The translations under genes and the position numbers were made by a program. The notes beneath the pieces are model-generated. The model was not told the origin of the DNA. It searched no databases and was given only the letters and a program-made list of their open reading frames with translations. From Lachnospiraceae bacterium (lineage in GTDB: Bacteria > Bacillota > Clostridia > Lachnospirales > Lachnospiraceae), in assembly GCA_017618195.1 (NCBI GenBank), contig JAFZUW010000070.1, positions 1 to 64,000 of the forward strand: DNA of 64,000 nucleotides, given 5' to 3'. Below, in pieces: positions 1-64,000 of this stretch; within the stretch, counting starts at the first letter, position 1, and every line of letters starts with the position of its first letter.

Positions 1-12
1 GTTTTTTCGAGA

Positions 13-384
13 TTACTTCAGCGTAACCTTAGCGCCCTCAGCCTCAACCTTCTTCTTGATGTCCTCAGCCTCTTCCTTGGAAACAGCTTCCTTGATGTTC
101 TTAGGAGCGCCGTCAACAAGATCCTTAGCTTCCTTGAGGCCGAGACCGGTGATCTCACGAACAACCTTGATAACCTTAACCTTGTTCTCACCAACTTCGG
201 TAAGCTCTACGTTGAACTCGGTCTTCTCTTCCTCAGCAGCAGCGGCAGCGCCAGCACCGGCAGCAGCAACTACAACGCCTGCAGCAGCACTAACACCAAA
301 CTCTTCCTCACAAGCCTTAACAAGATCGTTCAGCTCAAGAACAGTGAGGGACTTGATAGCATCAATAAATTCCTGATTAGTCAT
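13..384 (-). CDS. rplL: 50S ribosomal protein L7/L12
   Basis: This protein forms the flexible ribosomal stalk that recruits translation factors; L7/L12 dimers bind L10 at the ribosome GTPase centre. The 123-residue product has the usual family length. It shows the N-terminal dimerisation helix, a central Ala-rich hinge at about residues 33-50, and the C-terminal domain with the conserved [12 protein letters not shown] stretch at about residues 80-92. A good ribosome binding site (GGAGG-like) precedes the ATG. It lies directly downstream of rplJ with an 84-base gap that holds a small hairpin (436-452), the standard rplJL arrangement. Expression should follow the L10 leader upstream of rplJ. 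Identification is secure from sequence alone. Confidence 0.97.
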
Positions 385-468
385 GTTATAATTCCTCCAA
401 ATTAATAATAGATTATGCCGTTATACGGCTTGACTGTATGACAGCGTCATACGAACTGTGCAGATAGA

Positions 469-963
469 TTAAGCAACCTCGCCTTTCTTCTCTGCAATCT
501 GATTGAGAACGCGAGCAAGATTCGCGATCGGGGACTGCAAGCTGCCAAGAAGTCTGGAAATGAGAACTTCCTTGGAAGGGATGTTTGCAACAACCTTGCA
601 GCCATCTGCATCGTAATAGGTTCCGTCGACAACGCCGCCCTTGAACTCGAGCTTATCCGAAATCTTCATTCCGTCGGAAAGAAGTCTTGCGGGAGCGGTT
701 GCATCTTCCAATCCGAATGCAACGGCGGTAGGTCCATCGAGATGCTTAGCAAGTGCTTCATAAACCGTGCCGGCAAATGCCTTCTTGAGGTAGGTGTTCT
801 TGTATACCTTGTATACAACGCCGCCTTCTCTCAAGGACTTACGAAGCTTGGTATCCTGTTCAACCGTCAATCCACGATAGTCAACAAGAACTACAGCCTT
901 TGCGTCGGCAACATACTTGCTGATCTCGTCGATAATGGGTTTCTTCAGCTCAACCTTAGCCAT
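469..963 (-). CDS. rplJ: 50S ribosomal protein L10
   Basis: L10 anchors the L7/L12 dimers to 23S rRNA and represses its own operon by binding the mRNA leader. The 164-residue product is the usual length and begins with an MAKVELKKP segment; the LVDYRGLTVEQ stretch and the VYKNTYLKKAF segment are typical of L10. An AGGAGGT site sits 7 bases before the ATG. It is followed by rplL in the same orientation. Upstream lies an L10-leader-type RNA with a terminator-like hairpin (1018-1048) and a consensus promoter (1146-1174). In this genome rplJL is a separate transcription unit, split from rplK-rplA by an inserted gene on the other strand. Confidence 0.97.
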   Translation of the reverse strand: MAKVELKKPIIDEISKYVADAKAVVLVDYRGLTVEQDTKLRKSLREGGVVYKVYKNTYLKKAFAGTVYEALAKHLDGPTAVAFGLEDATAPARLLSDGMKISDKLEFKGGVVDGTYYDADGCKVVANIPSKEVLISRLLGSLQSPIANLARVLNQIAEKKGEVA

Positions 964-1011
964 GTGAATTACCTCCTATATAGTTTCGACTGTCGCGACA
1001 TTCAGAGGTAT

Positions 1012-1142
1012 AAAAAAATGCTCCTCTTCCGAAGCGGAAAAGCAGCATAAATACTCATCATTAAATGCTGACATATCCTCGGTTGGCGGATCCTTGCGAA
1101 TCGCTTACGCCTTGCGGCACCTACTGTCTTCGGCAGTCGATT
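1012..1142 (-). promoter_or_regulatory. L10 leader RNA with attenuator hairpin
   Basis: The transcribed leader of rplJ carries the CTGCCGAAGACAGTAGGTG-type motif (about 1114-1135 on the minus strand), which is the recognisable L10-binding element of Firmicutes L10 leaders. Further down, 1018-1048 forms a 13-base-armed hairpin (with mismatches) followed on the minus strand by seven T residues (1012-1018), which has the form of an intrinsic terminator. Known biology: L10, alone or with L7/L12, binds such leaders to reduce expression. I infer attenuation at this hairpin; exact pairing boundaries were judged by eye. Confidence 0.75.
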
Positions 1143-1145
1143 ACC

Positions 1146-1174
1146 TTTATAACATATTCGCGTGGGCTTGTCAA
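1146..1174 (-). promoter_or_regulatory. Sigma-A promoter of rplJ-rplL
   Basis: On the minus strand TTGACA (1169-1174) and TATAAA (1146-1151) are separated by 17 bases and point into the L10 leader. The match is near consensus and its placement just ahead of the leader makes it convincing. Confidence 0.8.
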
Positions 1175-1332
1175 TTGTTTTTTCGCATTTTCCGGCATCA
1201 TTTTTTCAGGCTTTCACCCGGCACCGTTTTTTCGGGGAATACGGCAAATGCAAAGTTTTTTTACATTTTCCTTTTCTTTTCTTTCAAATTCCGCACACGC
1301 GACATGTTTTTCGACATTTTTTTCGAAAAGAC

Positions 1333-1360
1333 TTACTTTTTTTGTGTTATCGTGTATAAT
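1333..1360 (+). promoter_or_regulatory. Possible promoter for the unknown gene at 1468
   Basis: A perfect TATAAT lies at 1355-1360 with a weak TTACTT 16 bases upstream (1333-1338), about 108 bases before the start codon. The stretch 1175-1467 is otherwise T-rich non-coding DNA in which I see only this promoter and a short hairpin (about 1372-1390). Confidence 0.4.
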
Positions 1361-1467
1361 TCATTATACAAAAGACTTTTTTCAAGTCTTGTTGAGCCTT
1401 TATGTAACTGCATCGTTCCCGGGCCGAACGGAACGGTGTGTTGTCGATCCTTTCGGAGATGCCTTTT

Positions 1468-2037
1468 ATGATCCTTGATATTGTAAAACTGAAAGATGAA
1501 CCCGCAGTCGGAGAAATGGCCATTAAACGGAACGGCCGTGTCATAGGCGGGATCAAAATGTCCAAGCTTCCCACACCGAGCGGCTGGCGCATCAGTTTCG
1601 GGGGGAAGGAAATAACCGTATCCGACAATTCAAGCAGAGCTACAACGGAGATGATCTCCGCTTCGCAGCTGGACACCGACGGAAACTATTCCGGTCTTTG
1701 TTATCAGATCCACAGCGGTACTTTGTTTAACAAGTACGACATCTATGAGATGCGTTACCAGAGCCTGTCGTACAACCTGTATCCGATCGCGCCGAGCGAC
1801 TGCAAAGCCCTCCCGGTGTTCTACGGAAACCTGCAGGTTGCATCGGTGGAGAATGACCTCTCCGATCAGAGTCTGTTCCGTAACGGACAGATCCTCGCCG
1901 AAGACGACCGGTCCGCATTTGTCGCACTGATCTTCCTGTGCTATGTGCGTTCGTATCCGGCTCCGCTCGTATCCGTTACCAATAAAAAGCTCCTCGGAAA
2001 GATTGACCGGAGCTTCCCGGACCGGATCCGCATCTGA
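1468..2037 (+). CDS. Uncharacterised protein inserted in the ribosomal protein cluster
   Basis: I do not recognise this 189-residue protein. The chosen ATG at 1468 has a GGAG site 8 bases upstream; the open frame also extends to a GTG at 1438 without a good site. The product is soluble-looking, without signal peptide or membrane segment, and mixes short beta-prone segments (for example GWRISFGGKEITV near residues 40-52) with a hydrophobic helix-like stretch near residues 153-165 (FVALIFLCYVR). The layout vaguely recalls LURP-one/tubby-like beta-barrel proteins, but this is only an impression. It runs opposite to rplA and rplJ, sits between them, and ends at its own strong terminator (2075-2105). 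The plus-strand frame is preferred over the antisense frame because of its site, promoter and terminator. Confidence 0.75.
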   Translation: MILDIVKLKDEPAVGEMAIKRNGRVIGGIKMSKLPTPSGWRISFGGKEITVSDNSSRATTEMISASQLDTDGNYSGLCYQIHSGTLFNKYDIYEMRYQSLSYNLYPIAPSDCKALPVFYGNLQVASVENDLSDQSLFRNGQILAEDDRSAFVALIFLCYVRSYPAPLVSVTNKKLLGKIDRSFPDRIRI

Positions 2038-2074
2038 TCGGTTCGCTTCCGGATTCAACTTAACCCGTATATGT

Positions 2075-2105
2075 CTCCCGGGCCGAAACGCCCGGGAGTT
2101 TTTTT
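2075..2105 (+). terminator. Terminator of the gene at 1468
   Basis: Nine-base-pair G+C-rich stem (2075-2083 with 2090-2098), six-base loop, then seven T residues (2099-2105), placed 38 bases after the stop codon. Confidence 0.9.
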
Positions 2106-2109
2106 GCAT

Positions 2110-2141
2110 AAAAAAGGACCGCGGCACATGTCGCGGTCCTT
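2110..2141 (-). terminator. Terminator of the rpmG-secE-nusG-rplK-rplA operon
   Basis: A ten-base-pair stem (2115-2124 with 2132-2141) is followed on the minus strand by a T run (complement of 2111-2116). It lies 32 bases beyond the rplA stop and back to back with the plus-strand terminator. Confidence 0.88.
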
Positions 2142-2172
2142 TGGTTGCTATGGTTGAGGTTTTGCAATTGTA

Positions 2173-2865
2173 TTACATGAACTTAGCCGTGTTAAGCTTA
2201 ACGCCGGGGCCCATCGTAGAAGTAAGCGTAATGCTTCTGAGATACTGACCCTTTGCTGCTGCGGGCTTAGCCTTAACAATTGCACCAATCAGAGTTTCGA
2301 AGTTCTCTGCGAGCTGCTCTTCGGAGAAGGAAGCCTTTCCGACAGGGCAGTGAATGATGTTCGTCTTATCAAGACGATACTCAATCTTACCTGCTTTGAT
2401 ATCATGTACAGCCTTGGTTACATCCATCGTAACGGTACCTGCCTTCGGGTTCGGCATAAGTCCTTTCGGGCCAAGTACACGTCCGAGCTTACCAACAACG
2501 CCCATCATATCAGGTGTTGCAACAACAACGTCGAACTCGAACCAGCCGTCCTTCTGGATTCTGGGAACGAGCTCATCACCGCCGGCATAGTCAGCGCCTG
2601 CTGCCAATGCCTCATCAACCTTGGGTCCCTTCGCGAATACGAGTACGCGAACGGTCTTACCGGTTCCGTGAGGGAGTACAACGGCACCGCGGACCTGCTG
2701 GTCTGCATGACGGCCGTCTACGCCGAGACGAATATGTGCTTCAATGGTTTCGTCAAATTTAGCGGTTGCGGACTTTTTAACCAGCGAAATTGCTTCGGCG
2801 GAATCGTACTGAACGCTTCTGTCGATCAGCTTCGCTGCTTCCGTATATTTCTTACCATGTTTCAT
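2173..2865 (-). CDS. rplA: 50S ribosomal protein L1
   Basis: L1 builds the L1 stalk of the large subunit and, in many bacteria, represses the L11-L1 mRNA. The 230-residue product is full length. It shows the conserved [14 protein letters not shown] segment, the [18 protein letters not shown] segment, and the [19 protein letters not shown] signature at about residues 127-145, plus the C-terminal [10 protein letters not shown] segment. An AGGAGG site lies 7 bases before the ATG. It follows rplK by 52 bases in the same orientation and is the last gene of the operon. Unlike the common arrangement, rplJ does not follow directly; a terminator and an oppositely oriented gene intervene. Confidence 0.97.
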
Positions 2866-2917
2866 AATTCAAACCTCCTAGTGGTAGTGTCGGGAGCTTA
2901 TCCCTCCCACTTTAATC

Positions 2918-3346
2918 TCAGTCATCAACTACGGTGATACCCATGCTACGTGCAGTTCCCGCGATCATGCTGGTTGCGGTCTCCAGATTAGCAGCGTTCA
3001 AATCAGGCATCTTAAGTTCAGCAATCTTAGCTACTTCAGATCTCTTGATCGTGGCAACTTTGTCCTTGTTGGGCTTGCCGGATGCTTTGTCGATCTTGCA
3101 AGCTTTCTTCAAAAGAACGGGAGCCGGAGGAGTCTTCGTAATGAAGCTGAAGCTCTTATCCTGATAAACCGTAATAACAACAGGAATGATCATACCTTCC
3201 TGTCCTGCAGTTCTGGCGTTGAATTCCTTCGTGAACTGTACAATGTTTACACCGTGCTGACCGAGAGCGGGACCTACCGGAGGAGCCGGGGTTGCCTTCG
3301 CAGCCGGAATCTGTAATTTGATGTAACCTGTTACTTTCTTTGCCAT
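2918..3346 (-). CDS. rplK: 50S ribosomal protein L11
   Basis: L11 belongs to the GTPase-associated centre of the large subunit and takes part in factor binding and stringent response activation. The start at 3346 ([11 protein letters not shown]) is chosen because the ribosome binding site is 10 bases upstream; an ATG three codons earlier would touch the site. The resulting 142 residues match the family. The N-terminal domain has the Pro-rich [20 protein letters not shown] stretch; the C-terminal domain ends with the conserved [10 protein letters not shown]. It sits between nusG and rplA in the classical secE-nusG-rplK-rplA order. Confidence 0.97.
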
Positions 3347-3443
3347 AATTAGCATACCTCCTAAATTGTGGTGTTATCGGAAGATTTCCTCCCACTTACC
3401 GGCCGGAGCCGGCAGTTCCTATCCGCTGCCTATACGGACAGGC

Positions 3444-3965
3444 TTAGAAATGTTCTACTTTGACGTCTTCAAAAGCGATCTCAACCGGGGTCTCACGACC
3501 GAACATCTCAACCGAAATGGTGAGCGTCTGCTTCGCCGGATTGATTGCCTTGATAACGCCCTGGGTGTTGATCCATGCACCGTTCAGAACGGTTACGGTC
3601 TCACCCTCAACAAAATCGAGCTTCTCATGCTCACGATTGATACCCATGTTGTAAACTTCCTGCTCGGTAAGCGGAACCGGTTTGGATCCCGGTCCTACGA
3701 ACCCGGTTACACCGCGGGTGTTTCGTACCACGTACCATGTATCATCGTTCATGATCATGCGCACAAGTACATAACCCGGAAGCATCTTCTTCTGGACAAC
3801 CTTGCGGACACCGTTTTTCATCTCAATGGAATCAATGAGCGGAACGGAAACTTCCATGATGACGTCCTGAAGCTTACGGTTCTCAATCGTTTTTTCAAGG
3901 TCTACTTTTACTTTATTCTCATACCCGGAATAGGTATGAACAACGTACCATTGCGCCTCTGCCAT
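3444..3965 (-). CDS. nusG: Transcription termination/antitermination protein NusG
   Basis: NusG binds RNA polymerase at the clamp and links it to Rho or the ribosome. The 173-residue product starts with AEAQWYVVHTYSGYENKVK, the typical NGN domain opening, and ends with a KOW domain containing GETVTVLNGAW and the FGRETPVEIAF ending. An alternative ATG four codons upstream (3977) exists; I chose 3965 because homologues usually begin there, but the site spacing does not settle it. It lies between secE (2 to 14 bases gap) and rplK, and is probably co-transcribed from the promoter at 4418-4447. Confidence 0.96.
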   Translation of the reverse strand: MAEAQWYVVHTYSGYENKVKVDLEKTIENRKLQDVIMEVSVPLIDSIEMKNGVRKVVQKKMLPGYVLVRMIMNDDTWYVVRNTRGVTGFVGPGSKPVPLTEQEVYNMGINREHEKLDFVEGETVTVLNGAWINTQGVIKAINPAKQTLTISVEMFGRETPVEIAFEDVKVEHF

Positions 3966-3979
3966 ATCGTCACCCATTC

Positions 3980-4186
3980 CTACACGCTTAAACCAAGTAT
4001 TGCTCCGAGACCGAATTTAATCAGAATGTCGACTCCGACAATGATCAAGCCGAGAACAATGGTAATAACGAGAACTGCGCCGGATTCTTTCACGACGGTC
4101 TGCTTGCTGGGCCAGATAATCTTTCTGTACTCGGCTTTCAATCCCTTGAAGAAACTCTTCTTGGGAGCCTTTTCATTATCACTCAT
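3980..4186 (-). CDS. secE: Preprotein translocase subunit SecE
   Basis: SecE clamps the SecY channel of the Sec translocon in the membrane. This 68-residue, short Gram-positive type has a charged N-terminus, an amphipathic KGLKAEYRKIIWPSKQTVVKE segment at about residues 14-34 ending in the conserved WPS motif, and one membrane segment at about residues 37-58. It is located upstream of nusG and downstream of rpmG, the normal order. An AAGGAAGAG-type site precedes the ATG. Confidence 0.95.
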   Translation of the reverse strand: MSDNEKAPKKSFFKGLKAEYRKIIWPSKQTVVKESGAVLVITIVLGLIIVGVDILIKFGLGAILGLSV

Positions 4187-4207
4187 AACTCTCTTCCTTT
4201 CCGGTCT

Positions 4208-4357
4208 TTACTTGGTTTCCTTGTGCAATGTGTGCTGTTTGCAGAATCTGCAGTACTTCTTGGTCTCCATCCGGTCAGGATGGTTTTTCTTTTCTTTCGT
4301 AGTGTTGTAATTACGCTGCTTGCATTCTGTACATGCTAATGTAATCTTTACTCGCAC
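4208..4357 (-). CDS. rpmG: 50S ribosomal protein L33 (GTG start)
   Basis: Small zinc-ribbon-type ribosomal protein of 49 residues. Reading the minus strand from a GTG at 4357 gives [17 protein letters not shown], then [24 protein letters not shown] and a TAA stop at 4208. Both Cys pairs (CTEC and CRFC) are intact, so this is the zinc-binding C+ form. A strong GGAGGTGG site lies 6 bases before the GTG. It is the first gene of the secE-nusG-rplK-rplA operon. The gene is short enough to be missed by length-filtered gene calling. Confidence 0.95.
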
Positions 4358-4417
4358 AACTTACCACCTCCGTTATAATTTTAGGCATAAAAAAAAGACC
4401 TCTTCCATAGCCTACTT

Positions 4418-4447
4418 ACTATAACACAAGGTCCCGCGCGCCGTCAA
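4418..4447 (-). promoter_or_regulatory. Promoter of the rpmG-rplA operon
   Basis: On the minus strand TTGACG (4442-4447) and TATAGT (4418-4423) with an 18-base spacer, about 60 bases upstream of rpmG. Confidence 0.75.
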
Positions 4448-4542
4448 CTGTTTTTTTCAAACATTCACGGGACGGCGGGGGCTGCCTTCGGATCGGCCCG
4501 AAAAGCAGTCCCCGTGCCCCTTTTCATGCTCCCGAATACCGG

Positions 4543-6975
4543 TCAAATTCCCCGGAATACAAGGGCAAATATCTTCTGTAATGCGTTCTGTTCGGAAAGA
4601 TATGCGGACCGAAGCTTCCTGTAATACTGAAGCATCGTTCTGCGCTCCTCCGAAGTGATCGATTCGCAGTCGTAAGCCGCACGCTCGGCGATCTCCTCAA
4701 TCCGTCCGAACGGTTCGGCCCCTTCCAGTTCGGGAAGCTCCGCCGCAAGGCGGTCATGAAACTCGCGGTCCGCCTCCTTCTCGCCGCGTGCGATTCCCAT
4801 GGCTTCGGCAATCTTAAGGATGTCCTTATAGATTGCAATCGACGCCTTCTTTGTATTTTTCGAAAGGACCCTCTTCCTTCTGCATTCGCGGATCCATGCG
4901 GACCGGCCTGCTACGGCAAATACGAAAAGGAACACGATGCTTCCGAAACCTACCCAGTACCATACGATCGGATCAACACCCTTGGATGCGTCTTTCTCAT
5001 CCTGCCCCGCCTCCGGAGTCGGTGTGACTCCGCCCTTCGGCGTCGGCTTTGCGCCCTGCGTCGGAACAAGCGTTCCGGGGTCGATGCTCGGTGTCGGAAC
5101 AGGAACTTCCCATTCCCGTACGCTTGATTCAAATCCGACCGTCGCCTCTACCGGGAACCAGCCGTAACCATTGATCCAGATTTCCGCCCACGCGTGCGCG
5201 TTTTTATTCGGAACATTGACCGTAACGCATTCCGACTCTTCGCGCTCATTGGGATCACCCCAATAGTCCAGGATACTCCCGCGGATGTCTCCTCTGTCAA
5301 GCAGATCCTTCGAGGTTTTCTTCGCCGTGGCGATTTCCGCCCCGTGAATCACGTATCCTTCCGCATAGCGGGCCGGCACGCCAAGCATCCGGAGCATCAT
5401 GATCGCAGCGGAAGCAAAATGCTGGCAGTATCCGGCATGGGAGTCCTGAATAAAGAACAGCACGGGATCCTTATCGTATTTATTCTTCGGAGGCTGCGTC
5501 GTGTACACGTAATTCTCGCGCAGGTACTGCTTAACGAAGTCTACTTTTCCGTTTATTTCATCGTGATATTCCGATACCGGATGCTTCGGAAGGTACTCAT
5601 TGTAATATTCTTCAATCGCCGGCGCAAGAGCTTCTGAGAATTCCTCCGGGACTTCCGTACACGGTTCATAGGCATAGGCCCACATGTACTCATCGATTAT
5701 CTTATGATACGCTTCTCCCGCATCCGTTGCCATCAGCTTTCCGCCGCTGTCTAAAAGCGTTCCGTCCACCGCCAGACTGTTCGGGACCCCGCGGGTATTG
5801 TATATGACTTCCCCAAAGGCGGAACAATAAGGAACATAATCGTATGCCTTTGAAGCACCCGCTATTGCGACGGTTATCTCCGCCCTGTACAGGGGATAGC
5901 GGCTTTCCGCATCCGGAAACTGTTCGGGGTAATCAAACACCTGGCTCGACAGATCGTAAGGTATTACTTCCTCGTAACCGTCTGCCAATTGGGACCAGAA
6001 CTGGGTATACCCCTTATAGTACTTATAGGAGTCACGGTTCTCCTCTTTCCACGCCCCGAGCGCGACCGAGTAAGTCACGCCGGTGTATCCCTTCAGGTAC
6101 GTCTGCGGCGAGTTGGCCGGCATGTATACGACGAGATCGGTCCTCGACGTACTCTTTACGCCGCCTTTTCCGACCTTTCCGCCGGACATTCCGGCTGACG
6201 TATCATCGCCCATTTCAAGCTTTCCATTTACGAAATCCCCGACTTTGGTGCTAAGCTTGGCGTTCCAGTTACGGATATCCTTTCGGATTTCACTGTCGTG
6301 CAGACTGTCTTCATGCCTGTCCTCCGTCCAGATCCCGACACAGAGGAACGCTCCGATCAGAATCGCGAGAAGCGCCGCGATGGAGTGGTATGCCGCCGAT
6401 GACGAGTTTGATCGTTCCCAGGAACTCGTAATCTTCAGGTAAATGATCATGCAGAAAAATGCAATCACGGTCAGCGCGGGCGGGAACAGATTCAATACAA
6501 GCGACACAATCACGGTCGCGCATGCAAGCGACACCCATCCGAAATAATTCTTTTTGGACGTGTATGCGTACGCCAGTACCATACAGGTAAAGACTTCCGC
6601 GATTGCAAACAAAAGAAGCTGGGAAGCCGTGCCTGCCGATGCCGAGCCGTAATCAAGATCGATGTTATAGGTGTTCGAAACCAGTCCCACAAACTGATTC
6701 CCGAGTTCCGTGCCGCCGATATACAGTGCTCTCCAGTTCAGTGCGGCAAATGCGAATGTTCCGATGAAATAAACCGAAACAAGCGCGACTCGGAACCGTC
6801 TCGCCGCGCAGAGCAAAACCGACACGACGGAGGCGGCCGCGATAACGGCGATCAGCATTCCCGACAGCCGGATTCCGAACATGTTGATCAGAAAGCAGAG
6901 CGCAATGCTGTTACATATAAAAACGTTGACCGCGCGGACCGCGAGTCTCGGGAACGAATTACTGCTGTTTCTCAT
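4543..6975 (-). CDS. Membrane transglutaminase-like protein (TgpA-type)
   Basis: Large envelope protein of 810 residues: about six to eight membrane segments in the first ~220 residues, an extracytoplasmic region with a transglutaminase-like (papain-fold) core, a Thr-Pro linker near residues 655-680 (VPTPS...PTPKGG), a membrane segment near 695-715, and a cytoplasmic C-terminal tail of DUF4129 type. The catalytic Cys is in AGYCQHFASA and the His in AHAWAEIW; the third position reads FPVEATV, so Glu stands where many family members have Asp. The start at 6975 has a perfect GGAGG site and its ATG overlaps the DUF58 stop (ATGA), so the two are translationally coupled. MoxR-DUF58-transglutaminase operons are widespread; substrates are unknown. 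A role in envelope protein or peptidoglycan-linked processing is inferred. Confidence 0.88.
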   Translation of the reverse strand: MRNSSNSFPRLAVRAVNVFICNSIALCFLINMFGIRLSGMLIAVIAAASVVSVLLCAARRFRVALVSVYFIGTFAFAALNWRALYIGGTELGNQFVGLVSNTYNIDLDYGSASAGTASQLLLFAIAEVFTCMVLAYAYTSKKNYFGWVSLACATVIVSLVLNLFPPALTVIAFFCMIIYLKITSSWERSNSSSAAYHSIAALLAILIGAFLCVGIWTEDRHEDSLHDSEIRKDIRNWNAKLSTKVGDFVNGKLEMGDDTSAGMSGGKVGKGGVKSTSRTDLVVYMPANSPQTYLKGYTGVTYSVALGAWKEENRDSYKYYKGYTQFWSQLADGYEEVIPYDLSSQVFDYPEQFPDAESRYPLYRAEITVAIAGASKAYDYVPYCSAFGEVIYNTRGVPNSLAVDGTLLDSGGKLMATDAGEAYHKIIDEYMWAYAYEPCTEVPEEFSEALAPAIEEYYNEYLPKHPVSEYHDEINGKVDFVKQYLRENYVYTTQPPKNKYDKDPVLFFIQDSHAGYCQHFASAAIMMLRMLGVPARYAEGYVIHGAEIATAKKTSKDLLDRGDIRGSILDYWGDPNEREESECVTVNVPNKNAHAWAEIWINGYGWFPVEATVGFESSVREWEVPVPTPSIDPGTLVPTQGAKPTPKGGVTPTPEAGQDEKDASKGVDPIVWYWVGFGSIVFLFVFAVAGRSAWIRECRRKRVLSKNTKKASIAIYKDILKIAEAMGIARGEKEADREFHDRLAAELPELEGAEPFGRIEEIAERAAYDCESITSEERRTMLQYYRKLRSAYLSEQNALQKIFALVFRGI

Positions 6976-8150
6976 TGCGTACCTCCTTCCCCGGAGAAAT
7001 CCTCGTGAAGATGGTACGGTCTGACGACGGTTTCCTTCCATTCGCCCTCGTCCTTGTTCGTTCCGCTCCTTGCGATCAGATAGCAGTCCGTATAAGCGTC
7101 CCCGCGAAGGTTCCTGAGCGCTTCCAGGCCGGCCGTGCTCTTTCCGTTCGTCAGATAGAAGATGTTGCGGTAACGCTCTCTCGGGTATTCCGCGAAATAA
7201 AGCGGAACGATGCTCTCATTTTCCGCGGAAAGACGGCAACCGAATACCTGCGGGATCACGGAATAAACGTCGTCCGGTCTCTCGACGGCCTGTCTGCAGA
7301 CAACTCCGCGGACCGTATCGTACCATACGAAACGGTGGCGGTGTCCGTTCGCCGCAAGATGCTCGGACAGCGAAAAAGCAGTCTCAAAAAGCGTTGTGAT
7401 CTCGCCGTCATCGTCCGTGCGGATCATGTCGAGAAATACAATGCAAGCGCACTCTACCGGCAGACCGAGTTCCTTTACGATCAGCTCGTCCTGCTTGGCG
7501 GTCAGCGCCCAATGGATCCGGTTGCGGCGGTCACCCGGGCGGTATTCACGCGTACCGAACAGTTCGGACGGATCGTCGCCGGGCTTCACGGTCGAATATT
7601 CCTCTTCCTCGATATAGGCATACGGATTATGCCGGAAAGGAGTCGCGGTAATCTCCGAAAGGATCGGCATTACGCTGAACGAAACCTCGGGCATGGTCAC
7701 GCTGCCGGCACAGGAAAAAAGCCCCAGCGGATCGCACACCCGGACTTTCTTCAGCATACACGTCACATTGCCGGGATGGTTAAACTCCGCTTCCAACATT
7801 TCCTTCGCGTTGGCGCGCCCGACAACTGCCGTTTTCTTTTTCATACGTTTGGATTGGTTTTTCTGGACGTCGGCTACGGCGAACCGAATGATGACGTCTC
7901 CCGTCGTGAGAAAACTGTTATTCCGGATCCAAAGGGTGACCTTTGTCGAATCGATCTCCCCGGGATCATGCTCCGGAGCCCCCCATTCCGCATACACTTT
8001 GCCCATCAGGCAAAGGCAGTAGATCAGGGAAACCACGGGAAGAATCAGACTCATGAACAGGATGACGTACAGTCCGTAATTGTTGTAGATCATGGACAGA
8101 TAAAATATCCCGATCAGATACAGACAATAAAAGATGCGGTTTTTGTGCAT
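6972..8150 (-). CDS. DUF58 domain membrane protein
   Basis: 392-residue protein with two closely spaced N-terminal membrane segments (about residues 4-45) and a soluble region containing the DUF58 signature around residues 195-240 (PGDDPSELFGTREYRPGDRRNRIHW in part, with Arg and Trp conserved) followed by a von Willebrand A-like domain. DUF58 proteins are normally encoded beside MoxR AAA+ ATPases, as here, and are thought to be matured or opened by them. The start at 8150 was chosen because a GGGGGAG site is adjacent and the product begins at the first membrane segment; longer upstream frames lack these. The stop overlaps the transglutaminase start. Confidence 0.88.
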   Translation of the reverse strand: MHKNRIFYCLYLIGIFYLSMIYNNYGLYVILFMSLILPVVSLIYCLCLMGKVYAEWGAPEHDPGEIDSTKVTLWIRNNSFLTTGDVIIRFAVADVQKNQSKRMKKKTAVVGRANAKEMLEAEFNHPGNVTCMLKKVRVCDPLGLFSCAGSVTMPEVSFSVMPILSEITATPFRHNPYAYIEEEEYSTVKPGDDPSELFGTREYRPGDRRNRIHWALTAKQDELIVKELGLPVECACIVFLDMIRTDDDGEITTLFETAFSLSEHLAANGHRHRFVWYDTVRGVVCRQAVERPDDVYSVIPQVFGCRLSAENESIVPLYFAEYPRERYRNIFYLTNGKSTAGLEALRNLRGDAYTDCYLIARSGTNKDEGEWKETVVRPYHLHEDFSGEGGTQ

Positions 8151-8205
8151 AACTCCCCCTACACGAGCATTTTCCGCGCGAAAGCATTGCTTCGCGGCGG
8201 AAAAT

Positions 8206-9216
8206 CTAACGTCCTCCCGCGGAAATTCTCGGAGACGGTACGCTTCGCAAAACATCAAGCGCGATATGCGCCACCTCGGCCTTCTGCGCTCTGGCGGAGG
8301 CGGTCAGGATAAGGCGGTGCGAAGCAGTGCTTATGAAGATATCGGCAACGTCCTCCGGAAGAACGTAATTTCGTCCGGAAAGGAACGCCTGCGCCTTGGC
8401 CATGGCTACGATCGCCAGGGATCCACGCGGGCTTACGCCGAGTGCAATCATCGAATGGTTTCTGGTACGGTTTACAAGCTCCGTAATGTAGCGGTAGATC
8501 GAATCATGGACAAATACGCCTTCGGCCGCATCCCTGCATGCGAGAAGGCCTTCCTTCGTCATAACGCATGCCACATTCTCGAGCGGGTCCGAAGCGCTTC
8601 TTGCCTTCATCATGGCAATCTCGGATTCCGCCTGCGGATAACCGACGCTCAGGCGGACCATGAAACGGTCCAGCTGGGAATCCGGCAGCATCTGCGTACC
8701 TGCGGCGCCGACCGGGTTCTGTGTCGCGATTACGATGAACGGATTCGGAAGGGCTCTCGTCTCTCCCTCTACCGTAATGTTTCCTTCCTCCATTGCCTCA
8801 AGAAGAGCCGACTGCGTCTTCGACGAAGTACGGTTGATCTCATCGGCAAGATATAAGTTGCAGAGAATGCTTCCCGGAACATATACCTTCTGCTTTTCTT
8901 CCTTGTCGTACATGCAGAAGCCGACCACGTCGGACGGCATGATGTCCGGTGTAAACTGCGTTCTCTTATAGTCTAAGTTCATCGCTTTGGAAATGGCAAC
9001 GGCAAGCGTCGTCTTTCCTACGCCGGGTACGTCCTCGAGAAGGATGTGTCCTCCCGCAACAATGGCGGTCAGCACCTTACGGATAACCTCATCCTTTCCG
9101 ACGATAACCTTCTTAATCTCTGCTTCCACGCGGGACATTGCATTGCTTCCTGCTTCGCCCTGCATCGCATTCTGTTGTGCGCCCGTCAGAACACGGGCGG
9201 TATTCTCTAAAGCCAT
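8206..9216 (-). CDS. MoxR family AAA+ ATPase
   Basis: Cytosolic AAA+ chaperone-like ATPase of 336 residues. Walker A is LEDVPGVGKTT (about residues 61-71), Walker B is YLADEINR (about 123-130), and sensor 1 lies in VIATQNP (about 163-169); the C-terminal lid has the usual LPEDV segment. The start at 9216 (MALENTARV) has a GGAG site at suitable spacing; a GTG five codons upstream is less likely. It is the first gene of the MoxR-DUF58-transglutaminase operon. Family knowledge suggests it remodels the von Willebrand A-like partner; the biological output is unknown. Confidence 0.93.
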   Translation of the reverse strand: MALENTARVLTGAQQNAMQGEAGSNAMSRVEAEIKKVIVGKDEVIRKVLTAIVAGGHILLEDVPGVGKTTLAVAISKAMNLDYKRTQFTPDIMPSDVVGFCMYDKEEKQKVYVPGSILCNLYLADEINRTSSKTQSALLEAMEEGNITVEGETRALPNPFIVIATQNPVGAAGTQMLPDSQLDRFMVRLSVGYPQAESEIAMMKARSASDPLENVACVMTKEGLLACRDAAEGVFVHDSIYRYITELVNRTRNHSMIALGVSPRGSLAIVAMAKAQAFLSGRNYVLPEDVADIFISTASHRLILTASARAQKAEVAHIALDVLRSVPSPRISAGGR

Positions 9217-9309
9217 ATTTTTCTCCGTCACACTGCCGAATCCCGGCGTTGCCGTTTCGGCTGATTTCTCCTTCGGCGGCGCCTTTGGGACGCCTTGCCG
9301 TTATCACAC

Positions 9310-9345
9310 AATCCCCGTGTCGTTCGCTTGGACGGCACGGGGATT
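9310..9345 (-). terminator. Possible terminator of the YegP-like gene
   Basis: Ten-base-pair perfect stem (9310-9319 with 9336-9345) 50 bases past the stop of the 9395-9763 gene. The T tract on the minus strand is weak (TTGTGTG), so termination efficiency is uncertain. Confidence 0.45.
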
Positions 9346-9394
9346 TCGTATCATTTTCCTTCAAAATCGGTTTAAAACCTCAGAAGAATAACGA

Positions 9395-9763
9395 TTAAGC
9401 CTCCTCAACGGGAGCGTCAACAGCATTCTTCTGAACACTTGCGATTCCGTTCATGCAGCTTGCCTTGCTCTTGTAGCCTTCACTCGTAGCGATGATCTCG
9501 CCGTTGGTAGCCTTCAGGCGGAAACGGAACTCACCCTTCTTGTCCGTATAAACCTCAAACTTCGGATGCTTTGCCTTTTCGAAACCTTCTACGGTCTGGT
9601 CCTCAATATTGGCAGCCGCGGAATTCTTGCGAACGCTTTCGATTCCGTTCTTGCAGGACTTCTCGCTGGAATAAACTTCGGACGTAGCAATTACTTCACC
9701 GTTGCCGGCCTTAAGATCAAACTTGATGCCGCTGGCAACCTGTTTAATTACAAATTTACCCAT
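9395..9763 (-). CDS. YegP-like protein with two DUF1508 repeats
   Basis: 122-residue soluble protein built from two copies of the DUF1508 module: residues about 3-48 and 66-112 each contain an F-x-L-K/R-A-x-N/G-GE-(V/I)-IATSE core followed by K-C-x-NGI-x-SV-x-KN. E. coli YegP has the same two-repeat form; the function is not established. It has its own promoter (9816-9844) with a 23-base inverted repeat covering the -10 box, so transcription is probably controlled by a dimeric repressor. It stands alone between a divergent tRNA gene and the MoxR operon. Confidence 0.9.
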   Translation of the reverse strand: MGKFVIKQVASGIKFDLKAGNGEVIATSEVYSSEKSCKNGIESVRKNSAAANIEDQTVEGFEKAKHPKFEVYTDKKGEFRFRLKATNGEIIATSEGYKSKASCMNGIASVQKNAVDAPVEEA

Positions 9764-9806
9764 AATACTCTTCCTCCGTGATTTCTTGGGTTTATGATAT
9801 AATACC

Positions 9807-9829
9807 CTATGAAATAGTATATTTCATAG
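9807..9829. promoter_or_regulatory. Inverted repeat overlapping the -10 box (candidate operator)
   Basis: Perfect 9-base arms CTATGAAAT/ATTTCATAG with a 5-base centre that is part of the -10 box. The position would block RNA polymerase if bound. Confidence 0.6.
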
Positions 9830-9844
9830 CCATTGCCTTGTCAA
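9816..9844 (-). promoter_or_regulatory. Promoter of the YegP-like gene
   Basis: Perfect TTGACA (9839-9844) and TATACT (9816-9821) on the minus strand with a 17-base spacer. Confidence 0.85.
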
Positions 9845-9858
9845 TCAAAACTTCCCGA

Positions 9859-9886
9859 TTGACTTTTGCCGAATTCCCGCTATAAT
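9859..9886 (+). promoter_or_regulatory. Promoter of tRNA-Ala(CGC)
   Basis: TTGACT (9859-9864) and perfect TATAAT (9881-9886), 16-base spacer, ending 13 bases before the tRNA. Confidence 0.8.
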
Positions 9887-9899
9887 TATTGACAGACAC

Positions 9900-9972
9900 G
9901 GGCTTGTAGCTCAGTTGGGAGAGCGCTGCGTTCGCAACGCAGAGGTCATGGGTTCGAATCCCACCAGGTCCA
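9900..9972 (+). tRNA. tRNA-Ala (anticodon CGC)
   Basis: A 73-base cloverleaf: acceptor GGGCTTG pairs with CAGGTCC, the anticodon stem CTGCG/CGCAG holds the loop TTCGCAA, and the T arm carries GGTTCGAATCC. The G3-U70 wobble pair, the alanine identity element, is present. The 3' CCA is not encoded. Confidence 0.95.
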
Positions 9973-9994
9973 CTGAAACACACAAAACACAAAA

Positions 9995-10017
9995 GAGGAA
10001 TCCGATCCGGATTCCTC
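9995..10017. terminator. Bidirectional terminator after tRNA-Ala
   Basis: Ten-base-pair stem with three-base loop (9995-10004 with 10008-10017), T-rich on both sides; it can serve both the tRNA and the oppositely oriented XRE gene at 10049. Confidence 0.75.
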
Positions 10018-10048
10018 TTCTTGTTATTCTGAATTCCCTGTTGTTCTT

Positions 10049-10288
10049 TTATTTCTTCGGCACATAGCGAAGCAGATCCCCCGGCTGGCAGTTGAGCGCC
10101 TCGCACAAGCGGATCAGGGTGGAAATCTTTACGGCTCTCGCCTTGCCGTTTTTCAAAACCGACATGTTGGCAATGGTAATGCCGACGCGTTCTGCCAGTT
10201 CGGTAACGCTCATCTTGCGTTTCGCGAGCATTACATCGATGTCAAATTCGATGTCGCCCGGCAGATACTCTTCCTCGGTATACTCCAT
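10049..10288 (-). CDS. XRE-family HTH regulator (YozG-like)
   Basis: 79-residue DNA-binding protein consisting almost only of a Cro/C1-type helix-turn-helix: DVMLAKRKMSVTELAERVGI and ANMSVLKNGKARAVKISTL, followed by an LCEALNCQPGDLLRY ending. Short proteins of this type are regularly encoded directly after DUF2975 membrane proteins, as here (10331-10798). A GGAGGAGAG site precedes the ATG. I infer that it represses the pair through the 31-base inverted repeat at 10838-10868. Confidence 0.9.
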   Translation of the reverse strand: MEYTEEEYLPGDIEFDIDVMLAKRKMSVTELAERVGITIANMSVLKNGKARAVKISTLIRLCEALNCQPGDLLRYVPKK

Positions 10289-10330
10289 ACGCTCTCCTCC
10301 CGTGCTTACTTCGGCCCGCTGTTTCGTACC

Positions 10331-10798
10331 TTAAATCGTCAAATCTTCCTGATTCTGCAGAACCGCCGCCTTCTGTACCAGGTGTGAGAAAAGCGCGGCC
10401 ACAACGGCGATGCAGACGCCGGCAAATACGACGAACATTCCGCTTGCAAACGCATGCACCGTAACCTCGTTACGGAACAGGAATATCACAAGCCCGATAA
10501 ACCAGTATAACGAATCCGCGGCGGCAAGCTGCGCAATCCGTTCGATCCGTTTCGCGTTTTTGAATGTAAAGGATTGATTCTTACCGATGCTGTCCGCAAT
10601 CTTCCAGACGATGAAAAGAACGATATACGGCGGAATTCCGCTGATCCAGATCCATACGTTCAGAACCATCGGCTTCCCGTTCTCTCCGCCGATCTGTTTC
10701 GTGAGATAAGGAATAACCGCTGCGAGAAGAACCGCGCCGATCACGCCGAGACCGATCATGACCGCTTTCAGCCAGACTGCCAGTTTTCTTTGCTCCAT
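10331..10798 (-). CDS. DUF2975 membrane protein
   Basis: 155-residue membrane protein with four predicted membrane segments (about residues 9-30, 48-70, 92-112 and 118-145), the usual DUF2975 layout. The start at 10798 (MEQRKLAVW) has a GGGGACGG site; the open frame reaches 12 codons further but without a site. It is followed after 42 bases by a YozG-like HTH gene, the common DUF2975/HTH pair. The function of the family is unknown; a membrane-linked sensing or modulating role for the HTH partner is plausible but not shown. Confidence 0.85.
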   Translation of the reverse strand: MEQRKLAVWLKAVMIGLGVIGAVLLAAVIPYLTKQIGGENGKPMVLNVWIWISGIPPYIVLFIVWKIADSIGKNQSFTFKNAKRIERIAQLAAADSLYWFIGLVIFLFRNEVTVHAFASGMFVVFAGVCIAVVAALFSHLVQKAAVLQNQEDLTI

Positions 10799-10837
10799 AA
10801 TGCCCGTCCCCTCTTTGATCTTCCCGAAAAACAAAAC

Positions 10838-10868
10838 ACTCGGTTTATCGTGTTACGATAAACCGAGT
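10838..10868. promoter_or_regulatory. 31-base inverted repeat at promoter start site (candidate operator)
   Basis: Perfect 13-base arms (10838-10850 and 10856-10868) around TGTTA. It overlaps the -10 box and the transcription start of the DUF2975 promoter. It could also act as a weak terminator for the GH5 gene since T-rich DNA follows on the minus strand. Confidence 0.65.
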
Positions 10869-10894
10869 ATACCTTGTTCCGTGCTTTCTGTCAA
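10866..10894 (-). promoter_or_regulatory. Promoter of the DUF2975-XRE pair
   Basis: Perfect TTGACA (10889-10894) and TATACT (10866-10871), 17-base spacer, on the minus strand. Confidence 0.85.
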
Positions 10895-10964
10895 TGACCT
10901 TCCTAACGGGATTCCCTCCTTTTTGCGTTCCCCGCTGGTTTTTGGTCCCCGCTTGAGGAAGCTT

Positions 10965-13001
10965 TTACCAGGTTTCGGATTTCGCGGCGCTTAAGCTGAT
11001 TCCGTTCGATCCGAGCGGGATCGCATGGTCGAGGCCGACGAACTTACCGCTCTGCTGCCACAAAACCTGCTTGACGAAGTTGTATTTGTCCGAATCCCAC
11101 GTCTTGAAATCGTCGAGAAGGAGTCCGCCGGTGTCACCGGAGTTGGCGTTCAGACACCAGAAGGTGTGGTTCAGTCGATAAGTGGAGATCAGCTTCCGCA
11201 TGTACGTCATCCAGGTCAGGTTCGGCTCGGTCATGAAGCCGCCCCATTCGCCGATCAGAAGCGGCGCGATGTTCTCCTCGTAAATGAAGAACCAGTTGTC
11301 CTTCCAGCAGTCCTTCATCAGGCTGTCATAGGTGAAGGTGCCCGTAAACCACGGCTGCTTATAGACGGTCGGGCCGTAGTCGTGCGGCGAATACACAAGC
11401 TTGTTCTTGTATTGGCCGAGATTGATCGGATACTTGCGGACGCCTCTTAAGTTGCCGCCCCACCAGTTGAAATCGTAATCCTTTTCATCGGTCGAGTGGA
11501 AATCCGCATTGGTCGAGAGATCCTTCGGAAAGATTTCCGTTCCCTCGACAAGGATCAGCACATTCGGATTCTTCGCAAGAATCTTCGCAGCTGCCGTCTC
11601 CGCAACGTATTTCCAGTTGTTGGCCTGCTTCGAATCGTTCCAGATCGCGGCTCCGGAGCCCTCGTACGGCTTGCCGTGAGGCTCGTTCTTCAGATCGTAG
11701 CCGATGATCGTATCATTGTTCTTATAACGCTCCGCCATCCATTCAAGCGCCGCATAGTAATCGTTCACGCTGATGCGGTCCGTATACCAGAGGTTTACGT
11801 TATGGCCGGACGCGTTGGTCTCCGCGCTGTGGATATCCGGGATGACCTTAATGCCGTTCGTCTCGGCGAGAACAAGGAAGTAATCCCAGATCTGCAGGCT
11901 GTTCATGCTGTTCAGCGCCGTATTGTAGGCATTGTTGTAATTTGCTTTCGGATATTTGCCTGCCTTCCACTGAAGAATCAGTTCCGCCGAGATCGGCACG
12001 CGGATCAGGTTGAAGCCGTGGTCGGCAATCGCTTTCACGGTCGGCTCCAGCTGGCTGTTCCAAAGACCGTCAAATGTGTTCGTTCCGGTGTTGTAGCCGA
12101 ACCAGTTCACACCGGTCAGCCATACCTGCTTGCCGTTCTTGTCGTAGATACGTCGGCCGTCCGTATGGAGCCAGTCATCACCCTGAACGGCCTTTTCGGA
12201 ACGAGTCAGAAGCTTCTTCACGTCAGCGCTTCCGTTCTGTCCGTTCTGATTATTGCCGTTATTCTGATTCTGGTTGTTTCCGTTGTTGATGGCGTTCTGG
12301 TCGACTTTGCCGACGGTTACGGTGCAGGGCTTGCCGTTCAGCGTCGCGCTTGTAATCTTGAGCGCCTTCTTCGTTCCGAGATTGCATCCGATCGCGATCG
12401 CCCCGCCTGCCGGGATCGAGGAATTGTAGCCCGCATCGGTAACGGTAAGGGTTTCTCCCTTAACCGACCACGTTCCGTTCCATCCGCTCACACGGTCCAG
12501 TCCTTCCACCGTAAGCACAAGCTTCCATCCGTTCACGGCGTTTTTGCTGTGGTTGCGGATCGCGATATCGAGGCCGTACATGTTGACGTCCTTATCGGTC
12601 CAGCTGTTGCCGGCGGAATACTCGATCTGATAGCCGTCCGTTATTTTGGGCGTCGGAGTCGGCTCATCGGTCGGTGTCGGCTCGTCCGTGGGCGCAGGTT
12701 CGTCGGTGGGCGTAGGCTCATCGGTGGGCGTAGGCTCATCGGTCGGTGTCGGCTCGCCCGTAGGAGTAGGTTCTACGGTCGGTTCCGGTCCTTTGCTCGG
12801 CGTCGGAGTCGGCTTCATCGGAATCGTCACGCTCGGTTCCTCCTGCCGCTCGTTCTTCGCATTTTTACTCTGTTCCTTCTTCAGGCGGCCGGCTTTGCCG
12901 ATTACGACGATCAAAGCAATCGTAAGGGCTATGATCACAACCGCCATCGTGATGATTGCGATCAAAAAACCGTTCCCCTTCAGTTTTTCTTTCCACTTCA
13001 T
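10965..13001 (-). CDS. Membrane-anchored GH5 endoglucanase with CBM2-like module
   Basis: 678-residue surface enzyme that should cut beta-1,4-glucan chains. In order: short basic cytoplasmic tail, one membrane anchor (about residues 12-35) without a signal peptidase site, a Thr-Pro-Asp-Glu repeat linker (about 62-118), a cellulose-binding module of CBM2 type (about 120-228, with the W...GWNGTWSV and YNSSIPAGG patterns), an Asn/Gln-rich spacer (about 238-257), and a GH5 TIM barrel (about 285-660). The acid/base Glu lies in LKNEPHG (about 440) and the nucleophile Glu in IGEWGG (about 585). The anchor suggests the enzyme stays on the cell surface. A GGAGG site precedes the ATG. Xyloglucanase or mannanase activity cannot be excluded from sequence alone. 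Confidence 0.92.
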   Translation of the reverse strand: MKWKEKLKGNGFLIAIITMAVVIIALTIALIVVIGKAGRLKKEQSKNAKNERQEEPSVTIPMKPTPTPSKGPEPTVEPTPTGEPTPTDEPTPTDEPTPTDEPAPTDEPTPTDEPTPTPKITDGYQIEYSAGNSWTDKDVNMYGLDIAIRNHSKNAVNGWKLVLTVEGLDRVSGWNGTWSVKGETLTVTDAGYNSSIPAGGAIAIGCNLGTKKALKITSATLNGKPCTVTVGKVDQNAINNGNNQNQNNGNNQNGQNGSADVKKLLTRSEKAVQGDDWLHTDGRRIYDKNGKQVWLTGVNWFGYNTGTNTFDGLWNSQLEPTVKAIADHGFNLIRVPISAELILQWKAGKYPKANYNNAYNTALNSMNSLQIWDYFLVLAETNGIKVIPDIHSAETNASGHNVNLWYTDRISVNDYYAALEWMAERYKNNDTIIGYDLKNEPHGKPYEGSGAAIWNDSKQANNWKYVAETAAAKILAKNPNVLILVEGTEIFPKDLSTNADFHSTDEKDYDFNWWGGNLRGVRKYPINLGQYKNKLVYSPHDYGPTVYKQPWFTGTFTYDSLMKDCWKDNWFFIYEENIAPLLIGEWGGFMTEPNLTWMTYMRKLISTYRLNHTFWCLNANSGDTGGLLLDDFKTWDSDKYNFVKQVLWQQSGKFVGLDHAIPLGSNGISLSAAKSETW
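12654..12784 (-). repeat. 18-base tandem repeat encoding the PTPTDE linker
   Basis: About seven diverged copies of an 18-base unit encoding EPTPTD/EPTPTG in the GH5 linker. Repeat number is likely to vary between strains. Confidence 0.85.
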
Positions 13002-13049
13002 ACGGATCCTCCTGTATTACACGCGCATATCATAAACCGGCTGCTCCGG

Positions 13050-13871
13050 TTACAAAACATATTCTTCGATTGCTTTTGCGACACCGTCATGCTCATTGTC
13101 ATCGGTGATCGCATCCACATTTTCCTTAACCTCTTCCGCGGCATTGCCCATCGCAATCCCGAAGCCGGTCTCCTTCAACATAGGAAGGTCGTTGCAGGCA
13201 TCGCCGATCGCGGCGGCTTCGTCCGTACGGATGCCGCACCGTTTCGCGATCAGACGGATGGCCTCGGCCTTTGACACACGGTTTGAAAAGAACTCTAAGA
13301 AGTTGGGATCGGAGGTTACGATCGTCACTTCGGAAAGCCGTTCCGCCGGCACGGCGGGGCGCATGTCGTCCGCTTTTCCGCCCGGAATATACCATAGGAT
13401 TTTCAAAACTTCCGTGTCTCCGAGGTCGTCAAGCGAATCGATCTTCACCGCAGGAATCTTTCCGAAACGGCGGCTGTAATCGTCCGACAGCTCGTTGATC
13501 TTACTTGCATATAAACGGGTCCCGCACCATACGATCTGGGTGATGCCCCGCTCCTCACCGAGCGCGAAGATGAATTCCGCGTCCTTTTTCAAGAGGCATC
13601 GCTCGAAGATAACCTGCTCCGTTCCCGGATCGACGATCATCGCACCGTTACTGGTGATGACCGGACAGTTCGGCTTCACTTCGGCCGCGAACGCTCTCGC
13701 GCCGGGCCACGCGCGTCCGGTCGCGATGCAGACAAATACGCCTGCGTCCATCGCTTTACGGATTGCCGCCAGATTGCCCTCCGTAATCTTCTTATCTTTC
13801 GTTAAAAGCGTCCCGTCCAGATCGATCGCGATCATCTTTCTCTTCGGTTTTGCTTCGGCGTTCTCACTCAA
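13050..13871 (-). CDS. Cof-type HAD phosphatase (TTG start)
   Basis: 273-residue cytosolic HAD-superfamily hydrolase of the Cof/type IIB subfamily, which dephosphorylates sugar phosphates and related metabolites. Motif I is IDLDGTLL (about residues 16-23), motif II lies in PVITSNGAMI (about 73-82), and motif III/IV in AIGDACNDLPML (about 222-233). The only well-spaced initiation is a TTG at 13871 with GAGGAGG five bases upstream. The true substrate cannot be told from sequence. It sits between GH5 and the ArsR gene, all on the minus strand. Confidence 0.92.
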   Translation of the reverse strand: MSENAEAKPKRKMIAIDLDGTLLTKDKKITEGNLAAIRKAMDAGVFVCIATGRAWPGARAFAAEVKPNCPVITSNGAMIVDPGTEQVIFERCLLKKDAEFIFALGEERGITQIVWCGTRLYASKINELSDDYSRRFGKIPAVKIDSLDDLGDTEVLKILWYIPGGKADDMRPAVPAERLSEVTIVTSDPNFLEFFSNRVSKAEAIRLIAKRCGIRTDEAAAIGDACNDLPMLKETGFGIAMGNAAEEVKENVDAITDDNEHDGVAKAIEEYVL

Positions 13872-13914
13872 TATGTCCTCCTCGGCACAGTATGCCTTTT
13901 GGGGAAGCCCCGGA

Positions 13915-14283
13915 TTACTTCCGGTCCTCCGTAATATGGTCCATTCCCTGACTGATAATGGTTCTTACATGTTCATCGGCAAGGGAATAGAATATGCTCT
14001 TGCCCTTCCGTCTGTTTTTGATCAGCTTGCTCTTCTTTAAGATCGCGAGCTGATGGCTGATCGCGGACTGGCTCATTCCGAGCGCCTCCGCGATATCGCA
14101 TACGCACACTTCCGCCTCAAACAGCACGAAAAGAATCCGTATTCTCGTGGAGTCCCCGAATATTTTAAACAGTTCCGCAAGATCGTAAAGGTCGTCCTCG
14201 CCGGGCATCGTCTCGCGGACGATCTGCAGAAGGTCTTCGTGCACTTCCGTATGTTCGCAGCATTGTGCTTTTCCGTTCTTCAT
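13915..14283 (-). CDS. ArsR/SmtB metal-responsive repressor
   Basis: 122-residue winged-helix regulator. The DNA-binding helix region is SQSAISHQLAILKKSKL, and just before it is the EVCVCDIAEALGMS segment with the CxC metal-binding motif of the CadC/SmtB type; another Cys pair (QCC) lies at the N-terminus, so thiol-rich metal binding (Cd, Pb, Zn or As) is likely. The start at 14283 is chosen for its GGGAGG site; upstream in-frame codons read through the terminator of the neighbour. No metal exporter lies next to it in the window, so its target is unknown. Confidence 0.9.
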   Translation of the reverse strand: MKNGKAQCCEHTEVHEDLLQIVRETMPGEDDLYDLAELFKIFGDSTRIRILFVLFEAEVCVCDIAEALGMSQSAISHQLAILKKSKLIKNRRKGKSIFYSLADEHVRTIISQGMDHITEDRK

Positions 14284-14362
14284 GTCATTTGCCTCCCTCA
14301 TGTCCGGGCCAGCGGTCCTCTTACACGGACCGCAGCATCGTCCCAACACGTATGAATAAAAA

Positions 14363-14391
14363 AACTCCCTCCCCATCCCGGGAAGGGAGTT
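14363..14391 (-). terminator. Terminator of the XRE membrane regulator gene
   Basis: Eight-base-pair stem (14363-14370 with 14384-14391) with a GC-rich interior, followed on the minus strand by a run of seven T residues. Confidence 0.8.
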
Positions 14392-14407
14392 CCGTCGGAT
14401 CAATCAA

Positions 14408-14875
14408 TTATTCCTTTTCAATACGGGCAACCGCTCTCTTAAACAATACGACAAATGCGATACCGAGACCGCATGCAGTAAGTCCCAAAAGGAACGGAAC
14501 AATCTTCTCGGCAAACTGATTCGGCAGCGTCCAAACCATAATGGCAACTGCTGCGCCGACGAAGATCAAAATGATAGCCAGAATATTCAAAACAGAGAAA
14601 AGCGGCTTGGTAGCAAGCACTGCGCCCGCAGCCTTCTCACCGCGCTCAATCTTCTCGCTGTCTTTCAGTTTCTTACCGCTGAGCAGTTCCGAAACCTGAA
14701 TCTCCAGAACACGGCAAAGAGGCTCAAACATATCAGGGCCGGGCATAGAACTGCCGGATTCCCAGGAGTTGATCTTCTTATCCGAAACTCCGAGACGGCC
14801 GCTCAGCATGGCTACAGACAATTTCTGTTCTTCTCTGCACTGTGCAATAAACTTACCGATTGCTTCCTGTGTCAT
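14408..14875 (-). CDS. XRE-family HTH protein with two membrane segments
   Basis: 155-residue protein: an N-terminal Cro/C1 helix-turn-helix (about residues 5-62, with QKLSVAMLSGRLGVSDKKI and SWESGSSMPG) and a C-terminal half with two hydrophobic segments (about 94-115 and 125-147). Membrane-tethered XRE proteins of this form are common in Clostridia; their signals are unknown. An imperfect promoter (TTTACT-N17-TAAAAT) and an inverted repeat (14916-14933) upstream suggest autoregulation. A GGAGGTG site precedes the ATG. The gene is monocistronic, ended by the terminator at 14363-14391. Confidence 0.88.
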   Translation of the reverse strand: MTQEAIGKFIAQCREEQKLSVAMLSGRLGVSDKKINSWESGSSMPGPDMFEPLCRVLEIQVSELLSGKKLKDSEKIERGEKAAGAVLATKPLFSVLNILAIILIFVGAAVAIMVWTLPNQFAEKIVPFLLGLTACGLGIAFVVLFKRAVARIEKE

Positions 14876-14915
14876 GACACTACACCTCCGCTGAAATCAA
14901 ATAATACCAACAACC

Positions 14916-14933
14916 TGCTAAAGTATTTTAGCA
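14916..14933. promoter_or_regulatory. Inverted repeat at the XRE promoter
   Basis: TGCTAAA/TTTAGCA arms with a 4-base centre overlap the TAAAAT -10 box of the 14408-14875 gene on the minus strand. Confidence 0.5.
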
Positions 14934-15044
14934 TTGCCGAACAAAATAGTAAAGGACTAAAGAAGAAAAAGTATAAGATAATACAGCATTATGCATAACT
15001 TTTCATCGTATTGTCCGTCATTTACACCCGATATTCCGTTCCGA

Positions 15045-16070
15045 TTACAGAAGTTTGAGCCGTTTCAGCCACGTTTCCGCGAGTTTCGGCCACAAAGCGA
15101 CATCCGAAAAATCGGGAAATGCCGGCATCGGCGGACGCTCGCCGCCTTCGGGCTTCGGCCTCGGCTCTCCTTCGGGATTTCCGAAGAACTGAATCATAAG
15201 CTCCGTGCGGCGTTCCTCCGAAACACGGATGCCTTTTCTTTCCTTTACCGCTGCCACAGCGCGGTTTACCTGGTCAAATGTGTACGCTTCCCCGAAGTTT
15301 CCGGTCTTGAACCGGTCACCGGCTACGGCAGCCATACCGTGACCGCCGCTCGGGAATGCGTAGTAGGCATACGGAACGCCTGCCTTTCGGCAGCTTTCGG
15401 CGAACAGCATGCTGTTCTCAATGGGTACCAGATCATCGGTTACCGTCTGCCAGATAAAACAAGGCGGCATATCCTTATGCGCCTGCTTCTCAAGCGAATA
15501 ATACTCCAGTTCCGCTGCGTCCGCGTCGCGTCCGATCAGTGCCCATACGGAATAGATATGGGTAAACTCACCCGAAGTGATCACGGGATAGCCGAGGATC
15601 ACGCCGTCCGGACGGTTGCTGATTTTATTGAGTTCCTCATCGCAGTCCGTAACGTCCGCGTAATGCGTGCATACGGTTGCGCAGAGATGTCCGCCCGCGG
15701 AGAAACCGCAGATGGAGATACGCTTCGGATCCATCCGGTACGTCTCCGTATTGGCCCGGATATAACGGATTGAGCGCGACAGGTCCTTCATCGGCTGGTC
15801 CTTAAGCGGTACCGACATCGTAATGTCGGTCGTATAGGTAAGCACGACAACGTTCATGCCCATGTTGTAAAAGTATTCCGCGACCGGCTCGCCCTCGACG
15901 TTCACGACCATGCAGTATCCGCCGCCGGGAACGACAATCATTCCGGGACGTACTTCGTCATCGTCATGCAGATAAGCGTAAACGTTCGGGACAAATCCGT
16001 ACGCCGCCTCGTAGTTGTATTCGCCGTCCTTATAGATCGGTTTCTGAAAGGAAACTGCCTTCTCTATCAT
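15045..16070 (-). CDS. Alpha/beta hydrolase, esterase/lipase family
   Basis: 341-residue hydrolase without a clear signal peptide. The oxyanion segment VVPGGGYCM lies near residues 46-54, the nucleophile Ser in CGFSAGGHL (about 120-128), the acid in TVTDDLVPI (about 210-218) and the His in SGGHGMA (about 242-248). This resembles the acetyl-xylan esterase/BD-FAE-like group that removes acyl groups from carbohydrates; in an organism with GH5 and GH43 enzymes that role is likely but not proven. The C-terminus has an unusual Pro/Arg/Glu-rich stretch (about 295-318). Next upstream is GT2 (16110), separated by 39 bases in the same orientation. Confidence 0.87.
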   Translation of the reverse strand: MIEKAVSFQKPIYKDGEYNYEAAYGFVPNVYAYLHDDDEVRPGMIVVPGGGYCMVVNVEGEPVAEYFYNMGMNVVVLTYTTDITMSVPLKDQPMKDLSRSIRYIRANTETYRMDPKRISICGFSAGGHLCATVCTHYADVTDCDEELNKISNRPDGVILGYPVITSGEFTHIYSVWALIGRDADAAELEYYSLEKQAHKDMPPCFIWQTVTDDLVPIENSMLFAESCRKAGVPYAYYAFPSGGHGMAAVAGDRFKTGNFGEAYTFDQVNRAVAAVKERKGIRVSEERRTELMIQFFGNPEGEPRPKPEGGERPPMPAFPDFSDVALWPKLAETWLKRLKLL

Positions 16071-16109
16071 ATCCTTGTTCCACCCCTGTCTTGTTAACTT
16101 CCGATAACG

Positions 16110-16847
16110 TTATCTGCTGACTTTGCCGGCCTTCTTATCCGCTTTCATATCCTTTTTGAATCGGCGGAAGTCGCCGAGCGCCTTCCATCCGATTCCGAAA
16201 ATCTTGCGGATGTTGATCGAGTTCTTGCCCGCGGTACGCGGCTTGAACGAAATCTCACGGAACGCCTGCGTCTCGCCGTAATAAGCATAGTAGGTCGTCA
16301 TCATGATGTTCGGAAGATTGTAATCGTCCGCCATCTTATAAAGATATTTCTTTACTACATCGCACTTCATCAAACGGAACGGCGCATTTGCATCCGGAAC
16401 CTTGACGCCGAAATACAGACGGAGCAGGAAGCACACAACCTTCTCAACCATCGCGCGGCTCTTGCCGTCGCCCCTTACGGTACGGTTTCCGAAGATGCCG
16501 TCATACTGCGAGCGAAGCTGCCAGAACGCGTCGAACTCGGCGGGATTCGTCTGTCCGTCGGAGTCGGTCTGGAACACGTAATCAATGCCTCTTTTGATTG
16601 CAAGATCATAAAGCGCGATAACCTTCGGACCGTGATAACGGTTCGTGTCCGGCAGAATCTCAAGCTGCGGAAACTCCTTCTGAAGGTTCTCAAGAACCTC
16701 ATGCGTACGGTCATTGCTGCCGCTGTCCGCGATCACAAGACGGGACGCTTCTCCTTTGCCGGTAAGAATCGGATACCACTGCCGCACTACGCCTTCGATG
16801 TTCGCTTCCTCGTTATAGGCCGGCATAACAATATATAAAGAATCCAT
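16110..16847 (-). CDS. Glycosyltransferase family 2
   Basis: 245-residue GT-A fold enzyme with YIVMPAYNEEANIEGV at the N-terminus, a DSGSNDRT segment (about residues 41-48) and the DxD-like TDSDGQTNP (about 94-102). The family transfers sugars, often from nucleotide sugars or to lipid carriers. No membrane segments are seen in the C-terminus, unlike dolichyl-phosphate mannose synthases of the long type. It has its own promoter (16876-16904). Acceptor and donor cannot be deduced. Confidence 0.9.
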   Translation of the reverse strand: MDSLYIVMPAYNEEANIEGVVRQWYPILTGKGEASRLVIADSGSNDRTHEVLENLQKEFPQLEILPDTNRYHGPKVIALYDLAIKRGIDYVFQTDSDGQTNPAEFDAFWQLRSQYDGIFGNRTVRGDGKSRAMVEKVVCFLLRLYFGVKVPDANAPFRLMKCDVVKKYLYKMADDYNLPNIMMTTYYAYYGETQAFREISFKPRTAGKNSINIRKIFGIGWKALGDFRRFKKDMKADKKAGKVSR

Positions 16848-16875
16848 AAGTAACCTCCGATAATTGACTCACTCC

Positions 16876-16904
16876 AGTATATCATCAGACATTCGGCGAG
16901 TCAA
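16876..16904 (-). promoter_or_regulatory. Promoter of the GT2 gene
   Basis: TTGACT (16899-16904) and TATACT (16876-16881) on the minus strand, 17-base spacer. Confidence 0.8.
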
Positions 16905-16924
16905 TGGGAACGGTTCCCGGAACT

Positions 16925-18691
16925 TTACTGATTGAGTGCGTAATACAAGCCCTTCATGGCCATCAGTTCCTCATGGCTGCCCTGCTCGGCGATGCCCTTG
17001 TTGGAAATATAAAGGATGCGGTCCGCGCTTCGGATCGTCGAGAGACGGTGCGCAACCATAAAGGATGTCTTGCCCGCAAGCAGCTTTTTAAGAGCCTTCT
17101 GAATGAGTGCTTCGGTCTCGGTGTCAATGGAGCTGGTCGCCTCGTCAAGGATAACCACGGACGGGTTCTTCAAAATGATGCGGGCAAAGGAAAGAAGCTG
17201 TTTCTCACCTGCGGACAGGCCCGCGCCGCGCTCCTCAAGCATATGGTTATAGCCGTCGGTAAAGCGCTCGATAAAGCTGCTCGCGTAAATGCTCTCGGCC
17301 GCTTTGATGCACTCCTCGTCGGTCGCATCCGGCCGGCCGTAGCGGATATTTTCCATAATCGTTCCCTTGAAGATGAACGGCTCCTGCATCAGAACGCCGA
17401 CCTCTTTGCGGAGCGAATCAAGCGTAACCTCGCGGACGTCATGTCCGTCAATCCGCACGCTTCCTTCGCGGACGTCATAGAAACGGGTGAGCATGTTGAT
17501 GACCGTCGTCTTGCCCGCACCCGTCGGTCCGACAAGCGCGATCGTCTCGCCGGGTTTTACGTGCAGGTCGAAATGCTCGAGAATGTTGACGCCCTCGTCG
17601 TAGGCAAATGTGATGTCGTCGAAGTCCACTTTTCCTTCCACATGGGAAAGCTTCACACAGTCCTTCTCGTCGTGGATCTCCACAGGGTAATCAATCGTAT
17701 CGAATACCTGCTCAAGGTTCGAGCTTACCTGCGCCAGCTGCTGGATCAGGATCGCGATCATCGTAAGCGGGCCGCTGAACTGCGACATATAGCTCGTAAA
17801 CGCTACGACAAGTCCCGCATCCACATACGACGAGCCCTTCAGGATCAGGTAAAGAGCCATGCCGTAAAGGCATACGGTTCCGAGGTTCCAGAACGTCTCA
17901 ACGATCGGCGTGTTCAGCTCGTTGCGGCGGAATATGCGGAGCCACTGCTTCACGCAACCGTCATGGATTTCACTGTAGATCTGCTCGCTGCTTTCGGTCC
18001 GGTTGTAGCTCTTAACAATCTTCTCTCCCATGATCGTCTCAACAAGGAATGCGGACCGGTTCGAGTTCTTGGCGCGCAGCTTCGCAAATTCCTTACGGAT
18101 CACGTAGCGGAGCGTAAAGATACAAGCCATCATCGGAATGATAACGGCAAATACGATGCCGGTCAGCTGCGGGCTGAGACCGAGCATGAAGAAAGTCACG
18201 ATGATCAGCTTTACCGCGTAGGAAAGCAGGTTCAGCACGTAGTTCGAGAAGAAGTTTGCGAGACCGTCCACGTATTCGGTAACGCGGACAACGATCTTGC
18301 CGTTCGGCTTCGAATCGAAATAGTCGAACGGAAGCTCCTGCAGCTTATAGAAAACGTCTTTGCGGACATCGCAGATAATCTTGTGTCCGACGATACCCAT
18401 GATTCTCTGGTGGAAGAAATTCACGCCGATCTCAAGGATCGCGATTACCGCCATCGAAGCGATGACAAATGCCAGCGTCCGGTATTCCTCGGTCACAACA
18501 ACGTTGTCGATGATTTCCCGAAGAAGCAGCGGTGTGATCATCGCAAGTCCCGCAGACACAAGCATCAGGATGCCGACGAGAATGAACGAGCCGCGGTAGG
18601 GCTTCATATAGCGGAGCACTCTTCCGAACTGTCGGATATCGAATTTCTTACGGATGACTTCATCCTGGAAGTATGTATTCTTCTTAGCCAT
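16925..18691 (-). CDS. ABC exporter subunit (permease-ATPase), catalytically complete Walker B
   Basis: 588-residue half-transporter: six membrane segments (about residues 30-310) fused to an ATPase domain. Walker A is GPTGAGKTT, the signature is LSAGEKQ (deviating from LSGGQ), Walker B is VVILDEATSSID with the catalytic Glu, and the H-loop is AHRLST. It is encoded two bases after its partner (18694-20577). The partner lacks the catalytic Glu but has a canonical signature, so the two form one degenerate and one consensus nucleotide site, as in heterodimeric BmrCD/TM287-288 type exporters. Substrates are probably drugs, lipids or peptides; this cannot be read from sequence. Confidence 0.93.
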   Translation of the reverse strand: MAKKNTYFQDEVIRKKFDIRQFGRVLRYMKPYRGSFILVGILMLVSAGLAMITPLLLREIIDNVVVTEEYRTLAFVIASMAVIAILEIGVNFFHQRIMGIVGHKIICDVRKDVFYKLQELPFDYFDSKPNGKIVVRVTEYVDGLANFFSNYVLNLLSYAVKLIIVTFFMLGLSPQLTGIVFAVIIPMMACIFTLRYVIRKEFAKLRAKNSNRSAFLVETIMGEKIVKSYNRTESSEQIYSEIHDGCVKQWLRIFRRNELNTPIVETFWNLGTVCLYGMALYLILKGSSYVDAGLVVAFTSYMSQFSGPLTMIAILIQQLAQVSSNLEQVFDTIDYPVEIHDEKDCVKLSHVEGKVDFDDITFAYDEGVNILEHFDLHVKPGETIALVGPTGAGKTTVINMLTRFYDVREGSVRIDGHDVREVTLDSLRKEVGVLMQEPFIFKGTIMENIRYGRPDATDEECIKAAESIYASSFIERFTDGYNHMLEERGAGLSAGEKQLLSFARIILKNPSVVILDEATSSIDTETEALIQKALKKLLAGKTSFMVAHRLSTIRSADRILYISNKGIAEQGSHEELMAMKGLYYALNQ

Positions 18692-18693
18692 GC

Positions 18694-20577
18694 TTATGCC
18701 CTCCCTTCTGCCAGTTTATCGGCAAGGGCGTCAAAGTTCACGGAGCCCTCCTGCGTAATCTGTATGTTGTAAATCTTGGCAAATGTGCCGCCGAGCTTCA
18801 TCAGTTCCTCAAACGAGCCTCGCTCGATGATCTCTCCGTCCTTAAGGTAGATGATCTCATCGCAGTCCACAACCGAGGACAGACGGTGCGCGGAAATCAG
18901 AAGCGTCTTATCCGGGTAGAACTCTTTAATATCCGCAAGAAGCCGTTTCTCCGTACCGACGTCAAGCGCCGATGTGGAATCGTCGAGAACAAGGATCGGG
19001 GCATTGCGGAGAAGCGCTCTCGCAATGGATACGCGCTGCTTCTGACCGCCCGAGATACCGAGACCGCGCTCGCCGATGATCGTCTCATAGCCTTCCGTAA
19101 AGCTGCTGATAAAGCCGTGAGCCTGCGCGTGTTCTGCGGCCTTCACAACCTGCTGACGCCCCACTTCGGGTTCCGAGTAGGCGATATTCGAAGTGATCGT
19201 ATTGGAAAACAGAAATACGTCCTGGAATACATAAGAGAACTGCCTTCTTAACGAATTGAGTTCGTATTCGCGGATATCGGTTCCGTTTAAGAGAATCTGT
19301 CCGTCGGTCATATCGTGAACGCGGATCAAAGACTCCAGAAGCACGCTCTTACCGGATCCCGTACCGCCGACGATACCGATCTTCTTGCCGGGCGTAATAT
19401 CAAGATTGATGTTTCTGAGAATACTCTGTCCGCCGATTTCGAGGCTTCCGTTCACAATCTCGATATGCGCTTCGGTAAGCACGTTCGGGTCGGCCGCGGT
19501 TTCGTCCGAAGGAATCATGATACCCTCTTTCGGAGGCTCGCTGACGCTGATGGGACCGCTTACGATCTTGCTCTCCGTGTTCATGAAATCCATCATTTTC
19601 CGTCCGGATACGAGCTGCTGCTGCATCTGGAACATGCTGTTGTTGATCTGCGTGATGTGGTTCATGATTCGGAATACGTAATCGCCGCTGGCTACGAGGT
19701 AACCGATCAAAAGCTGGCCTCTCATAACGAGCACCGCGCTCACGGCAATGCTTCCGATGTACGCCGTCTGGCGGATCAGACCGAAGATTGCCTCAAAGGT
19801 GGAGGACAATTTGATCTGCTTGATGTGCGAATCGCGGAGATTGTAGTTGGAGGCATCAAACTTCTTCCGCTCTACGTCCTCGTTGGTGAACGAGCGGACA
19901 AGCCGGACCGCCTCGATGTTTTCCTGAACGGTCAGCGCCATATTGCTGTTGCAGCCGCGGATCGCGCGGAAGTTCGCACGCGCAAGCTTCCTAAAGCGAA
20001 GCAGGGAAACCGCGAAGAACGGAGACAGGATCAGCGGGATTACGAGCAGCGACCGGTTGATGCCCGCAAGCATGACAACCGCCACGATCAGAACGAAGAT
20101 ACTGTCGCAGATGTTCGGGATCATTCTGCAGAACAGTTCCTTGAACATGATCGTATCGGAGTTGATCGTCGTCAGAAGCTCACCGGTATTGTACTCGGCG
20201 ATTGTTTCCGAATCGAGTTCCATGAGCTTGTGGAATGTCACTTCACGAAGATCCGTCTCGAGCGCGAGGCCGAGTTTCTGAAGAATGTAGTTTTTGATGT
20301 AAACGATGACGTCCTTGAAAAGGATCAGTCCGAGAAATACCGCCGACAGCGTAAAGAACAGCTGCATCGAGTGGATCTCGCCGTATTTTCCGGAAAGGAG
20401 GAAGGAAAATATCCCCTTTTCCGCCGGTTTGTCCTTGATGATGTGGTTGATGAACATTGCCGTCAGAAGCGGCAGCATCAGATCTGCGGTCAGTGCCGCA
20501 AAGCTCAAAAGCTTTGTCAGAATGTCGAGCGGAAGATGCTTCTTCCAATGCCGGAAACCGAATTTAAATACACCCAT
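18694..20577 (-). CDS. ABC exporter subunit (permease-ATPase), degenerate Walker B
   Basis: 627-residue half-transporter with six membrane segments (about residues 20-320), a roughly 40-residue insertion between membrane and ATPase parts (about 335-385), then the ATPase domain. Walker A is GGTGSGKS, the signature is ISGGQKQ, and Walker B is ILVLDDSTSALD, with Asp replacing the catalytic Glu. The H-loop is SAHRLSS. This is the first gene of the two-gene exporter operon. Its 5' side has a T-rich weak promoter-like region (TATGAT) after the hairpin cluster at 20705-20978. Confidence 0.93.
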   Translation of the reverse strand: MGVFKFGFRHWKKHLPLDILTKLLSFAALTADLMLPLLTAMFINHIIKDKPAEKGIFSFLLSGKYGEIHSMQLFFTLSAVFLGLILFKDVIVYIKNYILQKLGLALETDLREVTFHKLMELDSETIAEYNTGELLTTINSDTIMFKELFCRMIPNICDSIFVLIVAVVMLAGINRSLLVIPLILSPFFAVSLLRFRKLARANFRAIRGCNSNMALTVQENIEAVRLVRSFTNEDVERKKFDASNYNLRDSHIKQIKLSSTFEAIFGLIRQTAYIGSIAVSAVLVMRGQLLIGYLVASGDYVFRIMNHITQINNSMFQMQQQLVSGRKMMDFMNTESKIVSGPISVSEPPKEGIMIPSDETAADPNVLTEAHIEIVNGSLEIGGQSILRNINLDITPGKKIGIVGGTGSGKSVLLESLIRVHDMTDGQILLNGTDIREYELNSLRRQFSYVFQDVFLFSNTITSNIAYSEPEVGRQQVVKAAEHAQAHGFISSFTEGYETIIGERGLGISGGQKQRVSIARALLRNAPILVLDDSTSALDVGTEKRLLADIKEFYPDKTLLISAHRLSSVVDCDEIIYLKDGEIIERGSFEELMKLGGTFAKIYNIQITQEGSVNFDALADKLAEGRA

Positions 20578-21011
20578 TTTCTTATCCCTTCGCCGCTTTG
20601 CGGCCTTCTTCAGAGAAACCCGTTTCTATATTACATCTGAATCATACCACACGCATTTTCGAAGAAAAATGGACTATAATTCCCGCTTTTTACGCAATTT
20701 TATCCTCTTTTGCGGGATGAACACGCAAAAGAGCCGAGAAGCGGAAGACTGCATGGAGAACGGCGGGGCTGCCGGTGCAGCCCGTGTAATCTGAGAAAAT
20801 GCGGGCTGTCCCGTTCAGCCCGCATTAATCCGAAGTATTGCGGGCGCGCCCGATAGGGTGTTTTCGCAGAATTCAGTTTCGGAGAAAACACCCTGTTGAG
20901 GCAGCCCGCTAAAAGAACAGAAACGGGCTGAACAAACAGCCCGCGCGGTACAAAAAAGACGGGCTGCACCGGCAGCCCGCCTCGATAACTCGGTATTAAT
21001 CGAAATATTTA
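20578..21011. repeat. Intergenic hairpin cluster with repeated GGGCTG/CAGCCC units
   Basis: This 434-base gap holds no gene that I can support. It holds at least six hairpins: 20705-20714/20724-20733 (10-bp), 20766-20771/20778-20783, 20798-20808/20816-20826 (11-bp), 20855-20865/20884-20894 (11-bp), 20924-20930/20937-20943 (alternative partner 20902-20908), and 20961-20967/20972-20978. The GGGCTG/CAGCCC core recurs in four of them, and the outer copies (about 20762-20786 and 20961-20981) are inverted copies of each other. The last is the terminator of the phosphofructokinase gene. Confidence 0.75.
20952..20978 (-). terminator. Terminator of the PPi-phosphofructokinase gene
   Basis: On the minus strand a seven-base-pair GC-rich stem (20972-20978 with 20961-20967) is followed by GTC and six T residues, 34 bases after the stop codon. 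Confidence 0.85.
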
Positions 21012-22670
21012 TCAGCCTTTTTCAAGAGCAAGTGTTCTTGTGGTAAGGTCGCAAACCTCAGCCGGTCCGTAGTACTGGATTGCACCCGGATAGGTGAAGC
21101 TCGTCTTAACGGCCCACTCGTCACGATGTGCTTCGAAGTACTTGAACGGCTTGCCGTCAAGCTCAACCAAAGCCTTACGGATAACGGGCTTGTCCTCGCC
21201 GTTACGACGCTCGATGTTCATCATCTTCGTGATCGGCATACCGCCTGCATTCCACTCTTCAGCGGGTTTGGAAAGGTTAGAAACCTTCGAAAGGTAACCG
21301 GTATAGCCGTACTGGATCAGCATGAATGCGTTGTAACCGAGGGAGTAGCAGTAGTCAGCGTCGAAGTTCGACGGGAAAGCGCAGCGGCCTTCGTAACCGA
21401 AGAAGTGATGCTGCTGGCCGAATTTGCCCTTGTAGGTGCCGGCTTTCTTTCTCTTTGCGAGCTCGTTCTTAACCATCTCGGAGAAGAGCTTCTCGGACTC
21501 GATCAGGGATACCTGTACGTTGCCGTGAGGATCTCTTTCAAGGAAGAGCTGCTGCTGAATGCCCTGCGGAAGGATGTCAAATACCTTGAAGGACTCTGCG
21601 GTAAGACCGTTCTTGATGAAAGCGTACTTAGCAGCCCAATCCGGAAGAGCGTTGAACTCATCGGTCTTGCTGCCTGCAAGGAGCTCGTTGATCTCCTTGA
21701 TCAGAGCGGAGAACTCGGGAACGAACTCAACGATACCCTCGGGGATGATTGCAACACCGAAGTTCTCGCCGTTATTGCCGCGGGTCTCAACTGCGTCTGC
21801 GATGTAGTTGGTGATCTGTGCAAGGGACATCTTCTTCTCGGCAACTTCCTCACCGATCAGGCAGATGTTGGGCTGCGTCTCAAGAGCGCACTCAAGTGCA
21901 ACGTGAGAAGCGGAACGGCCCATAACCTTGATGAAGTGCCAGTACTTCTTAGCGGAGTTTGCGTCACGCTCGATGTTTCCGATCAGCTCGGAGTAGGTCT
22001 TCGTAGCGGTATCGAAACCGAAGGAAGCCTCAATGTCCTCGTTCTTAAGGTCGCCGTCGATGGTCTTCGGGCATCCGATAACCTGTACGCCGGTGTTCTT
22101 TGCCGCCATGTACTCAGCGAGTACGGCTGCGTTCGTGTTGGAATCGTCGCCGCCGATGATTACGATAGCGGTGAGACCGTGCTTCTTAGCAACTTCCTCA
22201 ACGATCGCGAACTGCTCCTTGGTCTCGAGCTTGGTACGGCCGGAACCGATGATATCGAAACCGCCGGTATTGCGGTACTGATTGATGAACTCGTCAGTGA
22301 ACTCAATGTAGGAATCTTCAAGAAGACCGCTCGGGCCGCCCTTGAATCCAAGCAGAACGTTGTTCTTGTCGGTAGCCTTAAGGGCATCGTAAAGACCGCA
22401 TACAACGTTGTGTCCGCCGGGTGCCTGTCCGCCGGAAAGGATAACGCCGACAACCTGCTTCTTCGCCTTGGAGGTATTCGCACCCTTTACAAAGGTGATT
22501 TCCTTCTTGCCGTAAGTGTTCGGGAACAAAGCCTTGATCTTGTCCTGATCCGCTACGCTCTGTGTTGCTTCGCCTTCCTTAACGCAGATGTCTGCGATGC
22601 CGTTTCTGAGCATTCCGGGAAGCTTCGGCTGATACTCATATCTTGCTTTTTGAAGCGGTGAAAGATTCAT
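21012..22670 (-). CDS. pfp: Pyrophosphate-dependent 6-phosphofructokinase (long type)
   Basis: 552-residue glycolytic enzyme that phosphorylates fructose-6-phosphate with PPi in a reversible reaction. The [11 protein letters not shown] segment binds phosphate donor; the GGDDSNTNA motif (Asp instead of the Gly of ATP enzymes) and PKTIDGDL (Lys after Pro) mark PPi use. Length and sequence fit the long PFP group found in plants, spirochaetes and Clostridia. The start at 22670 has a GGAG site 7 bases upstream; an ATG two codons earlier is too close to it, and the longer open frame runs through a tRNA gene. PPi use saves ATP and suits a fermenting organism. Confidence 0.95.
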
Positions 22671-22784
22671 ATTCATACTCCTTTTTAGGTGATTTTGGGG
22701 TAAGCCCATTTGATGTATATAGTAAATCATTTTGCGGCAAATGTAAAGACTCTCGTATCTGTTTTTCAAAACCCTCCCGGGCAT

Positions 22785-22821
22785 AAAAAAGAAAATCCGA
22801 ACCGCACGAAACGGTTCGGAT
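22785..22821 (-). terminator. Terminator of tRNA-Ala(GGC)
   Basis: Ten-base-pair perfect stem (22795-22804 with 22812-22821) followed on the minus strand by TTTTCTTTTTTT, directly 3' of the tRNA. Confidence 0.85.
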
Positions 22822-22831
22822 CCGGATGTTC

Positions 22832-22904
22832 TGGAGCATACGGGACTTGAACCCGTGACCCCAACACTGCCAGTGTTGTGCGCTCCCAACTGCGCTAATG
22901 CCCC
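22832..22904 (-). tRNA. tRNA-Ala (anticodon GGC)
   Basis: 73-base cloverleaf on the minus strand: acceptor GGGGCAT/ATGCTCC with the G3-U70 alanine identity pair, anticodon stem CAACA/TGTTG around CTGGCAG, T arm GGGTTCAAGTCCC. CCA is not encoded. Confidence 0.95.
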
Positions 22905-22982
22905 GATTGTAATAAGGCCGTCCCCGCAAAACGGGGATTCCGCATTACCCGGAAAAGGAGGAATTTCCTTTTCCTTTACAGC

Positions 22983-23013
22983 ACTATCTTACCGAAAAAC
23001 GGGAAAATGTCAA
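22983..23013 (-). promoter_or_regulatory. Probable promoter of tRNA-Ala(GGC)
   Basis: Perfect TTGACA (23008-23013) and GATAGT (22983-22988) on the minus strand, 19-base spacer; the leader between it and the tRNA can form two short hairpins. The spacer is longer than ideal. Confidence 0.5.
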
Positions 23014-23041
23014 GCAGAACCGGCCTTATCCGTTATAAAAC

Positions 23042-23671
23042 TTATTGAAACTCAATCGTATAATCCGCGGTAACCGTTGCGGAATGCAGAAAACTCGCGA
23101 TAACCTTCTTCGCTTCCTCGACCGTCGAGTTCATGAAGTCCTCGTTCTTCAGAAGCTCGCCCTCTTTCCGCTTCTTAAGGCTTCCCATCAGAGCGGAATA
23201 CTCATGGATCTTCGTCTCCGTGAAAATGGAATTCTTCACTTCGTAAGCGGTGAAACCGTCTTCGTCGATCTCATGGGAAAGAATGAATGCCTGCGGAAGC
23301 TTGATGATAATCTTCTTCGCTTCATTGTCCACTTCGAATTCGACTCTCGAAAGAACGATACCCGCGCTGATAACGCCCGAATAAGTGAACACAACCTTGT
23401 CGGTCGTCAGCGGAAGCTTTGCTCCGAGCAGTTCCTTATAGTTTTCAAACGTATCGATATCCGTGTAATAATATCTCTGCGTAACCAGATCTCCGGCAGG
23501 CTGAAGAATCTCCTCAATGGTTCTCACGTCGATCGTGGACTTCTCCTCAACCGCGTCCGCCACCTTCTCAATCAGGGATTTCTTATTCCGTCCCGCCAGC
23601 TTGGCTCCGGCAAATCCGCCTGCCAAAAGGCATATAACCAACGCACCGATGATGATGGAAACTTTCTTCAT
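23042..23671 (-). CDS. DUF4230 membrane-anchored protein
   Basis: 209-residue protein with one N-terminal membrane anchor (about residues 5-24) and an extracytoplasmic DUF4230 region. The segment from STIDVRTIEEILQPAGDLVTQRYYYTDID through LSRVEFEVDNEAKKIIIKLPQ has the family pattern. The function of DUF4230 is unknown. An AAGGAGGTAA site precedes the ATG. It stands alone between a tRNA and degV, in the same orientation. Confidence 0.85.
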   Translation of the reverse strand: MKKVSIIIGALVICLLAGGFAGAKLAGRNKKSLIEKVADAVEEKSTIDVRTIEEILQPAGDLVTQRYYYTDIDTFENYKELLGAKLPLTTDKVVFTYSGVISAGIVLSRVEFEVDNEAKKIIIKLPQAFILSHEIDEDGFTAYEVKNSIFTETKIHEYSALMGSLKKRKEGELLKNEDFMNSTVEEAKKVIASFLHSATVTADYTIEFQ

Positions 23672-23881
23672 GCGTTTACCTCCTTATCAAAATATATCCT
23701 GTGAATGCTTTTCGCTTCCGGCCGCAATACCGGATTTTATCCTCACAACAACATTATAAAAGAATCCGGGCACACCTTGCAAGAAATACTTTCCCGGATG
23801 AAACGGGTGACGGATTATGACAAATTTGAAGCCATTTTCCGCAAAAGAAGGGCATATTATTAGAAACTGAACCTGTTGAAA

Positions 23882-23913
23882 AAGGAGCCGTTCCCTTTCG
23901 GAAACGGCTCCTT
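23882..23913 (-). terminator. Terminator of the degV gene
   Basis: Eleven-base-pair stem (23882-23892 with 23903-23913) followed on the minus strand by five T residues, 35 bases beyond the stop. Confidence 0.85.
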
Positions 23914-23947
23914 ACGGACATTTTTATGAATGAGGTTTCAAATACTG

Positions 23948-24943
23948 TTATTCGAGGCGGCTCTTTGCGGCAACGCGCTCCGGAGCAAGCAGCCTGGTGA
24001 GAGTTTCGCCCGTGCGGTTCAGAATGGTCTGACGGATTCCGCTCAGCGCTCCGGTCAGCTCGCGGTCCTTTCCGATGAAGAACAGAGCGATGGTATCCGG
24101 TCCGACGTGGCTTCCGGTACACATGTCGTAAGTCGTGTTGATAAAGCCGCGGACCTTCACCTTTTCCGTGATCTTCTCCATGATGTAAAGCGATTCCTCA
24201 TACGCGTCGGCATGCGCGATTCCGAGGATCTGGTTCTCGGGCTCGATAATGTTGTCGCATACGAGCGAGATCAATGTATTGAGCGCAGCCTTCCGGCCGT
24301 GGCACTTTTTATACTGTACGATATGGCCTTCTCGGTCTCCGCGCAGGATCGGCTTAATGTTCAGTGTGTTTCCGATCATGGCGGAAGCCTTTGAGATGCG
24401 CCCGGTTCTGCTCAGATACTTCAGGTCGCCGACGGTAAATACGCCGTTCATCCCTCCCACAAGGCTCTCAACCGCGTCGGCAGTTTCATTAAGGTTCATT
24501 CCTTTTTCGCGCATCTCGGATGCGTAGATTGCGAGGATTCCTGCAGCGAGTGAAGCATTCTTCGTGTCGATCACGCGGATCACCCGGCCTTCGCCGTTCT
24601 CTTCCGAAACGTCTCTTGCCGCGATGCGGGCGGAGTTGAAGGTTCCGCTGATGCCGGAACTGATTCCGATGTAAAGGACGTCCTCTCCGGCTTCCGCGGC
24701 GCGTTCGAACGCTTCCGCGAACTCTCCGATACTGATCAGGCCGGTCTTCACGGTCATACCGTTACGGATCCGGTCATAGTATTCCTTCCCGAGGCTGCGC
24801 TCCTGCTCGGGTGTCAGTCCGGGCGTGTAGCAGGTCTGAAACTCACCATCTATGATGTTGACAAATGACAATACATCTATCTGATGGCGGCTTGCCAGTT
24901 CGGCGGGGATATTGGCCCCGGAATCAACCAGAATGCGAAACAT
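23948..24943 (-). CDS. DegV family fatty-acid-binding protein
   Basis: 331-residue protein of the DegV/FakB superfamily, which binds fatty acids and, for FakB, presents them to a fatty acid kinase. The N-terminal FRILVDSGANIPAEL and the YIGISSGISGTFNSA segment (about residues 94-108) are family landmarks, and the second domain has the DLKYLSRTGRISKASA segment. The length exceeds classical FakB (about 280) because of a longer N-terminal and C-terminal region. Expressed from a near-perfect promoter (24981-25009). Lipid specificity cannot be deduced. Confidence 0.92.
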   Translation of the reverse strand: MFRILVDSGANIPAELASRHQIDVLSFVNIIDGEFQTCYTPGLTPEQERSLGKEYYDRIRNGMTVKTGLISIGEFAEAFERAAEAGEDVLYIGISSGISGTFNSARIAARDVSEENGEGRVIRVIDTKNASLAAGILAIYASEMREKGMNLNETADAVESLVGGMNGVFTVGDLKYLSRTGRISKASAMIGNTLNIKPILRGDREGHIVQYKKCHGRKAALNTLISLVCDNIIEPENQILGIAHADAYEESLYIMEKITEKVKVRGFINTTYDMCTGSHVGPDTIALFFIGKDRELTGALSGIRQTILNRTGETLTRLLAPERVAAKSRLE

Positions 24944-24980
24944 GCGGATACTCTCCTTTACATTTATCGTTCTGTTGTCG

Positions 24981-25009
24981 ATTATACATAGTTTTCATTA
25001 CCATGTCAA
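24981..25009 (-). promoter_or_regulatory. Promoter of degV
   Basis: Perfect consensus TTGACA (25004-25009) and TATAAT (24981-24986) on the minus strand, 17-base spacer. Confidence 0.88.
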
Positions 25010-25103
25010 GAGTTAACCGTTTCTTGTGTCGAAAGTTATTCATTTCTTTGTGGCGCGGTTCTTATTTTCCGTATGCGTATCCTTCCGAAAGCAGCCGCAA
25101 CGC

Positions 25104-25128
25104 AAAAACCGGCAGGTTTCCCTGCCGG
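25104..25128 (-). terminator. Terminator of the histidine phosphatase gene
   Basis: Eight-base-pair stem CCGGCAGG/CCTGCCGG (25109-25128) with TTTTT following on the minus strand, about 90 bases past the stop. Confidence 0.8.
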
Positions 25129-25216
25129 CTTCCCGCCTGTAACGTCAGTGCTTTTTATACTTTGCTGCTTCATATAATAACAATTACCATGCCGCGCTTC
25201 CGCCTTCCTTACGCGC

Positions 25217-25768
25217 CTAAACCAGACGGAAAAGCTTACAGTTTTCGATTCCGGTTTTCCAGAAGTCCTTCACCGGGATGTTCTTCACCTGGCACACGAT
25301 GCTCAGATTCATTGCTCCGTGGCCGACGATCAGAACGTCCTTTTCTTCTTTTAAAAGCGGATCGATCTCTTCCTTCAAAAAGCCGCCTGTCCGCTCAAGA
25401 AGATCGTATACGCTCTCGCCTCCTTCGACCGGAACGATGTATTGCTCAGGGTGAAAGAAGAACTCGTTGACCGGACAATCCGGGATGCTGAAACTGTTCT
25501 CGATTCCTTCGTAGATTCCGAAGCTCATCTCCATAAGCCGGTCATCATAACGGATCGGAACATCACGTCCGCGAAGCACGATTTCGGCCGTCTCCTTTGC
25601 CCTGCATAAAGGGGAGCAGAAGCAGATGTCGAAATGAATGTCCGCGCACTCGGAAGCGGCCTTTTCGGCCATTGCGCGTCCGGCATCGTTCAGCGGGATG
25701 TCGGTGCGCCCCTGGATTTTATGACGGTCGTTCCAATCGGTACGGCCGTGACGCATAATATAGAGCAC
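25217..25768 (-). CDS. Histidine phosphatase family protein (GTG start)
   Basis: 183-residue phosphatase with the catalytic RHG motif (YIMRHGRTDWN, about residues 3-13) and the second catalytic His in IVGHGAMN (about 147-154); the proton donor Glu is in RLMEMSFGIYEG. Related enzymes include broad-range phosphatases and CobC-like proteins. The GTG at 25768 has a GGAGG site 7 bases upstream. It follows the 5'-nucleotidase gene (88-base gap) and may be co-transcribed with it, which would combine two phosphate-releasing activities. Confidence 0.92.
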   Translation of the reverse strand: MLYIMRHGRTDWNDRHKIQGRTDIPLNDAGRAMAEKAASECADIHFDICFCSPLCRAKETAEIVLRGRDVPIRYDDRLMEMSFGIYEGIENSFSIPDCPVNEFFFHPEQYIVPVEGGESVYDLLERTGGFLKEEIDPLLKEEKDVLIVGHGAMNLSIVCQVKNIPVKDFWKTGIENCKLFRLV

Positions 25769-25856
25769 TTTGTTTCCTCCGGTAATTCTTCCGAGAATTT
25801 CCCGACGCAGGCCGGACTTCTTCGGAATATACGAAACAGCCCGGATCCGATTCCGG

Positions 25857-27634
25857 TTACTGTTTCTCTACGATTTTGATACGGCCGTCGCCGAACGGGT
25901 CGGCATATGCCTCGCCGATCTTTCCTCCCAAAGCACCCGTGATGTAGTCGATCAGAACCTGATTGTCGATCTTCACGCGGTCCTGCAGAAGCTTTGCTCC
26001 GGCGAACATCGAAAAGCCGTCGCCGAACTCCAGAAGCATGTAGCTGTGTCCGCAAGCGTGTACGTTTTCTCAGGGTCGACCGGCTGACCGTTTATCAGAA
26101 CGTTCTTCACGCGGCGCTCGCCCTTGATGCCCGTGAACACCTCATTTTCGTCCATGCTGCAGGGCGTATCGATATAAGTATGAATCTCATAGGTGAGTCC
26201 GGATACCTGCGGGAATCCGCCGCACTCGCCGGGCACCGAACGCGCGCCCCACTCCAAAGCATCCAAAAGCGTCTGCCCGGAAATCTCGATCACGCAGAGC
26301 GTATTGCCGAACGGATGAACGCTCAAAATATCCTGCAGCGTAACCTCTCCGGCCGGAATGCTCACACGGATTCCGCCGCCGTTTACGATGGCGATGTCGG
26401 CTCCCGACTGCTCGCGGTACGCATCCGCGCAAAGATCGCCGAGATTCGTCTCCGAACGGCGCACCATGCGGATGGGCTTCCCGTTCGCATCGACTTCGAC
26501 GGGATCATTGATCGTAAGTTCCACGGAAGAGTTCGCAACCGTCTCCGCAAGCTTTTTCTTAAGGACGTCGCTTGCCTGCGAAACGGCCTTTTTCATTTCA
26601 TTATTGATTCCGAGAAGGTCCGGTGCCGGTACGGAATTATCCCAGCTGTAAAGACCCGCCGTAACCGTTCCGTCGGCTTTAATCCTGCACCAGCCGATTC
26701 CCTCTAACTTCGTTCCGCACGCCGCACGGATCACGGTCTTTCCGTCCTTGTCCTTCACCATCACCTGATCCGTATCGTGGCTGTGTCCGTCCAGAAGCAC
26801 GTCGATGCCTCTCGTATTTGCAATCACTTCGGCATACGTCCACGGCGAGCACTCCTCCTCATTTCCGAGATGCGCCAATACAACAACGTATTCCGCTCCC
26901 TCGGCACGCGCATCGTCCACAGCCTTCTGAACGGCATTGTAAACGCCCTCGCCGGTCGCATCCTGACAGAAGCCGTATACGTACTGCCCGTTTTCATCCA
27001 TGAAATAAGAAGGCGTTGAAGTCGTCAGCGTCTTCGGGGTCGTTACTCCGACAAATGCAATCTTCTTACCCGCCGATTCCTCGATCACATAGGGATCGAA
27101 CACGTTCTCTCCCTGATAGGTAAAGTTGCAGCTGATGTACTGGAACCTCGCCCGTTTCGCGAGCGAAAGGAACTGCTTCATTCCATAGTCAAACTCATGG
27201 TTGCCGGGGATTGCGATACGGTATCCCATATCATTCATCAGATCGATCAGCGCCTCGCCGCGCGTCATCGTTCCGAGAGGCTCGCCTTGAATATTGTCCC
27301 CGTTATCAACAAGAATGACTTCCGCCCCCTGCATATCCAGATACTTCCGGATCTCCTGAAGCCCCGCATAACCGAATCCCTGATCGACTCCGCAGTGCAC
27401 GTCGCTCGTAAACAGGATTACCACATCGCCGTTTCTCTCATAAACGGAGTCCGGACGTACGCCCTCTCTCGTCGGCGTGGGTGTCGGTTCAGCCGTAACC
27501 GTGACGGTTTCGGTCGGGGTCGGGGTCGAGTCGCCTTTTCCGTCCTCGCGGCTGCATGCCGACATTCCGAAAAGAAGAGCGGCTGCGGCAATAAGCCCGA
27601 TAACGGGTTTCATACGATTCTTTATACTCTTCAT
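25857..27634 (-). CDS. 5'-nucleotidase/metallophosphatase lipoprotein, frameshifted near its 3' end
   Basis: Surface enzyme expected to hydrolyse nucleotides or sugar nucleotides. A lipoprotein signal (LFGMSAC, Cys near residue 27) and a Thr-Pro linker are followed by the metallophosphatase domain with FTSDVHCG, DNGDNIQGE and GNHEFDYG metal ligands, then the 5'-nucleotidase C-terminal domain. The first frame runs to 25973 but turns into unrelated residues after EKTYTLAD. The correct ending (MLLEFGDGFSMFAGAKLL to the stop at 25857) is in another frame from about 26039. One missing base in 26040-26052 explains this; inserting one restores YTLADHSYML-like family sequence. It could be a real mutation or an assembly error. 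The catalytic domain itself is intact. Confidence 0.9.
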
Positions 27635-27766
27635 AAAACAAATTCTCCTATTTCATCCGGTATCCGATTCCCCGGATTGTTTCATTATGACACCGAATCC
27701 GCGGTTTGACAACATTTTCCCGAAAATAGCAAGATTTGAAAGGAATAGCGCAAGAAATGGATTGTC

Positions 27767-27795
27767 TTGTCCGTGAAACTAAATTAATCTATAAT
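27767..27795 (+). promoter_or_regulatory. Promoter of the GH43 gene
   Basis: TTGTCC (27767-27772) and perfect TATAAT (27790-27795), 17-base spacer, 75 bases before the start codon, in the divergent gap with the nucleotidase gene. Confidence 0.75.
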
Positions 27796-27870
27796 TTAGG
27801 GTGAAATCGGCATGACAAGCACATCTTTTCATGCCGTTTCCCAACTTACTCATAGGAGGATTGCACCATT

Positions 27871-28872
27871 ATGCAGAAGATCAAATTATCCCGCCCGAAT
27901 GAGAGAACCCCTTTGGTTCGGGAGATTTACACCGCGGATCCTTCCGCGCACGTATTTAACGGCAAAATATATATCTATCCTTCGCATGACTTCGCTCATG
28001 ATTGTCCCGATGACGACAACGGCGATCAGTACATCATGCAGGATTATCACGTACTTTCGATGGACAGCCTCGATTCGGAATGCATCGACAACGGTCTTGC
28101 TCTTTCCGAGGACGATGTTCCGTGGGTTAAGAACCAGATGTGGGCACCTGACTGTGTCTGCAAGAACGGCCGCTACTACCTCGTATTTCCCGCTAAGGAT
28201 TACAACGGCCAGTTCCATATCGGCGTAGCCGTTTCCGATTCTCCGGTAGGCCCGTTCAAGCCGCAGGAGAACTTTATCAAAGGCAGCTACAGCATCGATC
28301 CCGCTGTTCTGGTAGACGATGACGGACACACCTACTGCTATTACGGCGGTCTCTGGGGCGGTCAGCTTGAGATGTGGCAATCCGGTTCCTTCGATCCGAA
28401 CGCGCACCGTCCGGAAGGCGATGAGCCCGCACTCGGACCGATGTTCGCAGAGTTCAACGACGAGATGGACGCATTTATCACCGAGCCGAAGCACCTGCAG
28501 ATTCTTGATGAGAACGGCGAGCCTTTGAAGGCAGGCGATGAAGACCGCCGCTATTTCGAAGGTCCCTGGATGCACAAGTTCAACGGCAAATACTATCTTT
28601 CCTACTCCACCGGAACCACGCACTATCTCTGCTACGCAGAGGGCGAGAAGCCGGACGGCCCGTTCACTTATAAGGGCCGCATCATGGAGCCCGTACTCGG
28701 CTGGACCACGCATCACTCCATCGTTAAGATCGGTGATGACTGGTACCTCTTCTATCATGACTGTGAGCTTTCCGGCGGCGTAACGCACGAGCGCTGTGTA
28801 AAATACACGAAGCTCAACATCCATGAAGACGGCACGATTGATACGATCATTCCTTACGAGTTCGAGCGCTGA
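27871..28872 (+). CDS. Glycoside hydrolase family 43 (xylosidase/arabinofuranosidase type)
   Basis: 333-residue enzyme without signal peptide, so probably cytoplasmic and acting on imported oligosaccharides. The five-bladed propeller is marked by the general base Asp in YTADPSAHVF (about residues 21-30), the pKa-modulating Asp in SIDPAVLVDDDG (about 144-155) and the acid Glu in YFEGPWMHK (about 223-231). The His-x-x in TTHHSIVK is also typical of GH43. Such enzymes remove xylose or arabinose from hemicellulose fragments; the exact activity is not predictable. A TAGGAGGATT site precedes the ATG, and a terminator follows the stop. Confidence 0.93.
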   Translation: MQKIKLSRPNERTPLVREIYTADPSAHVFNGKIYIYPSHDFAHDCPDDDNGDQYIMQDYHVLSMDSLDSECIDNGLALSEDDVPWVKNQMWAPDCVCKNGRYYLVFPAKDYNGQFHIGVAVSDSPVGPFKPQENFIKGSYSIDPAVLVDDDGHTYCYYGGLWGGQLEMWQSGSFDPNAHRPEGDEPALGPMFAEFNDEMDAFITEPKHLQILDENGEPLKAGDEDRRYFEGPWMHKFNGKYYLSYSTGTTHYLCYAEGEKPDGPFTYKGRIMEPVLGWTTHHSIVKIGDDWYLFYHDCELSGGVTHERCVKYTKLNIHEDGTIDTIIPYEFER

Positions 28873-28890
28873 TAATTTTACAGAACAGGC

Positions 28891-28920
28891 AAGTCCCCGG
28901 AGCGATCCGGGGACTTTTTT
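28891..28920 (+). terminator. Terminator of the GH43 gene
   Basis: Ten-base-pair stem (28891-28900 with 28907-28916) with T run to 28920; the A residues on the other side may also serve the opposing gene. Confidence 0.88.
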
Positions 28921-28927
28921 CATGCCG

Positions 28928-29983
28928 TTATTCTTTCATTAATTCGTAGTCGATCAGTGTCATCTTATCGTTTATGATCTTTTCTTCTCCGACTCGGACA
29001 AATCCGCATTTTTCGTACAGATGACAGTTCCTCTCCTCCTGCAGGATCGTCTCCAGTTTCCATGTTGTCACTTCCGGGAACATCTCAAACGCCTTCTGGA
29101 TCGCAACGTACCCGAGTCCTCGGTTCTGGTATCTCGGCAGGATGAAGATCGGGCTGATGAACGACACCTTCTTCTCGTTCGGGTCATTATGTCCGAGATT
29201 GATCACGCCGACTCTGGCACCGTCCTTCACGATGAAGAAGTACTGACGGTTCGGCACGGCCGCACGTCTCTTGATCCGCTCAAGCGGCTCGATCGCGGGC
29301 GAGCCTTCGTCCTGATAGATCTCGTAGAGCGGCATGAAGCTCTCCACCTGCATCTGATGAACCTGTTCGAGTTCATCCTCCCTCACCGGCTCCAGCTTAA
29401 CCCTGTTGAACAGCTCGATTCCGGTCGCGTCCGGCAGATGAAAATGGTCCTTGATCATCTTTGCCACGACGTCGGGCTCCAGGTTCGTATTGTCGATTCG
29501 CAGGTAATTCGGGGACGAGATTTCTCCCTCCAGGCTCACGAGACGGTATTTGGTCTCCTCGCGGATAAGCCGGTCATCGGAGACGGACAGGTCACGCTTT
29601 GACGCCTTATTGAGAAGCCTGTTCTCCGTATGGTTACGCTGAAGCCGTACCTCGCGGTCCGCCACCAGTTCCACATAGTACACGGTTCCGCCGGTTTCCT
29701 CGAACCGTTTCGTGATCTTCTCTACATAATCCCAGTCGGACTGCAGGTCAAATGCCCACATGATCGTGAAGATCATCCCTTTGTAATTCGATTGTAAAAA
29801 CGCGTCAAAAAGAACATCCCTGAGACGCTCCACAAGCGCGCCGTCACGATATCCGAAAACCTCAAGCACCGGTTCGAACAGCATATGATTGTGAAACAGC
29901 CGGAAGTCCGTTATCTTCCGCAGTTCCTGCCCGACCGTCATCTTTCCGACGGCTCCGCTCCCGATTAACAGTACCAGATCCAT
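28928..29983 (-). CDS. P-loop kinase-like domain fused to GNAT acetyltransferase
   Basis: 351-residue two-domain protein. Residues about 1-185 form an AAA_33/shikimate-kinase-like P-loop domain with Walker A LIGSGAVGKMT near residues 5-15 and an ELVADREVRLQRNHTEN-type lid. Residues about 195-351 form a GNAT domain with the acetyl-CoA loop in PRYQNRGLGYVAI (about 290-302) and an ending YEKCGFVRVGEE. The start at 29983 has a GGAGGG site 7 bases upstream; the longer frame lacks it. It follows the 136-residue protein gene with a 4-base gap. Both domains resemble those of small-molecule-modifying enzymes, including antibiotic-modifying ones; the substrate is unknown. Confidence 0.88.
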   Translation of the reverse strand: MDLVLLIGSGAVGKMTVGQELRKITDFRLFHNHMLFEPVLEVFGYRDGALVERLRDVLFDAFLQSNYKGMIFTIMWAFDLQSDWDYVEKITKRFEETGGTVYYVELVADREVRLQRNHTENRLLNKASKRDLSVSDDRLIREETKYRLVSLEGEISSPNYLRIDNTNLEPDVVAKMIKDHFHLPDATGIELFNRVKLEPVREDELEQVHQMQVESFMPLYEIYQDEGSPAIEPLERIKRRAAVPNRQYFFIVKDGARVGVINLGHNDPNEKKVSFISPIFILPRYQNRGLGYVAIQKAFEMFPEVTTWKLETILQEERNCHLYEKCGFVRVGEEKIINDKMTLIDYELMKE

Positions 29984-29987
29984 ATTA

Positions 29988-30398
29988 TCACCCTCCGCAT
30001 TCTTTCGTCGTTGTCTGCCCGTCCTCAACAGGTTTGATCACCGCCACTTGGAAATCATCTTCGTAAATCACTTCGCCCGGCAGTTCCGTGCGCTCCGAGA
30101 TATACAGTTTCATACCGTACTTCTCTGCCATTTGCCGGTAGAAAGTCATCTCGTTCCAGATACGGTTTCCTTCGGGCGTATCCTTGAACCACGTGACCGC
30201 GCCCTGCGTATTGCCGGTTTCATAGTAAGGCGGCACCGGCAGTACCTCCTCAAAATACTTGCGGTTCCGCCAATACTCCGCAATCTCCTCCTCGTTCATG
30301 GTCTTCTCTTCAACCAGCTTCCAGATTGCCGTGAAGACGCCTCTCGGCTGCTGCGTCAAATACGCAATGTCCGTCGTGTGTACTCTGTAATACCTCAT
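29988..30398 (-). CDS. Uncharacterised protein co-transcribed with the kinase-GNAT fusion
   Basis: 136-residue soluble protein that I do not recognise. It is rich in aromatic and charged residues (RYYRVHTTDIAYL at the start, a WRNRKYFEEVLPVPPYYE segment near 63-80, and YGMKLYISERTELPGEVIYED near 113-133). There is no signal peptide or membrane segment. A CAGGAGGAAAAGG site precedes the ATG. Only 30 bases separate its start from an upstream terminator (30421-30453), so it has no promoter of its own; transcripts must pass that terminator from the promoter at 30620-30648. Confidence 0.8.
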   Translation of the reverse strand: MRYYRVHTTDIAYLTQQPRGVFTAIWKLVEEKTMNEEEIAEYWRNRKYFEEVLPVPPYYETGNTQGAVTWFKDTPEGNRIWNEMTFYRQMAEKYGMKLYISERTELPGEVIYEDDFQVAVIKPVEDGQTTTKECGG

Positions 30399-30420
30399 AT
30401 CCTTTTCCTCCTGATCCCGA

Positions 30421-30453
30421 TAAAAAAACCGCCTGTCCGAAAAGACAGGCGGT
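30421..30453 (-). terminator. Terminator/attenuator between leader ORF and downstream operon
   Basis: Perfect ten-base-pair stem (30428-30437 with 30444-30453), six-base loop, then seven T residues on the minus strand. It lies 32 bases after the 34-codon ORF and 30 bases before the next start codon. Confidence 0.88.
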
Positions 30454-30484
30454 CAGAAAATACGGGTTATTGTATCTCCGGGCT

Positions 30485-30589
30485 CTATTCTTCTCTGCGA
30501 CCGAAAAAGCGTATACTATGAAAACCATACACATGAATCATATGAATGGCATGCTCATAATAACGATTTTCAATCGCAAAACGCTTCAT
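30485..30589 (-). CDS. Small ORF of 34 codons, candidate leader peptide
   Basis: Minus-strand ORF from ATG at 30589 to TAG at 30485, encoding a 34-residue peptide that begins MKRFAIENRYYEH and ends IRFFGRREE. It has four His and seven aromatic residues plus basic ends, no signal peptide, and no match that I recognise. A GAGGAG site lies 8 bases upstream of the ATG and a near-perfect promoter 31 bases before that. It is followed by a strong terminator. The arrangement promoter, short ORF, terminator, structural genes is that of a leader peptide controlling attenuation. The alternative is a free-standing small protein. Confidence 0.65.
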   Translation of the reverse strand: MKRFAIENRYYEHAIHMIHVYGFHSIRFFGRREE

Positions 30590-30619
30590 GAGAAGAACTC
30601 CTCGAAAAATATTGTGTTT

Positions 30620-30648
30620 AGAATACTCCGCTTCCCGTCATATGTCAA
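30620..30648 (-). promoter_or_regulatory. Promoter of the small ORF and downstream operon
   Basis: Perfect TTGACA (30643-30648) and TATTCT (30620-30625) on the minus strand, 17-base spacer. The -35 box overlaps the last codons of the gene at 30645-31502. Confidence 0.8.
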
Positions 30649-31502
30649 CCGTTTTTTTCGTCAGCCGGCTCTTCGGATGTTTCCTCCTGCGCCTCGGCCT
30701 TCGTCTCTGTGCTTTCCTCCGCGGAGCCGGCCTTTGCCTTCCTGCGGTCCGCGATCTCGAGCGGCACCGTGATCAGAAGCATGTACGGCACAAGGATCAG
30801 CGTACACGGAATCAGATACAGGAACGGGAACGGCAGAATCTTATGGAAGATTTCCAAAAGCGGATTGCCTTCGGTCTCCACCGCGAAGAAGTAGTTCGCT
30901 TTCTCGTGAAGCCCCGTAACACGGAGCAGCATATTGATGCAGAAGATGACAAATGCGATCAGTAACGCCGTCAGAACAGCCTTCGTAAGGTCCTTAAGCT
31001 TCGGACGGAACAGACCGAACGTGACGATTGCAAATCCTTCGATCACGATCATATAGTGTGTCCCGTAATAGCCGATCATGCGGGGCAGCAGCAGCGAATA
31101 CCCGTCAAATCCGTTGCCCGGCATAAACAAAGCCATCATGGCGCCGAGCGGTCCGAGGAAGAAACAGAAGCACATCATCGGACGGTTCTTTTTGAGCACC
31201 GCAAACGGGATCAGGATCATGTTGATGTTGCAAAGCTGAAGCGGCAGTTCGCCCCACCAGTTGAATCCGCCCATTTCGGCGATGATCACGTTATAATCGG
31301 CGTCTATTGAAAGGAAATACTTATAGAACACAAATCCGACCAGCGTAACGACGCATGCCGAAATGAGGACGATCTTCTTTGTACGCTCGGATTTGCCGCG
31401 AAGCAGCAGACTCGCAATCACGAGCAGGGCGATAAAGAATCCGAAAGAGGCGATAAATACGCCGTTAAACGGTGTAATGATCCAAGAACCGAAAGGCACC
31501 AT
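30645..31502 (-). CDS. TIGR02206/YwaF-type integral membrane protein
   Basis: 285-residue protein with about seven membrane segments spread over residues 10-255 and a charged, Glu/Ala-rich cytoplasmic tail (about 257-285). The segment GGFNWWGELPLQLCNINMI (about residues 78-96) and the PGNGFDGYSLL stretch match the TIGR02206/YwaF family. The function is unknown. The ATG at 31502 is preferred over a TTG at 31517 because of a GGAG site. GrpB is encoded next upstream (61-base gap). Confidence 0.85.
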   Translation of the reverse strand: MVPFGSWIITPFNGVFIASFGFFIALLVIASLLLRGKSERTKKIVLISACVVTLVGFVFYKYFLSIDADYNVIIAEMGGFNWWGELPLQLCNINMILIPFAVLKKNRPMMCFCFFLGPLGAMMALFMPGNGFDGYSLLLPRMIGYYGTHYMIVIEGFAIVTFGLFRPKLKDLTKAVLTALLIAFVIFCINMLLRVTGLHEKANYFFAVETEGNPLLEIFHKILPFPFLYLIPCTLILVPYMLLITVPLEIADRRKAKAGSAEESTETKAEAQEETSEEPADEKNG

Positions 31503-31563
31503 GACATTTTCTCCCAAGAATAAAGTGATGTATTGAAAAAAAATAACGTAACATATCGTCGGA

Positions 31564-32073
31564 TTACAGTCCGATCTCTTTGTAAACGCTTTCGATAAAC
31601 GGAGACTTATGCTCGATGTAACGGTCGATATCGTACGGGTAAAGCGCCGCGCCTTCTTCCTTGATGCGGCTGTATCCGCGGACCGTTTCCGGATGCGAGC
31701 GAAGATAGTCGCGAAACGTCACATGCCTGTGAAGTTCGGCGGAATCCGCGGGACATACGTAAAGATGATGTTTCCGAAGGTGTTCTTTTCCGTCATACTT
31801 GAAGGCTTCCCTTCCCGGAATTCCCTGGTCTCCCTCGTGCTGATAGCCGATCCGCGCAAGCGCCTCTACCGCGGCATTCAGCTTCGAGTAATCTTCAATA
31901 ACGACATCGATATCGATGATCGGCTTCGCGGAAAGCCCGGGAACCGATGTGCTGCCGACATGTTCGATCCGCAGCGCCAATCCCCCGAGTGCGGGCTCAA
32001 GTTCTGCCTTGATATCGGCAAAATCCTTCTTCCACACTTCATTATACGGTTCCACTACAACATGCTTTGCCAT
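31564..32073 (-). CDS. GrpB family (UPF0157) nucleotidyltransferase-fold protein
   Basis: 169-residue protein with the family pattern: VEPYNEVW near the start, the IEHVGSTSVPGLSAKPIIDIDVVI core (about residues 36-60) containing the GS and DxD nucleotidyltransferase-type motifs, HHLYVC near 102-107, and F-RDYLR near 120. The fold is shared with nucleotidyltransferases; biochemical activity is mostly unknown. The start at 32073 has a GGAGGG site. It follows the fusion gene (32111) by 37 bases. Confidence 0.92.
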   Translation of the reverse strand: MAKHVVVEPYNEVWKKDFADIKAELEPALGGLALRIEHVGSTSVPGLSAKPIIDIDVVIEDYSKLNAAVEALARIGYQHEGDQGIPGREAFKYDGKEHLRKHHLYVCPADSAELHRHVTFRDYLRSHPETVRGYSRIKEEGAALYPYDIDRYIEHKSPFIESVYKEIGL

Positions 32074-32110
32074 CCTGTCCCTCCGATCCGGCTTAACCCT
32101 GATTATTTCT

Positions 32111-34261
32111 TTATGCGCGGTGTTTGGAAAGCAGGCACACGGCTTCTGCGTGTTCCGTCCACGGGAACATGTCGACCGCCTGAACCCGCTGTACCTTCCA
32201 TCCTTTGGCCGCAAACAGCCCGAGATCTCTTGCAAGCGTTTCGGGATTGCAGGAAATGTAAACGACGCGGTCCGGAGCAAGCGTGTCAACCGCCTTGATG
32301 AACTCCGGCGTGCTGCCGTTTCTCGGCGGATCCATAAACACCACGTCCGCCTTCTCGCCCTGCCCCGCAAGCTTGACCATATAGTCGCCTGCATCTGCGC
32401 ACACGAATCCGATGTTTTTCATATCGTTCCGTTTCGCGTTGCTGACGGCATCCTTTACCGCATCGCGGTTCAGCTCGATCCCCGTTACCTGCGATGCCTT
32501 CCCGGCGGCGCACATGCCGATCGTACCGATGCCGCAGTAGGCATCGATCACCTTTTCCGTTCCGCTCAATGCGGCAAATTCCATAGCGGTACGGTACAGT
32601 ACCTCGGTCTGCTCCGGGTTTATCTGATAAAAGGACGACGGCGAAATCCGGAAGCGGAGACCGCAAAGAACGTCTTCGATGTATCCTTTTCCGTAAAGGA
32701 CGATGTTGCGCTCTCCGAGCACCATGCTCGTATGCTTGTCATTAATGTTCAGAACGACTGTCGTGATCTCCGGATGGAGACGCCGCAGTTCCTTCACGAA
32801 ATTGTTCTTCGACGGCAGGATCGGGTCGGTCAGAACAAGTACGACCATCACCTCGCCGGTCTTCTTCCCGATGCGGATCAGCGCGTGCCGTAAAAGTCCC
32901 GTTCCGCGGTCTTCGTCATATACGGTATAGCGGAACGATTTCGCCAGTCCGCAGAGCGTTTTAAGGATTGCGGTTCCGGTCGCGTTCTCAATCCGGCAAT
33001 CGCTCACCGGAACGATCTTATGGGTTCCTTCCTCATAGATGCCGGTATAGATGCCCCGCTTCTTATCGCGGCCGAATACGCCGTGCACTTTGTTCCGGTA
33101 ACGCATCGGATTCGCGGCTCCGAGGATGTGCGAGGGCTTGCAGTATTTGCTGAGAAGCAGAGATACCTTCTTTGCTTTCTTCTTGAGCTGCTCTTCATAA
33201 GTCAATCCCTGATAAGCACAGCCGCCGCACTTTTTGGCAAACGAGCAGGGACCCTCGGGAATTTTCTCCTCTGCGGCCGGCTCCGCTGCTTTCTTCCCGG
33301 AAACCGCGTTTGCGGAAGCCACCGCGGGGGTTTTAACGGAAGCTCCGTCAGCCGCAGCAGCGCCCTGCACTGCCGGCTCTTTCTCCGGCGTCAGTCCGAA
33401 CAGATTCCGCTCCACGCTTTCCGTTACCGCGTTGCCGTCTCCCGGCATGTCGCAAAGATAGGTAACCACAAGGCCCCGGCTCTTCAGTACAAAACAGCGC
33501 TGGTTGTGTTTGCCGCTGATGCGGAATCCGTCGCGGTACAGCTGCGTCAGAAGTCCGTAGCCGCCTTCGCGGTTCCACTGATGCACCGAAGTCATAAGCG
33601 CGATGTACTCGGACGAAACGATCCGCTTTCCTTCATACATGCCGTCATGATACAGCATGAGACCGATCCGGCTCAGCTCGTGTACCGTGAGCTCCATGCC
33701 GGACGCCCCGTAAAACCATCCTTCCGGACAGCGTGTACACGGCGCCCCGTAGATGTGAAGCGGATGGAGAAGATTCTCCTCTAAAAAAGCCCACACGTCG
33801 CCGCCGATGACCTGTGAAAGTGCCACGCCGACAAGATATGCGGGAATATTGCTGTAATCAAAAGAACGCTCTCCCGGATTGTCAATCTTACAGGAAAGCG
33901 AATAGCGGAGATAACTCTCTTTCTCCTCTTCGGCGACACGGAACGGAAATCCCTTCACCGACATGCACATGAACCGCTCCACGCTAAGCGTCTGAAACAT
34001 TTCCGCCTGCTCGGGCGCAAGTTCGGAAACATACTGTTGCGGCAAATACGACGCAATCGGCGCATCCAGGTCGATCAGGCCCCGGTCCCAGGCGATTCCC
34101 ACGCCGAGGGAAAGAATTGTTTTCGTGCAGGAATAAAGCAGATGCCGCGCCTTCTTCGTATCTCCCCAACGGTGCGTCAGTTCATCGTTCTCGTAAACTT
34201 CCACGCCGTAAATCGCCCAGCGGTTCTGCTCAATGTCCCTGATAAAAGCCTCGAAGTTCAT
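32111..34261 (-). CDS. Beta-lactamase-fold serine hydrolase fused to RlmD/RumA-type 23S rRNA methyltransferase
   Basis: 716-residue uninterrupted frame with two unrelated halves. Residues about 1-290 are a class C beta-lactamase/penicillin-binding-like domain: Ser44-x-x-Lys47 in YSCTKTIL and Tyr136-Ser-Asn138 in FDYSNIP. Residues about 291-337 are an Ala/Lys-rich linker. Residues about 338-716 are an SAM-dependent uracil-C5 methyltransferase: Fe-S cluster Cys339, Cys345, Cys348 and Cys422, SAM motif DAYCGIGTIG (about 573), and the catalytic Cys671 in ISCNPETLARDL. The usual N-terminal TRAM RNA-binding domain is absent; the hydrolase occupies its place. No signal peptide is seen, so both halves are cytosolic. 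The ATG overlaps the stop of the upstream gene (ATGA), with AGGGGGAT as the site. The methyltransferase call is secure; the hydrolase role is unknown. Confidence 0.9.
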   Translation of the reverse strand: MNFEAFIRDIEQNRWAIYGVEVYENDELTHRWGDTKKARHLLYSCTKTILSLGVGIAWDRGLIDLDAPIASYLPQQYVSELAPEQAEMFQTLSVERFMCMSVKGFPFRVAEEEKESYLRYSLSCKIDNPGERSFDYSNIPAYLVGVALSQVIGGDVWAFLEENLLHPLHIYGAPCTRCPEGWFYGASGMELTVHELSRIGLMLYHDGMYEGKRIVSSEYIALMTSVHQWNREGGYGLLTQLYRDGFRISGKHNQRCFVLKSRGLVVTYLCDMPGDGNAVTESVERNLFGLTPEKEPAVQGAAAADGASVKTPAVASANAVSGKKAAEPAAEEKIPEGPCSFAKKCGGCAYQGLTYEEQLKKKAKKVSLLLSKYCKPSHILGAANPMRYRNKVHGVFGRDKKRGIYTGIYEEGTHKIVPVSDCRIENATGTAILKTLCGLAKSFRYTVYDEDRGTGLLRHALIRIGKKTGEVMVVLVLTDPILPSKNNFVKELRRLHPEITTVVLNINDKHTSMVLGERNIVLYGKGYIEDVLCGLRFRISPSSFYQINPEQTEVLYRTAMEFAALSGTEKVIDAYCGIGTIGMCAAGKASQVTGIELNRDAVKDAVSNAKRNDMKNIGFVCADAGDYMVKLAGQGEKADVVFMDPPRNGSTPEFIKAVDTLAPDRVVYISCNPETLARDLGLFAAKGWKVQRVQAVDMFPWTEHAEAVCLLSKHRA

Positions 34262-34887
34262 TCTGTATCCCCCTCATCAAGTGCAGGACCGGTCGCGTGC
34301 TCCAAAAGCCAGTCCACGGTCAGATCTCTTCGCATCTGCACGCGGAGCTGCTTCTCGTCATAATCAACAAGGAACTGCTCCCGATCCGTATAGCCGGTCG
34401 ATTCCATGTATGCATAAATCAGTTTCTCGAATTTGAGCGCGGTAACTTCGATTTTCTCCTTTTCCGCCACGGCATCGAGAACGGCTTCCTCTTTCGCAAC
34501 CTGAAGCGCCGAATTCTTTACGTCCTTACGGAATCTTGCTTCGGTCGTGTCATAGAAGACGTTGACGTATTCCGCGAGACTCACCTCATGATACGCGGCT
34601 TCCTCCTCGTATACCTTCATGGTCTGCTCATACACCTTCTCGGCTTCTTTCTTAACCGCTCCGCCGAAACGGGTTTTGCTGACCAGCAGGTCGGTCACCT
34701 CTGTTCCCGCAGCATCTCTGTCGGTCGCACTGTAAGTCAGGGAAGAATAATCTCCTAAACGGACAATGGACTTCTCACTCACGATATTGTCCCATATCGC
34801 ATAGGTAAGAAGTCCAAAAAATACAAGACTGAATACGATCGCAGAGACGATAAGCACTCTGTTGTGTTTCTTCCTGTCTCTGTTCAC
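34258..34887 (-). CDS. Membrane-anchored protein with trigger-factor-like C-terminal fold
   Basis: 209-residue protein with a basic N-terminus, one membrane anchor (about residues 11-32) and a mostly helical extracytoplasmic region. The segment VYEQTMKVYEEEAAYHEVSLAEYVNVFYD and the later F-LVDYDEKQLRVQMRRDLTVDWLLEHAT ending resemble the C-terminal substrate-binding helices of trigger factor and SurA-like foldases. No PPIase domain is present. A role as an envelope chaperone is inferred. It overlaps the fusion gene by four bases and follows the PfkB gene by 21 bases. A similar protein is encoded at 36832-37737. Confidence 0.7.
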   Translation of the reverse strand: MNRDRKKHNRVLIVSAIVFSLVFFGLLTYAIWDNIVSEKSIVRLGDYSSLTYSATDRDAAGTEVTDLLVSKTRFGGAVKKEAEKVYEQTMKVYEEEAAYHEVSLAEYVNVFYDTTEARFRKDVKNSALQVAKEEAVLDAVAEKEKIEVTALKFEKLIYAYMESTGYTDREQFLVDYDEKQLRVQMRRDLTVDWLLEHATGPALDEGDTE

Positions 34888-34908
34888 TTGTTTATTTCGC
34901 TTTCTGCA

Positions 34909-35835
34909 TTACTGCCTTAACAGGCTGATGATAACTTCCTTGCTCGGAGGCTTCGTCCCGGAAGTCGTGCATGCGCCGCTCGATACCGCGATTGCGTAGC
35001 GGATCACGTCGTGGAAGTGCATGTTCGAATCCAGACAGTATGCAATCGCCGCCGTCATGGCGTCACCGGCTCCGACAGGAGAAAGAACGTCGACCTTCTT
35101 CGCAGGAGCGTAAATCGTTTCGATACCGTCGGTAAATACGCCGCCGTTCGCGCCGAGGGATACCGCAACCATACGGGGACCTCTCGAAAGCAGCTCAACC
35201 GCTCTCGACTTCGTCCATGCCACCATTGCCTCATTGCTCTCGAACTCGTTGTGATAATCAAACAGATCACGGAGTTCCGCAAGGTTGGGCTTAACGTATT
35301 CGGGCTGTGCCTCCAGTCCGAGACGAAGCGCTTCACCGCTTGCATCAAGGAATACCTTACATCCGCAGGTGTGCAGCATTTCGGTAATGGTTTTATAAAT
35401 ATCGTTCGGAACGCCTTCCGGAAGGCTGCCGCTCAATACGAACATCGTTCCGGGCTTAGCGTGTCTTCTCAGCTTATCCATGAGAAGCTGCAGTTCTTCC
35501 TCGGATACCTTCGGACCGGGCTCGTCAAACTCCGTCATACCGAAGATGCTCTTCACCTTCAGGTTGCAGCGGGTTTCTCCGCCTGCTACCGAAACGAAAT
35601 CGGACATGATCATCAGCTTCTGCATGGCAACACGAATCATATCGCCGTTCGTTCCGCCGATAAATCCGCATGCCATATTAGGCTTGTTCAGTACACGCAG
35701 TGTCTTGGAAACGTTAATTCCCTTTCCTCCTGCGTCTACTGTAATGTTTTTTAATTTGTTGACACCGCCGAGTACGAACTCATCAAGTTCGGCCGTCTTA
35801 TCCACTGCGGGATTCATTGTTACCGTAATGATCAT
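34909..35835 (-). CDS. PfkB family sugar kinase (1-phosphofructokinase/tagatose-6-P kinase type)
   Basis: 308-residue ribokinase-fold kinase of the hexose-phosphate branch (FruK/LacC/PfkB). The N-terminal TMNPAVDKT and the VDAGGKGINVSKTL substrate-binding segment (about residues 33-46) and the C-terminal LSPVGAGDAMTAA anion hole with catalytic Asp (about 250-262) are intact. It could use fructose-1-phosphate, tagatose-6-phosphate or fructose-6-phosphate. No fructose PTS gene is nearby, which leaves the substrate open. A TGAGGAG site precedes the ATG; a 12-base palindrome (35848-35859) lies just upstream in the leader. Confidence 0.92.
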   Translation of the reverse strand: MIITVTMNPAVDKTAELDEFVLGGVNKLKNITVDAGGKGINVSKTLRVLNKPNMACGFIGGTNGDMIRVAMQKLMIMSDFVSVAGGETRCNLKVKSIFGMTEFDEPGPKVSEEELQLLMDKLRRHAKPGTMFVLSGSLPEGVPNDIYKTITEMLHTCGCKVFLDASGEALRLGLEAQPEYVKPNLAELRDLFDYHNEFESNEAMVAWTKSRAVELLSRGPRMVAVSLGANGGVFTDGIETIYAPAKKVDVLSPVGAGDAMTAAIAYCLDSNMHFHDVIRYAIAVSSGACTTSGTKPPSKEVIISLLRQ

Positions 35836-36004
35836 TCTACCATCTCCTCACATATGTGATATGTCATAAACCCCTGACCATATCATAATCTGATTACCAA
35901 TGTATATGTTTACAACAAACCCGATTCCATTGTTTTAGTCCTCAATCAGGAAAGTACGCGCGTGCACTTCCCCAATTTCAGAATAAAACGGATTCCCCTA
36001 TTCG

Positions 36005-36808
36005 TCAAGCATCATTTTGTCCGTCTAATCTCAATGCGGCAAATTTTGGCACAAAATCGACGGAATATATGTATTTTCCAATGTTTTCGATTGCTTCCGC
36101 GGCTTCTTTCGCGGACAGGTCAACCAGATATCTCAGCTGCGGCATTACTTCAAAACAGGCCTCGCTTGCCTGAGCCGTCATGATCATGCTCGGAATCTTC
36201 TCGCCTTGTCCGGCAAGCGTCATCACTTCACCGACCGCCTGACGGTACAGTCTGCTGCGGCTCCGGGAAAACGTGAACCCTGCCTTCATAACGAGCAGAC
36301 ACTGTAAAATCTGATTCTCGCTTACTCCGAGATAGAACGGTGCGATCACGGCCGCAATCTCGCGGCTGCAGGCGATATGTGCCGTAACCGGATAGGATAA
36401 CGGGTCGTGTCCGTCCTCCGTGATCAGGTAGCGGTCAAGCTCCGCCTCAAGCTTTCCGTGCGTCACACCGGCTTTCGTATAAAGCTCGGGGAGCACTTCG
36501 TGAACACGGTTATCCGAGAACAGATGACACAGATACCCGTACAGATATACCAGCTGACGGTCATCTTCGGAATTACGGATCACTTCGCGCGCATTCTCAT
36601 AAAACTGGGCAAATGCCTCGTGGTGAAGGCTGCGTCCGAAATCCGCTACTTCGGCGTTTTTGAACGCCGGCTGAAAGAAAAGAATGTCCGGTCCGTGCAA
36701 TCCGATCAAAAAGTACGGCAAATGCTTCCGCACAAGCTTCCTCGTATCCGGGGTAAGAAGGCGGAACACGGTAGCCCCGACCTTTTTATGTGTATAACAT
36801 GCAGGCAT
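36005..36808 (-). CDS. Zinc-dependent phospholipase C-like protein
   Basis: 267-residue, all-helical protein that fits the zinc-dependent phospholipase C/S1-P1 nuclease-related family of Clostridia. His and Asp residues able to bind zinc are spread as in that family: YTHKKVG (about residues 5-11), LIGLHGPDILFF (about 34-45), LHHEAFAQFY (about 62-71) and YGYLCHLFSDNRVHE (about 89-104). No signal peptide is present, so a cytosolic role is likely. Substrate is unknown. Gene order places it between the foldase-like gene (36832) and the PfkB gene, with a 170-base non-coding gap to the latter. Confidence 0.8.
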   Translation of the reverse strand: MPACYTHKKVGATVFRLLTPDTRKLVRKHLPYFLIGLHGPDILFFQPAFKNAEVADFGRSLHHEAFAQFYENAREVIRNSEDDRQLVYLYGYLCHLFSDNRVHEVLPELYTKAGVTHGKLEAELDRYLITEDGHDPLSYPVTAHIACSREIAAVIAPFYLGVSENQILQCLLVMKAGFTFSRSRSRLYRQAVGEVMTLAGQGEKIPSMIMTAQASEACFEVMPQLRYLVDLSAKEAAEAIENIGKYIYSVDFVPKFAALRLDGQNDA

Positions 36809-36831
36809 CCGTCCTGTTCCTCCCTAACGGT

Positions 36832-37737
36832 TTATTTACCGAAAAGCTTTGTGCTGAGCGCTTCCTGCGCCAAGCTTGCGCGGTAAAGGGCAAGCATCCA
36901 TGCCTTTCCGGTTTCCTCGCATGCATCATCCCACATCTGCTGCTTCTCTTCAATGGTCTTGTCGTCCGCGCTGTTTCTCGAAGCATACCAGATAACCGCT
37001 TCCAGTTCTGTATCGGAAAGACCCAGGTCATCATAAACGGCAAGCCAAAGAAGCAGGCTCTTCGTATCGCTTTCCACGCTGTCTTTGAGTTCTGCCTCGA
37101 ACTCTGCCTGGCTGGCGTACTGGGAAACCTTATCCGCGTTCTTCTTTTTCATAATCTTGAGATAGTTCTTCTGGAACTTTTTGGGCAGATCCTTATACTG
37201 AACCTTCTCCATCAGATAGTTTTCCATATAGTACTGTGCGAGAAGTCCGTTATAATCTTCCAGAACCTTCTTCACATAATCCTTAAAGCCATTGACCGTG
37301 TGCGGATAGTTCTCCCCGAGTGTTTCGGCCTGATTTGCTTCCACCCACTCATCCGTAAGCATTGCAAGGTATTCTTCATCCGATTTTTCGACAACCAACG
37401 CATCTTCGCCTGCGGCTTTTTTCTCCGCTGCCTTTATACGGCTGATCACTTCTTCCTGAATCTCTTCGTCCGTAATTTCCGCCGGTTCCTGCTTATATTC
37501 CGCCATATTCGGAAATTCCATAAAATAATCTTTCGCGGCGCGGCCTTCAATCTTGCCGTCCTCGGTAATATACTTGCTGTAATCCAGTTTTGTGACTTTC
37601 TTGTAAATCAGCACGATTGCCACAATAATCAATGCAAGAACGGGCAGAAACAGGATTGCTGCAGCCTTTTTGGTTGCTGCTTTTCTTCTTGCTTTTCTGG
37701 CACGCTCTTTCGCGGCAAGTCTTCTTTCCACACTCAT
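36832..37737 (-). CDS. Membrane-anchored trigger-factor-like protein
   Basis: 301-residue protein: a highly basic cytoplasmic N-terminus (about residues 1-24, KERARKARRKAATKK), one membrane anchor (about 26-48) and a helical, acidic extracytoplasmic region. The long YLAMLTDEWVEANQAETLGENY to LEKVQYKDLPKKF part resembles trigger factor C-terminal arms. It has no PPIase motif. It is probably an envelope chaperone, similar in plan to the 34258-34887 product. The ATG at 37737 has a GGAGG site; the frame extends 14 codons further without one. Confidence 0.7.
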   Translation of the reverse strand: MSVERRLAAKERARKARRKAATKKAAAILFLPVLALIIVAIVLIYKKVTKLDYSKYITEDGKIEGRAAKDYFMEFPNMAEYKQEPAEITDEEIQEEVISRIKAAEKKAAGEDALVVEKSDEEYLAMLTDEWVEANQAETLGENYPHTVNGFKDYVKKVLEDYNGLLAQYYMENYLMEKVQYKDLPKKFQKNYLKIMKKKNADKVSQYASQAEFEAELKDSVESDTKSLLLWLAVYDDLGLSDTELEAVIWYASRNSADDKTIEEKQQMWDDACEETGKAWMLALYRASLAQEALSTKLFGK

Positions 37738-37880
37738 TGTAATTGCTCCTCCGTATGCAATTCCGTATCCGTTATTCACCTTATTGAAAAAAGGCGTATT
37801 GTTATTCTATCATGAACCCGAGGAAAAGGAAAGCATTTTCTTATATTTCACATGTTTTTCACCGGTATTTTCCCGTGCCT

Positions 37881-38792
37881 TCAAACGCCTTCTCCGTCAA
37901 ATGCGGGGATAAAGCTCTCCTTTGCCGTTCCGCCTTCCTGGATAAAGGCGTTTTCAACACCTAACGAAAGGGCGAAATCAACGACTTTGTCATACTCATA
38001 CGTGGTCAGTCTGCGGTTCAGTTCCCGATACGGAAGCTCCTTTTCGGGTGGCGTGTACTGGTTCATGATGCTGATCCAGACCGTATCGCCGTACCGCTCG
38101 TAAAGATAACGGACGGTCTCCTTTGCTTCCGTCACGTGTCCGGGAAGCACAAGATGCCTTACGATCACGCCTTTTGTTACATATCCGTCCGCGTCTGTTT
38201 GTAAAGGTCCCGCGTGCCTTACCATGAAATCAACGGCTTCTTTCGCAACCTTAGGATAGTCCGCGGCATGCGAATAAAGCGCCGCCGTATCACTGTTTAC
38301 GTATTTCAGATCGGGAAGCCATACATCGGTCACTTCCGAAAGGATGCGGAGCGTTTCGATTGTTTCGTACCCGCCCGTATTGCAGATGACCGGAAGCGTA
38401 AGCCCGGCGGTTTTCGCTTTTTTTACCGCCTCTCTGACCTGTAGCGCGTAATGTCCGGGCGTTACGAGATTGATGTTGGCCGCACTCTTTGCCTGCAGTT
38501 CGAGAAAGATTTCCGAAAGGCGGTCTGCGGTAATGATCTTGCCCGCTCTGCCGTCCGAGATTGCCCGGTTCTGGCAGAATATGCAGTGCAGCGGGCATCC
38601 CGAGAAGAATACGGTTCCCGAGCCCCTGTCGCCGCTGATGCACGGTTCTTCCCACATGTGAAGCGCAGCCCTCGCAACTTTCAGTTCCGCCCCGCAGCCG
38701 CATACGCCGCGCGTTTTAAGCCGGTCCGCACCGCAGCGTCTCGGACACAGCGTACAGCCGGACGATTTCTCCATTGTTTCCGTTCCTTCCAT
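37881..38792 (-). CDS. Radical SAM protein, PflA-like
   Basis: 303-residue radical SAM enzyme. Residues about 10-50 hold a Cys-rich motif (CTLCPRRCGADR and GVCGCGAE) as in PflX/YfkB-type proteins, and the radical SAM cluster motif is GCPLHCIFCQNR (CxxxCxxC, about residues 65-76). The GGYETIE segment (about 140) is the SAM-binding GGE-like motif. Members are often annotated as pyruvate formate-lyase activase-like, but the target is unproven, and no glycyl radical enzyme lies next to it. Both ATG codons at 38792 and 38774 are possible; the longer one is reported. Confidence 0.9.
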   Translation of the reverse strand: MEGTETMEKSSGCTLCPRRCGADRLKTRGVCGCGAELKVARAALHMWEEPCISGDRGSGTVFFSGCPLHCIFCQNRAISDGRAGKIITADRLSEIFLELQAKSAANINLVTPGHYALQVREAVKKAKTAGLTLPVICNTGGYETIETLRILSEVTDVWLPDLKYVNSDTAALYSHAADYPKVAKEAVDFMVRHAGPLQTDADGYVTKGVIVRHLVLPGHVTEAKETVRYLYERYGDTVWISIMNQYTPPEKELPYRELNRRLTTYEYDKVVDFALSLGVENAFIQEGGTAKESFIPAFDGEGV

Positions 38793-38852
38793 CAGCTTTT
38801 CCGTCTCCTGCCGGAACCGTTTACGGGTTCCGGATGCATCTATGATAATCTT

Positions 38853-39896
38853 CTATTCAAAGCGGTATTTGATCCGCACGCTGTTGCCCTGTCCGGTCAT
38901 GTCGCAGCAGGCGCCGCACACGATCGGCATGGACGGCGGCAAATGCCCGAAGTCCAGCCCAAACGCGATCGGTACTCCGAATTCCTTCAGTGCTCCGATC
39001 ACGGCATCCGCCTGGGTCTGTCCGAACTCCACCCGGTCATCAAACATCGGGCGTCCGATCAGAAATCCTTTCACATGGCGGAACCATCCGCTCTGCTTCA
39101 TCGCCCAAAGCGTTCTGCGCACGGCCATCGGTCCGAGCTCGCAGCTCTCCAAAAACCAGATGATCCCGTCGGAAGCGTACCGGTCACAGAACTCTTCCAC
39201 ATGGTCGTATTTCGTGCCGCGCAGGTTTGAAAGCACGTCCATGCACCCTCCGGCAAGGCGGCCGGACATCGATACCGAATCGGTCACTCTGCCTTCGGAG
39301 TCATAAAAGAGCGGAGCAAACGGATGCTGCACGTTAATCGGCGCAAGCGGATTTTCGGGACTGTCGAGACCCTCGTCGATCCGCTCATAACCGTCATAGT
39401 TGGATACTTCGGTAATCTCACCGCGAAGCACTCCGTACAGGTCGCTTAAGGACTTGTGTAACGGTTCCATTCCGAAAGACGGACCGTTCGGAGCATACAG
39501 AGAAGCCGTATCGAGAAGCGTCGTCAGCAGAAACGAGAAATTGGTGTTATCGGAGTATCCGGCGAACCACTTCGGAGGTGCCTGGCGGATCCGTTCCCAA
39601 TCCACATGATCAATCGTCTCGTTCATAAGTTCCCCGCCGCCGCAGGACAGAACGATATCGTTGTCGCGGCTGCAGTACACCTCGGTCAGTTCGCGGCCGC
39701 ACAATTCCGGCTTGTTCGAAATGCCGACTCCCTCGCCGAGATAACAGTTCGGTCCGAGCATGACAGGGTGTCCCCATTCCTTCAGACGCAGCACGGCATG
39801 ATCGAGACGGCTCTTATACGGCTCGATATTGCACCCGAAACTCGGTGCGGCAAATCCGACCGTTCCGATTTCAGATAATTTTCGCGGATACTTCAT
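38853..39896 (-). CDS. LD-carboxypeptidase family protein (peptidase S66, MccF-like)
   Basis: 347-residue serine peptidase. The nucleophile Ser lies in FAGYSDNTN (about residues 112-120), the catalytic Glu in IIWFLESCE (about 245-253) and the His in DFGHLPPSMPI (about 317-327). S66 members cleave L,D-bonds in cytoplasmic muropeptides (LdcA) or detoxify microcin C-like compounds (MccF); sequence does not decide. No signal peptide, so cytosolic. Its leader is about 150 bases with two hairpins and its promoter is at 40057-40085. AAGGAGGTG precedes the ATG. Confidence 0.92.
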   Translation of the reverse strand: MKYPRKLSEIGTVGFAAPSFGCNIEPYKSRLDHAVLRLKEWGHPVMLGPNCYLGEGVGISNKPELCGRELTEVYCSRDNDIVLSCGGGELMNETIDHVDWERIRQAPPKWFAGYSDNTNFSFLLTTLLDTASLYAPNGPSFGMEPLHKSLSDLYGVLRGEITEVSNYDGYERIDEGLDSPENPLAPINVQHPFAPLFYDSEGRVTDSVSMSGRLAGGCMDVLSNLRGTKYDHVEEFCDRYASDGIIWFLESCELGPMAVRRTLWAMKQSGWFRHVKGFLIGRPMFDDRVEFGQTQADAVIGALKEFGVPIAFGLDFGHLPPSMPIVCGACCDMTGQGNSVRIKYRFE

Positions 39897-39943
39897 TTTG
39901 CACCTCCTTGTATTTGACCATCGGAATTATCCCCGGAAAGAAG

Positions 39944-40005
39944 AACTGCGATCCATTTCTGAATCGCAGTTTGTGTGGGGGGAGAAATTACTTCAGAGAA
40001 GTAAT
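39944..40005 (-). promoter_or_regulatory. Structured leader of the LD-carboxypeptidase gene
   Basis: Two hairpins lie in the transcribed leader: a 7-bp one around 39988-40005 (TTACTTC/GAAGTAA) and a 9-bp one (39944-39952 with 39963-39971) followed on the minus strand by CTTCTTT, which has a weak terminator form. No known riboswitch motif is recognised. Confidence 0.45.
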
Positions 40006-40056
40006 GAACCAGCTAAATTGTATGTCGGCAGCCTATATTTCATCTGCTCTGCTAAC

Positions 40057-40085
40057 ATAATAACACATCGATTTTGATTTGTCAT
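40057..40085 (-). promoter_or_regulatory. Promoter of the LD-carboxypeptidase gene
   Basis: ATGACA (40080-40085) and TATTAT (40057-40062) on the minus strand, 17-base spacer. The 440-base gap 39897-40336 holds this promoter, its leader, an AT-rich core (about 40063-40257) with an imperfect inverted repeat near 40107-40132, and the plus-strand promoter below; no gene is seen. Confidence 0.65.
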
Positions 40086-40257
40086 TATCTTTAAGCAATA
40101 TTTTTACATTCTTTTTGGAAAAACAAAATGTAAAATAGCATGTCAATTTCTATCTACAAGTAAATTTTACTCTCTGATTCCTTCTTTGTCAACAAACAAA
40201 TAGCACGAAAATTGATTTGATAGCACAGACTTTTCGTTCATTCTACCAAATCAGCCA

Positions 40258-40286
40258 TTGTAAAACAATTTTGTATCATATATAAT
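40258..40286 (+). promoter_or_regulatory. Promoter of the cellobiose phosphorylase gene
   Basis: TTGTAA (40258-40263) and perfect TATAAT (40281-40286), 17-base spacer; a small hairpin GCCTG/CAGGC (40302-40316) precedes the AGGAGG site. Confidence 0.8.
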
Positions 40287-40336
40287 GAGTCCATCATGTC
40301 TGCCTGTTTTACAGGCTATTTCGATAGGAGGCATTT

Positions 40337-42817
40337 ATGAAATTCGGCTATTTCGATGACGCCAAGCGCGAATACGTCATCACATCCCCCAGAACTCCTT
40401 ATCCGTGGATCAACTACCTCGGAACCCAGGGATTCTTCTCTCTGATTTCAAACACCGCGGGCGGTTATTCTTTCTATAAGGATGCCCGTTTGCGCCGCAT
40501 TACCCGTTATCGCTACAACAATGTACCGATCGATATGGGCGGACGCTATTTCTACATCAAGGACGGCAATACCGTATGGAACCCCGGCTGGTCTCCGGTG
40601 AAGACCGAGCTTGACAGCTACGAGTGCCGTCACGGTATGGGCTACACGATCATCACAGGTAAGAAGAACGGCCTCAAAGCCGAGGCTACCTTCTTCGTAC
40701 CGCAGAACTACGACGGAGAGGTTCAGCAGCTCGTTCTTACAAACGAGAGCGCTGCTGCCAAGACCTTCAGCCTCTTCTCATTTGCCGAGTGGTGTCTTTG
40801 GGACGCCCAGGACGACAGCAACAACTTCCAGCGTAACTTCTCGACCGGACGTGTTGAGGTAGTCGGCTCCACGATCTATCACAAGACCGAGTACCGCGAC
40901 CGCCGCGACCACTTCGCATTTTACACAGTTAACACCGACATCGACGGCTATGACACCGACCGTGATTCCTTCATCGGACTTTACAACGGTTTCGGCGATC
41001 CGCAGGCCGTGCTTGCCGGAGAGGCAACCAACTCATTTGCCGACGGATGGGCACCGATTGCTTCCCATTACAAGAAAATCACCCTTGCTCCCGGCGAGAC
41101 GAAGACTCTTGTCTTCATCCTCGGCTACGTTGAGATGCCCGCCGATCAGAAGTTTGAGGCTGACGGCAAGACCATCAACAAGGTGAAAGCCCTTGCCATG
41201 ATGGAACGGTACAACACCCCCGAAAAGGTTGCCGCAGGCATGGCGGAACTCCGCGCCGCATGGGACAAGCTTCTCGGAATCCTGAATGTTGCCACTCCCG
41301 ATGACAAAGTCGACCGCATGGTTAACATCTGGAACCAGTATCAGTGTATGGTTACGTTCAACCTGTCCCGTTCCGCTTCCTACTTTGAGTCGGGAATCGG
41401 CCGCGGCATGGGCTTCCGTGATTCCAACCAGGATATCCTCGGTTTCGTTCATCAGATTCCGGACCGCGCAAAGGAGCGTATCATCGACATCGCTTCCACG
41501 CAGTTCCCGGACGGCGGATGCTATCATCAGTATCAGCCGCTTACCAAGAAGGGCAACGCAGACATCGGCGGCGATTTCTCCGACGATCCGCTGTGGCTGA
41601 TCCTTTCCGTTTCCGCTTACATCAAGGAGACCGGCGACTGGTCGATCCTTGACGAGATGGTTCCTTACGATAACGATATGAGCAAGGCTCAGACGATGCT
41701 CGAGCATCTGAAGGTTTCCTTCTATCATATCGTTAACAACCTCGGACCGCACAAGCTTCCGCTTGCGATGCGTGCCGACTGGAACGACTGCATCAACCTC
41801 TCCTGCTATTCCGATACTCCGGGCGAAAGCTTCCAGACTTACACGAACCCGAAGTTCAAGGCAGAGGGCGGTTACTCCAAGGTTGCCGAGTCCGTTATGG
41901 TTGCCACGCTCTTCACCTATACCGGTCCTAACTACGTTGAGATTCTGAAACATCTCGGCAGGAACGATGAGGCAAAGGCTGCTCAGGAAGCCATTGATGC
42001 GATGAAGAAAGCCATCATGGATTCCGCATGGGACGGCGACTGGTTCCTTCGTGCTTACGACGCAAACGGCGAGAAGATGGGCAGTAAGGAATGCGAAGAA
42101 GGCCAGATCTTCATCGAGCCTCAGGGCTTCGCAATCATGTCCGACGTCGGCAAGGAACAGGGTACCGACCTCAAGACGCTTGCGGCAATCGATGAGAGAC
42201 TCAATACGAAGTTCGGTCTTGTTCTCAACAACCCCGCATACTCCAAGTACTACATCCAGTACGGTGAGATTTCCACCTATCCGGGCGGCTATAAGGAGAA
42301 TGCAGGTATCTTCACACACAACAACGCATGGATCATCTGTGCGGCTGCTTACGCAGGACAGGGCGACCTCGCGTTCAAGTACTACTCCGAGATTGCTCCG
42401 GCATTTACCGAAGACACGAGTGATATTCATAAGACCGAGCCGTATGTTTACGGACAGATGATCGGCGGCAAGGATGCCGGTTCCGATATCGGACGTCCCG
42501 GCAAGAACTTCGGTCAGGGCAAGAACTCCTGGCTGACCGGTACCGCCGCATGGAATATGGTAGCCATTTCCCAGTACATTCTCGGTATCATGCCCGACTT
42601 CGACGGTCTGAAGGTTGATCCTTCCATTCCGGCTGAGTGGGACGGCTTCAAGGCTTCGAGACAATTCCGCGGCGCAACCTACAATATCACTGTTAAGAAC
42701 CCGAACCACGTATGCAAGGGCGTTAAGTCCCTCACGGTTGACGGCAAGGCCGTAGCCGGAAACGTTGTTCCGGTACTCGGCGCAGGCGTTCACGAAGTAG
42801 TTGTAACGCTTGGATAA
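40337..42817 (+). CDS. cbp: Cellobiose phosphorylase (GH94)
   Basis: 826-residue cytoplasmic enzyme that splits cellobiose with inorganic phosphate to glucose-1-phosphate and glucose, saving ATP compared with hydrolysis. The sequence is collinear with clostridial cellobiose phosphorylases along its whole length: [13 protein letters not shown] at the N-terminus, [18 protein letters not shown] near residues 57-75, [16 protein letters not shown] (about 352-367), the catalytic Asp in [10 protein letters not shown] (about 478-487), and [10 protein letters not shown] near 655. The N-terminal beta-sandwich, linker helices, (alpha/alpha)6 barrel and C-terminal sheet all fit in the length. Monocistronic, with its own promoter and terminator. 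Its codon use is biased to frequent codons, which suggests high expression. Confidence 0.97.
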
Positions 42818-42833
42818 TATTAGGGCAAATGAT

Positions 42834-42869
42834 AAGAGCTTCGCATCAGATGGTGCGAAGCTCTTTTTT
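42834..42869 (+). terminator. Terminator of the cellobiose phosphorylase gene
   Basis: Twelve-base-pair stem (42834-42845 with 42854-42865) with six T residues (42864-42869), just after the stop. Confidence 0.9.
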
Positions 42870-42883
42870 CAACAACATAAAAA

Positions 42884-42913
42884 ACCCGCCGGTCACCTCA
42901 GTAACCGGCGGGT
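42884..42913 (-). terminator. Terminator of the lipoprotein gene at 42927
   Basis: Ten-base-pair GC-rich stem (42884-42893 with 42904-42913) followed on the minus strand by T residues; it faces the plus-strand terminator. Confidence 0.88.
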
Positions 42914-42926
42914 ATCTTTCTGCCTT

Positions 42927-44183
42927 TTAATCTACTTTCTTGAAGTAACAAATACTTGCGATGTACTCAGACGGGAAATAGTAATACTGAAGCATTCTGC
43001 CGTCCTTCATCATTGTGAGGAAGTAATAAGCACCGGGCTGTTTCTTATCCTCTGCGCAGAAGCACCACGGATAATCCGTCCTCATGATCGGATAATATGT
43101 ATGGAAATCCATGCGGTACATTTCCACGGACTGGTTCGGAGCAACCTTCGTAAGCTCTGCCTCGCCGTTCGGCTCGACAATCCAGTACGACTCGTTCACA
43201 CCGTCCTCGGCCTGCCATTCCCATCCTTCAACCTCACCGCCGTCCAGCTTCCATCTGCCGACGATAACTTCCTTGATGTCATCTGGGATGCCGAAATCGA
43301 ACGGTATTTCGCCGATCATCGAAATGTAAAGGTCATAGAGTTCGGTATAGCACGTCTCAACCGGATAGCCGTCAGCGCCGATCATGGTAAGTCCGTCTCC
43401 GAAGTCAATCGTCTTTGCACCGCTGTTCATCCATGCGGAAACTCTGCTCTCATAGTCCGAAAGCATACACGGCTGGTCATCGATCGTGCAGTTCACAACA
43501 GGACCGTCCGGAGTATCATACTGGTTCTTCTGGAACGTAAACGCATGATACATCTTATCCCAATCGAGACGGTCTATGGAAAGGATTTCACTTCCCATCC
43601 CCGCATAGCTCGAAATAATAATGTTGCCGCGCTCAAAATAACGGCAGGTCGCGAACTCGCCGTATACACCAAGCTCGACCACCTTATCAAGAGGCGCATA
43701 AAGAGCGATGTTTACGCCGTCCGCATGGGATCCGCCTTCCGCCCACCAGAGCTCCGGAACCTTATCCGCGTTCAGGAAGAAAAGACCGAAGCGAAGATCG
43801 ATCTGCTTTCCGCTGTAGGGGGCGTATTTTTCATCCAAGAACTTGGCAAATGCAAGCAGCGCCCTGTTCTCGGGACTGCTCACGCCCGCATAGGAAATAT
43901 CGATGGATACCGGAATCTTCTCCGGCAAAGGAAACGGCGTCAGGGACGGGTCGTCCGTAATCTGGGGTGTCGGAGTAGGAGTATCGGTCGGAACGTCCGT
44001 CGGCGTATCCGTCGGCACATCGGTCGGTGTATCCGTAGGAACGTCGGTCGGCTGTTCGGTCGGGGTTACCTTCCCGCCGTCACGCGTCTTCCCGGGCTTT
44101 GCCTCTTCATCGTCGCCGTTGCATGCTGCCAGCAAAGAAACGAGCAGCATCAGGATCAAAAGCATTGACAGTTTCTTTTTCAT
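42927..44183 (-). CDS. Surface lipoprotein of unknown function with Thr-Pro-Asp repeat linker
   Basis: 418-residue lipoprotein: signal peptide with lipobox LLAAC (Cys near residue 21), a PTDVPTDT repeat linker (about 40-75), then a globular domain of about 330 residues that I do not recognise. The domain is rich in Trp, Tyr and Cys in its C-terminal part (GWEWQAEDG, RTDYPWCFCAE). The start at 44183 (MKKKLSML) has a GGAAGGAA site; nine codons more are open upstream. The gene follows the DUF4015 gene by 36 bases in the same direction, so both may be expressed together. Confidence 0.82.
   Translation of the reverse strand: MKKKLSMLLILMLLVSLLAACNGDDEEAKPGKTRDGGKVTPTEQPTDVPTDTPTDVPTDTPTDVPTDTPTPTPQITDDPSLTPFPLPEKIPVSIDISYAGVSSPENRALLAFAKFLDEKYAPYSGKQIDLRFGLFFLNADKVPELWWAEGGSHADGVNIALYAPLDKVVELGVYGEFATCRYFERGNIIISSYAGMGSEILSIDRLDWDKMYHAFTFQKNQYDTPDGPVVNCTIDDQPCMLSDYESRVSAWMNSGAKTIDFGDGLTMIGADGYPVETCYTELYDLYISMIGEIPFDFGIPDDIKEVIVGRWKLDGGEVEGWEWQAEDGVNESYWIVEPNGEAELTKVAPNQSVEMYRMDFHTYYPIMRTDYPWCFCAEDKKQPGAYYFLTMMKDGRMLQYYYFPSEYIASICYFKKVD
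43968..44070 (-). repeat. 24-base tandem repeat encoding PTDVPTDT
   Basis: About four copies of a 24-base unit in the linker of the 42927 lipoprotein gene, slightly diverged. Confidence 0.8.
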
Positions 44184-44219
44184 TACGCATTCCTTCCTTT
44201 CACCTGGCATTTCCGAAAT

Positions 44220-45533
44220 TTATTCGGGCTCAAGACCGTCCTTTGTATATTTGCCGGAAGCATTCCAAAGCTCCCATCCGGCTTCATAACCGGCTTCGTA
44301 AGTGGCATCGATCTGGGCACGTATCTCCGCGCCCCCGTATGTGATGTGTCCGCTTACCCATGTTGCGGTAAATGCCTGCAGCCACGGTCGAACCTGTGCG
44401 CAGCGGCCCTTCGCCACATTTACCGCCAGCACCCTCTTCGAATCAAGCATAGCGTTATAGATCAGCTTATGCGGATCCGCATCGGGAACCGGAATATTGT
44501 AGTATCCTCTGCCGTAGTGCGACGGATATACCATCGGGCAGATATAATCGAGATAACTGGACATGTCCGCGTAGTTCTGGCCTACCGCGGCGGCATCGGT
44601 CGTACTGCTGAGGACTACGCCGAATACATCAACCGAGACAAATACGCCGAGCGGCTTTAAGTTCTCACAGGCGTATTTTACGAATCCGGTGATGGCTGCT
44701 TCCTTGTTCTCGGTCGTCAGTTCCTGCCCGAAATCCGCCTCCTTGACTTTGGCGTCGGTCGAGAAACGGCAGTAGTCGAAGTTTACTTCGTCAAATCCGA
44801 GCTTTGCGCAGACCCTTCCGACCTCGGTCAGGTATTCCCATACCTCTTTGTTGAACGGGTTCATCCATGTGAAGGTGTTGCTGTCCTTCATCAGGGTGCC
44901 GTCCTTCATGTGTACGCCGTAGCTTTCGTTGCTTCGTACGCTCCGGATGTCGCGGAAACATACGACACGGGCGATCAGGTAAACGTTGTGCTCTTTGAAC
45001 TTCTGCATCTTCTCCGTGAAATTGTTGATCAGAAGCCTCTGGTTCGTCATGCTGTTCAGCAGCGCCGAATCGTTTTGGACAACAATGAAGCCGTCATCGT
45101 TTTTGATGTCGATGACAACCGCGTTCAGTTCGGTCGTATCCAGAAGATCGAGCAGGAAGTCCATCTTTCCGTTCAGCACTTCGGGCGTGACATAGATGCC
45201 TTTCACCTGTTTGCGCTCGCGGTTATCCTCGAACTCTTCCATCCACATGTCGTCTTCGGTAAGACCTTCTTTGTATTTGTCCAGATAAAGCCCGTACGGC
45301 GCGGTGTCCGTGTTCGAAATAATCTGAACCGGCGCATCGGTCGGCGTCGGGGTAGACTCCCTGGCGGCGTATTCCGTCACCTTTGTTCCGACCGATTTAT
45401 TGTAGATGCCGAAGCCCATCGCGACGCATACGATCAGCGCAACCACGGTGAAAAACATCTGCCGGCGGCGGATTGCGCGCTTTGTTCCGGAACGGTACCG
45501 CACATTGGCCTTATTTCCGTATCTTGATGCCAT
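44220..45533 (-). CDS. Membrane-anchored putative glycoside hydrolase (DUF4015)
   Basis: 437-residue protein with a basic cytoplasmic tail, one membrane anchor (about residues 25-44), a Thr-Pro spacer (about 60-68) and a TIM-barrel-like DUF4015 domain (about 105-425). Family landmarks are KGIYVTPE (about 109-116), NAVVIDIKNDDG (about 138-149), LIARVVCFRD (about 186-195), FDEVNFDYCRFSTDA (about 249-263) and CPMVYPSHY (about 333-341). The family is related to GH13-like folds; its substrate is unproven but probably an envelope polysaccharide. GGAG precedes the ATG. Confidence 0.87.
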   Translation of the reverse strand: MASRYGNKANVRYRSGTKRAIRRRQMFFTVVALIVCVAMGFGIYNKSVGTKVTEYAARESTPTPTDAPVQIISNTDTAPYGLYLDKYKEGLTEDDMWMEEFEDNRERKQVKGIYVTPEVLNGKMDFLLDLLDTTELNAVVIDIKNDDGFIVVQNDSALLNSMTNQRLLINNFTEKMQKFKEHNVYLIARVVCFRDIRSVRSNESYGVHMKDGTLMKDSNTFTWMNPFNKEVWEYLTEVGRVCAKLGFDEVNFDYCRFSTDAKVKEADFGQELTTENKEAAITGFVKYACENLKPLGVFVSVDVFGVVLSSTTDAAAVGQNYADMSSYLDYICPMVYPSHYGRGYYNIPVPDADPHKLIYNAMLDSKRVLAVNVAKGRCAQVRPWLQAFTATWVSGHITYGGAEIRAQIDATYEAGYEAGWELWNASGKYTKDGLEPE

Positions 45534-45556
45534 AATAACTCCTTCTTATCGGAGGT

Positions 45557-46081
45557 TTACTGCGCACTCTGATCCTTCTTGAGGCAGCAGTTCTTATACT
45601 TCTTGCCGCTTCCGCAGGGGCACGGGTCGTTACGTCCGATCTTCGCCTGCGTGTTTACAACGGTGTGTGACTTTCTCTGCTGCAGGAAGAGTTCCTTTCT
45701 GCGGTCCTCGGGGATGATCGCATCCCACTGCGGCAGGTTGTAAAGCCAGTCCGCCTTCGCTTCGCACATATTGTAGTAAAGCTTCTCGGGGTCAAATGCG
45801 AGGCTTACTTCGGTGTCCTCGGTCATTTCCTCGATCGGGTTCTTGGTCTTCAGGCTGTCGTTGATTCCGTCGAGAAATCCCGCGAACTTCTTAAGCGTCA
45901 TGTTGTAGCGCTCCGCCAGTTCCTTAACCGTTCCCTTCACTTCCACGTCGGGGTTTGCAAGCAGCTGCTCGTAAACCTCCTTCTCCGATGCAAAATAAGC
46001 CGCCCAGAAGAACTGATCCTGCTTCGGATTCCGCTTCTGCTGATAGGCCTCTTCGTACCAGGTTTCCAATAATGTGCTCAT
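45557..46081 (-). CDS. SEC-C motif protein
   Basis: 174-residue soluble protein ending in a complete SEC-C zinc motif ([18 protein letters not shown], about residues 149-166), as found at the SecA C-terminus and in many small proteins. The remaining part is helical with no family that I recognise ([21 protein letters not shown] near 19-39). SEC-C often mediates contacts with SecB or ribosomes. It sits between the DUF4015 gene and the small membrane protein gene. AAGGAGTAA precedes the ATG. Confidence 0.9.
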
Positions 46082-46087
46082 GTTTTA

Positions 46088-46363
46088 TTACTCCTTATCC
46101 TCTGTTTGATCCGCTTCCCCGGATTCAGCCGCTTCGGCCAGCATGTCGTTGACCTCGTACTCATCCTTGTGAACGCGGTTGTATACTGCTATTAAAATCC
46201 ATCCGAACACCGGAAATCCGACGAACGAGAAAACTCCCGTCACCAGAAGTCTCTTTCCGAGATCGCCGCCCATAAACGCTCCGACAAATGACAGAACGAT
46301 TGCCGCGACCACCAGTACGATCATCAGGATTGCAACAACCTGTGTAAACTTAGTTCTCAGCAT
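46088..46363 (-). CDS. Small membrane protein
   Basis: 91-residue protein with two membrane segments (about residues 8-30 and 39-60) and an acidic cytoplasmic tail (about 68-91). I do not recognise the family. Its start overlaps the end of rarA by 14 bases and the SEC-C gene starts 6 bases after its stop, so the three are likely one transcript. GGAGGAAG precedes the ATG. Confidence 0.72.
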   Translation of the reverse strand: MLRTKFTQVVAILMIVLVVAAIVLSFVGAFMGGDLGKRLLVTGVFSFVGFPVFGWILIAVYNRVHKDEYEVNDMLAEAAESGEADQTEDKE

Positions 46364-47690
46364 GGTCTTCCTCCCCGCTTCTTAAAAATGCGAGCCACTC
46401 CTTGATCTTCTTTTCATAGCCGAGATCTCCGGGCTCATAAAACTTCGTTCCGACATACTCATCCGGCAGATACTGCTGCCTGCTGAAATGATTCGGATAA
46501 AGGTGTGCGTATTCGTACCCGATCCCTCTTCCGAGCTTGCCTGCGCCGCCGTAATGGGCATCCTGCAGATGCGGCGGAACCGCGGGCGTCTTCTCGTTCT
46601 TCACCGCTTCCATCGCCTTGCCGATCGCCTCTACCGCAGCGTTGCTCTTCGGCGCGCACGCCACATAGGCGGCCGCCTGGGAAAGAATGATCTGCGACTC
46701 GGGCATTCCGATCCGCTCCGCCGCAAGCGCCGCCGCAACGGCGACCTGTAACGCCTGCGGGTCTGCGTTTCCGACGTCCTCGGCCGCACAGATCATGATT
46801 CTTCTTGCGACAAATGTGACTTCCTCGCCGGCATACAGCATGCGGGCAAGGTAATATACCGCGGCATCCGGATCCGAGCCTCTCATGCTCTTGATGAATG
46901 CCGAGATCGTATCGTAATGGTTGTCGCCGTTCTTATCATAACGGATGGCGCGCTTCTGAATGCATTCCTGCGCAACCTCAAGCGTGATCCTCGTAACCCC
47001 GTCCTTATCGGGAGTCGTCGTCAATACGCCGAGTTCAAGAGCGTTCAGCGCCTTACGGGCGTCGCCGTTCGCAACATCGGCAATGAAATCGAGCGCCTCG
47101 TCGGTAATCTCCGCGTTGTAAAGCCCCATACCGCGCTCCGTGTCGGTCATGGCGCGCTTTAAAAGGGATACGATATCCTCTTTCGTAAGCGGATGCAGTT
47201 CAAAGATGATTGAGCGCGAGATCAAAGCGCCGTTCACCTCGAAATACGGGTTCTCGGTCGTAGCTCCGACCAGAATGACCGTTCCGTCCTCCACATAAGG
47301 AAGCAGATAGTCCTGCTGCCCCTTGTTAAAGCGGTGTATCTCGTCAATAAACAGAACCGTGCGCCGTCCGTCCGTGGCTAACAGCCTCTTCGCGTCGGCG
47401 ATCGCATCCTCCATGTCCTTCTTGCCGGCCGAGGTCGCGTTGATCTGGCGAAACGCGCCCTTGGTCGTGTTGGCGATCACTTTTGCGAGCGTCGTCTTAC
47501 CGGTTCCGGGCGGTCCGTAGAAGATGACCGAGCGCAACTGGTCCGCGGCAATGGCGCGGTACAAGAGCTTGTCCTTACCGATGATATGCGATTGTCCCAC
47601 TACTTCATCCAGGGTCGCCGGGCGCATTCTCGACGCCAAAGGTGCCTGCTTGGCCGCCGCGTTCTCCTGCATGTAATCAAACAAATCCAT
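46350..47690 (-). CDS. rarA: Replication-associated recombination protein A (RarA/MgsA)
   Basis: 446-residue AAA+ ATPase related to clamp loaders that acts at stalled replication forks. Walker A is FYGPPGTGKTT (about residues 57-67), Walker B is VLFIDEIHRFNK (about 113-124), with sensor 1 in VGATTENPYFEV. The C-terminal tetramerisation region ends with YLPDEY and the EPGDLGYEKKIKEWL segment typical of RarA. The start at 47690 has an AAGGAGCGGG site; the open frame adds eight codons. It faces away from the DUF4250 gene. Confidence 0.94.
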   Translation of the reverse strand: MDLFDYMQENAAAKQAPLASRMRPATLDEVVGQSHIIGKDKLLYRAIAADQLRSVIFYGPPGTGKTTLAKVIANTTKGAFRQINATSAGKKDMEDAIADAKRLLATDGRRTVLFIDEIHRFNKGQQDYLLPYVEDGTVILVGATTENPYFEVNGALISRSIIFELHPLTKEDIVSLLKRAMTDTERGMGLYNAEITDEALDFIADVANGDARKALNALELGVLTTTPDKDGVTRITLEVAQECIQKRAIRYDKNGDNHYDTISAFIKSMRGSDPDAAVYYLARMLYAGEEVTFVARRIMICAAEDVGNADPQALQVAVAAALAAERIGMPESQIILSQAAAYVACAPKSNAAVEAIGKAMEAVKNEKTPAVPPHLQDAHYGGAGKLGRGIGYEYAHLYPNHFSRQQYLPDEYVGTKFYEPGDLGYEKKIKEWLAFLRSGEEDHAEN

Positions 47691-47713
47691 CCGTCCCGCT
47701 CCTTCTGTGCGCA

Positions 47714-47742
47714 TTGTCTTTTTCGGGAAAATATGCTATAGT
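47714..47742 (+). promoter_or_regulatory. Promoter of the DUF4250-YigZ unit
   Basis: TTGTCT (47714-47719) and TATAGT (47737-47742), 17-base spacer, 44 bases before the DUF4250 start. Confidence 0.75.
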
Positions 47743-47785
47743 TTCTTCGGCGGAACAACGCCGATATTCGTTAAGGAGAAATACC

Positions 47786-47962
47786 ATGTACCTGCCGGAA
47801 GATCCGGACATTCTGCTGTCCGTTATCAATACCCGCTTACGCGATTTCTACGATACACTGGACGACCTCTGTGATGCGGAGGATATCGACCGTGACATGC
47901 TTCTTTCGAAGCTTGCCGCCTCAGGCTATCACTATGACGAAACGCAAAACCGTTTCCGTTAA
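47786..47962 (+). CDS. DUF4250 small protein
   Basis: 58-residue acidic protein matching DUF4250: MYLPEDPDILLSVINTRLRDF at the start, then a YDTLDDLCDAEDIDRDMLLSKL segment and the ASGYHYDETQNRF ending. Function unknown; the family is common in Lachnospiraceae and related Clostridia. A TTAAGGAGAAA site lies 5 bases before the ATG at 47786. The upstream extension of this frame has no site. Close promoter and the following YigZ gene (90 bases) suggest one transcript. Confidence 0.88.
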   Translation: MYLPEDPDILLSVINTRLRDFYDTLDDLCDAEDIDRDMLLSKLAASGYHYDETQNRFR

Positions 47963-48052
47963 GGCCGGTTCCGGCAGAAACCCACACAGAGTTATTATAC
48001 CACTTTATCAGGCAGATGACAACTATGGCATTTGCCGGAAAGGATTCCCGAA

Positions 48053-48703
48053 TTGAGCGCCATCATACGGTATCTTAAGGAAGGCGGACAGGGCGAGATC
48101 GTCGAGAAGAAATCCCGCTTTATCGCAACGCTCGCGCCCGTCACAACCGAAGAGGAAGCACGTGAATTCATCGAGCGGACCAAGAAGCGTTACTGGGACG
48201 CGCGGCACAACTGCTCGGCATTTGTCCTCGGAGACGACGCGGAACTGACGCGGGCCAATGATGACGGGGAGCCTCCGCACACCGCGGGGCGCCCGATGCT
48301 TGACGCACTTCTTGCGGACGGCGTAAGAAACGTCTGCGTTGTCGTTACCCGATATTTCGGAGGAATTCTTCTCGGGACGGGCGGACTGGCGCGTGCCTAC
48401 CGCGACGCGGTTGTCGAGGGTCTGAAGAATTGTACGATAGCGGAGAAGAGAACCGGAATTCCGATTGACATCGTTACCGATTACAACGGAATCGGGAAGC
48501 TGCTCTTTCTTGCGGGCACGGGTTCGTATCCGGTCCTGTCGACCGAATATACGGATACGGTTTCGGTAACCGTTCTGCTTCCGCCCGGGGACGCGGACCG
48601 TTTTCTTTCCGACCTTAGCGATGCAACGGCCGGGAAGGCGCAGTGCACGGTGAAGGATCCGGTTGCCTATTCAATCTCGGACGGGGTATGCGAACTGCTG
48701 TAG
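48053..48703 (+). CDS. YigZ/IMPACT family protein (TTG start)
   Basis: 216-residue protein with the UPF0029 N-terminal domain: KSRFIATLAPVTTEEEA (about residues 20-36), the ARHNCSAFVLG motif (about 52-62) and DDGEPPHTAGRPML (about 71-84), then VVVTRYFGGILLGTGGLARAY (about 97-117), followed by a ferredoxin-like C-terminal domain. Members are linked to translation or proteolysis regulation; activity is unclear. The TTG at 48053 is chosen for its AAAGGA site 8 bases upstream; another TTG is at 48032. Confidence 0.92.
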   Translation: MSAIIRYLKEGGQGEIVEKKSRFIATLAPVTTEEEAREFIERTKKRYWDARHNCSAFVLGDDAELTRANDDGEPPHTAGRPMLDALLADGVRNVCVVVTRYFGGILLGTGGLARAYRDAVVEGLKNCTIAEKRTGIPIDIVTDYNGIGKLLFLAGTGSYPVLSTEYTDTVSVTVLLPPGDADRFLSDLSDATAGKAQCTVKDPVAYSISDGVCELL

Positions 48704-48803
48704 GCTTTGCAGTGACGGGGATTGCCGCAGCAGCGGGCTTCGGGACGGCAGGGATATCCCGATCGTTTCCGTGTACAGGCCCGGGCACGCGGACCGCTTT
48801 CGG

Positions 48804-48833
48804 TTGCACCTCCCGCATTTGATATGATATAAT
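48804..48833 (+). promoter_or_regulatory. Promoter of the rhomboid gene
   Basis: TTGCAC (48804-48809) and perfect TATAAT (48828-48833), 18-base spacer, 44 bases before the start. Confidence 0.75.
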
Positions 48834-48877
48834 GTTTTCGGTTCGTAATACATCAGGGGATAAAGGGGTTTAGAACC

Positions 48878-50089
48878 ATGTTGGAAGACATCATTCATTT
48901 TCTCGACTACTTCCATTGGAAGTTAAGTGCCGAACTGTCGTCGGATTTTCCGGTCTATCTTTTAAAAGAGGGACACGACACGCACGCAATCATTCTGATT
49001 GACGGAAATGCAGCCGACGATCTCACGAAAGAACGTTATCGGGAACTGGTGGACGAGGTTCGGCAGGCCGTTCCTTCTAAGGGGGAGGACGATATAACCG
49101 TCCTTTCGCTCTTCGTCACGTCCGAATCCGCGAAATACGCAATTCTCGCCGACGGGACCGTATACTGGATCGTCACGCCGAACGGACGGATCATTGTCCG
49201 CACCGGTCAGCCCGAGGATTACTGCAATATGCGCGAAGAGCTGCACAAATCGCTTACGAATGAAACCGAAGCGATCCAGAAGTCCGCGAAGACGGACTCC
49301 GAGGGAAAGACGATCGTCCGTTACCAAACGCTCCGCCCGTATAAGGACAACGGATTCATGTCGGATTGCGCCGACAGTTTCATCACCTGTTATTTTACAA
49401 TCATTCTGATTGCGGTAAACGTTTTGGCATATGTCATCCCGTATTCGATGTACGGCTCGGAAGGGATTGCCGACAGCTGGCTGAAATTCGCCAGCAGCTG
49501 GAATACTACCATCGGCAAAGGGCAGGTGTGGCGCGCATTCACGTGCTTGTTCATTCACGCGGGTACCACCCATCTGGTTGCCAACATGCTTGCCCTTTTG
49601 TTCATCGGATACTTTTTGGAGCGGCGCATCAGCCGTAAGATGTATCTTGCGGTTTATTTCGGCGGCGGTATAATAGGAAGTTTCGCTTCGCTCCTCTATC
49701 ACTTTGTCATTACAAGAGAGCTTACAAGAGATCTTACGGCATACCGGGACAACATCCTGTATGACTTTTATGCGCGCATCTTTTCCCAAGACATCCTGTG
49801 CGCCGGCGCATCCGGAGCGGTCATGGCTCTTGCCGGGGCGTGCGCGTTCCGTCTGACAATCGGCAAAGCCATGGACGGATATTGGAAGGGCGAGCCGCAT
49901 ATATTTCTCGACTTCTTCGTTATCCTGGCCTGCATCATCACCCTCGCGGACACATTTTTCGAAGAGGGTCAGCCGGGAATCGACATGTCAGCGCATATCG
50001 GCGGCGCTCTCGGCGGCTTCCTGATCATGGGGCTGTTCCTGATCCTTATGTATCTGAAGGAGCGGCGAAATACCTACAATTTGATTTAA
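48878..50089 (+). CDS. Rhomboid intramembrane serine protease with N-terminal cytosolic domain
   Basis: 403-residue protease. Residues about 1-165 form a soluble alpha/beta-looking domain that I do not recognise. The rhomboid core (about 170-395) has the HAGTTHLVANMLALLFIG motif (His and Asn of the oxyanion site, about 228-245), the catalytic Ser in CAGASGAVMAL (about 309-319) and the catalytic His in MSAHIGGALGGF (about 370-381). It should cut membrane-embedded substrates. A GGGG-type weak site precedes the ATG. A terminator follows the stop. Confidence 0.93.
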   Translation: MLEDIIHFLDYFHWKLSAELSSDFPVYLLKEGHDTHAIILIDGNAADDLTKERYRELVDEVRQAVPSKGEDDITVLSLFVTSESAKYAILADGTVYWIVTPNGRIIVRTGQPEDYCNMREELHKSLTNETEAIQKSAKTDSEGKTIVRYQTLRPYKDNGFMSDCADSFITCYFTIILIAVNVLAYVIPYSMYGSEGIADSWLKFASSWNTTIGKGQVWRAFTCLFIHAGTTHLVANMLALLFIGYFLERRISRKMYLAVYFGGGIIGSFASLLYHFVITRELTRDLTAYRDNILYDFYARIFSQDILCAGASGAVMALAGACAFRLTIGKAMDGYWKGEPHIFLDFFVILACIITLADTFFEEGQPGIDMSAHIGGALGGFLIMGLFLILMYLKERRNTYNLI

Positions 50090-50123
50090 CAGTTTTTTCG
50101 GAAAGAATTCACAGTTGAACCTC

Positions 50124-50151
50124 GGGACGGATTTGCCAAATCCGTCCCTTT
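50124..50151 (+). terminator. Terminator of the rhomboid gene
   Basis: Eleven-base-pair stem (50124-50134 with 50138-50148) with a 3-base loop and a short T stretch. The next promoter's -35 box lies inside this hairpin. Confidence 0.75.
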
Positions 50152-50161
50152 ATGTTATAAT
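50133..50161 (+). promoter_or_regulatory. Promoter of the PBP1A-type gene
   Basis: TTGCCA (50133-50138) and perfect TATAAT (50156-50161), 17-base spacer. Confidence 0.7.
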
Positions 50162-50183
50162 AACAGAATGCAATACTAGGCAT

Positions 50184-50213
50184 ATCGGCAAAGCCGTGGG
50201 GGCTTAAGCCGAT
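50184..50213 (+). promoter_or_regulatory. Stem-loop in the leader of the PBP1A-type gene
   Basis: Two stacked stems, ATCGGC (50184-50189)/GCCGAT (50208-50213) and AAGCC (50191-50195)/GGCTT (50201-50205), around GTGGG; 33 bases before the start codon. Confidence 0.5.
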
Positions 50214-50246
50214 GACATCTGATTGAACAGCGAGGAAACGCGAACC

Positions 50247-52967
50247 ATGATGGATTTCAGTCGTCCCAATCTAAGTAAAATGCAGAAAGAAGCACGGTCG
50301 TTCCCGGCCAAAGCCAGGTCGTTCGTGTTTGTTACTCTCCTGCGTATATTTGTCGTATTTACCGCCATGTGCGTTGTGATCGGATCCTATTCCGCGTACG
50401 GCGGCATACTCGGTATTATTTCACAGTCTCCCGATGTGGAGACCATCTTCGAAATCAACAAGGATTTCGAGAAGTATTCCACATTCCTCTTCTACAGCAA
50501 CGGCGAAAAGATGGACCGCGAGCTTTCGTCCGCCGGCGCGAACCGTGTCCGCGTGGATATCGACACCATTCCGCTCACCGTCCGCAACTGCTTCGTTGCC
50601 ATGGAGGATGAACGATTCTATGATCATTCCGGTATCGACGTACGAGGCATATTCCGTGCGGCTTACTCCGTTTTGAAGGAACGCAGCCTCGATTACGGCG
50701 CCAGCACGATTACCCAGCAGCTTCTTAAGAACCAGGTTTTCAAAGGCGGTAAAGAGAAAAACCCGATCGAAAAGGTTCTTCGTAAGGTTCAGGAACAGTA
50801 TCTTGCCGTACAGCTGGAAACCCGTCTTGATAAAGACACGATCCTCGAATATTATCTGAACACCATCAACCTCGGCAACGGCGCATACGGAATCGAAAAG
50901 GCTGCGCAGACCTATTTCGGCAAAAGCGCTCCGGAGCTTACCATTTCCGAAGCAGCCGTGCTTGCCCCGATCGCATGGTCTCCGACCTATGCCAATCCGC
51001 TTAAGGACCAGGACAAGAACGCAAGACGACGTCTCGACTGTCTGAAGAATCTGTATGACAACGGGTTCTGCACGGAGGAGGAGTACAAGGAAGCTCTTGC
51101 CGACTCGGAAGACGTATATGTACGTATCCAGATGCAGAACCAGATGAAGATCGATTCCGGTACGTCTTACAACTCCTATTTCGTCGACGAACTGATCAAC
51201 CAGGTTCTGAGAGACCTGCAGACTGCCGGCTATTCCGCGGCCGAAGCCAACACGCTTCTGTACAGCGGCGGTCTCCAGATTCGTACGACGCAGGACAAAG
51301 CCGTTCAGGCAATCATGGACGGTTATTTCATGGATGAGAGTAATTTCCCGAAGATCGGCAAGGAAGGCTCCTATTACCAGCTTTCCACGCAGTATGCGCT
51401 TTCATTGGTCGGTCTGAGCGGAATCGCACAGCATTATCATCTGAAAGATTTCGTAGCCTACTGGGACGAGCATAAAGATTCGAATAAGCTTTCTTATCAC
51501 AGAAACAGCACTACCAAAAACGTTTTGAGCGTTTACACGACCGAACGCGACTATCTCGAAGCCAAGCTCGATGAGTTTGTGGAAGCCAAGAAGAAGGAAT
51601 TCCGTGCGGCTCACCCCGGTGAAGAGTTTAACGTTCAGGAATCCCGCGGAATTACGATCGGACCGCAGTGCGCAATGGTTATCATGGATCCGCAAACCGG
51701 CGAAGTACTCGCACAATACGGCGGCCGCGGCGAGAAGGTCGGGAACCGCGTACTGAACCGTGCGAGCGGTACCTTCCGGCAGGCCGGATCAACCTTTAAG
51801 GTCGTTGCGTCCTTCCTTCCGGCGCTTGACGCTTCGGGCATGACGCTTGCAACCACATTTGACGACTCGCCTTATACCTATCCCGGAAGCGGCAAAGCCG
51901 TTATAAACTGGTACGACACCGGTTCGGGAAGCGACCGCTACCGCGGTTACCAATCAATCCGTACCGGCGTATCCCAGTCTCTGAACATTGTTGCGGTGCG
52001 CTGTATCGAAAAGGTCGGCGTTCGCACGGCCGTTGACTATCTGCAGCGGCTCGGCTTCAAACATATCGATACCGACGCAAGCGACGGCGTATCCGACTAC
52101 AACTACTCCATCGCGCTCGGAGGACTTTCGGTCGGCTGCTCCGTTCTGGAGATGACCGCCGCTTACTCCGCAATCGCCAATAAGGGCGAATACGTTGAGC
52201 CGCGCTACTATACTTCGATTCTCGATCATGACGGACATACGATTATTGACAATACACAGAAGCATTTCGCGCAGGTAATGAAAACCACGACGGCATACCT
52301 TCTTACGCTTGCCATGGTTGATACCACAAAAGGCGGAACCGGAAGCACCTGCGCATTCAAGAGTAAAGATGTCATAAACATCCCCGTAGCCGGTAAGACC
52401 GGAACCGCTCACGATTATGTTGACCTTTGGTTCGTAGGTTTTACCCCTTACTACTGCGCCGCCATCTGGAGCGGATTTGACGACAACTTCCCGCAGAACG
52501 GAAGCAAGAAATATTATTTCCGAGACCTGTGGCGCAATATCATGGAAGACGTGCACCGTACAAAACAGAAAACGTCCGGCAAATTCGTATCACCCGGAGG
52601 AATCACCAGTGCCAACGTATGTACCAAATGCGGAAAACTTGCCGTGAAAGGTCTCTGCGATCTCGCGGAAGGCGGAAACTGCATCAAATCCGAAACCTTT
52701 GCAGTCGGTACGGTTCCGAAAGAATCGTGTACCTGTCATGAGATGATGACGATCTGTACCGATACCGGATGCCTTGCAACACAGTATTGTCCTCATACCG
52801 CCGAAAAGGTTTACCTGTTAAAGGAGGAATCCGAAGAAACCCTCAAGAAGGGCGGAACCTGGGATACCGAATGTATCCTTCCGAAGGAGAACAACAAGCC
52901 GTGTCCGATCCACACTTCGCCTGTTGTTACGCCGCCGGATGACAATCCGGGCGGGACTGACGATTAA
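50247..52967 (+). CDS. Class A penicillin-binding protein (transglycosylase/transpeptidase)
   Basis: 906-residue bifunctional peptidoglycan synthase. Order: cytoplasmic tail, one membrane anchor (about residues 30-55), GT51 domain with AMEDERFYDHSGID (about 118-131) and ASTITQQLLKNQ (about 151-162), a linker insert, and a transpeptidase domain with the active Ser in AGSTFKV (about 513-519) and KTGTAHDY near 720. The C-terminus (about 785-906) is unusual: more than a dozen Cys in CxxC-like pairs (VCTKCGKL, CHEMMTICTDTGC, KPCPIH) followed by a Pro/Asp-rich tail. The start at 50247 has a GAGGA site; an ATG follows directly at 50250. It has its own promoter. Confidence 0.94.
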   Translation: MMDFSRPNLSKMQKEARSFPAKARSFVFVTLLRIFVVFTAMCVVIGSYSAYGGILGIISQSPDVETIFEINKDFEKYSTFLFYSNGEKMDRELSSAGANRVRVDIDTIPLTVRNCFVAMEDERFYDHSGIDVRGIFRAAYSVLKERSLDYGASTITQQLLKNQVFKGGKEKNPIEKVLRKVQEQYLAVQLETRLDKDTILEYYLNTINLGNGAYGIEKAAQTYFGKSAPELTISEAAVLAPIAWSPTYANPLKDQDKNARRRLDCLKNLYDNGFCTEEEYKEALADSEDVYVRIQMQNQMKIDSGTSYNSYFVDELINQVLRDLQTAGYSAAEANTLLYSGGLQIRTTQDKAVQAIMDGYFMDESNFPKIGKEGSYYQLSTQYALSLVGLSGIAQHYHLKDFVAYWDEHKDSNKLSYHRNSTTKNVLSVYTTERDYLEAKLDEFVEAKKKEFRAAHPGEEFNVQESRGITIGPQCAMVIMDPQTGEVLAQYGGRGEKVGNRVLNRASGTFRQAGSTFKVVASFLPALDASGMTLATTFDDSPYTYPGSGKAVINWYDTGSGSDRYRGYQSIRTGVSQSLNIVAVRCIEKVGVRTAVDYLQRLGFKHIDTDASDGVSDYNYSIALGGLSVGCSVLEMTAAYSAIANKGEYVEPRYYTSILDHDGHTIIDNTQKHFAQVMKTTTAYLLTLAMVDTTKGGTGSTCAFKSKDVINIPVAGKTGTAHDYVDLWFVGFTPYYCAAIWSGFDDNFPQNGSKKYYFRDLWRNIMEDVHRTKQKTSGKFVSPGGITSANVCTKCGKLAVKGLCDLAEGGNCIKSETFAVGTVPKESCTCHEMMTICTDTGCLATQYCPHTAEKVYLLKEESEETLKKGGTWDTECILPKENNKPCPIHTSPVVTPPDDNPGGTDD

Positions 52968-52996
52968 GTCCGCCTGAAAGGAGAACGTTTCAAAGA

Positions 52997-53182
52997 ATGG
53001 AGAAAGTTCCTTCCAATTGCGATTACTGCATGTTTTACGAGTATGACGAAGACTATGAGTGCTATACCTGTTCCAAAGATCTGGACGAGGATGAGATGGC
53101 ACATTTCATCGCGGGACATCACTTTGAGTGCCCGTATTTCCAGTACGGAAACGAATACACTATCGTAAAAAAGCAAATGTAG
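52997..53182 (+). CDS. DUF6472 small Cys-rich protein
   Basis: 61-residue acidic protein with CDYCMFYEYDEDYECYTCSKD and DEDEMAHFIAGHHFECPYFQYG, giving five Cys that could bind zinc. It matches the DUF6472 family seen in Clostridia. Function unknown. It follows the PBP1A gene by 29 bases, so is probably co-transcribed with it. A GGAG site is present but distant (about 14 bases). Confidence 0.85.
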   Translation: MEKVPSNCDYCMFYEYDEDYECYTCSKDLDEDEMAHFIAGHHFECPYFQYGNEYTIVKKQM

Positions 53183-53265
53183 TATTAATATTTTCATTGC
53201 TTTAAAATTATTAAACCCACCTCAAACAGAAAATGACATTTTTTGATAAAAAATTACATTTTTGT

Positions 53266-53294
53266 TTGCATTTTCCGCAACCTTGTGATATGCT
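53266..53294 (+). promoter_or_regulatory. Promoter of a structured RNA
   Basis: TTGCAT (53266-53271) and TATGCT (53289-53294), 17-base spacer. The predicted start (about 53301) falls at the first stem of the RNA below. Confidence 0.65.
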
Positions 53295-53297
53295 TTT

Positions 53298-53540
53298 TGC
53301 AAACGGATATGACAGTGGAGGTACAGCCTCCTTTCCGGATGGAAGAATGACTGGTTTTCTTCCTTTTCCGGTACTGAATTTGCAGGTTTTCTATCCTCTT
53401 TATATTACGCGCGGGGAGTAGCCACCAATGAATTTCTGGAAAGGAATTCTTTGGTGGCTGCTTCCCTTGTATGGGTATTTTTCTTTATTTAGTTTCCCCC
53501 GTGCGGATTCTTTCCCCGCCCGGGGTCTTCCTTTTTATGG
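53298..53540 (+). ncRNA. Candidate structured RNA (three-way junction) upstream of the MFS gene
   Basis: The 454-base gap 53183-53636 holds no supported gene but a clear RNA fold. TGCAAA (53298-53303) pairs with TTTGCA (53379-53384), CAGT (53313-53316) with ACTG (53373-53376). Inside are hairpin GGAGG/CCTCC (53317-53331) and a long hairpin from CCGGA, GGAAGAA (53335-53347) to TTCTTCC, TCCGG (53357-53371). A second strong hairpin follows (53420-53428 with 53451-53459), then T-rich DNA, and a short GC hairpin (53514-53525) before TCTTCCTTTTT. It may be a free small RNA or a leader controlling the MFS transporter. I do not recognise the class, and the 3' end is uncertain. Confidence 0.6.
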
Positions 53541-53636
53541 TATATTTTTCCCTCCTGAGAATAAGAAAAACCCTTTTCCTTTCGGTTGATTTCGGTTATA
53601 CTTGATGTATTCGAGAAATATCACCCGGAGGTTCTT

Positions 53637-54935
53637 ATGAAACTGCGTGCCAAGCGGACAATCCTGATCGGATTTGCCTTCCTCTCCATCTCTGCCTTCT
53701 GGCAAATGTATGACAGTATCATCCCATTGATCCTGAAATATACCTTCAACCTGAAAGAGACGCCCGTCGGTGCCATCATGGCGATCGACAACGTTCTGGC
53801 GCTGTTTCTCCTTCCGGTGTTCGGCGTATGGTCCGACCGCTGCAATACGCGAATCGGAAAGCGCGCGCCTTTCATCTATATCGGCACGATCCTTTCCGCC
53901 GGACTGCTGCTTCTGCTTCACGTGCAGAACCGTCCCGGCAATCTGATTCCGTTCATCATCGTACTGTTCGTGCTTCTTCTTTCGATGAGTTTCTACCGTT
54001 CTCCTGCCGTTGCGCTTATGCCGGATCTCACTCCTCCTCCGCTTCGCAGCAAAGGAAACGCGGTTATCAATCTGATGGGTGCGGTCGGATTTATCTACGC
54101 GCTCGTTATGATCAAAATCTTCGGCGGTAAAGCGGAAGAATGTCCGAGTTATCTGCCGCTTTTCCTGACCATTTCCGGACTGATGCTTATAAGCATCCTG
54201 ATTCTTGCATTTTTCATCAACGAGAACAAACTCGCGAAGCTCGTCCGCTCGGAGTGTGCCGAGGCCGGTATTTCCATGGATCCGGTCGAAGAGAAATCCG
54301 AAGACGGACAGGCTGCCGGTCGCCTTTCCGCTCCGGTCCGCAGAAGCCTTGTGTTCCTGCTTTGTTCCGTTGCGTTCTGGTATATCGCTTATAATGCCGT
54401 AACGACTGCTTTCTCACGCTATGCGACCGAAATGTGGAGCATCGGAAGCGATTATGCGGATTGTCTTCTGATTGCCTCTGTTGCAGCCGTGATCAGCTAT
54501 CTTCCGATCGGCATCATCTCCGGCAAATTAGGCCGCAAGAAAGTGATCCTTGCCGGTGTCGTAATCATGGCTTTAAGCTACGCCGCACTGTTCTTCTATA
54601 CGACTTATCACGTTACCGCCGTTCTCTTCTTCCTGCTGATCGGTATCGGCTGGGCCGCGATCAACGTAAACTCGCTGCCGATGGTTGTCGACATGTGTTC
54701 CGCTGGTGACATCGGCCGCTTCACGGGTTACTATTATACGTTCTCGATGGCGGCGCAGGTTATCACGCCGATCGCGTCGGGCGCACTCCTGCAGTACGTA
54801 TCATACCGCACGCTGTTCCCGTATTCCGTATGCTTCATGATCCTTGCGTTTATCACGATGTCCTTTGTTAAGCACGGCGATACGAAGCCGCTTGCGAAGG
54901 CTTCCCTGCTGGAGCATTTTGACGCGGGCGACTGA
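53637..54935 (+). CDS. MFS transporter (SLC45/sugar-type)
   Basis: 432-residue membrane carrier with twelve predicted membrane segments. Landmarks are FWQMYDSIIPLIL in the first segment, the loop GVWSDRCNTRIGKRAPFI (about residues 62-79, the MFS motif A of the SLC45/GPH-like group), a central cytoplasmic insert (about 205-240) and IISGKLGRKKVILAG (about 295-309). Related carriers import sugars with protons. The ATG at 53637 has a GGAGG site 5 bases upstream; the frame extends upstream without a site. Its last codons belong to a 39-base tandem repeat that continues past the stop. Confidence 0.9.
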   Translation: MKLRAKRTILIGFAFLSISAFWQMYDSIIPLILKYTFNLKETPVGAIMAIDNVLALFLLPVFGVWSDRCNTRIGKRAPFIYIGTILSAGLLLLLHVQNRPGNLIPFIIVLFVLLLSMSFYRSPAVALMPDLTPPPLRSKGNAVINLMGAVGFIYALVMIKIFGGKAEECPSYLPLFLTISGLMLISILILAFFINENKLAKLVRSECAEAGISMDPVEEKSEDGQAAGRLSAPVRRSLVFLLCSVAFWYIAYNAVTTAFSRYATEMWSIGSDYADCLLIASVAAVISYLPIGIISGKLGRKKVILAGVVIMALSYAALFFYTTYHVTAVLFFLLIGIGWAAINVNSLPMVVDMCSAGDIGRFTGYYYTFSMAAQVITPIASGALLQYVSYRTLFPYSVCFMILAFITMSFVKHGDTKPLAKASLLEHFDAGD

Positions 54936-55009
54936 TCTGTGTTGCCTTACCGGCATTTCGACGCAGGCGACTGATCCGTGTTGCCTTACCGGCATTTCGA
55001 CGCAGGCGG
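54915..55009. repeat. 39-base tandem repeat spanning the MFS stop codon
   Basis: Copies start at 54915, 54954 and 54993 (third copy partial, to about 55009). The first copy contains the last six codons and stop of the MFS gene; the next two are non-coding copies that differ from the first by a few bases. Confidence 0.9.
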
Positions 55010-55094
55010 CCGTTTCGCCGCATTGTGCAGCACTACAGCGCGGACAGCCGGCCCCTGCATATCCGCATCTGTTCCGTTTTTGTGCGGATAATGG

Positions 55095-55123
55095 TTGTAA
55101 AAACTTTCCCGGAGTATTAGAAT
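55095..55123 (+). promoter_or_regulatory. Promoter of tRNA-Val
   Basis: TTGTAA (55095-55100) and TAGAAT (55118-55123), 17-base spacer, ending 11 bases before the tRNA. Confidence 0.75.
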
Positions 55124-55134
55124 ACAGTTGTACC

Positions 55135-55208
55135 GGAAGCATAGCTCAGCCGGGATGAGCGTTCGCCTCACACGCGAAAGGTCAGGGGTTCGAGCCCCCT
55201 TGCTTCCA
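55135..55208 (+). tRNA. tRNA-Val (anticodon CAC)
   Basis: 74-base cloverleaf: acceptor GGAAGCA/TGCTTCC, D arm GCTC/GAGC, anticodon stem TTCGC/GCGAA around CTCACAC, T arm GGGGTTCGAGCCCC. The CAC anticodon reads GUG. CCA is not encoded. Confidence 0.94.
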
Positions 55209-55212
55209 AAAA

Positions 55213-55256
55213 GGAAAAGCCCGCAGTTCTCCGGCCGGAGATCCGCGGGCTTTTCC
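55213..55256. terminator. Bidirectional terminator between tRNA-Val and nifU
   Basis: Twelve-base-pair stem (55213-55224 with 55245-55256) rich in A/T at its base, with a second small GC hairpin inside (CTCCGG/CCGGAG); it fits both flanking units. Confidence 0.85.
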
Positions 55257-55273
55257 CATGCTATGACAATTCG

Positions 55274-55663
55274 TTATTCGTCTTTCTTCGCTTCCTGCTT
55301 CTTGTAATAATCATCGATTGCGGAGCGGATGGCTTCCTCGGCGAGAACCGAGCAATGCATCTTGTAATCCGGCAATCCGTCCAAAGCTTCGGCCACCGCC
55401 TTGTTCGTGAGCTGCATTGCTTCGGAAAGCGGCTTTCCCTTGATCATTTCGGTAGCCATGCTGCTCGACGCGATTGCACTGCCGCAGCCGAACGTTTCAA
55501 ACTTAACGTCTTCAACGATATCATTCTCAATCTTCAGATACATTTTCATGATGTCGCCGCATTTGGCGTTGCCGACCTGGCCGATTCCGTCAGCATCTTC
55601 GATCACGCCGACGTTTCTCGGATTCCGAAAATGATCCATCACTTTTTCACTGTATAATGCCAT
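55274..55663 (-). CDS. nifU: Fe-S cluster assembly scaffold NifU/IscU-type
   Basis: 129-residue scaffold on which Fe-S clusters are built with sulfur from the cysteine desulfurase. The three cluster Cys are in GNAKCGDIM (about residue 35), TFGCGSAIASS (about 61) and YKMHCSVLAEE (about 104); the Asp between (CGD) is present. The start at 55663 (MALYSEKVMDHF) has a GGGAGG site; upstream frame codes do not fit the family. It follows nifS by 17 bases, the usual paired order in Clostridia. Confidence 0.95.
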   Translation of the reverse strand: MALYSEKVMDHFRNPRNVGVIEDADGIGQVGNAKCGDIMKMYLKIENDIVEDVKFETFGCGSAIASSSMATEMIKGKPLSEAMQLTNKAVAEALDGLPDYKMHCSVLAEEAIRSAIDDYYKKQEAKKDE

Positions 55664-55680
55664 GTCTTTCCTCCCGATTC

Positions 55681-56865
55681 TTATAAGATGAACTGTGCCT
55701 TTCCTTCCGTCAGGTCTCTCCAAACCGGCGAGAACCCGCGCAGGTAGGTTACTACTTCCTTCACTGCCGCAATGATTTCTTCAATTTCCGCATCGGTTGT
55801 CTCTTCTGAGATTGTTAAACGGAGCGAACCGTGCGCCACGTCATGCACTCTTCCGATTGCAAGAAGCACATGGCTCGGATCAAGCGAACCCGAAGTGCAG
55901 GCGCTTCCGGACGACGCCATAATCCCGCGGTCATCCAAAAGAAGAAGCAGCGATTCGCCTTCGATTCCTTCAAAGCAGAAGCTGACGTTTCCCGGCAGTC
56001 TCTTAACCGCGTCTCCGTTAAGCGCCGCATGCGGGATTTCCGAGAGTCCCTTGATCAGCCGGTCTCTCTTCGCCGCCGTCTTCACGGCCGCTTCCTCCAT
56101 ACCTGCAGCGGTTTCCTTAAGCGCTGCCGCCATCGCGGCGATGCCGGGCACATTTTCCGTACCGGCACGGCGTCCGCGTTCCTGCGCACCGCCCTCGATC
56201 AGATTGGAAAGACGGATTCCCTTCTTCGCATACAGGAAACCGGTTCCTTTCGGGCCGTGGAACTTGTGCGCCGAAGCGGAAAGCATGTCGATATTGTCCT
56301 TCTCGACGTCAATCGGAACGTGTCCGATTGCCTGAACGGCATCCGTATGGAACAATACTCCTTTGCTTCTGCAGATTGCACCGATCTCCCGGATCGGCTG
56401 GATTGTTCCGATCTCGTTATTTGCGAACATGATCGTAACGAGGCAGGTGTCCTCACGGATCGCGTCCTCCACTTCCTGCGGAATGATGATTCCGTTCTCA
56501 TGCACCGGAAGGAGCGTAATCTCATAACCTTCCTTCCTCAGTTTCTCTAACGTGTGAAGCACCGCATGGTGCTCGAAAGAGGACGAAATGATGTGTTTCT
56601 TTCCCTTTGCCGCGCCGAGTGCCGCTGCGGAACGGATTGCCTGGTTGTCCGCCTCGCTGCCGCCCGAAGTAAACAGTATCTCGCGCGGCTCCGCTCCGAT
56701 CACGGATGCAACGTCCGCCCTGGCCTGCTCCAATACTTCCTTTGCCTTCTGTCCTATACTGTAGAGGCTTGAAGGGTTTCCGTAGGTTTCCTCCATCAGC
56801 GAAACCATAACCTTTACCGCCTCTTTACTCATCTTGGTTGTTGCCGCATTATCCGCGTAAATCAC
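55681..56865 (-). CDS. nifS: Cysteine desulfurase NifS (GTG start)
   Basis: 394-residue PLP enzyme that takes sulfur from Cys for Fe-S clusters. IYADNAATTKMS at the N-terminus, the His of EHHAVLHTLE, the PLP Lys in SAHKFHGPKGTGFL (about residues 195-208) and the catalytic Cys in SSGSACTSGSLDPSHVL (about 317-333, NifS-like short loop) are intact. The GTG at 56865 has an AAGGGAG site; a TTG nine codons earlier does not. The last about 17 residues beyond the usual end (FSPVWRDL and following) are an unusual extension. Confidence 0.95.
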   Translation of the reverse strand: MIYADNAATTKMSKEAVKVMVSLMEETYGNPSSLYSIGQKAKEVLEQARADVASVIGAEPREILFTSGGSEADNQAIRSAAALGAAKGKKHIISSSFEHHAVLHTLEKLRKEGYEITLLPVHENGIIIPQEVEDAIREDTCLVTIMFANNEIGTIQPIREIGAICRSKGVLFHTDAVQAIGHVPIDVEKDNIDMLSASAHKFHGPKGTGFLYAKKGIRLSNLIEGGAQERGRRAGTENVPGIAAMAAALKETAAGMEEAAVKTAAKRDRLIKGLSEIPHAALNGDAVKRLPGNVSFCFEGIEGESLLLLLDDRGIMASSGSACTSGSLDPSHVLLAIGRVHDVAHGSLRLTISEETTDAEIEEIIAAVKEVVTYLRGFSPVWRDLTEGKAQFIL

Positions 56866-56944
56866 GATAGTGTCTCCCTTCTTTGCTTTCAATCGGATTA
56901 TACACCCTTTTACCTACTGTGTCAATGGGTAATTGAGGCAAATC

Positions 56945-56987
56945 AAACGCCCTCCCTGCGGAATTCCTTCCGCCAAGGCGGGCGTTT
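56945..56987 (-). terminator. Probable terminator of the 56992 gene
   Basis: Hairpin with outer arms AAACGCCC (56945-56952) and GGGCGTTT (56980-56987) and an inner CGGAA/TTCCG stem; T content after it on the minus strand is low. Confidence 0.5.
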
Positions 56988-56991
56988 CCGA

Positions 56992-57954
56992 TTAATCCTG
57001 ATCGGCCTGATTCTGACTGTTGAAGATGATCGATGCAACTTTCCATTCGCCGTTCATCTTTACGAGCCAAAGCGGATGGTTGACGTCCGTATCGAACTGC
57101 TGCCCCGTCCACGACGCGACGAAGCTCTGGTGCATCATCAAGTCCATATATACGAGCGAATCACCGTATCCGACATACTCCCGAACCGTCTTGTTCGTAT
57201 AAGTCGGCGGCTTGTTGTGACCGTTAAACCAGGAGTTATCAAGGGACGCGATCACGTTGTAGTATTTGGAATTCTTCGGAAAATACGGCTTCATCTCCGT
57301 TGCGGACTTGTCGTTCGAACAGAAGAGGCAGAACTTTAGGAGGAATTCAAAACCGTATTTCGTCAGTTCTTCGTATTCCGACATATCATTGTAATACGGA
57401 CATGTCAGCATGCGTATCCTGCGCTGCTGTCCGTCCACTTCGATCTCGGTTGTCGATTCGTCCGGCGCAAGAAATGTTCCGTCGCGGTCAAGGAACATGA
57501 TCGTCTTTCCTTTTTCAATCGTTACGACGGTGCTTTTCCGAGACGGAATTAAACCGTCCAGCGCCCCTTCGTATTCCGGATACTGTGCGGTTACCGCCAG
57601 GAGGTTGGCAAATGTTTCCTTGTCCTCGTCAGGTGCCCATACAACGTCCGAGTATTCCTGCCCGTCTATGTAAAACTTCATGTCGGTCGGCATGACGATT
57701 TTTATGGTTTCCATAAGTATCGGTACGGGGGTCGGTGTCGGCGTAGGCGTAGGCGTAACGGTAAGCTTCCGCTCCTCCGCAATCTTCTCGATTTTAGCCC
57801 GCTGTTCACGTTCCTTCTGCTCTTCGGTGATCTCATAGCGCTCGAGTTTCGTCCAAAGCAGGTAAACAAGAACAAGCAGGGCAAACGTAAGCACCCCGAT
57901 ATAAATCAGCAATCCCGTATAAAACCGGCCTCCGCGCCGTCTGCGTCTTCTCAT
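56992..57954 (-). CDS. Membrane-anchored protein of unknown function with Thr-Pro linker
   Basis: 320-residue protein: a run of Arg at the N-terminus, one membrane anchor (about residues 11-33), an amphipathic Glu/Lys helix (about 36-62), a PTPTPTPTP linker (about 66-76) and an extracytoplasmic domain of about 240 residues that I do not recognise. The last third reads like an NTF2-like or SnoaL-like domain (MMHQSFVASWTGQQ, PLWLVKMNGEWKVASI), a common end in clostridial envelope proteins; this is an impression only. It starts 3 bases after the stop of the NAGPA-like gene, so is co-transcribed with it. Confidence 0.72.
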   Translation of the reverse strand: MRRRRRRGGRFYTGLLIYIGVLTFALLVLVYLLWTKLERYEITEEQKEREQRAKIEKIAEERKLTVTPTPTPTPTPVPILMETIKIVMPTDMKFYIDGQEYSDVVWAPDEDKETFANLLAVTAQYPEYEGALDGLIPSRKSTVVTIEKGKTIMFLDRDGTFLAPDESTTEIEVDGQQRRIRMLTCPYYNDMSEYEELTKYGFEFLLKFCLFCSNDKSATEMKPYFPKNSKYYNVIASLDNSWFNGHNKPPTYTNKTVREYVGYGDSLVYMDLMMHQSFVASWTGQQFDTDVNHPLWLVKMNGEWKVASIIFNSQNQADQD

Positions 57955-57957
57955 AAC

Positions 57958-59061
57958 TCACCTCACCAGAATCGTGGTCGGAAGATACCGGTCACTGATC
58001 AGATTGGAGCGGCTCGAAACATCCTTACCCTTATACATCATCAGGGCAGAGCTTCCGCCGTCAAGATTGGCGGCGTTGACCGCCCCGAAATCAAGGAAAA
58101 TCTCTATCAGATCGGCATAGGTCGCTCCGAGAGAATTGGCCTGACGTCCGTCGATACACAGAAGCAGCACTGCTCCGTCCGCTCTCTGTCCGATTGCAGT
58201 ACGGGGATTCAGTCCTCCGCCGGTTCCGGAAATCTTGGCCGGCTGTCCGTTTACGATAAGCGCCGGCCGGAAGGTAACCGCGTCGCGGATTCCGAGCTGG
58301 TCGGCTTTCGCGGTCGACATTTCACCGACTACCAGAATATTGTTCTTGTCAAACCCGATCAAAAGGTCTGTACCGCCGCTGTACACGCATTTTCCTTCGG
58401 AGTAGACAAATCCGAGCGGGATTGTTCCGGATCCCTGTCCGTTTGGATCGTCAAATCCGCCCGCGTTTGTTGCTGCAACGGCGTTGTAGCGTTCCATGAT
58501 TTGAGATACCTTCTGTCCTCCTGCGTTCCGATTGCCGACGTTTTTGCAAACGCCGACGAATACTCTGGCCGGATCCAAAATGATCATCATATGTCCGCGG
58601 TATGTGGAACCGAATACTTCGCAGATGATAATGCCGTCCTCATCGGATACGAGATGGTCATATGTGCGGCCGTCGCTTGCCCTCACAACAACCTTCTCCT
58701 CGCCGTTTTCGAGGTACTCAACAATGCGCACCGGCTCCGGCGGCACAGTCGGACCTTCGGGCGCCGGCGTCGGAATATGGATCAGGGTAACGTCGGTGAT
58801 TTCTTCGATATCCTCGATCGTATTGCCCTTAAGAATCCGCTCCAGTTCCTCATCGGTTGTAAACCAGTTCGCCAAAAAACCGATCGCGCTCGTCTCCCGA
58901 ACCGATTTTACAAATAAATTGTGCGCACGCTGGCTCGGTCCGTAATTGATGATCATCAGAACCGATAAAAGCGTGATGACCAGAAAAAGCACCGTAACTC
59001 CGATTACGATGCCGATTCTCGCCGCAATTGTCTTAACGGATAAAACCCTGTTATTTCTCAT
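57958..59061 (-). CDS. Phosphodiester glycosidase (NAGPA) family protein
   Basis: 367-residue membrane-anchored protein: basic tail, one membrane segment (about residues 13-36), a Thr/Pro-rich spacer (about 97-107), then a domain of the N-acetylglucosamine-1-phosphodiester alpha-N-acetylglucosaminidase (phosphodiester glycosidase) type. Landmarks are AATNAGGFDDPNG (about 196-208), GGLNPRTAIGQRADGAVLLLCIDGRQ (about 284-309) and NLDGGSSALMMYKG (about 336-349). In bacteria such proteins act on wall polymers or capsule. The start at 59061 has a GTGGGG site. It overlaps no neighbour and follows the TPR gene by 10 bases. Confidence 0.9.
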   Translation of the reverse strand: MRNNRVLSVKTIAARIGIVIGVTVLFLVITLLSVLMIINYGPSQRAHNLFVKSVRETSAIGFLANWFTTDEELERILKGNTIEDIEEITDVTLIHIPTPAPEGPTVPPEPVRIVEYLENGEEKVVVRASDGRTYDHLVSDEDGIIICEVFGSTYRGHMMIILDPARVFVGVCKNVGNRNAGGQKVSQIMERYNAVAATNAGGFDDPNGQGSGTIPLGFVYSEGKCVYSGGTDLLIGFDKNNILVVGEMSTAKADQLGIRDAVTFRPALIVNGQPAKISGTGGGLNPRTAIGQRADGAVLLLCIDGRQANSLGATYADLIEIFLDFGAVNAANLDGGSSALMMYKGKDVSSRSNLISDRYLPTTILVR

Positions 59062-59071
59062 GATACCCCAC

Positions 59072-60520
59072 TTACTGCATATTCCTGAGGAAGCCTTCCA
59101 CCATATCGACGTATATGCCGCCCGGGAACCGCTCCTTATATTCGTTATAGTACTGCTTTGCATGCACGGCGTCGCCCGTCAACTGATAGGTTCTCGCCAT
59201 ATAATAGAGATTCTTCTCATTATCCGGAGACTTGTCGTACGCACAGATGAAGAATTCGAGCGCATCCGCGAAACGCTCGCTCGAGAAGAGCGTCAATCCT
59301 TCCGCATGGAGCTCCGCACTCGTCATCGTAACGTTATAAACGTCCGGATAACTCTTTTCTACCGCGGCAACAATGGACTTCACGTTCGCATTGGACATCT
59401 CCTGCTGGGAAATGGCACGGATTCTCGTCTGCAGAATATACAGGTTCATACGGGACGAATCACCGGAATTGCGCATCTTCAGGTAGTAATCCACCATACG
59501 GAATACGTTGGCTCCGCCCGCTCTGCCCGCGGCGCTGTCGAGTTCGTCCTGCTTCGCTTCGAGTTCGAGTTCCTGCATCTCAAGTCTTGACTGCAGGGAC
59601 TCAATGGTCTTCTCTAACGAGTCCATTGACGCAAGATATCCTGCCTGCTGTTCCGCAAGCGCCGCCTGGCGCTGATTGAATTCTTCCCGCATTCCGCTCT
59701 TAACGCTCGGAATTACAAGGAAGAACACGAACATGATGCCGGCAAATAAGCCTACGCACAGACAGATGAACGAACGATAGTCCGGCTTGTCCTCTTCATA
59801 CCGGAATTTCGGAATGATCGAAGTCTTCGCCTCACCCTTCATCTCCTCGGTTTCGGAAGTAACCTCGGGCTCCGAAACGGTAAGCTGAAGCTGGCGGCCC
59901 ATCCGCTTGATCTTACGGATTTCCTTCAGGTAACCGATGGAAGTCGTATTGGCAATGTCGATGGAAAGCGTCCTCTTCAGACATCTTCTCGCACGGTCAT
60001 TGTCCCCGTTCTTCATATAGATCAGCGCAAGCAGCTGCCATGCCCGCACGTATTTCGGGTTCAGCTGTACGGCTTTCTTCAATTGGATCAGCGCAAGGTC
60101 GTCCCCGCCCTGCTTGGCAAGTTCAACCGCCGCGTTGTATTTGCGGATCGCGATATTATAGTTTTCAACCTTCGCCGCATTGTTCTGCAGCATCTGCAGA
60201 TAGCGGGTCGCCGGGTTATTCTCCTCTAAAAAGCTCTTGCTGATAATCCACTCACGGATCGCAAGCGCCACCTCTCCCATCTCAAAGTAGATCAGACCGA
60301 GAAGGTTACGTGCATCGACGTTCTTCTTGCTGACTTTGAGCGCACGGTTCAGCATGTCCACCGCGCCGGAAAGGTCCCGAACCTGAGCCTTGGAAAGGCC
60401 CTGGTTGTAATAGTAACAGGAGTATTTGCGGGTCTTCTGGTTGACTTCAATATCGTAACCGCATTTGGCGCATACGCCCTTCTTGAGCGTCATGTTCGCG
60501 CCGCATTTCGGACAAATCAT
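59072..60520 (-). CDS. TPR protein with N-terminal zinc ribbon and membrane anchor
   Basis: 482-residue protein. Residues 1-25 form a zinc ribbon (CPKCGAN...CAKCGYD). Residues about 35-200 contain three to four TPR units (for example NVDARNLLGLIYFEMGEVALAI and KYVRAWQLLALIYMKNGDNDRA). A membrane segment lies at about 252-272, followed by a coiled coil (about 285-335) and a second TPR-like C-terminal region (about 400-480) outside. The protein thus has a cytosolic adaptor domain and an external repeat domain. Function is unknown; the context (46-residue gene, NAGPA-like, 56992 protein) suggests envelope assembly. GGGGAG precedes the ATG. Confidence 0.85.
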   Translation of the reverse strand: MICPKCGANMTLKKGVCAKCGYDIEVNQKTRKYSCYYYNQGLSKAQVRDLSGAVDMLNRALKVSKKNVDARNLLGLIYFEMGEVALAIREWIISKSFLEENNPATRYLQMLQNNAAKVENYNIAIRKYNAAVELAKQGGDDLALIQLKKAVQLNPKYVRAWQLLALIYMKNGDNDRARRCLKRTLSIDIANTTSIGYLKEIRKIKRMGRQLQLTVSEPEVTSETEEMKGEAKTSIIPKFRYEEDKPDYRSFICLCVGLFAGIMFVFFLVIPSVKSGMREEFNQRQAALAEQQAGYLASMDSLEKTIESLQSRLEMQELELEAKQDELDSAAGRAGGANVFRMVDYYLKMRNSGDSSRMNLYILQTRIRAISQQEMSNANVKSIVAAVEKSYPDVYNVTMTSAELHAEGLTLFSSERFADALEFFICAYDKSPDNEKNLYYMARTYQLTGDAVHAKQYYNEYKERFPGGIYVDMVEGFLRNMQ

Positions 60521-60532
60521 ACCGTTCTCCCC

Positions 60533-60673
60533 TTAAGCGTCTTTTTTATCCTGCAAGATCTTCTCGATGATATCCGCAACATCGATGATCTCGCGGCTCA
60601 GTACGGCTTCCTCAGCCTGGCTGATTTCCAGACTCGGACCGTATTTGGCGATTTCTTCTTCAAAGTTGATCAT
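60533..60673 (-). CDS. Small acidic protein of 46 residues
   Basis: Minus-strand ORF from ATG 60673 to TAA 60533 encoding a 46-residue soluble acidic protein: MINFEEEIAKYGPSLEIS at the start, then a REIIDVADIIEKILQ helix. A GGGAGG site lies 8 bases upstream, the TPR gene starts 12 bases after the stop, and a promoter lies at 60761-60789. I do not recognise the family, and the gene is short enough to be overlooked. It is the first gene of the envelope operon. Confidence 0.78.
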   Translation of the reverse strand: MINFEEEIAKYGPSLEISQAEEAVLSREIIDVADIIEKILQDKKDA

Positions 60674-60760
60674 AGTTTCAGCCTCCCTACAGGTCGTCTA
60701 ACAGACAAATGGCAGAACCGGTTTCATACACGGTTCTCCCCAAAAGGGTATACCGCATAT

Positions 60761-60789
60761 ATGATACCAATTCTGCCACTAAAAATCAA
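60761..60789 (-). promoter_or_regulatory. Promoter of the 46-residue gene/TPR operon
   Basis: TTGATT (60784-60789) and TATCAT (60761-60766) on the minus strand, 17-base spacer. A hairpin GAACCG/CGGTTC follows in the leader (about 60713-60734). Confidence 0.6.
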
Positions 60790-60792
60790 GCA

Positions 60793-62124
60793 CTACCTAA
60801 GTTTCACGGCATATGCTCCGGTTGCGATCACGCCGCTTTCCCATTCGCAGACAAAACCGTGATCGTCCTTGCTGTATCCGCTTGCGTTCGGGTCTCCTTC
60901 CCGCTCGCCGTCGTTCCAGCCGTACTGGCGCAATGTTACAATCTCGGCCCAGTCCTCCAGACCGCCGTTGTTCGGCTCTCCGCCCGCCCAGTTTTCGTAT
61001 TCCCACGGCTCACCGGTCACCCATTCAAACGTACCTTCCTCGCGCACGTCATTCGCGCCGAGCCAGTAGCATTTCTTTGTGCCGTCCTCCAGGAGTCCCT
61101 CAATAAACTTCTGTTCTTCTTCGGAGGTGACCGTCAGCAGGTGTCCGCCCCAGCTTTCACAGAAAGCCTCTACGTCATCCCAAATATATCCCTGGTCAAA
61201 CATCTTGTAATAATGTCCGTTAAACTCCGTTGCTCCGCCGGGAACGGTCCGGTTTGCCTCGACCTTTATCTCTTCCCCGTTACGGATTCCGTCGCCGTTA
61301 AAGTCGTCATTTGCCATAACTTCTTCGTAGGTAAGATTCCCGAACACTTTCGCACCTGTTGAATACCGGATGATTCCGTCACAGATCAGCTTTGTGAGGT
61401 AATCGCTGAGGCCGTCGTTGTTGGCATCTTCCGCAGGAGTATTCTGCAGATCGACTGCCGCTCCCTTTGCCATTTCCGCCTCATATACATCGCGGTCAAG
61501 GACAATGTAGATGCCCTCCTCGGATGTGGAAGCCGAGATGACGACGTTGCCGTTAACCCTTGTCTCATATGCATACCACCGGTTAATCTCAGGGTTCAGT
61601 CCGTAAACGGTCGGATTGGCTGCCTCCACGCCGTCTTTCAGCCCGACTACGATTTCATACACTCCCGCATCCGTCCCGCAACGGAACGTAAATGCCGGTG
61701 CAATATATCCCGGGATCGTGTCGTTAATAAGATCCGTTGCGTCCATGAACGTAATTTCCGAGGACTCCACCGCATCCCAGCCTGCCGAAACAACTGCCTT
61801 GAGAATGATCGGCTTAGCGTTATCGCTGCAGGAAACTGCCACATTATTGAAGACTGCGTTATAAGCTCTCGGGTCATAACCGTGCGCCTCTTCCCAGGCG
61901 TTGCTCGCACCGTCGCCGTCCTCGTCCGCATCCGGATCTAAAGGCATCTCGGTCGGCGTCGGGGTTACTTCTTCGGTCGGCTCCGCAGTGGGCGTTGCCT
62001 CTTCGGTAACTTCCGTCTCTTTATCGTTTTTCCGTTTCCGCTTTTTCGAATCTTCCTCCTGACCGCAGGAAACGAAGATCACGGCAAGCAATAAGACACA
62101 GAAAATGATTTTCATCTTCCTCAT
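60793..62124 (-). CDS. Lipoprotein with Ca-binding repeats and C-type lectin domain
   Basis: 443-residue lipoprotein: signal peptide with FVSC lipobox (Cys near residue 20), Lys/Arg-Glu/Thr-Pro linker (about 25-58), a Ca-binding type repeat DADEDGDGASNAWE (about 64-77), a beta-rich middle domain, two further repeats (DANNDGLSDYLT near 235-246 and DFNGDGIRNGEE near 270-281), and a C-terminal C-type lectin fold (about 300-435) with GHLLTVTSEEEQKFI, WLGANDVREEGTFEWVTGEP, and the EPNN motif (GGEPNNGG) typical of mannose-type sugar binding. WND follows (YGWNDGER). It may bind glycans on the cell surface. The ATG at 62124 has an AAGGGGA site. It lies 34 bases downstream of valS. Confidence 0.87.
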   Translation of the reverse strand: MRKMKIIFCVLLLAVIFVSCGQEEDSKKRKRKNDKETEVTEEATPTAEPTEEVTPTPTEMPLDPDADEDGDGASNAWEEAHGYDPRAYNAVFNNVAVSCSDNAKPIILKAVVSAGWDAVESSEITFMDATDLINDTIPGYIAPAFTFRCGTDAGVYEIVVGLKDGVEAANPTVYGLNPEINRWYAYETRVNGNVVISASTSEEGIYIVLDRDVYEAEMAKGAAVDLQNTPAEDANNDGLSDYLTKLICDGIIRYSTGAKVFGNLTYEEVMANDDFNGDGIRNGEEIKVEANRTVPGGATEFNGHYYKMFDQGYIWDDVEAFCESWGGHLLTVTSEEEQKFIEGLLEDGTKKCYWLGANDVREEGTFEWVTGEPWEYENWAGGEPNNGGLEDWAEIVTLRQYGWNDGEREGDPNASGYSKDDHGFVCEWESGVIATGAYAVKLR

Positions 62125-62158
62125 CGCAGCTGTCCCCTTTCGTTTGAAACGATGATGA

Positions 62159-64000
62159 TTACTGTTTTCCGAGATGCGCAAGCTGTTCCTCTACCTGCTT
62201 CATCATCGCGGTGTATTTCTCAAGTTTCGCGCGTTCCTCGGCGATCTTTGCTTCGGGTGCCTTGGATACGAAACGCTCGTTGCTGAGCATGCCGTTTACA
62301 CGGGCAAGCTCGCCGGTCAGACGCTCCTTTTCCTTCTGCAGGCGCTCAATCTCCTTTGCGATATCCACAAGATCCGAAAGCGGCATATAGACGGTCGCAC
62401 CGGCGATCACTACGGAAACCGCATCGGGCTCGATACCGGTCTTATCGCTCTGAACCGTTACTTCGCTTGCGCTTGCAAGGGATGCGAAGAAGCTGCCGCT
62501 TCCCTCGAAGATGCTGCGGATGTGTTCCGAATCGGAAACAACGAATACCTTTGCCTTACGTGACGGCGGAACGTTCATTTCGCTTCTGCGCGCACGCATT
62601 GCGGTAACGGCTGCCTTGATAAGCTCAACCGCTTCCTCTTCCTTCGGGAAGTCAAGAGCGGGGTCAAACTGAGGCCATGCGGAAATCATGATGGACGTAT
62701 CGTCGGTCAGAACGCCCTCCGCATCCTTTAAGGTGCGGTAGATTTCCTCGGTAACAAACGGCATGTACGGATGAAGAAGCTTCAGGGACTCGGTCAGAAC
62801 GGTGCGAAGCGTCCAGATCGCAGCCTTCTTCGACTCCTTATCCTCACCGTACAGGCGGGGCTTAACCATCTCGATATACCAGTCGCAGAACTCCTCCCAA
62901 ATGAAGTCGTAAATCTTTCCTACCGCGATACCGAGATCAAAGTTCTCCATGTTCTCGGTAACTTCCTTCGTAAGGCCGTTGGCCTTCGAAAGGATCCATC
63001 GGTCGGCGTCGGTCAGGGAAGCCGGAGCAACGTTCGTAACCTTGCCGTCCTCACCCATCTGCTCCATATTCATCATGATGAAACGGCTTGCGTTCCATAC
63101 TTTATTGGCAAAGTTACGGCTTGCCTCCACACGCTCCCAATAGAAACGCATATCGTTTCCGGGTGCGTTGCCGGTTACAAGCGTGAAGCGAAGCGCGTCG
63201 GCGCCGTACTTGTCGATTACTTCAAGAGGATCGATACCGTTGCCGAGCGACTTGCTCATCTTCCGACCCTGCGAGTCTCTTACGAGTCCGTGGATCAGAA
63301 CCGTCTTGAACGGAACCTCGCCCATATGCTCAAGACCGGAGAACATCATACGGATTACCCAGAAGAAGATGATGTCGTAACCGGTTACAAGCGTGCTCGT
63401 CGGATAGAAGTATTCAAGCTCCTTGGTCTTCTCGGGCCAGCCGAGCGTCGAGAACGGCCACAGTGCGGAGCTGAACCAGGTGTCAAGCGTATCGGGATCC
63501 TGACGCATCGGCTTTCCGCATTTCGGACAGATTGCGGTCTCGTCCTTCGTTACAACCATCTCACCGCAGTCATCGCAGTAAAATGCCGGGATCCGGTGAC
63601 CCCACCAGAGCTGACGGCTGATACACCAGTCGCGGATGCCCTCAAGCCAGTGATAATAAGTCTTATCGAAATGCTCGGGAACGAACTTCGTCTTGCCCTG
63701 CTTAACCGCATCGATTGCGGGTCCGGCAAGGGGCTCCATCTTTACGTACCACTGCATCGAAACACGGGGCTCGATCGTCGTATTGCAGCGGGAACATGTT
63801 CCTACGTTATGACTGTAATCCTCAATCTTCGTAAGGGCGCCGCAAGCCTGGAGGTCCTTTACAATGGCCTCACGCGCTTCGTAGCGGTCCATTCCGGCGT
63901 ATTTCGGATAATCGTCAACGATCTTGGCGTCGGGCGTCAGAACGTTCACTACTTCGAGATTATGGCGGAGACCTACCTCATAGTCGTTCGGGTCATGTGC
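62159..64000 (-). CDS. valS: Valyl-tRNA synthetase, C-terminal part (N-terminus beyond window)
   Basis: 613 residues of a class I synthetase continue past position 64000. The visible part begins AHDPNDYEVGLRHNL. It has the editing/catalytic core with RDWCISRQLWWGHRIP, a zinc-type CxxC pair region (YCDDCGEM and CPKCGKPM), the KMSKS loop in GRKMSKSLGNGIDP, anticodon-binding domain and a C-terminal coiled coil (about the last 65 residues) typical of ValRS. The HIGH motif is not in the window. The stop is at 62159. The enzyme charges tRNA-Val, one of which is encoded at 55135-55208. Confidence 0.97.
   Translation of the reverse strand, partial: AHDPNDYEVGLRHNLEVVNVLTPDAKIVDDYPKYAGMDRYEAREAIVKDLQACGALTKIEDYSHNVGTCSRCNTTIEPRVSMQWYVKMEPLAGPAIDAVKQGKTKFVPEHFDKTYYHWLEGIRDWCISRQLWWGHRIPAFYCDDCGEMVVTKDETAICPKCGKPMRQDPDTLDTWFSSALWPFSTLGWPEKTKELEYFYPTSTLVTGYDIIFFWVIRMMFSGLEHMGEVPFKTVLIHGLVRDSQGRKMSKSLGNGIDPLEVIDKYGADALRFTLVTGNAPGNDMRFYWERVEASRNFANKVWNASRFIMMNMEQMGEDGKVTNVAPASLTDADRWILSKANGLTKEVTENMENFDLGIAVGKIYDFIWEEFCDWYIEMVKPRLYGEDKESKKAAIWTLRTVLTESLKLLHPYMPFVTEEIYRTLKDAEGVLTDDTSIMISAWPQFDPALDFPKEEEAVELIKAAVTAMRARRSEMNVPPSRKAKVFVVSDSEHIRSIFEGSGSFFASLASASEVTVQSDKTGIEPDAVSVVIAGATVYMPLSDLVDIAKEIERLQKEKERLTGELARVNGMLSNERFVSKAPEAKIAEERAKLEKYTAMMKQVEEQLAHLGKQ

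Follow-up and report, generated by a model that had tools for sequence, protein, structure and literature searches.

Why should a bacterium carry a serine hydrolase and an rRNA-type methyltransferase on a single polypeptide? The question is posed by one gene in the window analyzed here, a stretch of 64,000 nt that forms the beginning of contig JAFZUW010000070.1 from a Lachnospiraceae bacterium. A preliminary description of this DNA had proposed that a cytosolic hydrolase of the serine beta-lactamase fold is joined in this gene to an RlmD-type methyltransferase, and the fusion itself held up: it is conserved, and no signal peptide is visible by eye. Judged from the sequences, the product is probably a cytosolic bifunctional enzyme of one gut Lachnospiraceae genus, in which two independent activities would be tethered to each other. 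The domains themselves are known and their arrangement was not seen in the open-licence papers searched, among which no description of a hydrolase-RlmD architecture was found. Hereafter, the hydrolase half is referred to as HYD and the methyltransferase half as MT.

Two predicted catalytic halves in one frame

The frame starts with an ATG on the minus strand and runs over 716 codons without a single internal stop, as had been described, and the residue numbers given previously for Ser44 and Lys47, for Tyr136-Ser-Asn138 and for Cys671 are likewise correct (Table 1). An AGGGGG stretch ends 7 nt upstream of the start codon, and the fused gene shares its first 4 nt with the end of the preceding ORF. 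Between the two halves lies a linker, the length of which (measured as the stretch aligned to residues 285-339) varies between 15 and 56 residues among the 12 fusions that were found. In four of these 12 (G007, G010, G003, and G009) the linker contains no ATG, GTG or TTG codon, so that a separate start of MT inside the linker is impossible there; the linker of the window's gene contains two GTG codons, from which an internal start of MT is possible.

Table 1. The fused gene, its parts and its neighbors in the window, followed by domains joined to HYD, or to a second PF00144 hydrolase, at other loci (positions in the window are counted from its first nucleotide).
Feature	Position or locus	Strand	Evidence
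Fused gene, 716 aa: HYD (aa 1-290), linker, MT (aa 335-716)	32111..34261	minus	
HYD, PF00144 serine hydrolase; S44xxK47, Y136xN138, SG(K251)xxQ254	33392..34261	minus	Pfam 1.5e-14
Interdomain linker, aa 291-334, 44 residues, Ala/Pro/Glu-rich	33260..33391	minus	
MT, RlmD/RlmCD-type m5U methyltransferase without TRAM; Cys 339/345/348/422, F544, Q546, D644, C671, E706	32114..33259	minus	
Trigger-factor C-terminal-like domain gene (TrigC), upstream neighbor	34258..34887	minus	syntenic in relatives
PfkB-family kinase (PfkB), conserved upstream neighbor	34909..35835	minus	synteny
Zn-dependent phospholipase C-like protein (ZnPLPC), conserved upstream neighbor	36005..36808	minus	synteny
NUDIX partner of HYD	G001		
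HAD+NUDIX partner of HYD	L071		
GNAT partner of HYD	G021, L141		
HD partner of HYD	L157		
SAP_new25 (SAP-like) partner of HYD	L131		
DUF4298 partner of HYD	front: L124, L125, L162; behind: L116, L144		
NUDIX + second-kind PF00144 hydrolase, shortly downstream of HYD-MT	L089 7128-8618; L098 7752-9245; L138 8019-9509		

The assignment of HYD rests on Pfam PF00144, which matches residues 22-197 of the window protein with 54.4 bits against a cut-off of 27, and on the conservation of its motifs. In the set of 91 HYD domains assembled here, which contains close relatives and is unevenly sampled, S44, K47, Y136, N138, Y184, G185, Y235, G236 and G250 are present in all 91, K251 in 78 and Q254 in 90. 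Among solved structures, the nearest relatives of HYD are Lsa45 (8dc1), matched by the HYD profile at 4e-23, and NylB, the 6-aminohexanoate-dimer hydrolase, matched at about 1e-11. HYD shares the SxxK and YxN motifs with both; unlike these enzymes, it spans only about 290 residues, shows no visible signal peptide and carries a third conserved stretch, (N/S)G(K/R)xxQ. Examined by eye, its N-terminus (MNFEAFIRDIEQNRW) is devoid of a hydrophobic signal stretch, and the fused protein would be located in the cytosol. By its motifs, HYD would be a serine hydrolase or acyltransferase in which Ser44 forms an acyl-enzyme and Lys47 and Tyr136 serve as bases, presumably acting on a small amide or ester.

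Two narrower assignments of HYD were rejected. One was that of a true class C beta-lactamase, since the corresponding model (NF033085) did not match the window's HYD at 1e-3; a solo HYD relative reached 21.1 bits with this model, the cut-off of which is 415. The other was the 3-succinylated cholic acid synthase family (NF045925), the sole NCBIfam match of the window's HYD at E<=1e-3 (1.4e-23), as the score of 83.1 bits falls short of the cut-off of 800.

MT is matched by Pfam PF05958, the m5U methyltransferase family, over residues 355-713 (2.1e-21), and the NCBIfam RlmD model TIGR00479 recognizes it with 347.2 bits (cut-off 183.55). Similar to RlmD/RumA, it possesses the catalytic Cys and Glu and four Fe-S-type cysteines of the RumA kind (C339, C345, C348 and C422), which the preliminary description had pointed out and which proved invariant in all 12 fused proteins. 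The best solved relative of MT is RlmCD from Streptococcus pneumoniae (SP_1029, PDB 5xj1; m5U747/m5U1939), matched at 2.6e-77. The MT residues F544, Q546, D644, C671 and E706 align with F281, Q283, D381, C408 and E443 of RlmCD, for which contact with the substrate base, bonding to the base or action as the general base is described in the RlmCD paper (PMC6235398). Thus, all five catalytic positions of RlmCD have their counterparts in MT, and these are kept across the 12 fusions, with E706 unseen in L005, the frame of which ends at a contig edge. RlmCD differs from MT in lacking cysteines at the Fe-S positions in the alignments seen. Since the window genome encodes at least two further RlmD-type proteins (of which one has a Pfam TRAM match, 3.7e-9, and the other shows none at E<=1e-4), the fused MT is probably an additional paralogue and not the sole m5U enzyme of the genome, which, together with the N-terminal hydrolase and the missing TRAM domain, sets the window protein apart from RlmD/RumA. 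On the basis of its family, MT would belong to the RlmD/RlmCD group and act as an Fe-S, SAM-dependent m5U methyltransferase, most likely targeting a loop of the 23S rRNA. By analogy with RlmCD, Cys671 would attack C6 of the uracil and Glu706 would abstract the C5 proton. The activities of HYD and MT are expected to be independent of each other.

Three other genes on the minus strand of the window deserve mention. The GrpB-family ORF listed at 31564-32394 starts within the MT gene, and its domain covers only residues 112-272; for this reason, the ATG at 32073 is the more probable start. The ORF at 30645-31517 encodes a TMEM164-family membrane protein (PF14808, 8.8e-26) in a bacterium. Finally, the ORF at 28928-30028 is an apparent second fusion, in which a GNAT acetyltransferase follows an N-terminal half that has no Pfam match and would, by its motif, be P-loop kinase-like.

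Conservation and history of the fusion

The preliminary description had held that absence of the fusion from all close relatives would speak against it. This check did not refute the fusion: of the 22 genus genomes, 12 encode HYD and MT in one frame (in L005 up to the contig edge). The records of ten of these 12 genomes are titled Lachnospiraceae or Lachnoclostridium, and their sources include goat omasum, water buffalo rumen and yak rumen. HYD occurs in 17 of the 22 genomes and was not found in the other five. Where it is not fused to MT, it stands alone (G013, G004, and G014), behind a NUDIX domain (G001) or before a GNAT domain (G021). The surroundings of the gene are conserved as well: the order ZnPLPC-PfkB-TrigC-fused gene was retained in six of six fused relatives (G005, G011, G002, G007, G015, and G018), and MT sits after PfkB in all seven unfused genus genomes examined, a survey that left out G001, G020 and G021 and in which TrigC went undetected in G012.

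The 12 MT fusions most likely descend from a single event. In the tree of the 91 HYDs, one branch separates all 12 MT-fused HYDs from the rest with moderate support (SH-aLRT 84), and the solo HYD of G014 adjoins them (91) on a long branch. In the MT tree, the fused MTs and the unfused MT of G014 form one group (99, starred), with G014 nested within it (90). Both are quick trees with SH-aLRT values and without bootstrap. This topology fits one fusion followed by separation in G014, a draft genome with 8% contamination, and the position of an unfused MT inside the fused group implies that the fusion is not required. Purifying selection acts on HYD and on MT: in eight pairs chosen from 66 possible ones, dN/dS amounted to 0.11-0.42 for HYD and 0.05-0.14 for MT. 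The linker gave values of 0.32-0.53 in five of these pairs, was saturated in two and showed no amino-acid change in one.

The two halves do not always share the same history. In G018, HYD groups with that of the window (95, starred) and MT with that of G002 (89), a conflict that arises because the HYD segment of G018 is nearly identical to that of the window and its MT is not. Scanned in 100-nt bins, the nucleotide identity between the window and G018 (locus L066) is 94-100% in the initial 700 nt of the frame, falls to 84-88% in the following 200 nt, and lies at 49-82% in MT; upstream, it amounts to 59-73% between 500 and 100 nt ahead of the start and to 84-87% in the other bins. Likewise, G007 and G011 (L064 and L062) are 93-100% identical over a tract of some 400 nt within HYD. 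No sharp HYD tract was found by the same scan in the pairs G000/G008 and G010/G003. These sharp tracts show that, in two of the four pairs scanned, HYD segments have been traded between species within the fused gene, without MT.

HYD beyond the methyltransferase fusion

MT is not the only partner of the HYD module, since fusions to six types of unrelated domain occur at other loci. Of the 91 HYDs, 60 are solo (with no more than 60 additional residues before the domain and 50 after it), 12 are fused to MT and 19 carry long extensions. One of the latter, L149, was left uncounted, as its N-terminal extension of 258 Arg/Pro-rich residues, in which Pfam names no partner, seems to stem from a spurious frame upstream. 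Partners named by Pfam were found in 11 of the other 18 (Table 1), and seven further proteins (L146, L147, L150, L151, L152, L155, and L164) are fusions of HYD with DUF4298 according to a local model derived from this same set and not according to Pfam. In a divergent relative that is 34% identical (L072), DUF4298 is encoded by the gene immediately downstream. DUF4298 and HYD are recurrently paired as two modules, at either end or in adjacent genes. On the HYD tree, the fusions to partners other than MT need 10 changes, 7 of which are forced by starred branches, with L149 included in both counts. DUF4298 is met in other company too: it is joined to a 2-hydroxyacid dehydrogenase in the window genome, and its partner in G001 is a cyclase. 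At L167 of the window genome (contig C31, 81000-85000), the 2-hydroxyacid dehydrogenase-DUF4298 fusion is adjoined by a fusion of GNAT with a histidine phosphatase.

Fusions are not confined to this hydrolase. A second, different PF00144 hydrolase is joined to a NUDIX domain and is full-length in five of the 22 genus genomes, lying no more than about 1 kb downstream of the HYD-MT gene in G007, G002 and G009 and some 3.5 kb downstream of it in G008; in G019, it is found on a different contig. Additionally, NUDIX matches fell in frames longer than 300 aa in 23 of 73 cases in four genus genomes versus 6 of 51 in six others (p = 0.017), a comparison that was suggested by the data and that counts matches rather than genes; the window genome shows only 3 of 20 and one genome outside the genus 3 of 7. 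These examples suggest that the lineage fuses accessory enzymes readily, in line with the NUDIX comparison for the genus but not for the window genome, and in such a lineage a fusion partner alone is weak evidence of a common pathway. Among the gene neighbors of 66 of 86 HYD proteins (MT fusions excluded and near-copies left out), GNAT models were matched most often (the best of them in 10 of 66) and HAD in 6 of 66, counts that come with no background control and from which we conclude nothing.

Across the family and the class, the distribution of HYD is patchy. It was detected in 19 of 299 genomes in a family-wide sample at E<=1e-40 and in 4 of 391 in a class-wide sample at E<=1e-80. Among the 19 genomes of the family, G000 and G002, both of this genus, carry MT fusions and G134 carries a HAD+NUDIX+HYD protein, the remaining HYD frames being of 379 aa or less; the three genomes of the class besides that of the window have frames of 276-310 aa. 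Named HYD loci, which cover 80 of 208 confirmed relatives, contain 10 MT fusions, all of them in genus genomes. No relative was confirmed on viral contigs with a single-protein query, which reaches close relatives only, and a search of plasmids matched 44 records, each at less than 60% identity, the ten matches listed being at 24-28%.

Why the halves are joined

The patchy occurrence of HYD in the family and class, the variety of its partners at either end and the interspecies exchange of its segments in two of the four pairs could all be explained if it were a neutral or selfish module that moves horizontally, fuses to whichever gene is adjacent and brings little benefit to its partner. We regard this as unlikely, while granting it a real chance. 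HYD has an invariant active site and evolves under purifying selection, from which it follows that it should perform some useful chemistry for its host, and the fusion to MT apparently originated once and was then kept in 12 species.

A functional coupling of the two halves is a further option, in which HYD would stand in for the TRAM domain by docking MT or positioning its RNA, with hydrolase activity being secondary. RlmCD carries an N-terminal TRAM (PMC6235398), and the window protein has the hydrolase in this place. In agreement with the preliminary description, Pfam detects no TRAM in the window protein (E<=0.01). The retention of the fusion in 12 of 22 genomes is consistent with such a substitution, and so are the MTs found at the fused-gene locus in other members of the genus (L022-L027), in which 64-75 extra residues precede the methyltransferase; one of them, L023, aligns with RlmCD from its residue 11 on and covers the TRAM region, while Pfam identified TRAM in none of the six (L022, L023, L025 and L027 at E<=1; L024 and L026 at E<=0.01). 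However, Pfam found no TRAM either in unfused MTs of other genera (L015, L016, and L021; 381-405 aa, 49-57% identical) or in the unfused MT of G014 (L012; 384 aa, 66% identical). Loss of TRAM therefore does not need HYD, and the other part of the earlier claim, namely that the hydrolase replaces TRAM, was rejected as a simple account. Moreover, the catalytic residues of HYD, which a domain used for docking alone would not need, are present in all 91 relatives, and the linker stretch varies in length. Taken together, we consider a stand-in for TRAM to be quite improbable.

More speculative, and to be given little weight, is the idea that HYD is a recombining, general-purpose catalytic module that Clostridia tether to an rRNA methyltransferase, NUDIX, GNAT, HAD, HD or DUF4298 for one shared service. 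Were this the case, the service might be to take off an acyl group that damages or inhibits, or to acylate a common product, and the MT fusion would not be a translation enzyme but one instance of combinatorial tethering.

The preliminary description had also raised the possibility that the hydrolase acts on an RNA-linked ester or otherwise serves translation. HYD might, for example, act on such an ester or on the ribosome as a deacylase that MT brings to the rRNA. Its physical tethering to an rRNA-type methyltransferase would favor such a role, as would the occurrence of D-amino acid amidase and D-Ala-D-Ala carboxypeptidase among the matches of the HYD profile. Nevertheless, 60 of the 91 relatives are solo, and the other partners (NUDIX, HAD, GNAT, HD, SAP-like and DUF4298) are unrelated and have no obvious link to rRNA, which leaves a role in translation or on RNA esters unsupported and, in our estimation, very unlikely. 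Lastly, a stop codon or frameshift lost in sequencing or assembly, conceivable insofar as all genomes are drafts and ten of the 12 fused ones are metagenome-assembled, was rejected as having a negligible chance, given that the same fusion appears in 12 separately assembled genomes, that ten of their records stem from several projects and that the linkers differ in length and sequence yet remain open.

We thus return to the bifunctional enzyme with two independent, tethered activities as the probable reading. The benefit of the fusion would then most likely lie in co-expression and a fixed ratio of the two enzymes, or the tethering may simply be tolerated in a lineage with several fused accessory enzymes. 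Twelve species have retained the fusion while diverging, for longer than mere tolerance suggests, and some cooperation between HYD and MT may therefore exist. Its stability across part of the genus indicates that this is a real enzyme. A fusion partner is no proof of a shared pathway. At the same time, a hydrolase that gut Clostridia have joined to several unrelated enzymes provides many natural constructs with which the function of HYD can be probed.
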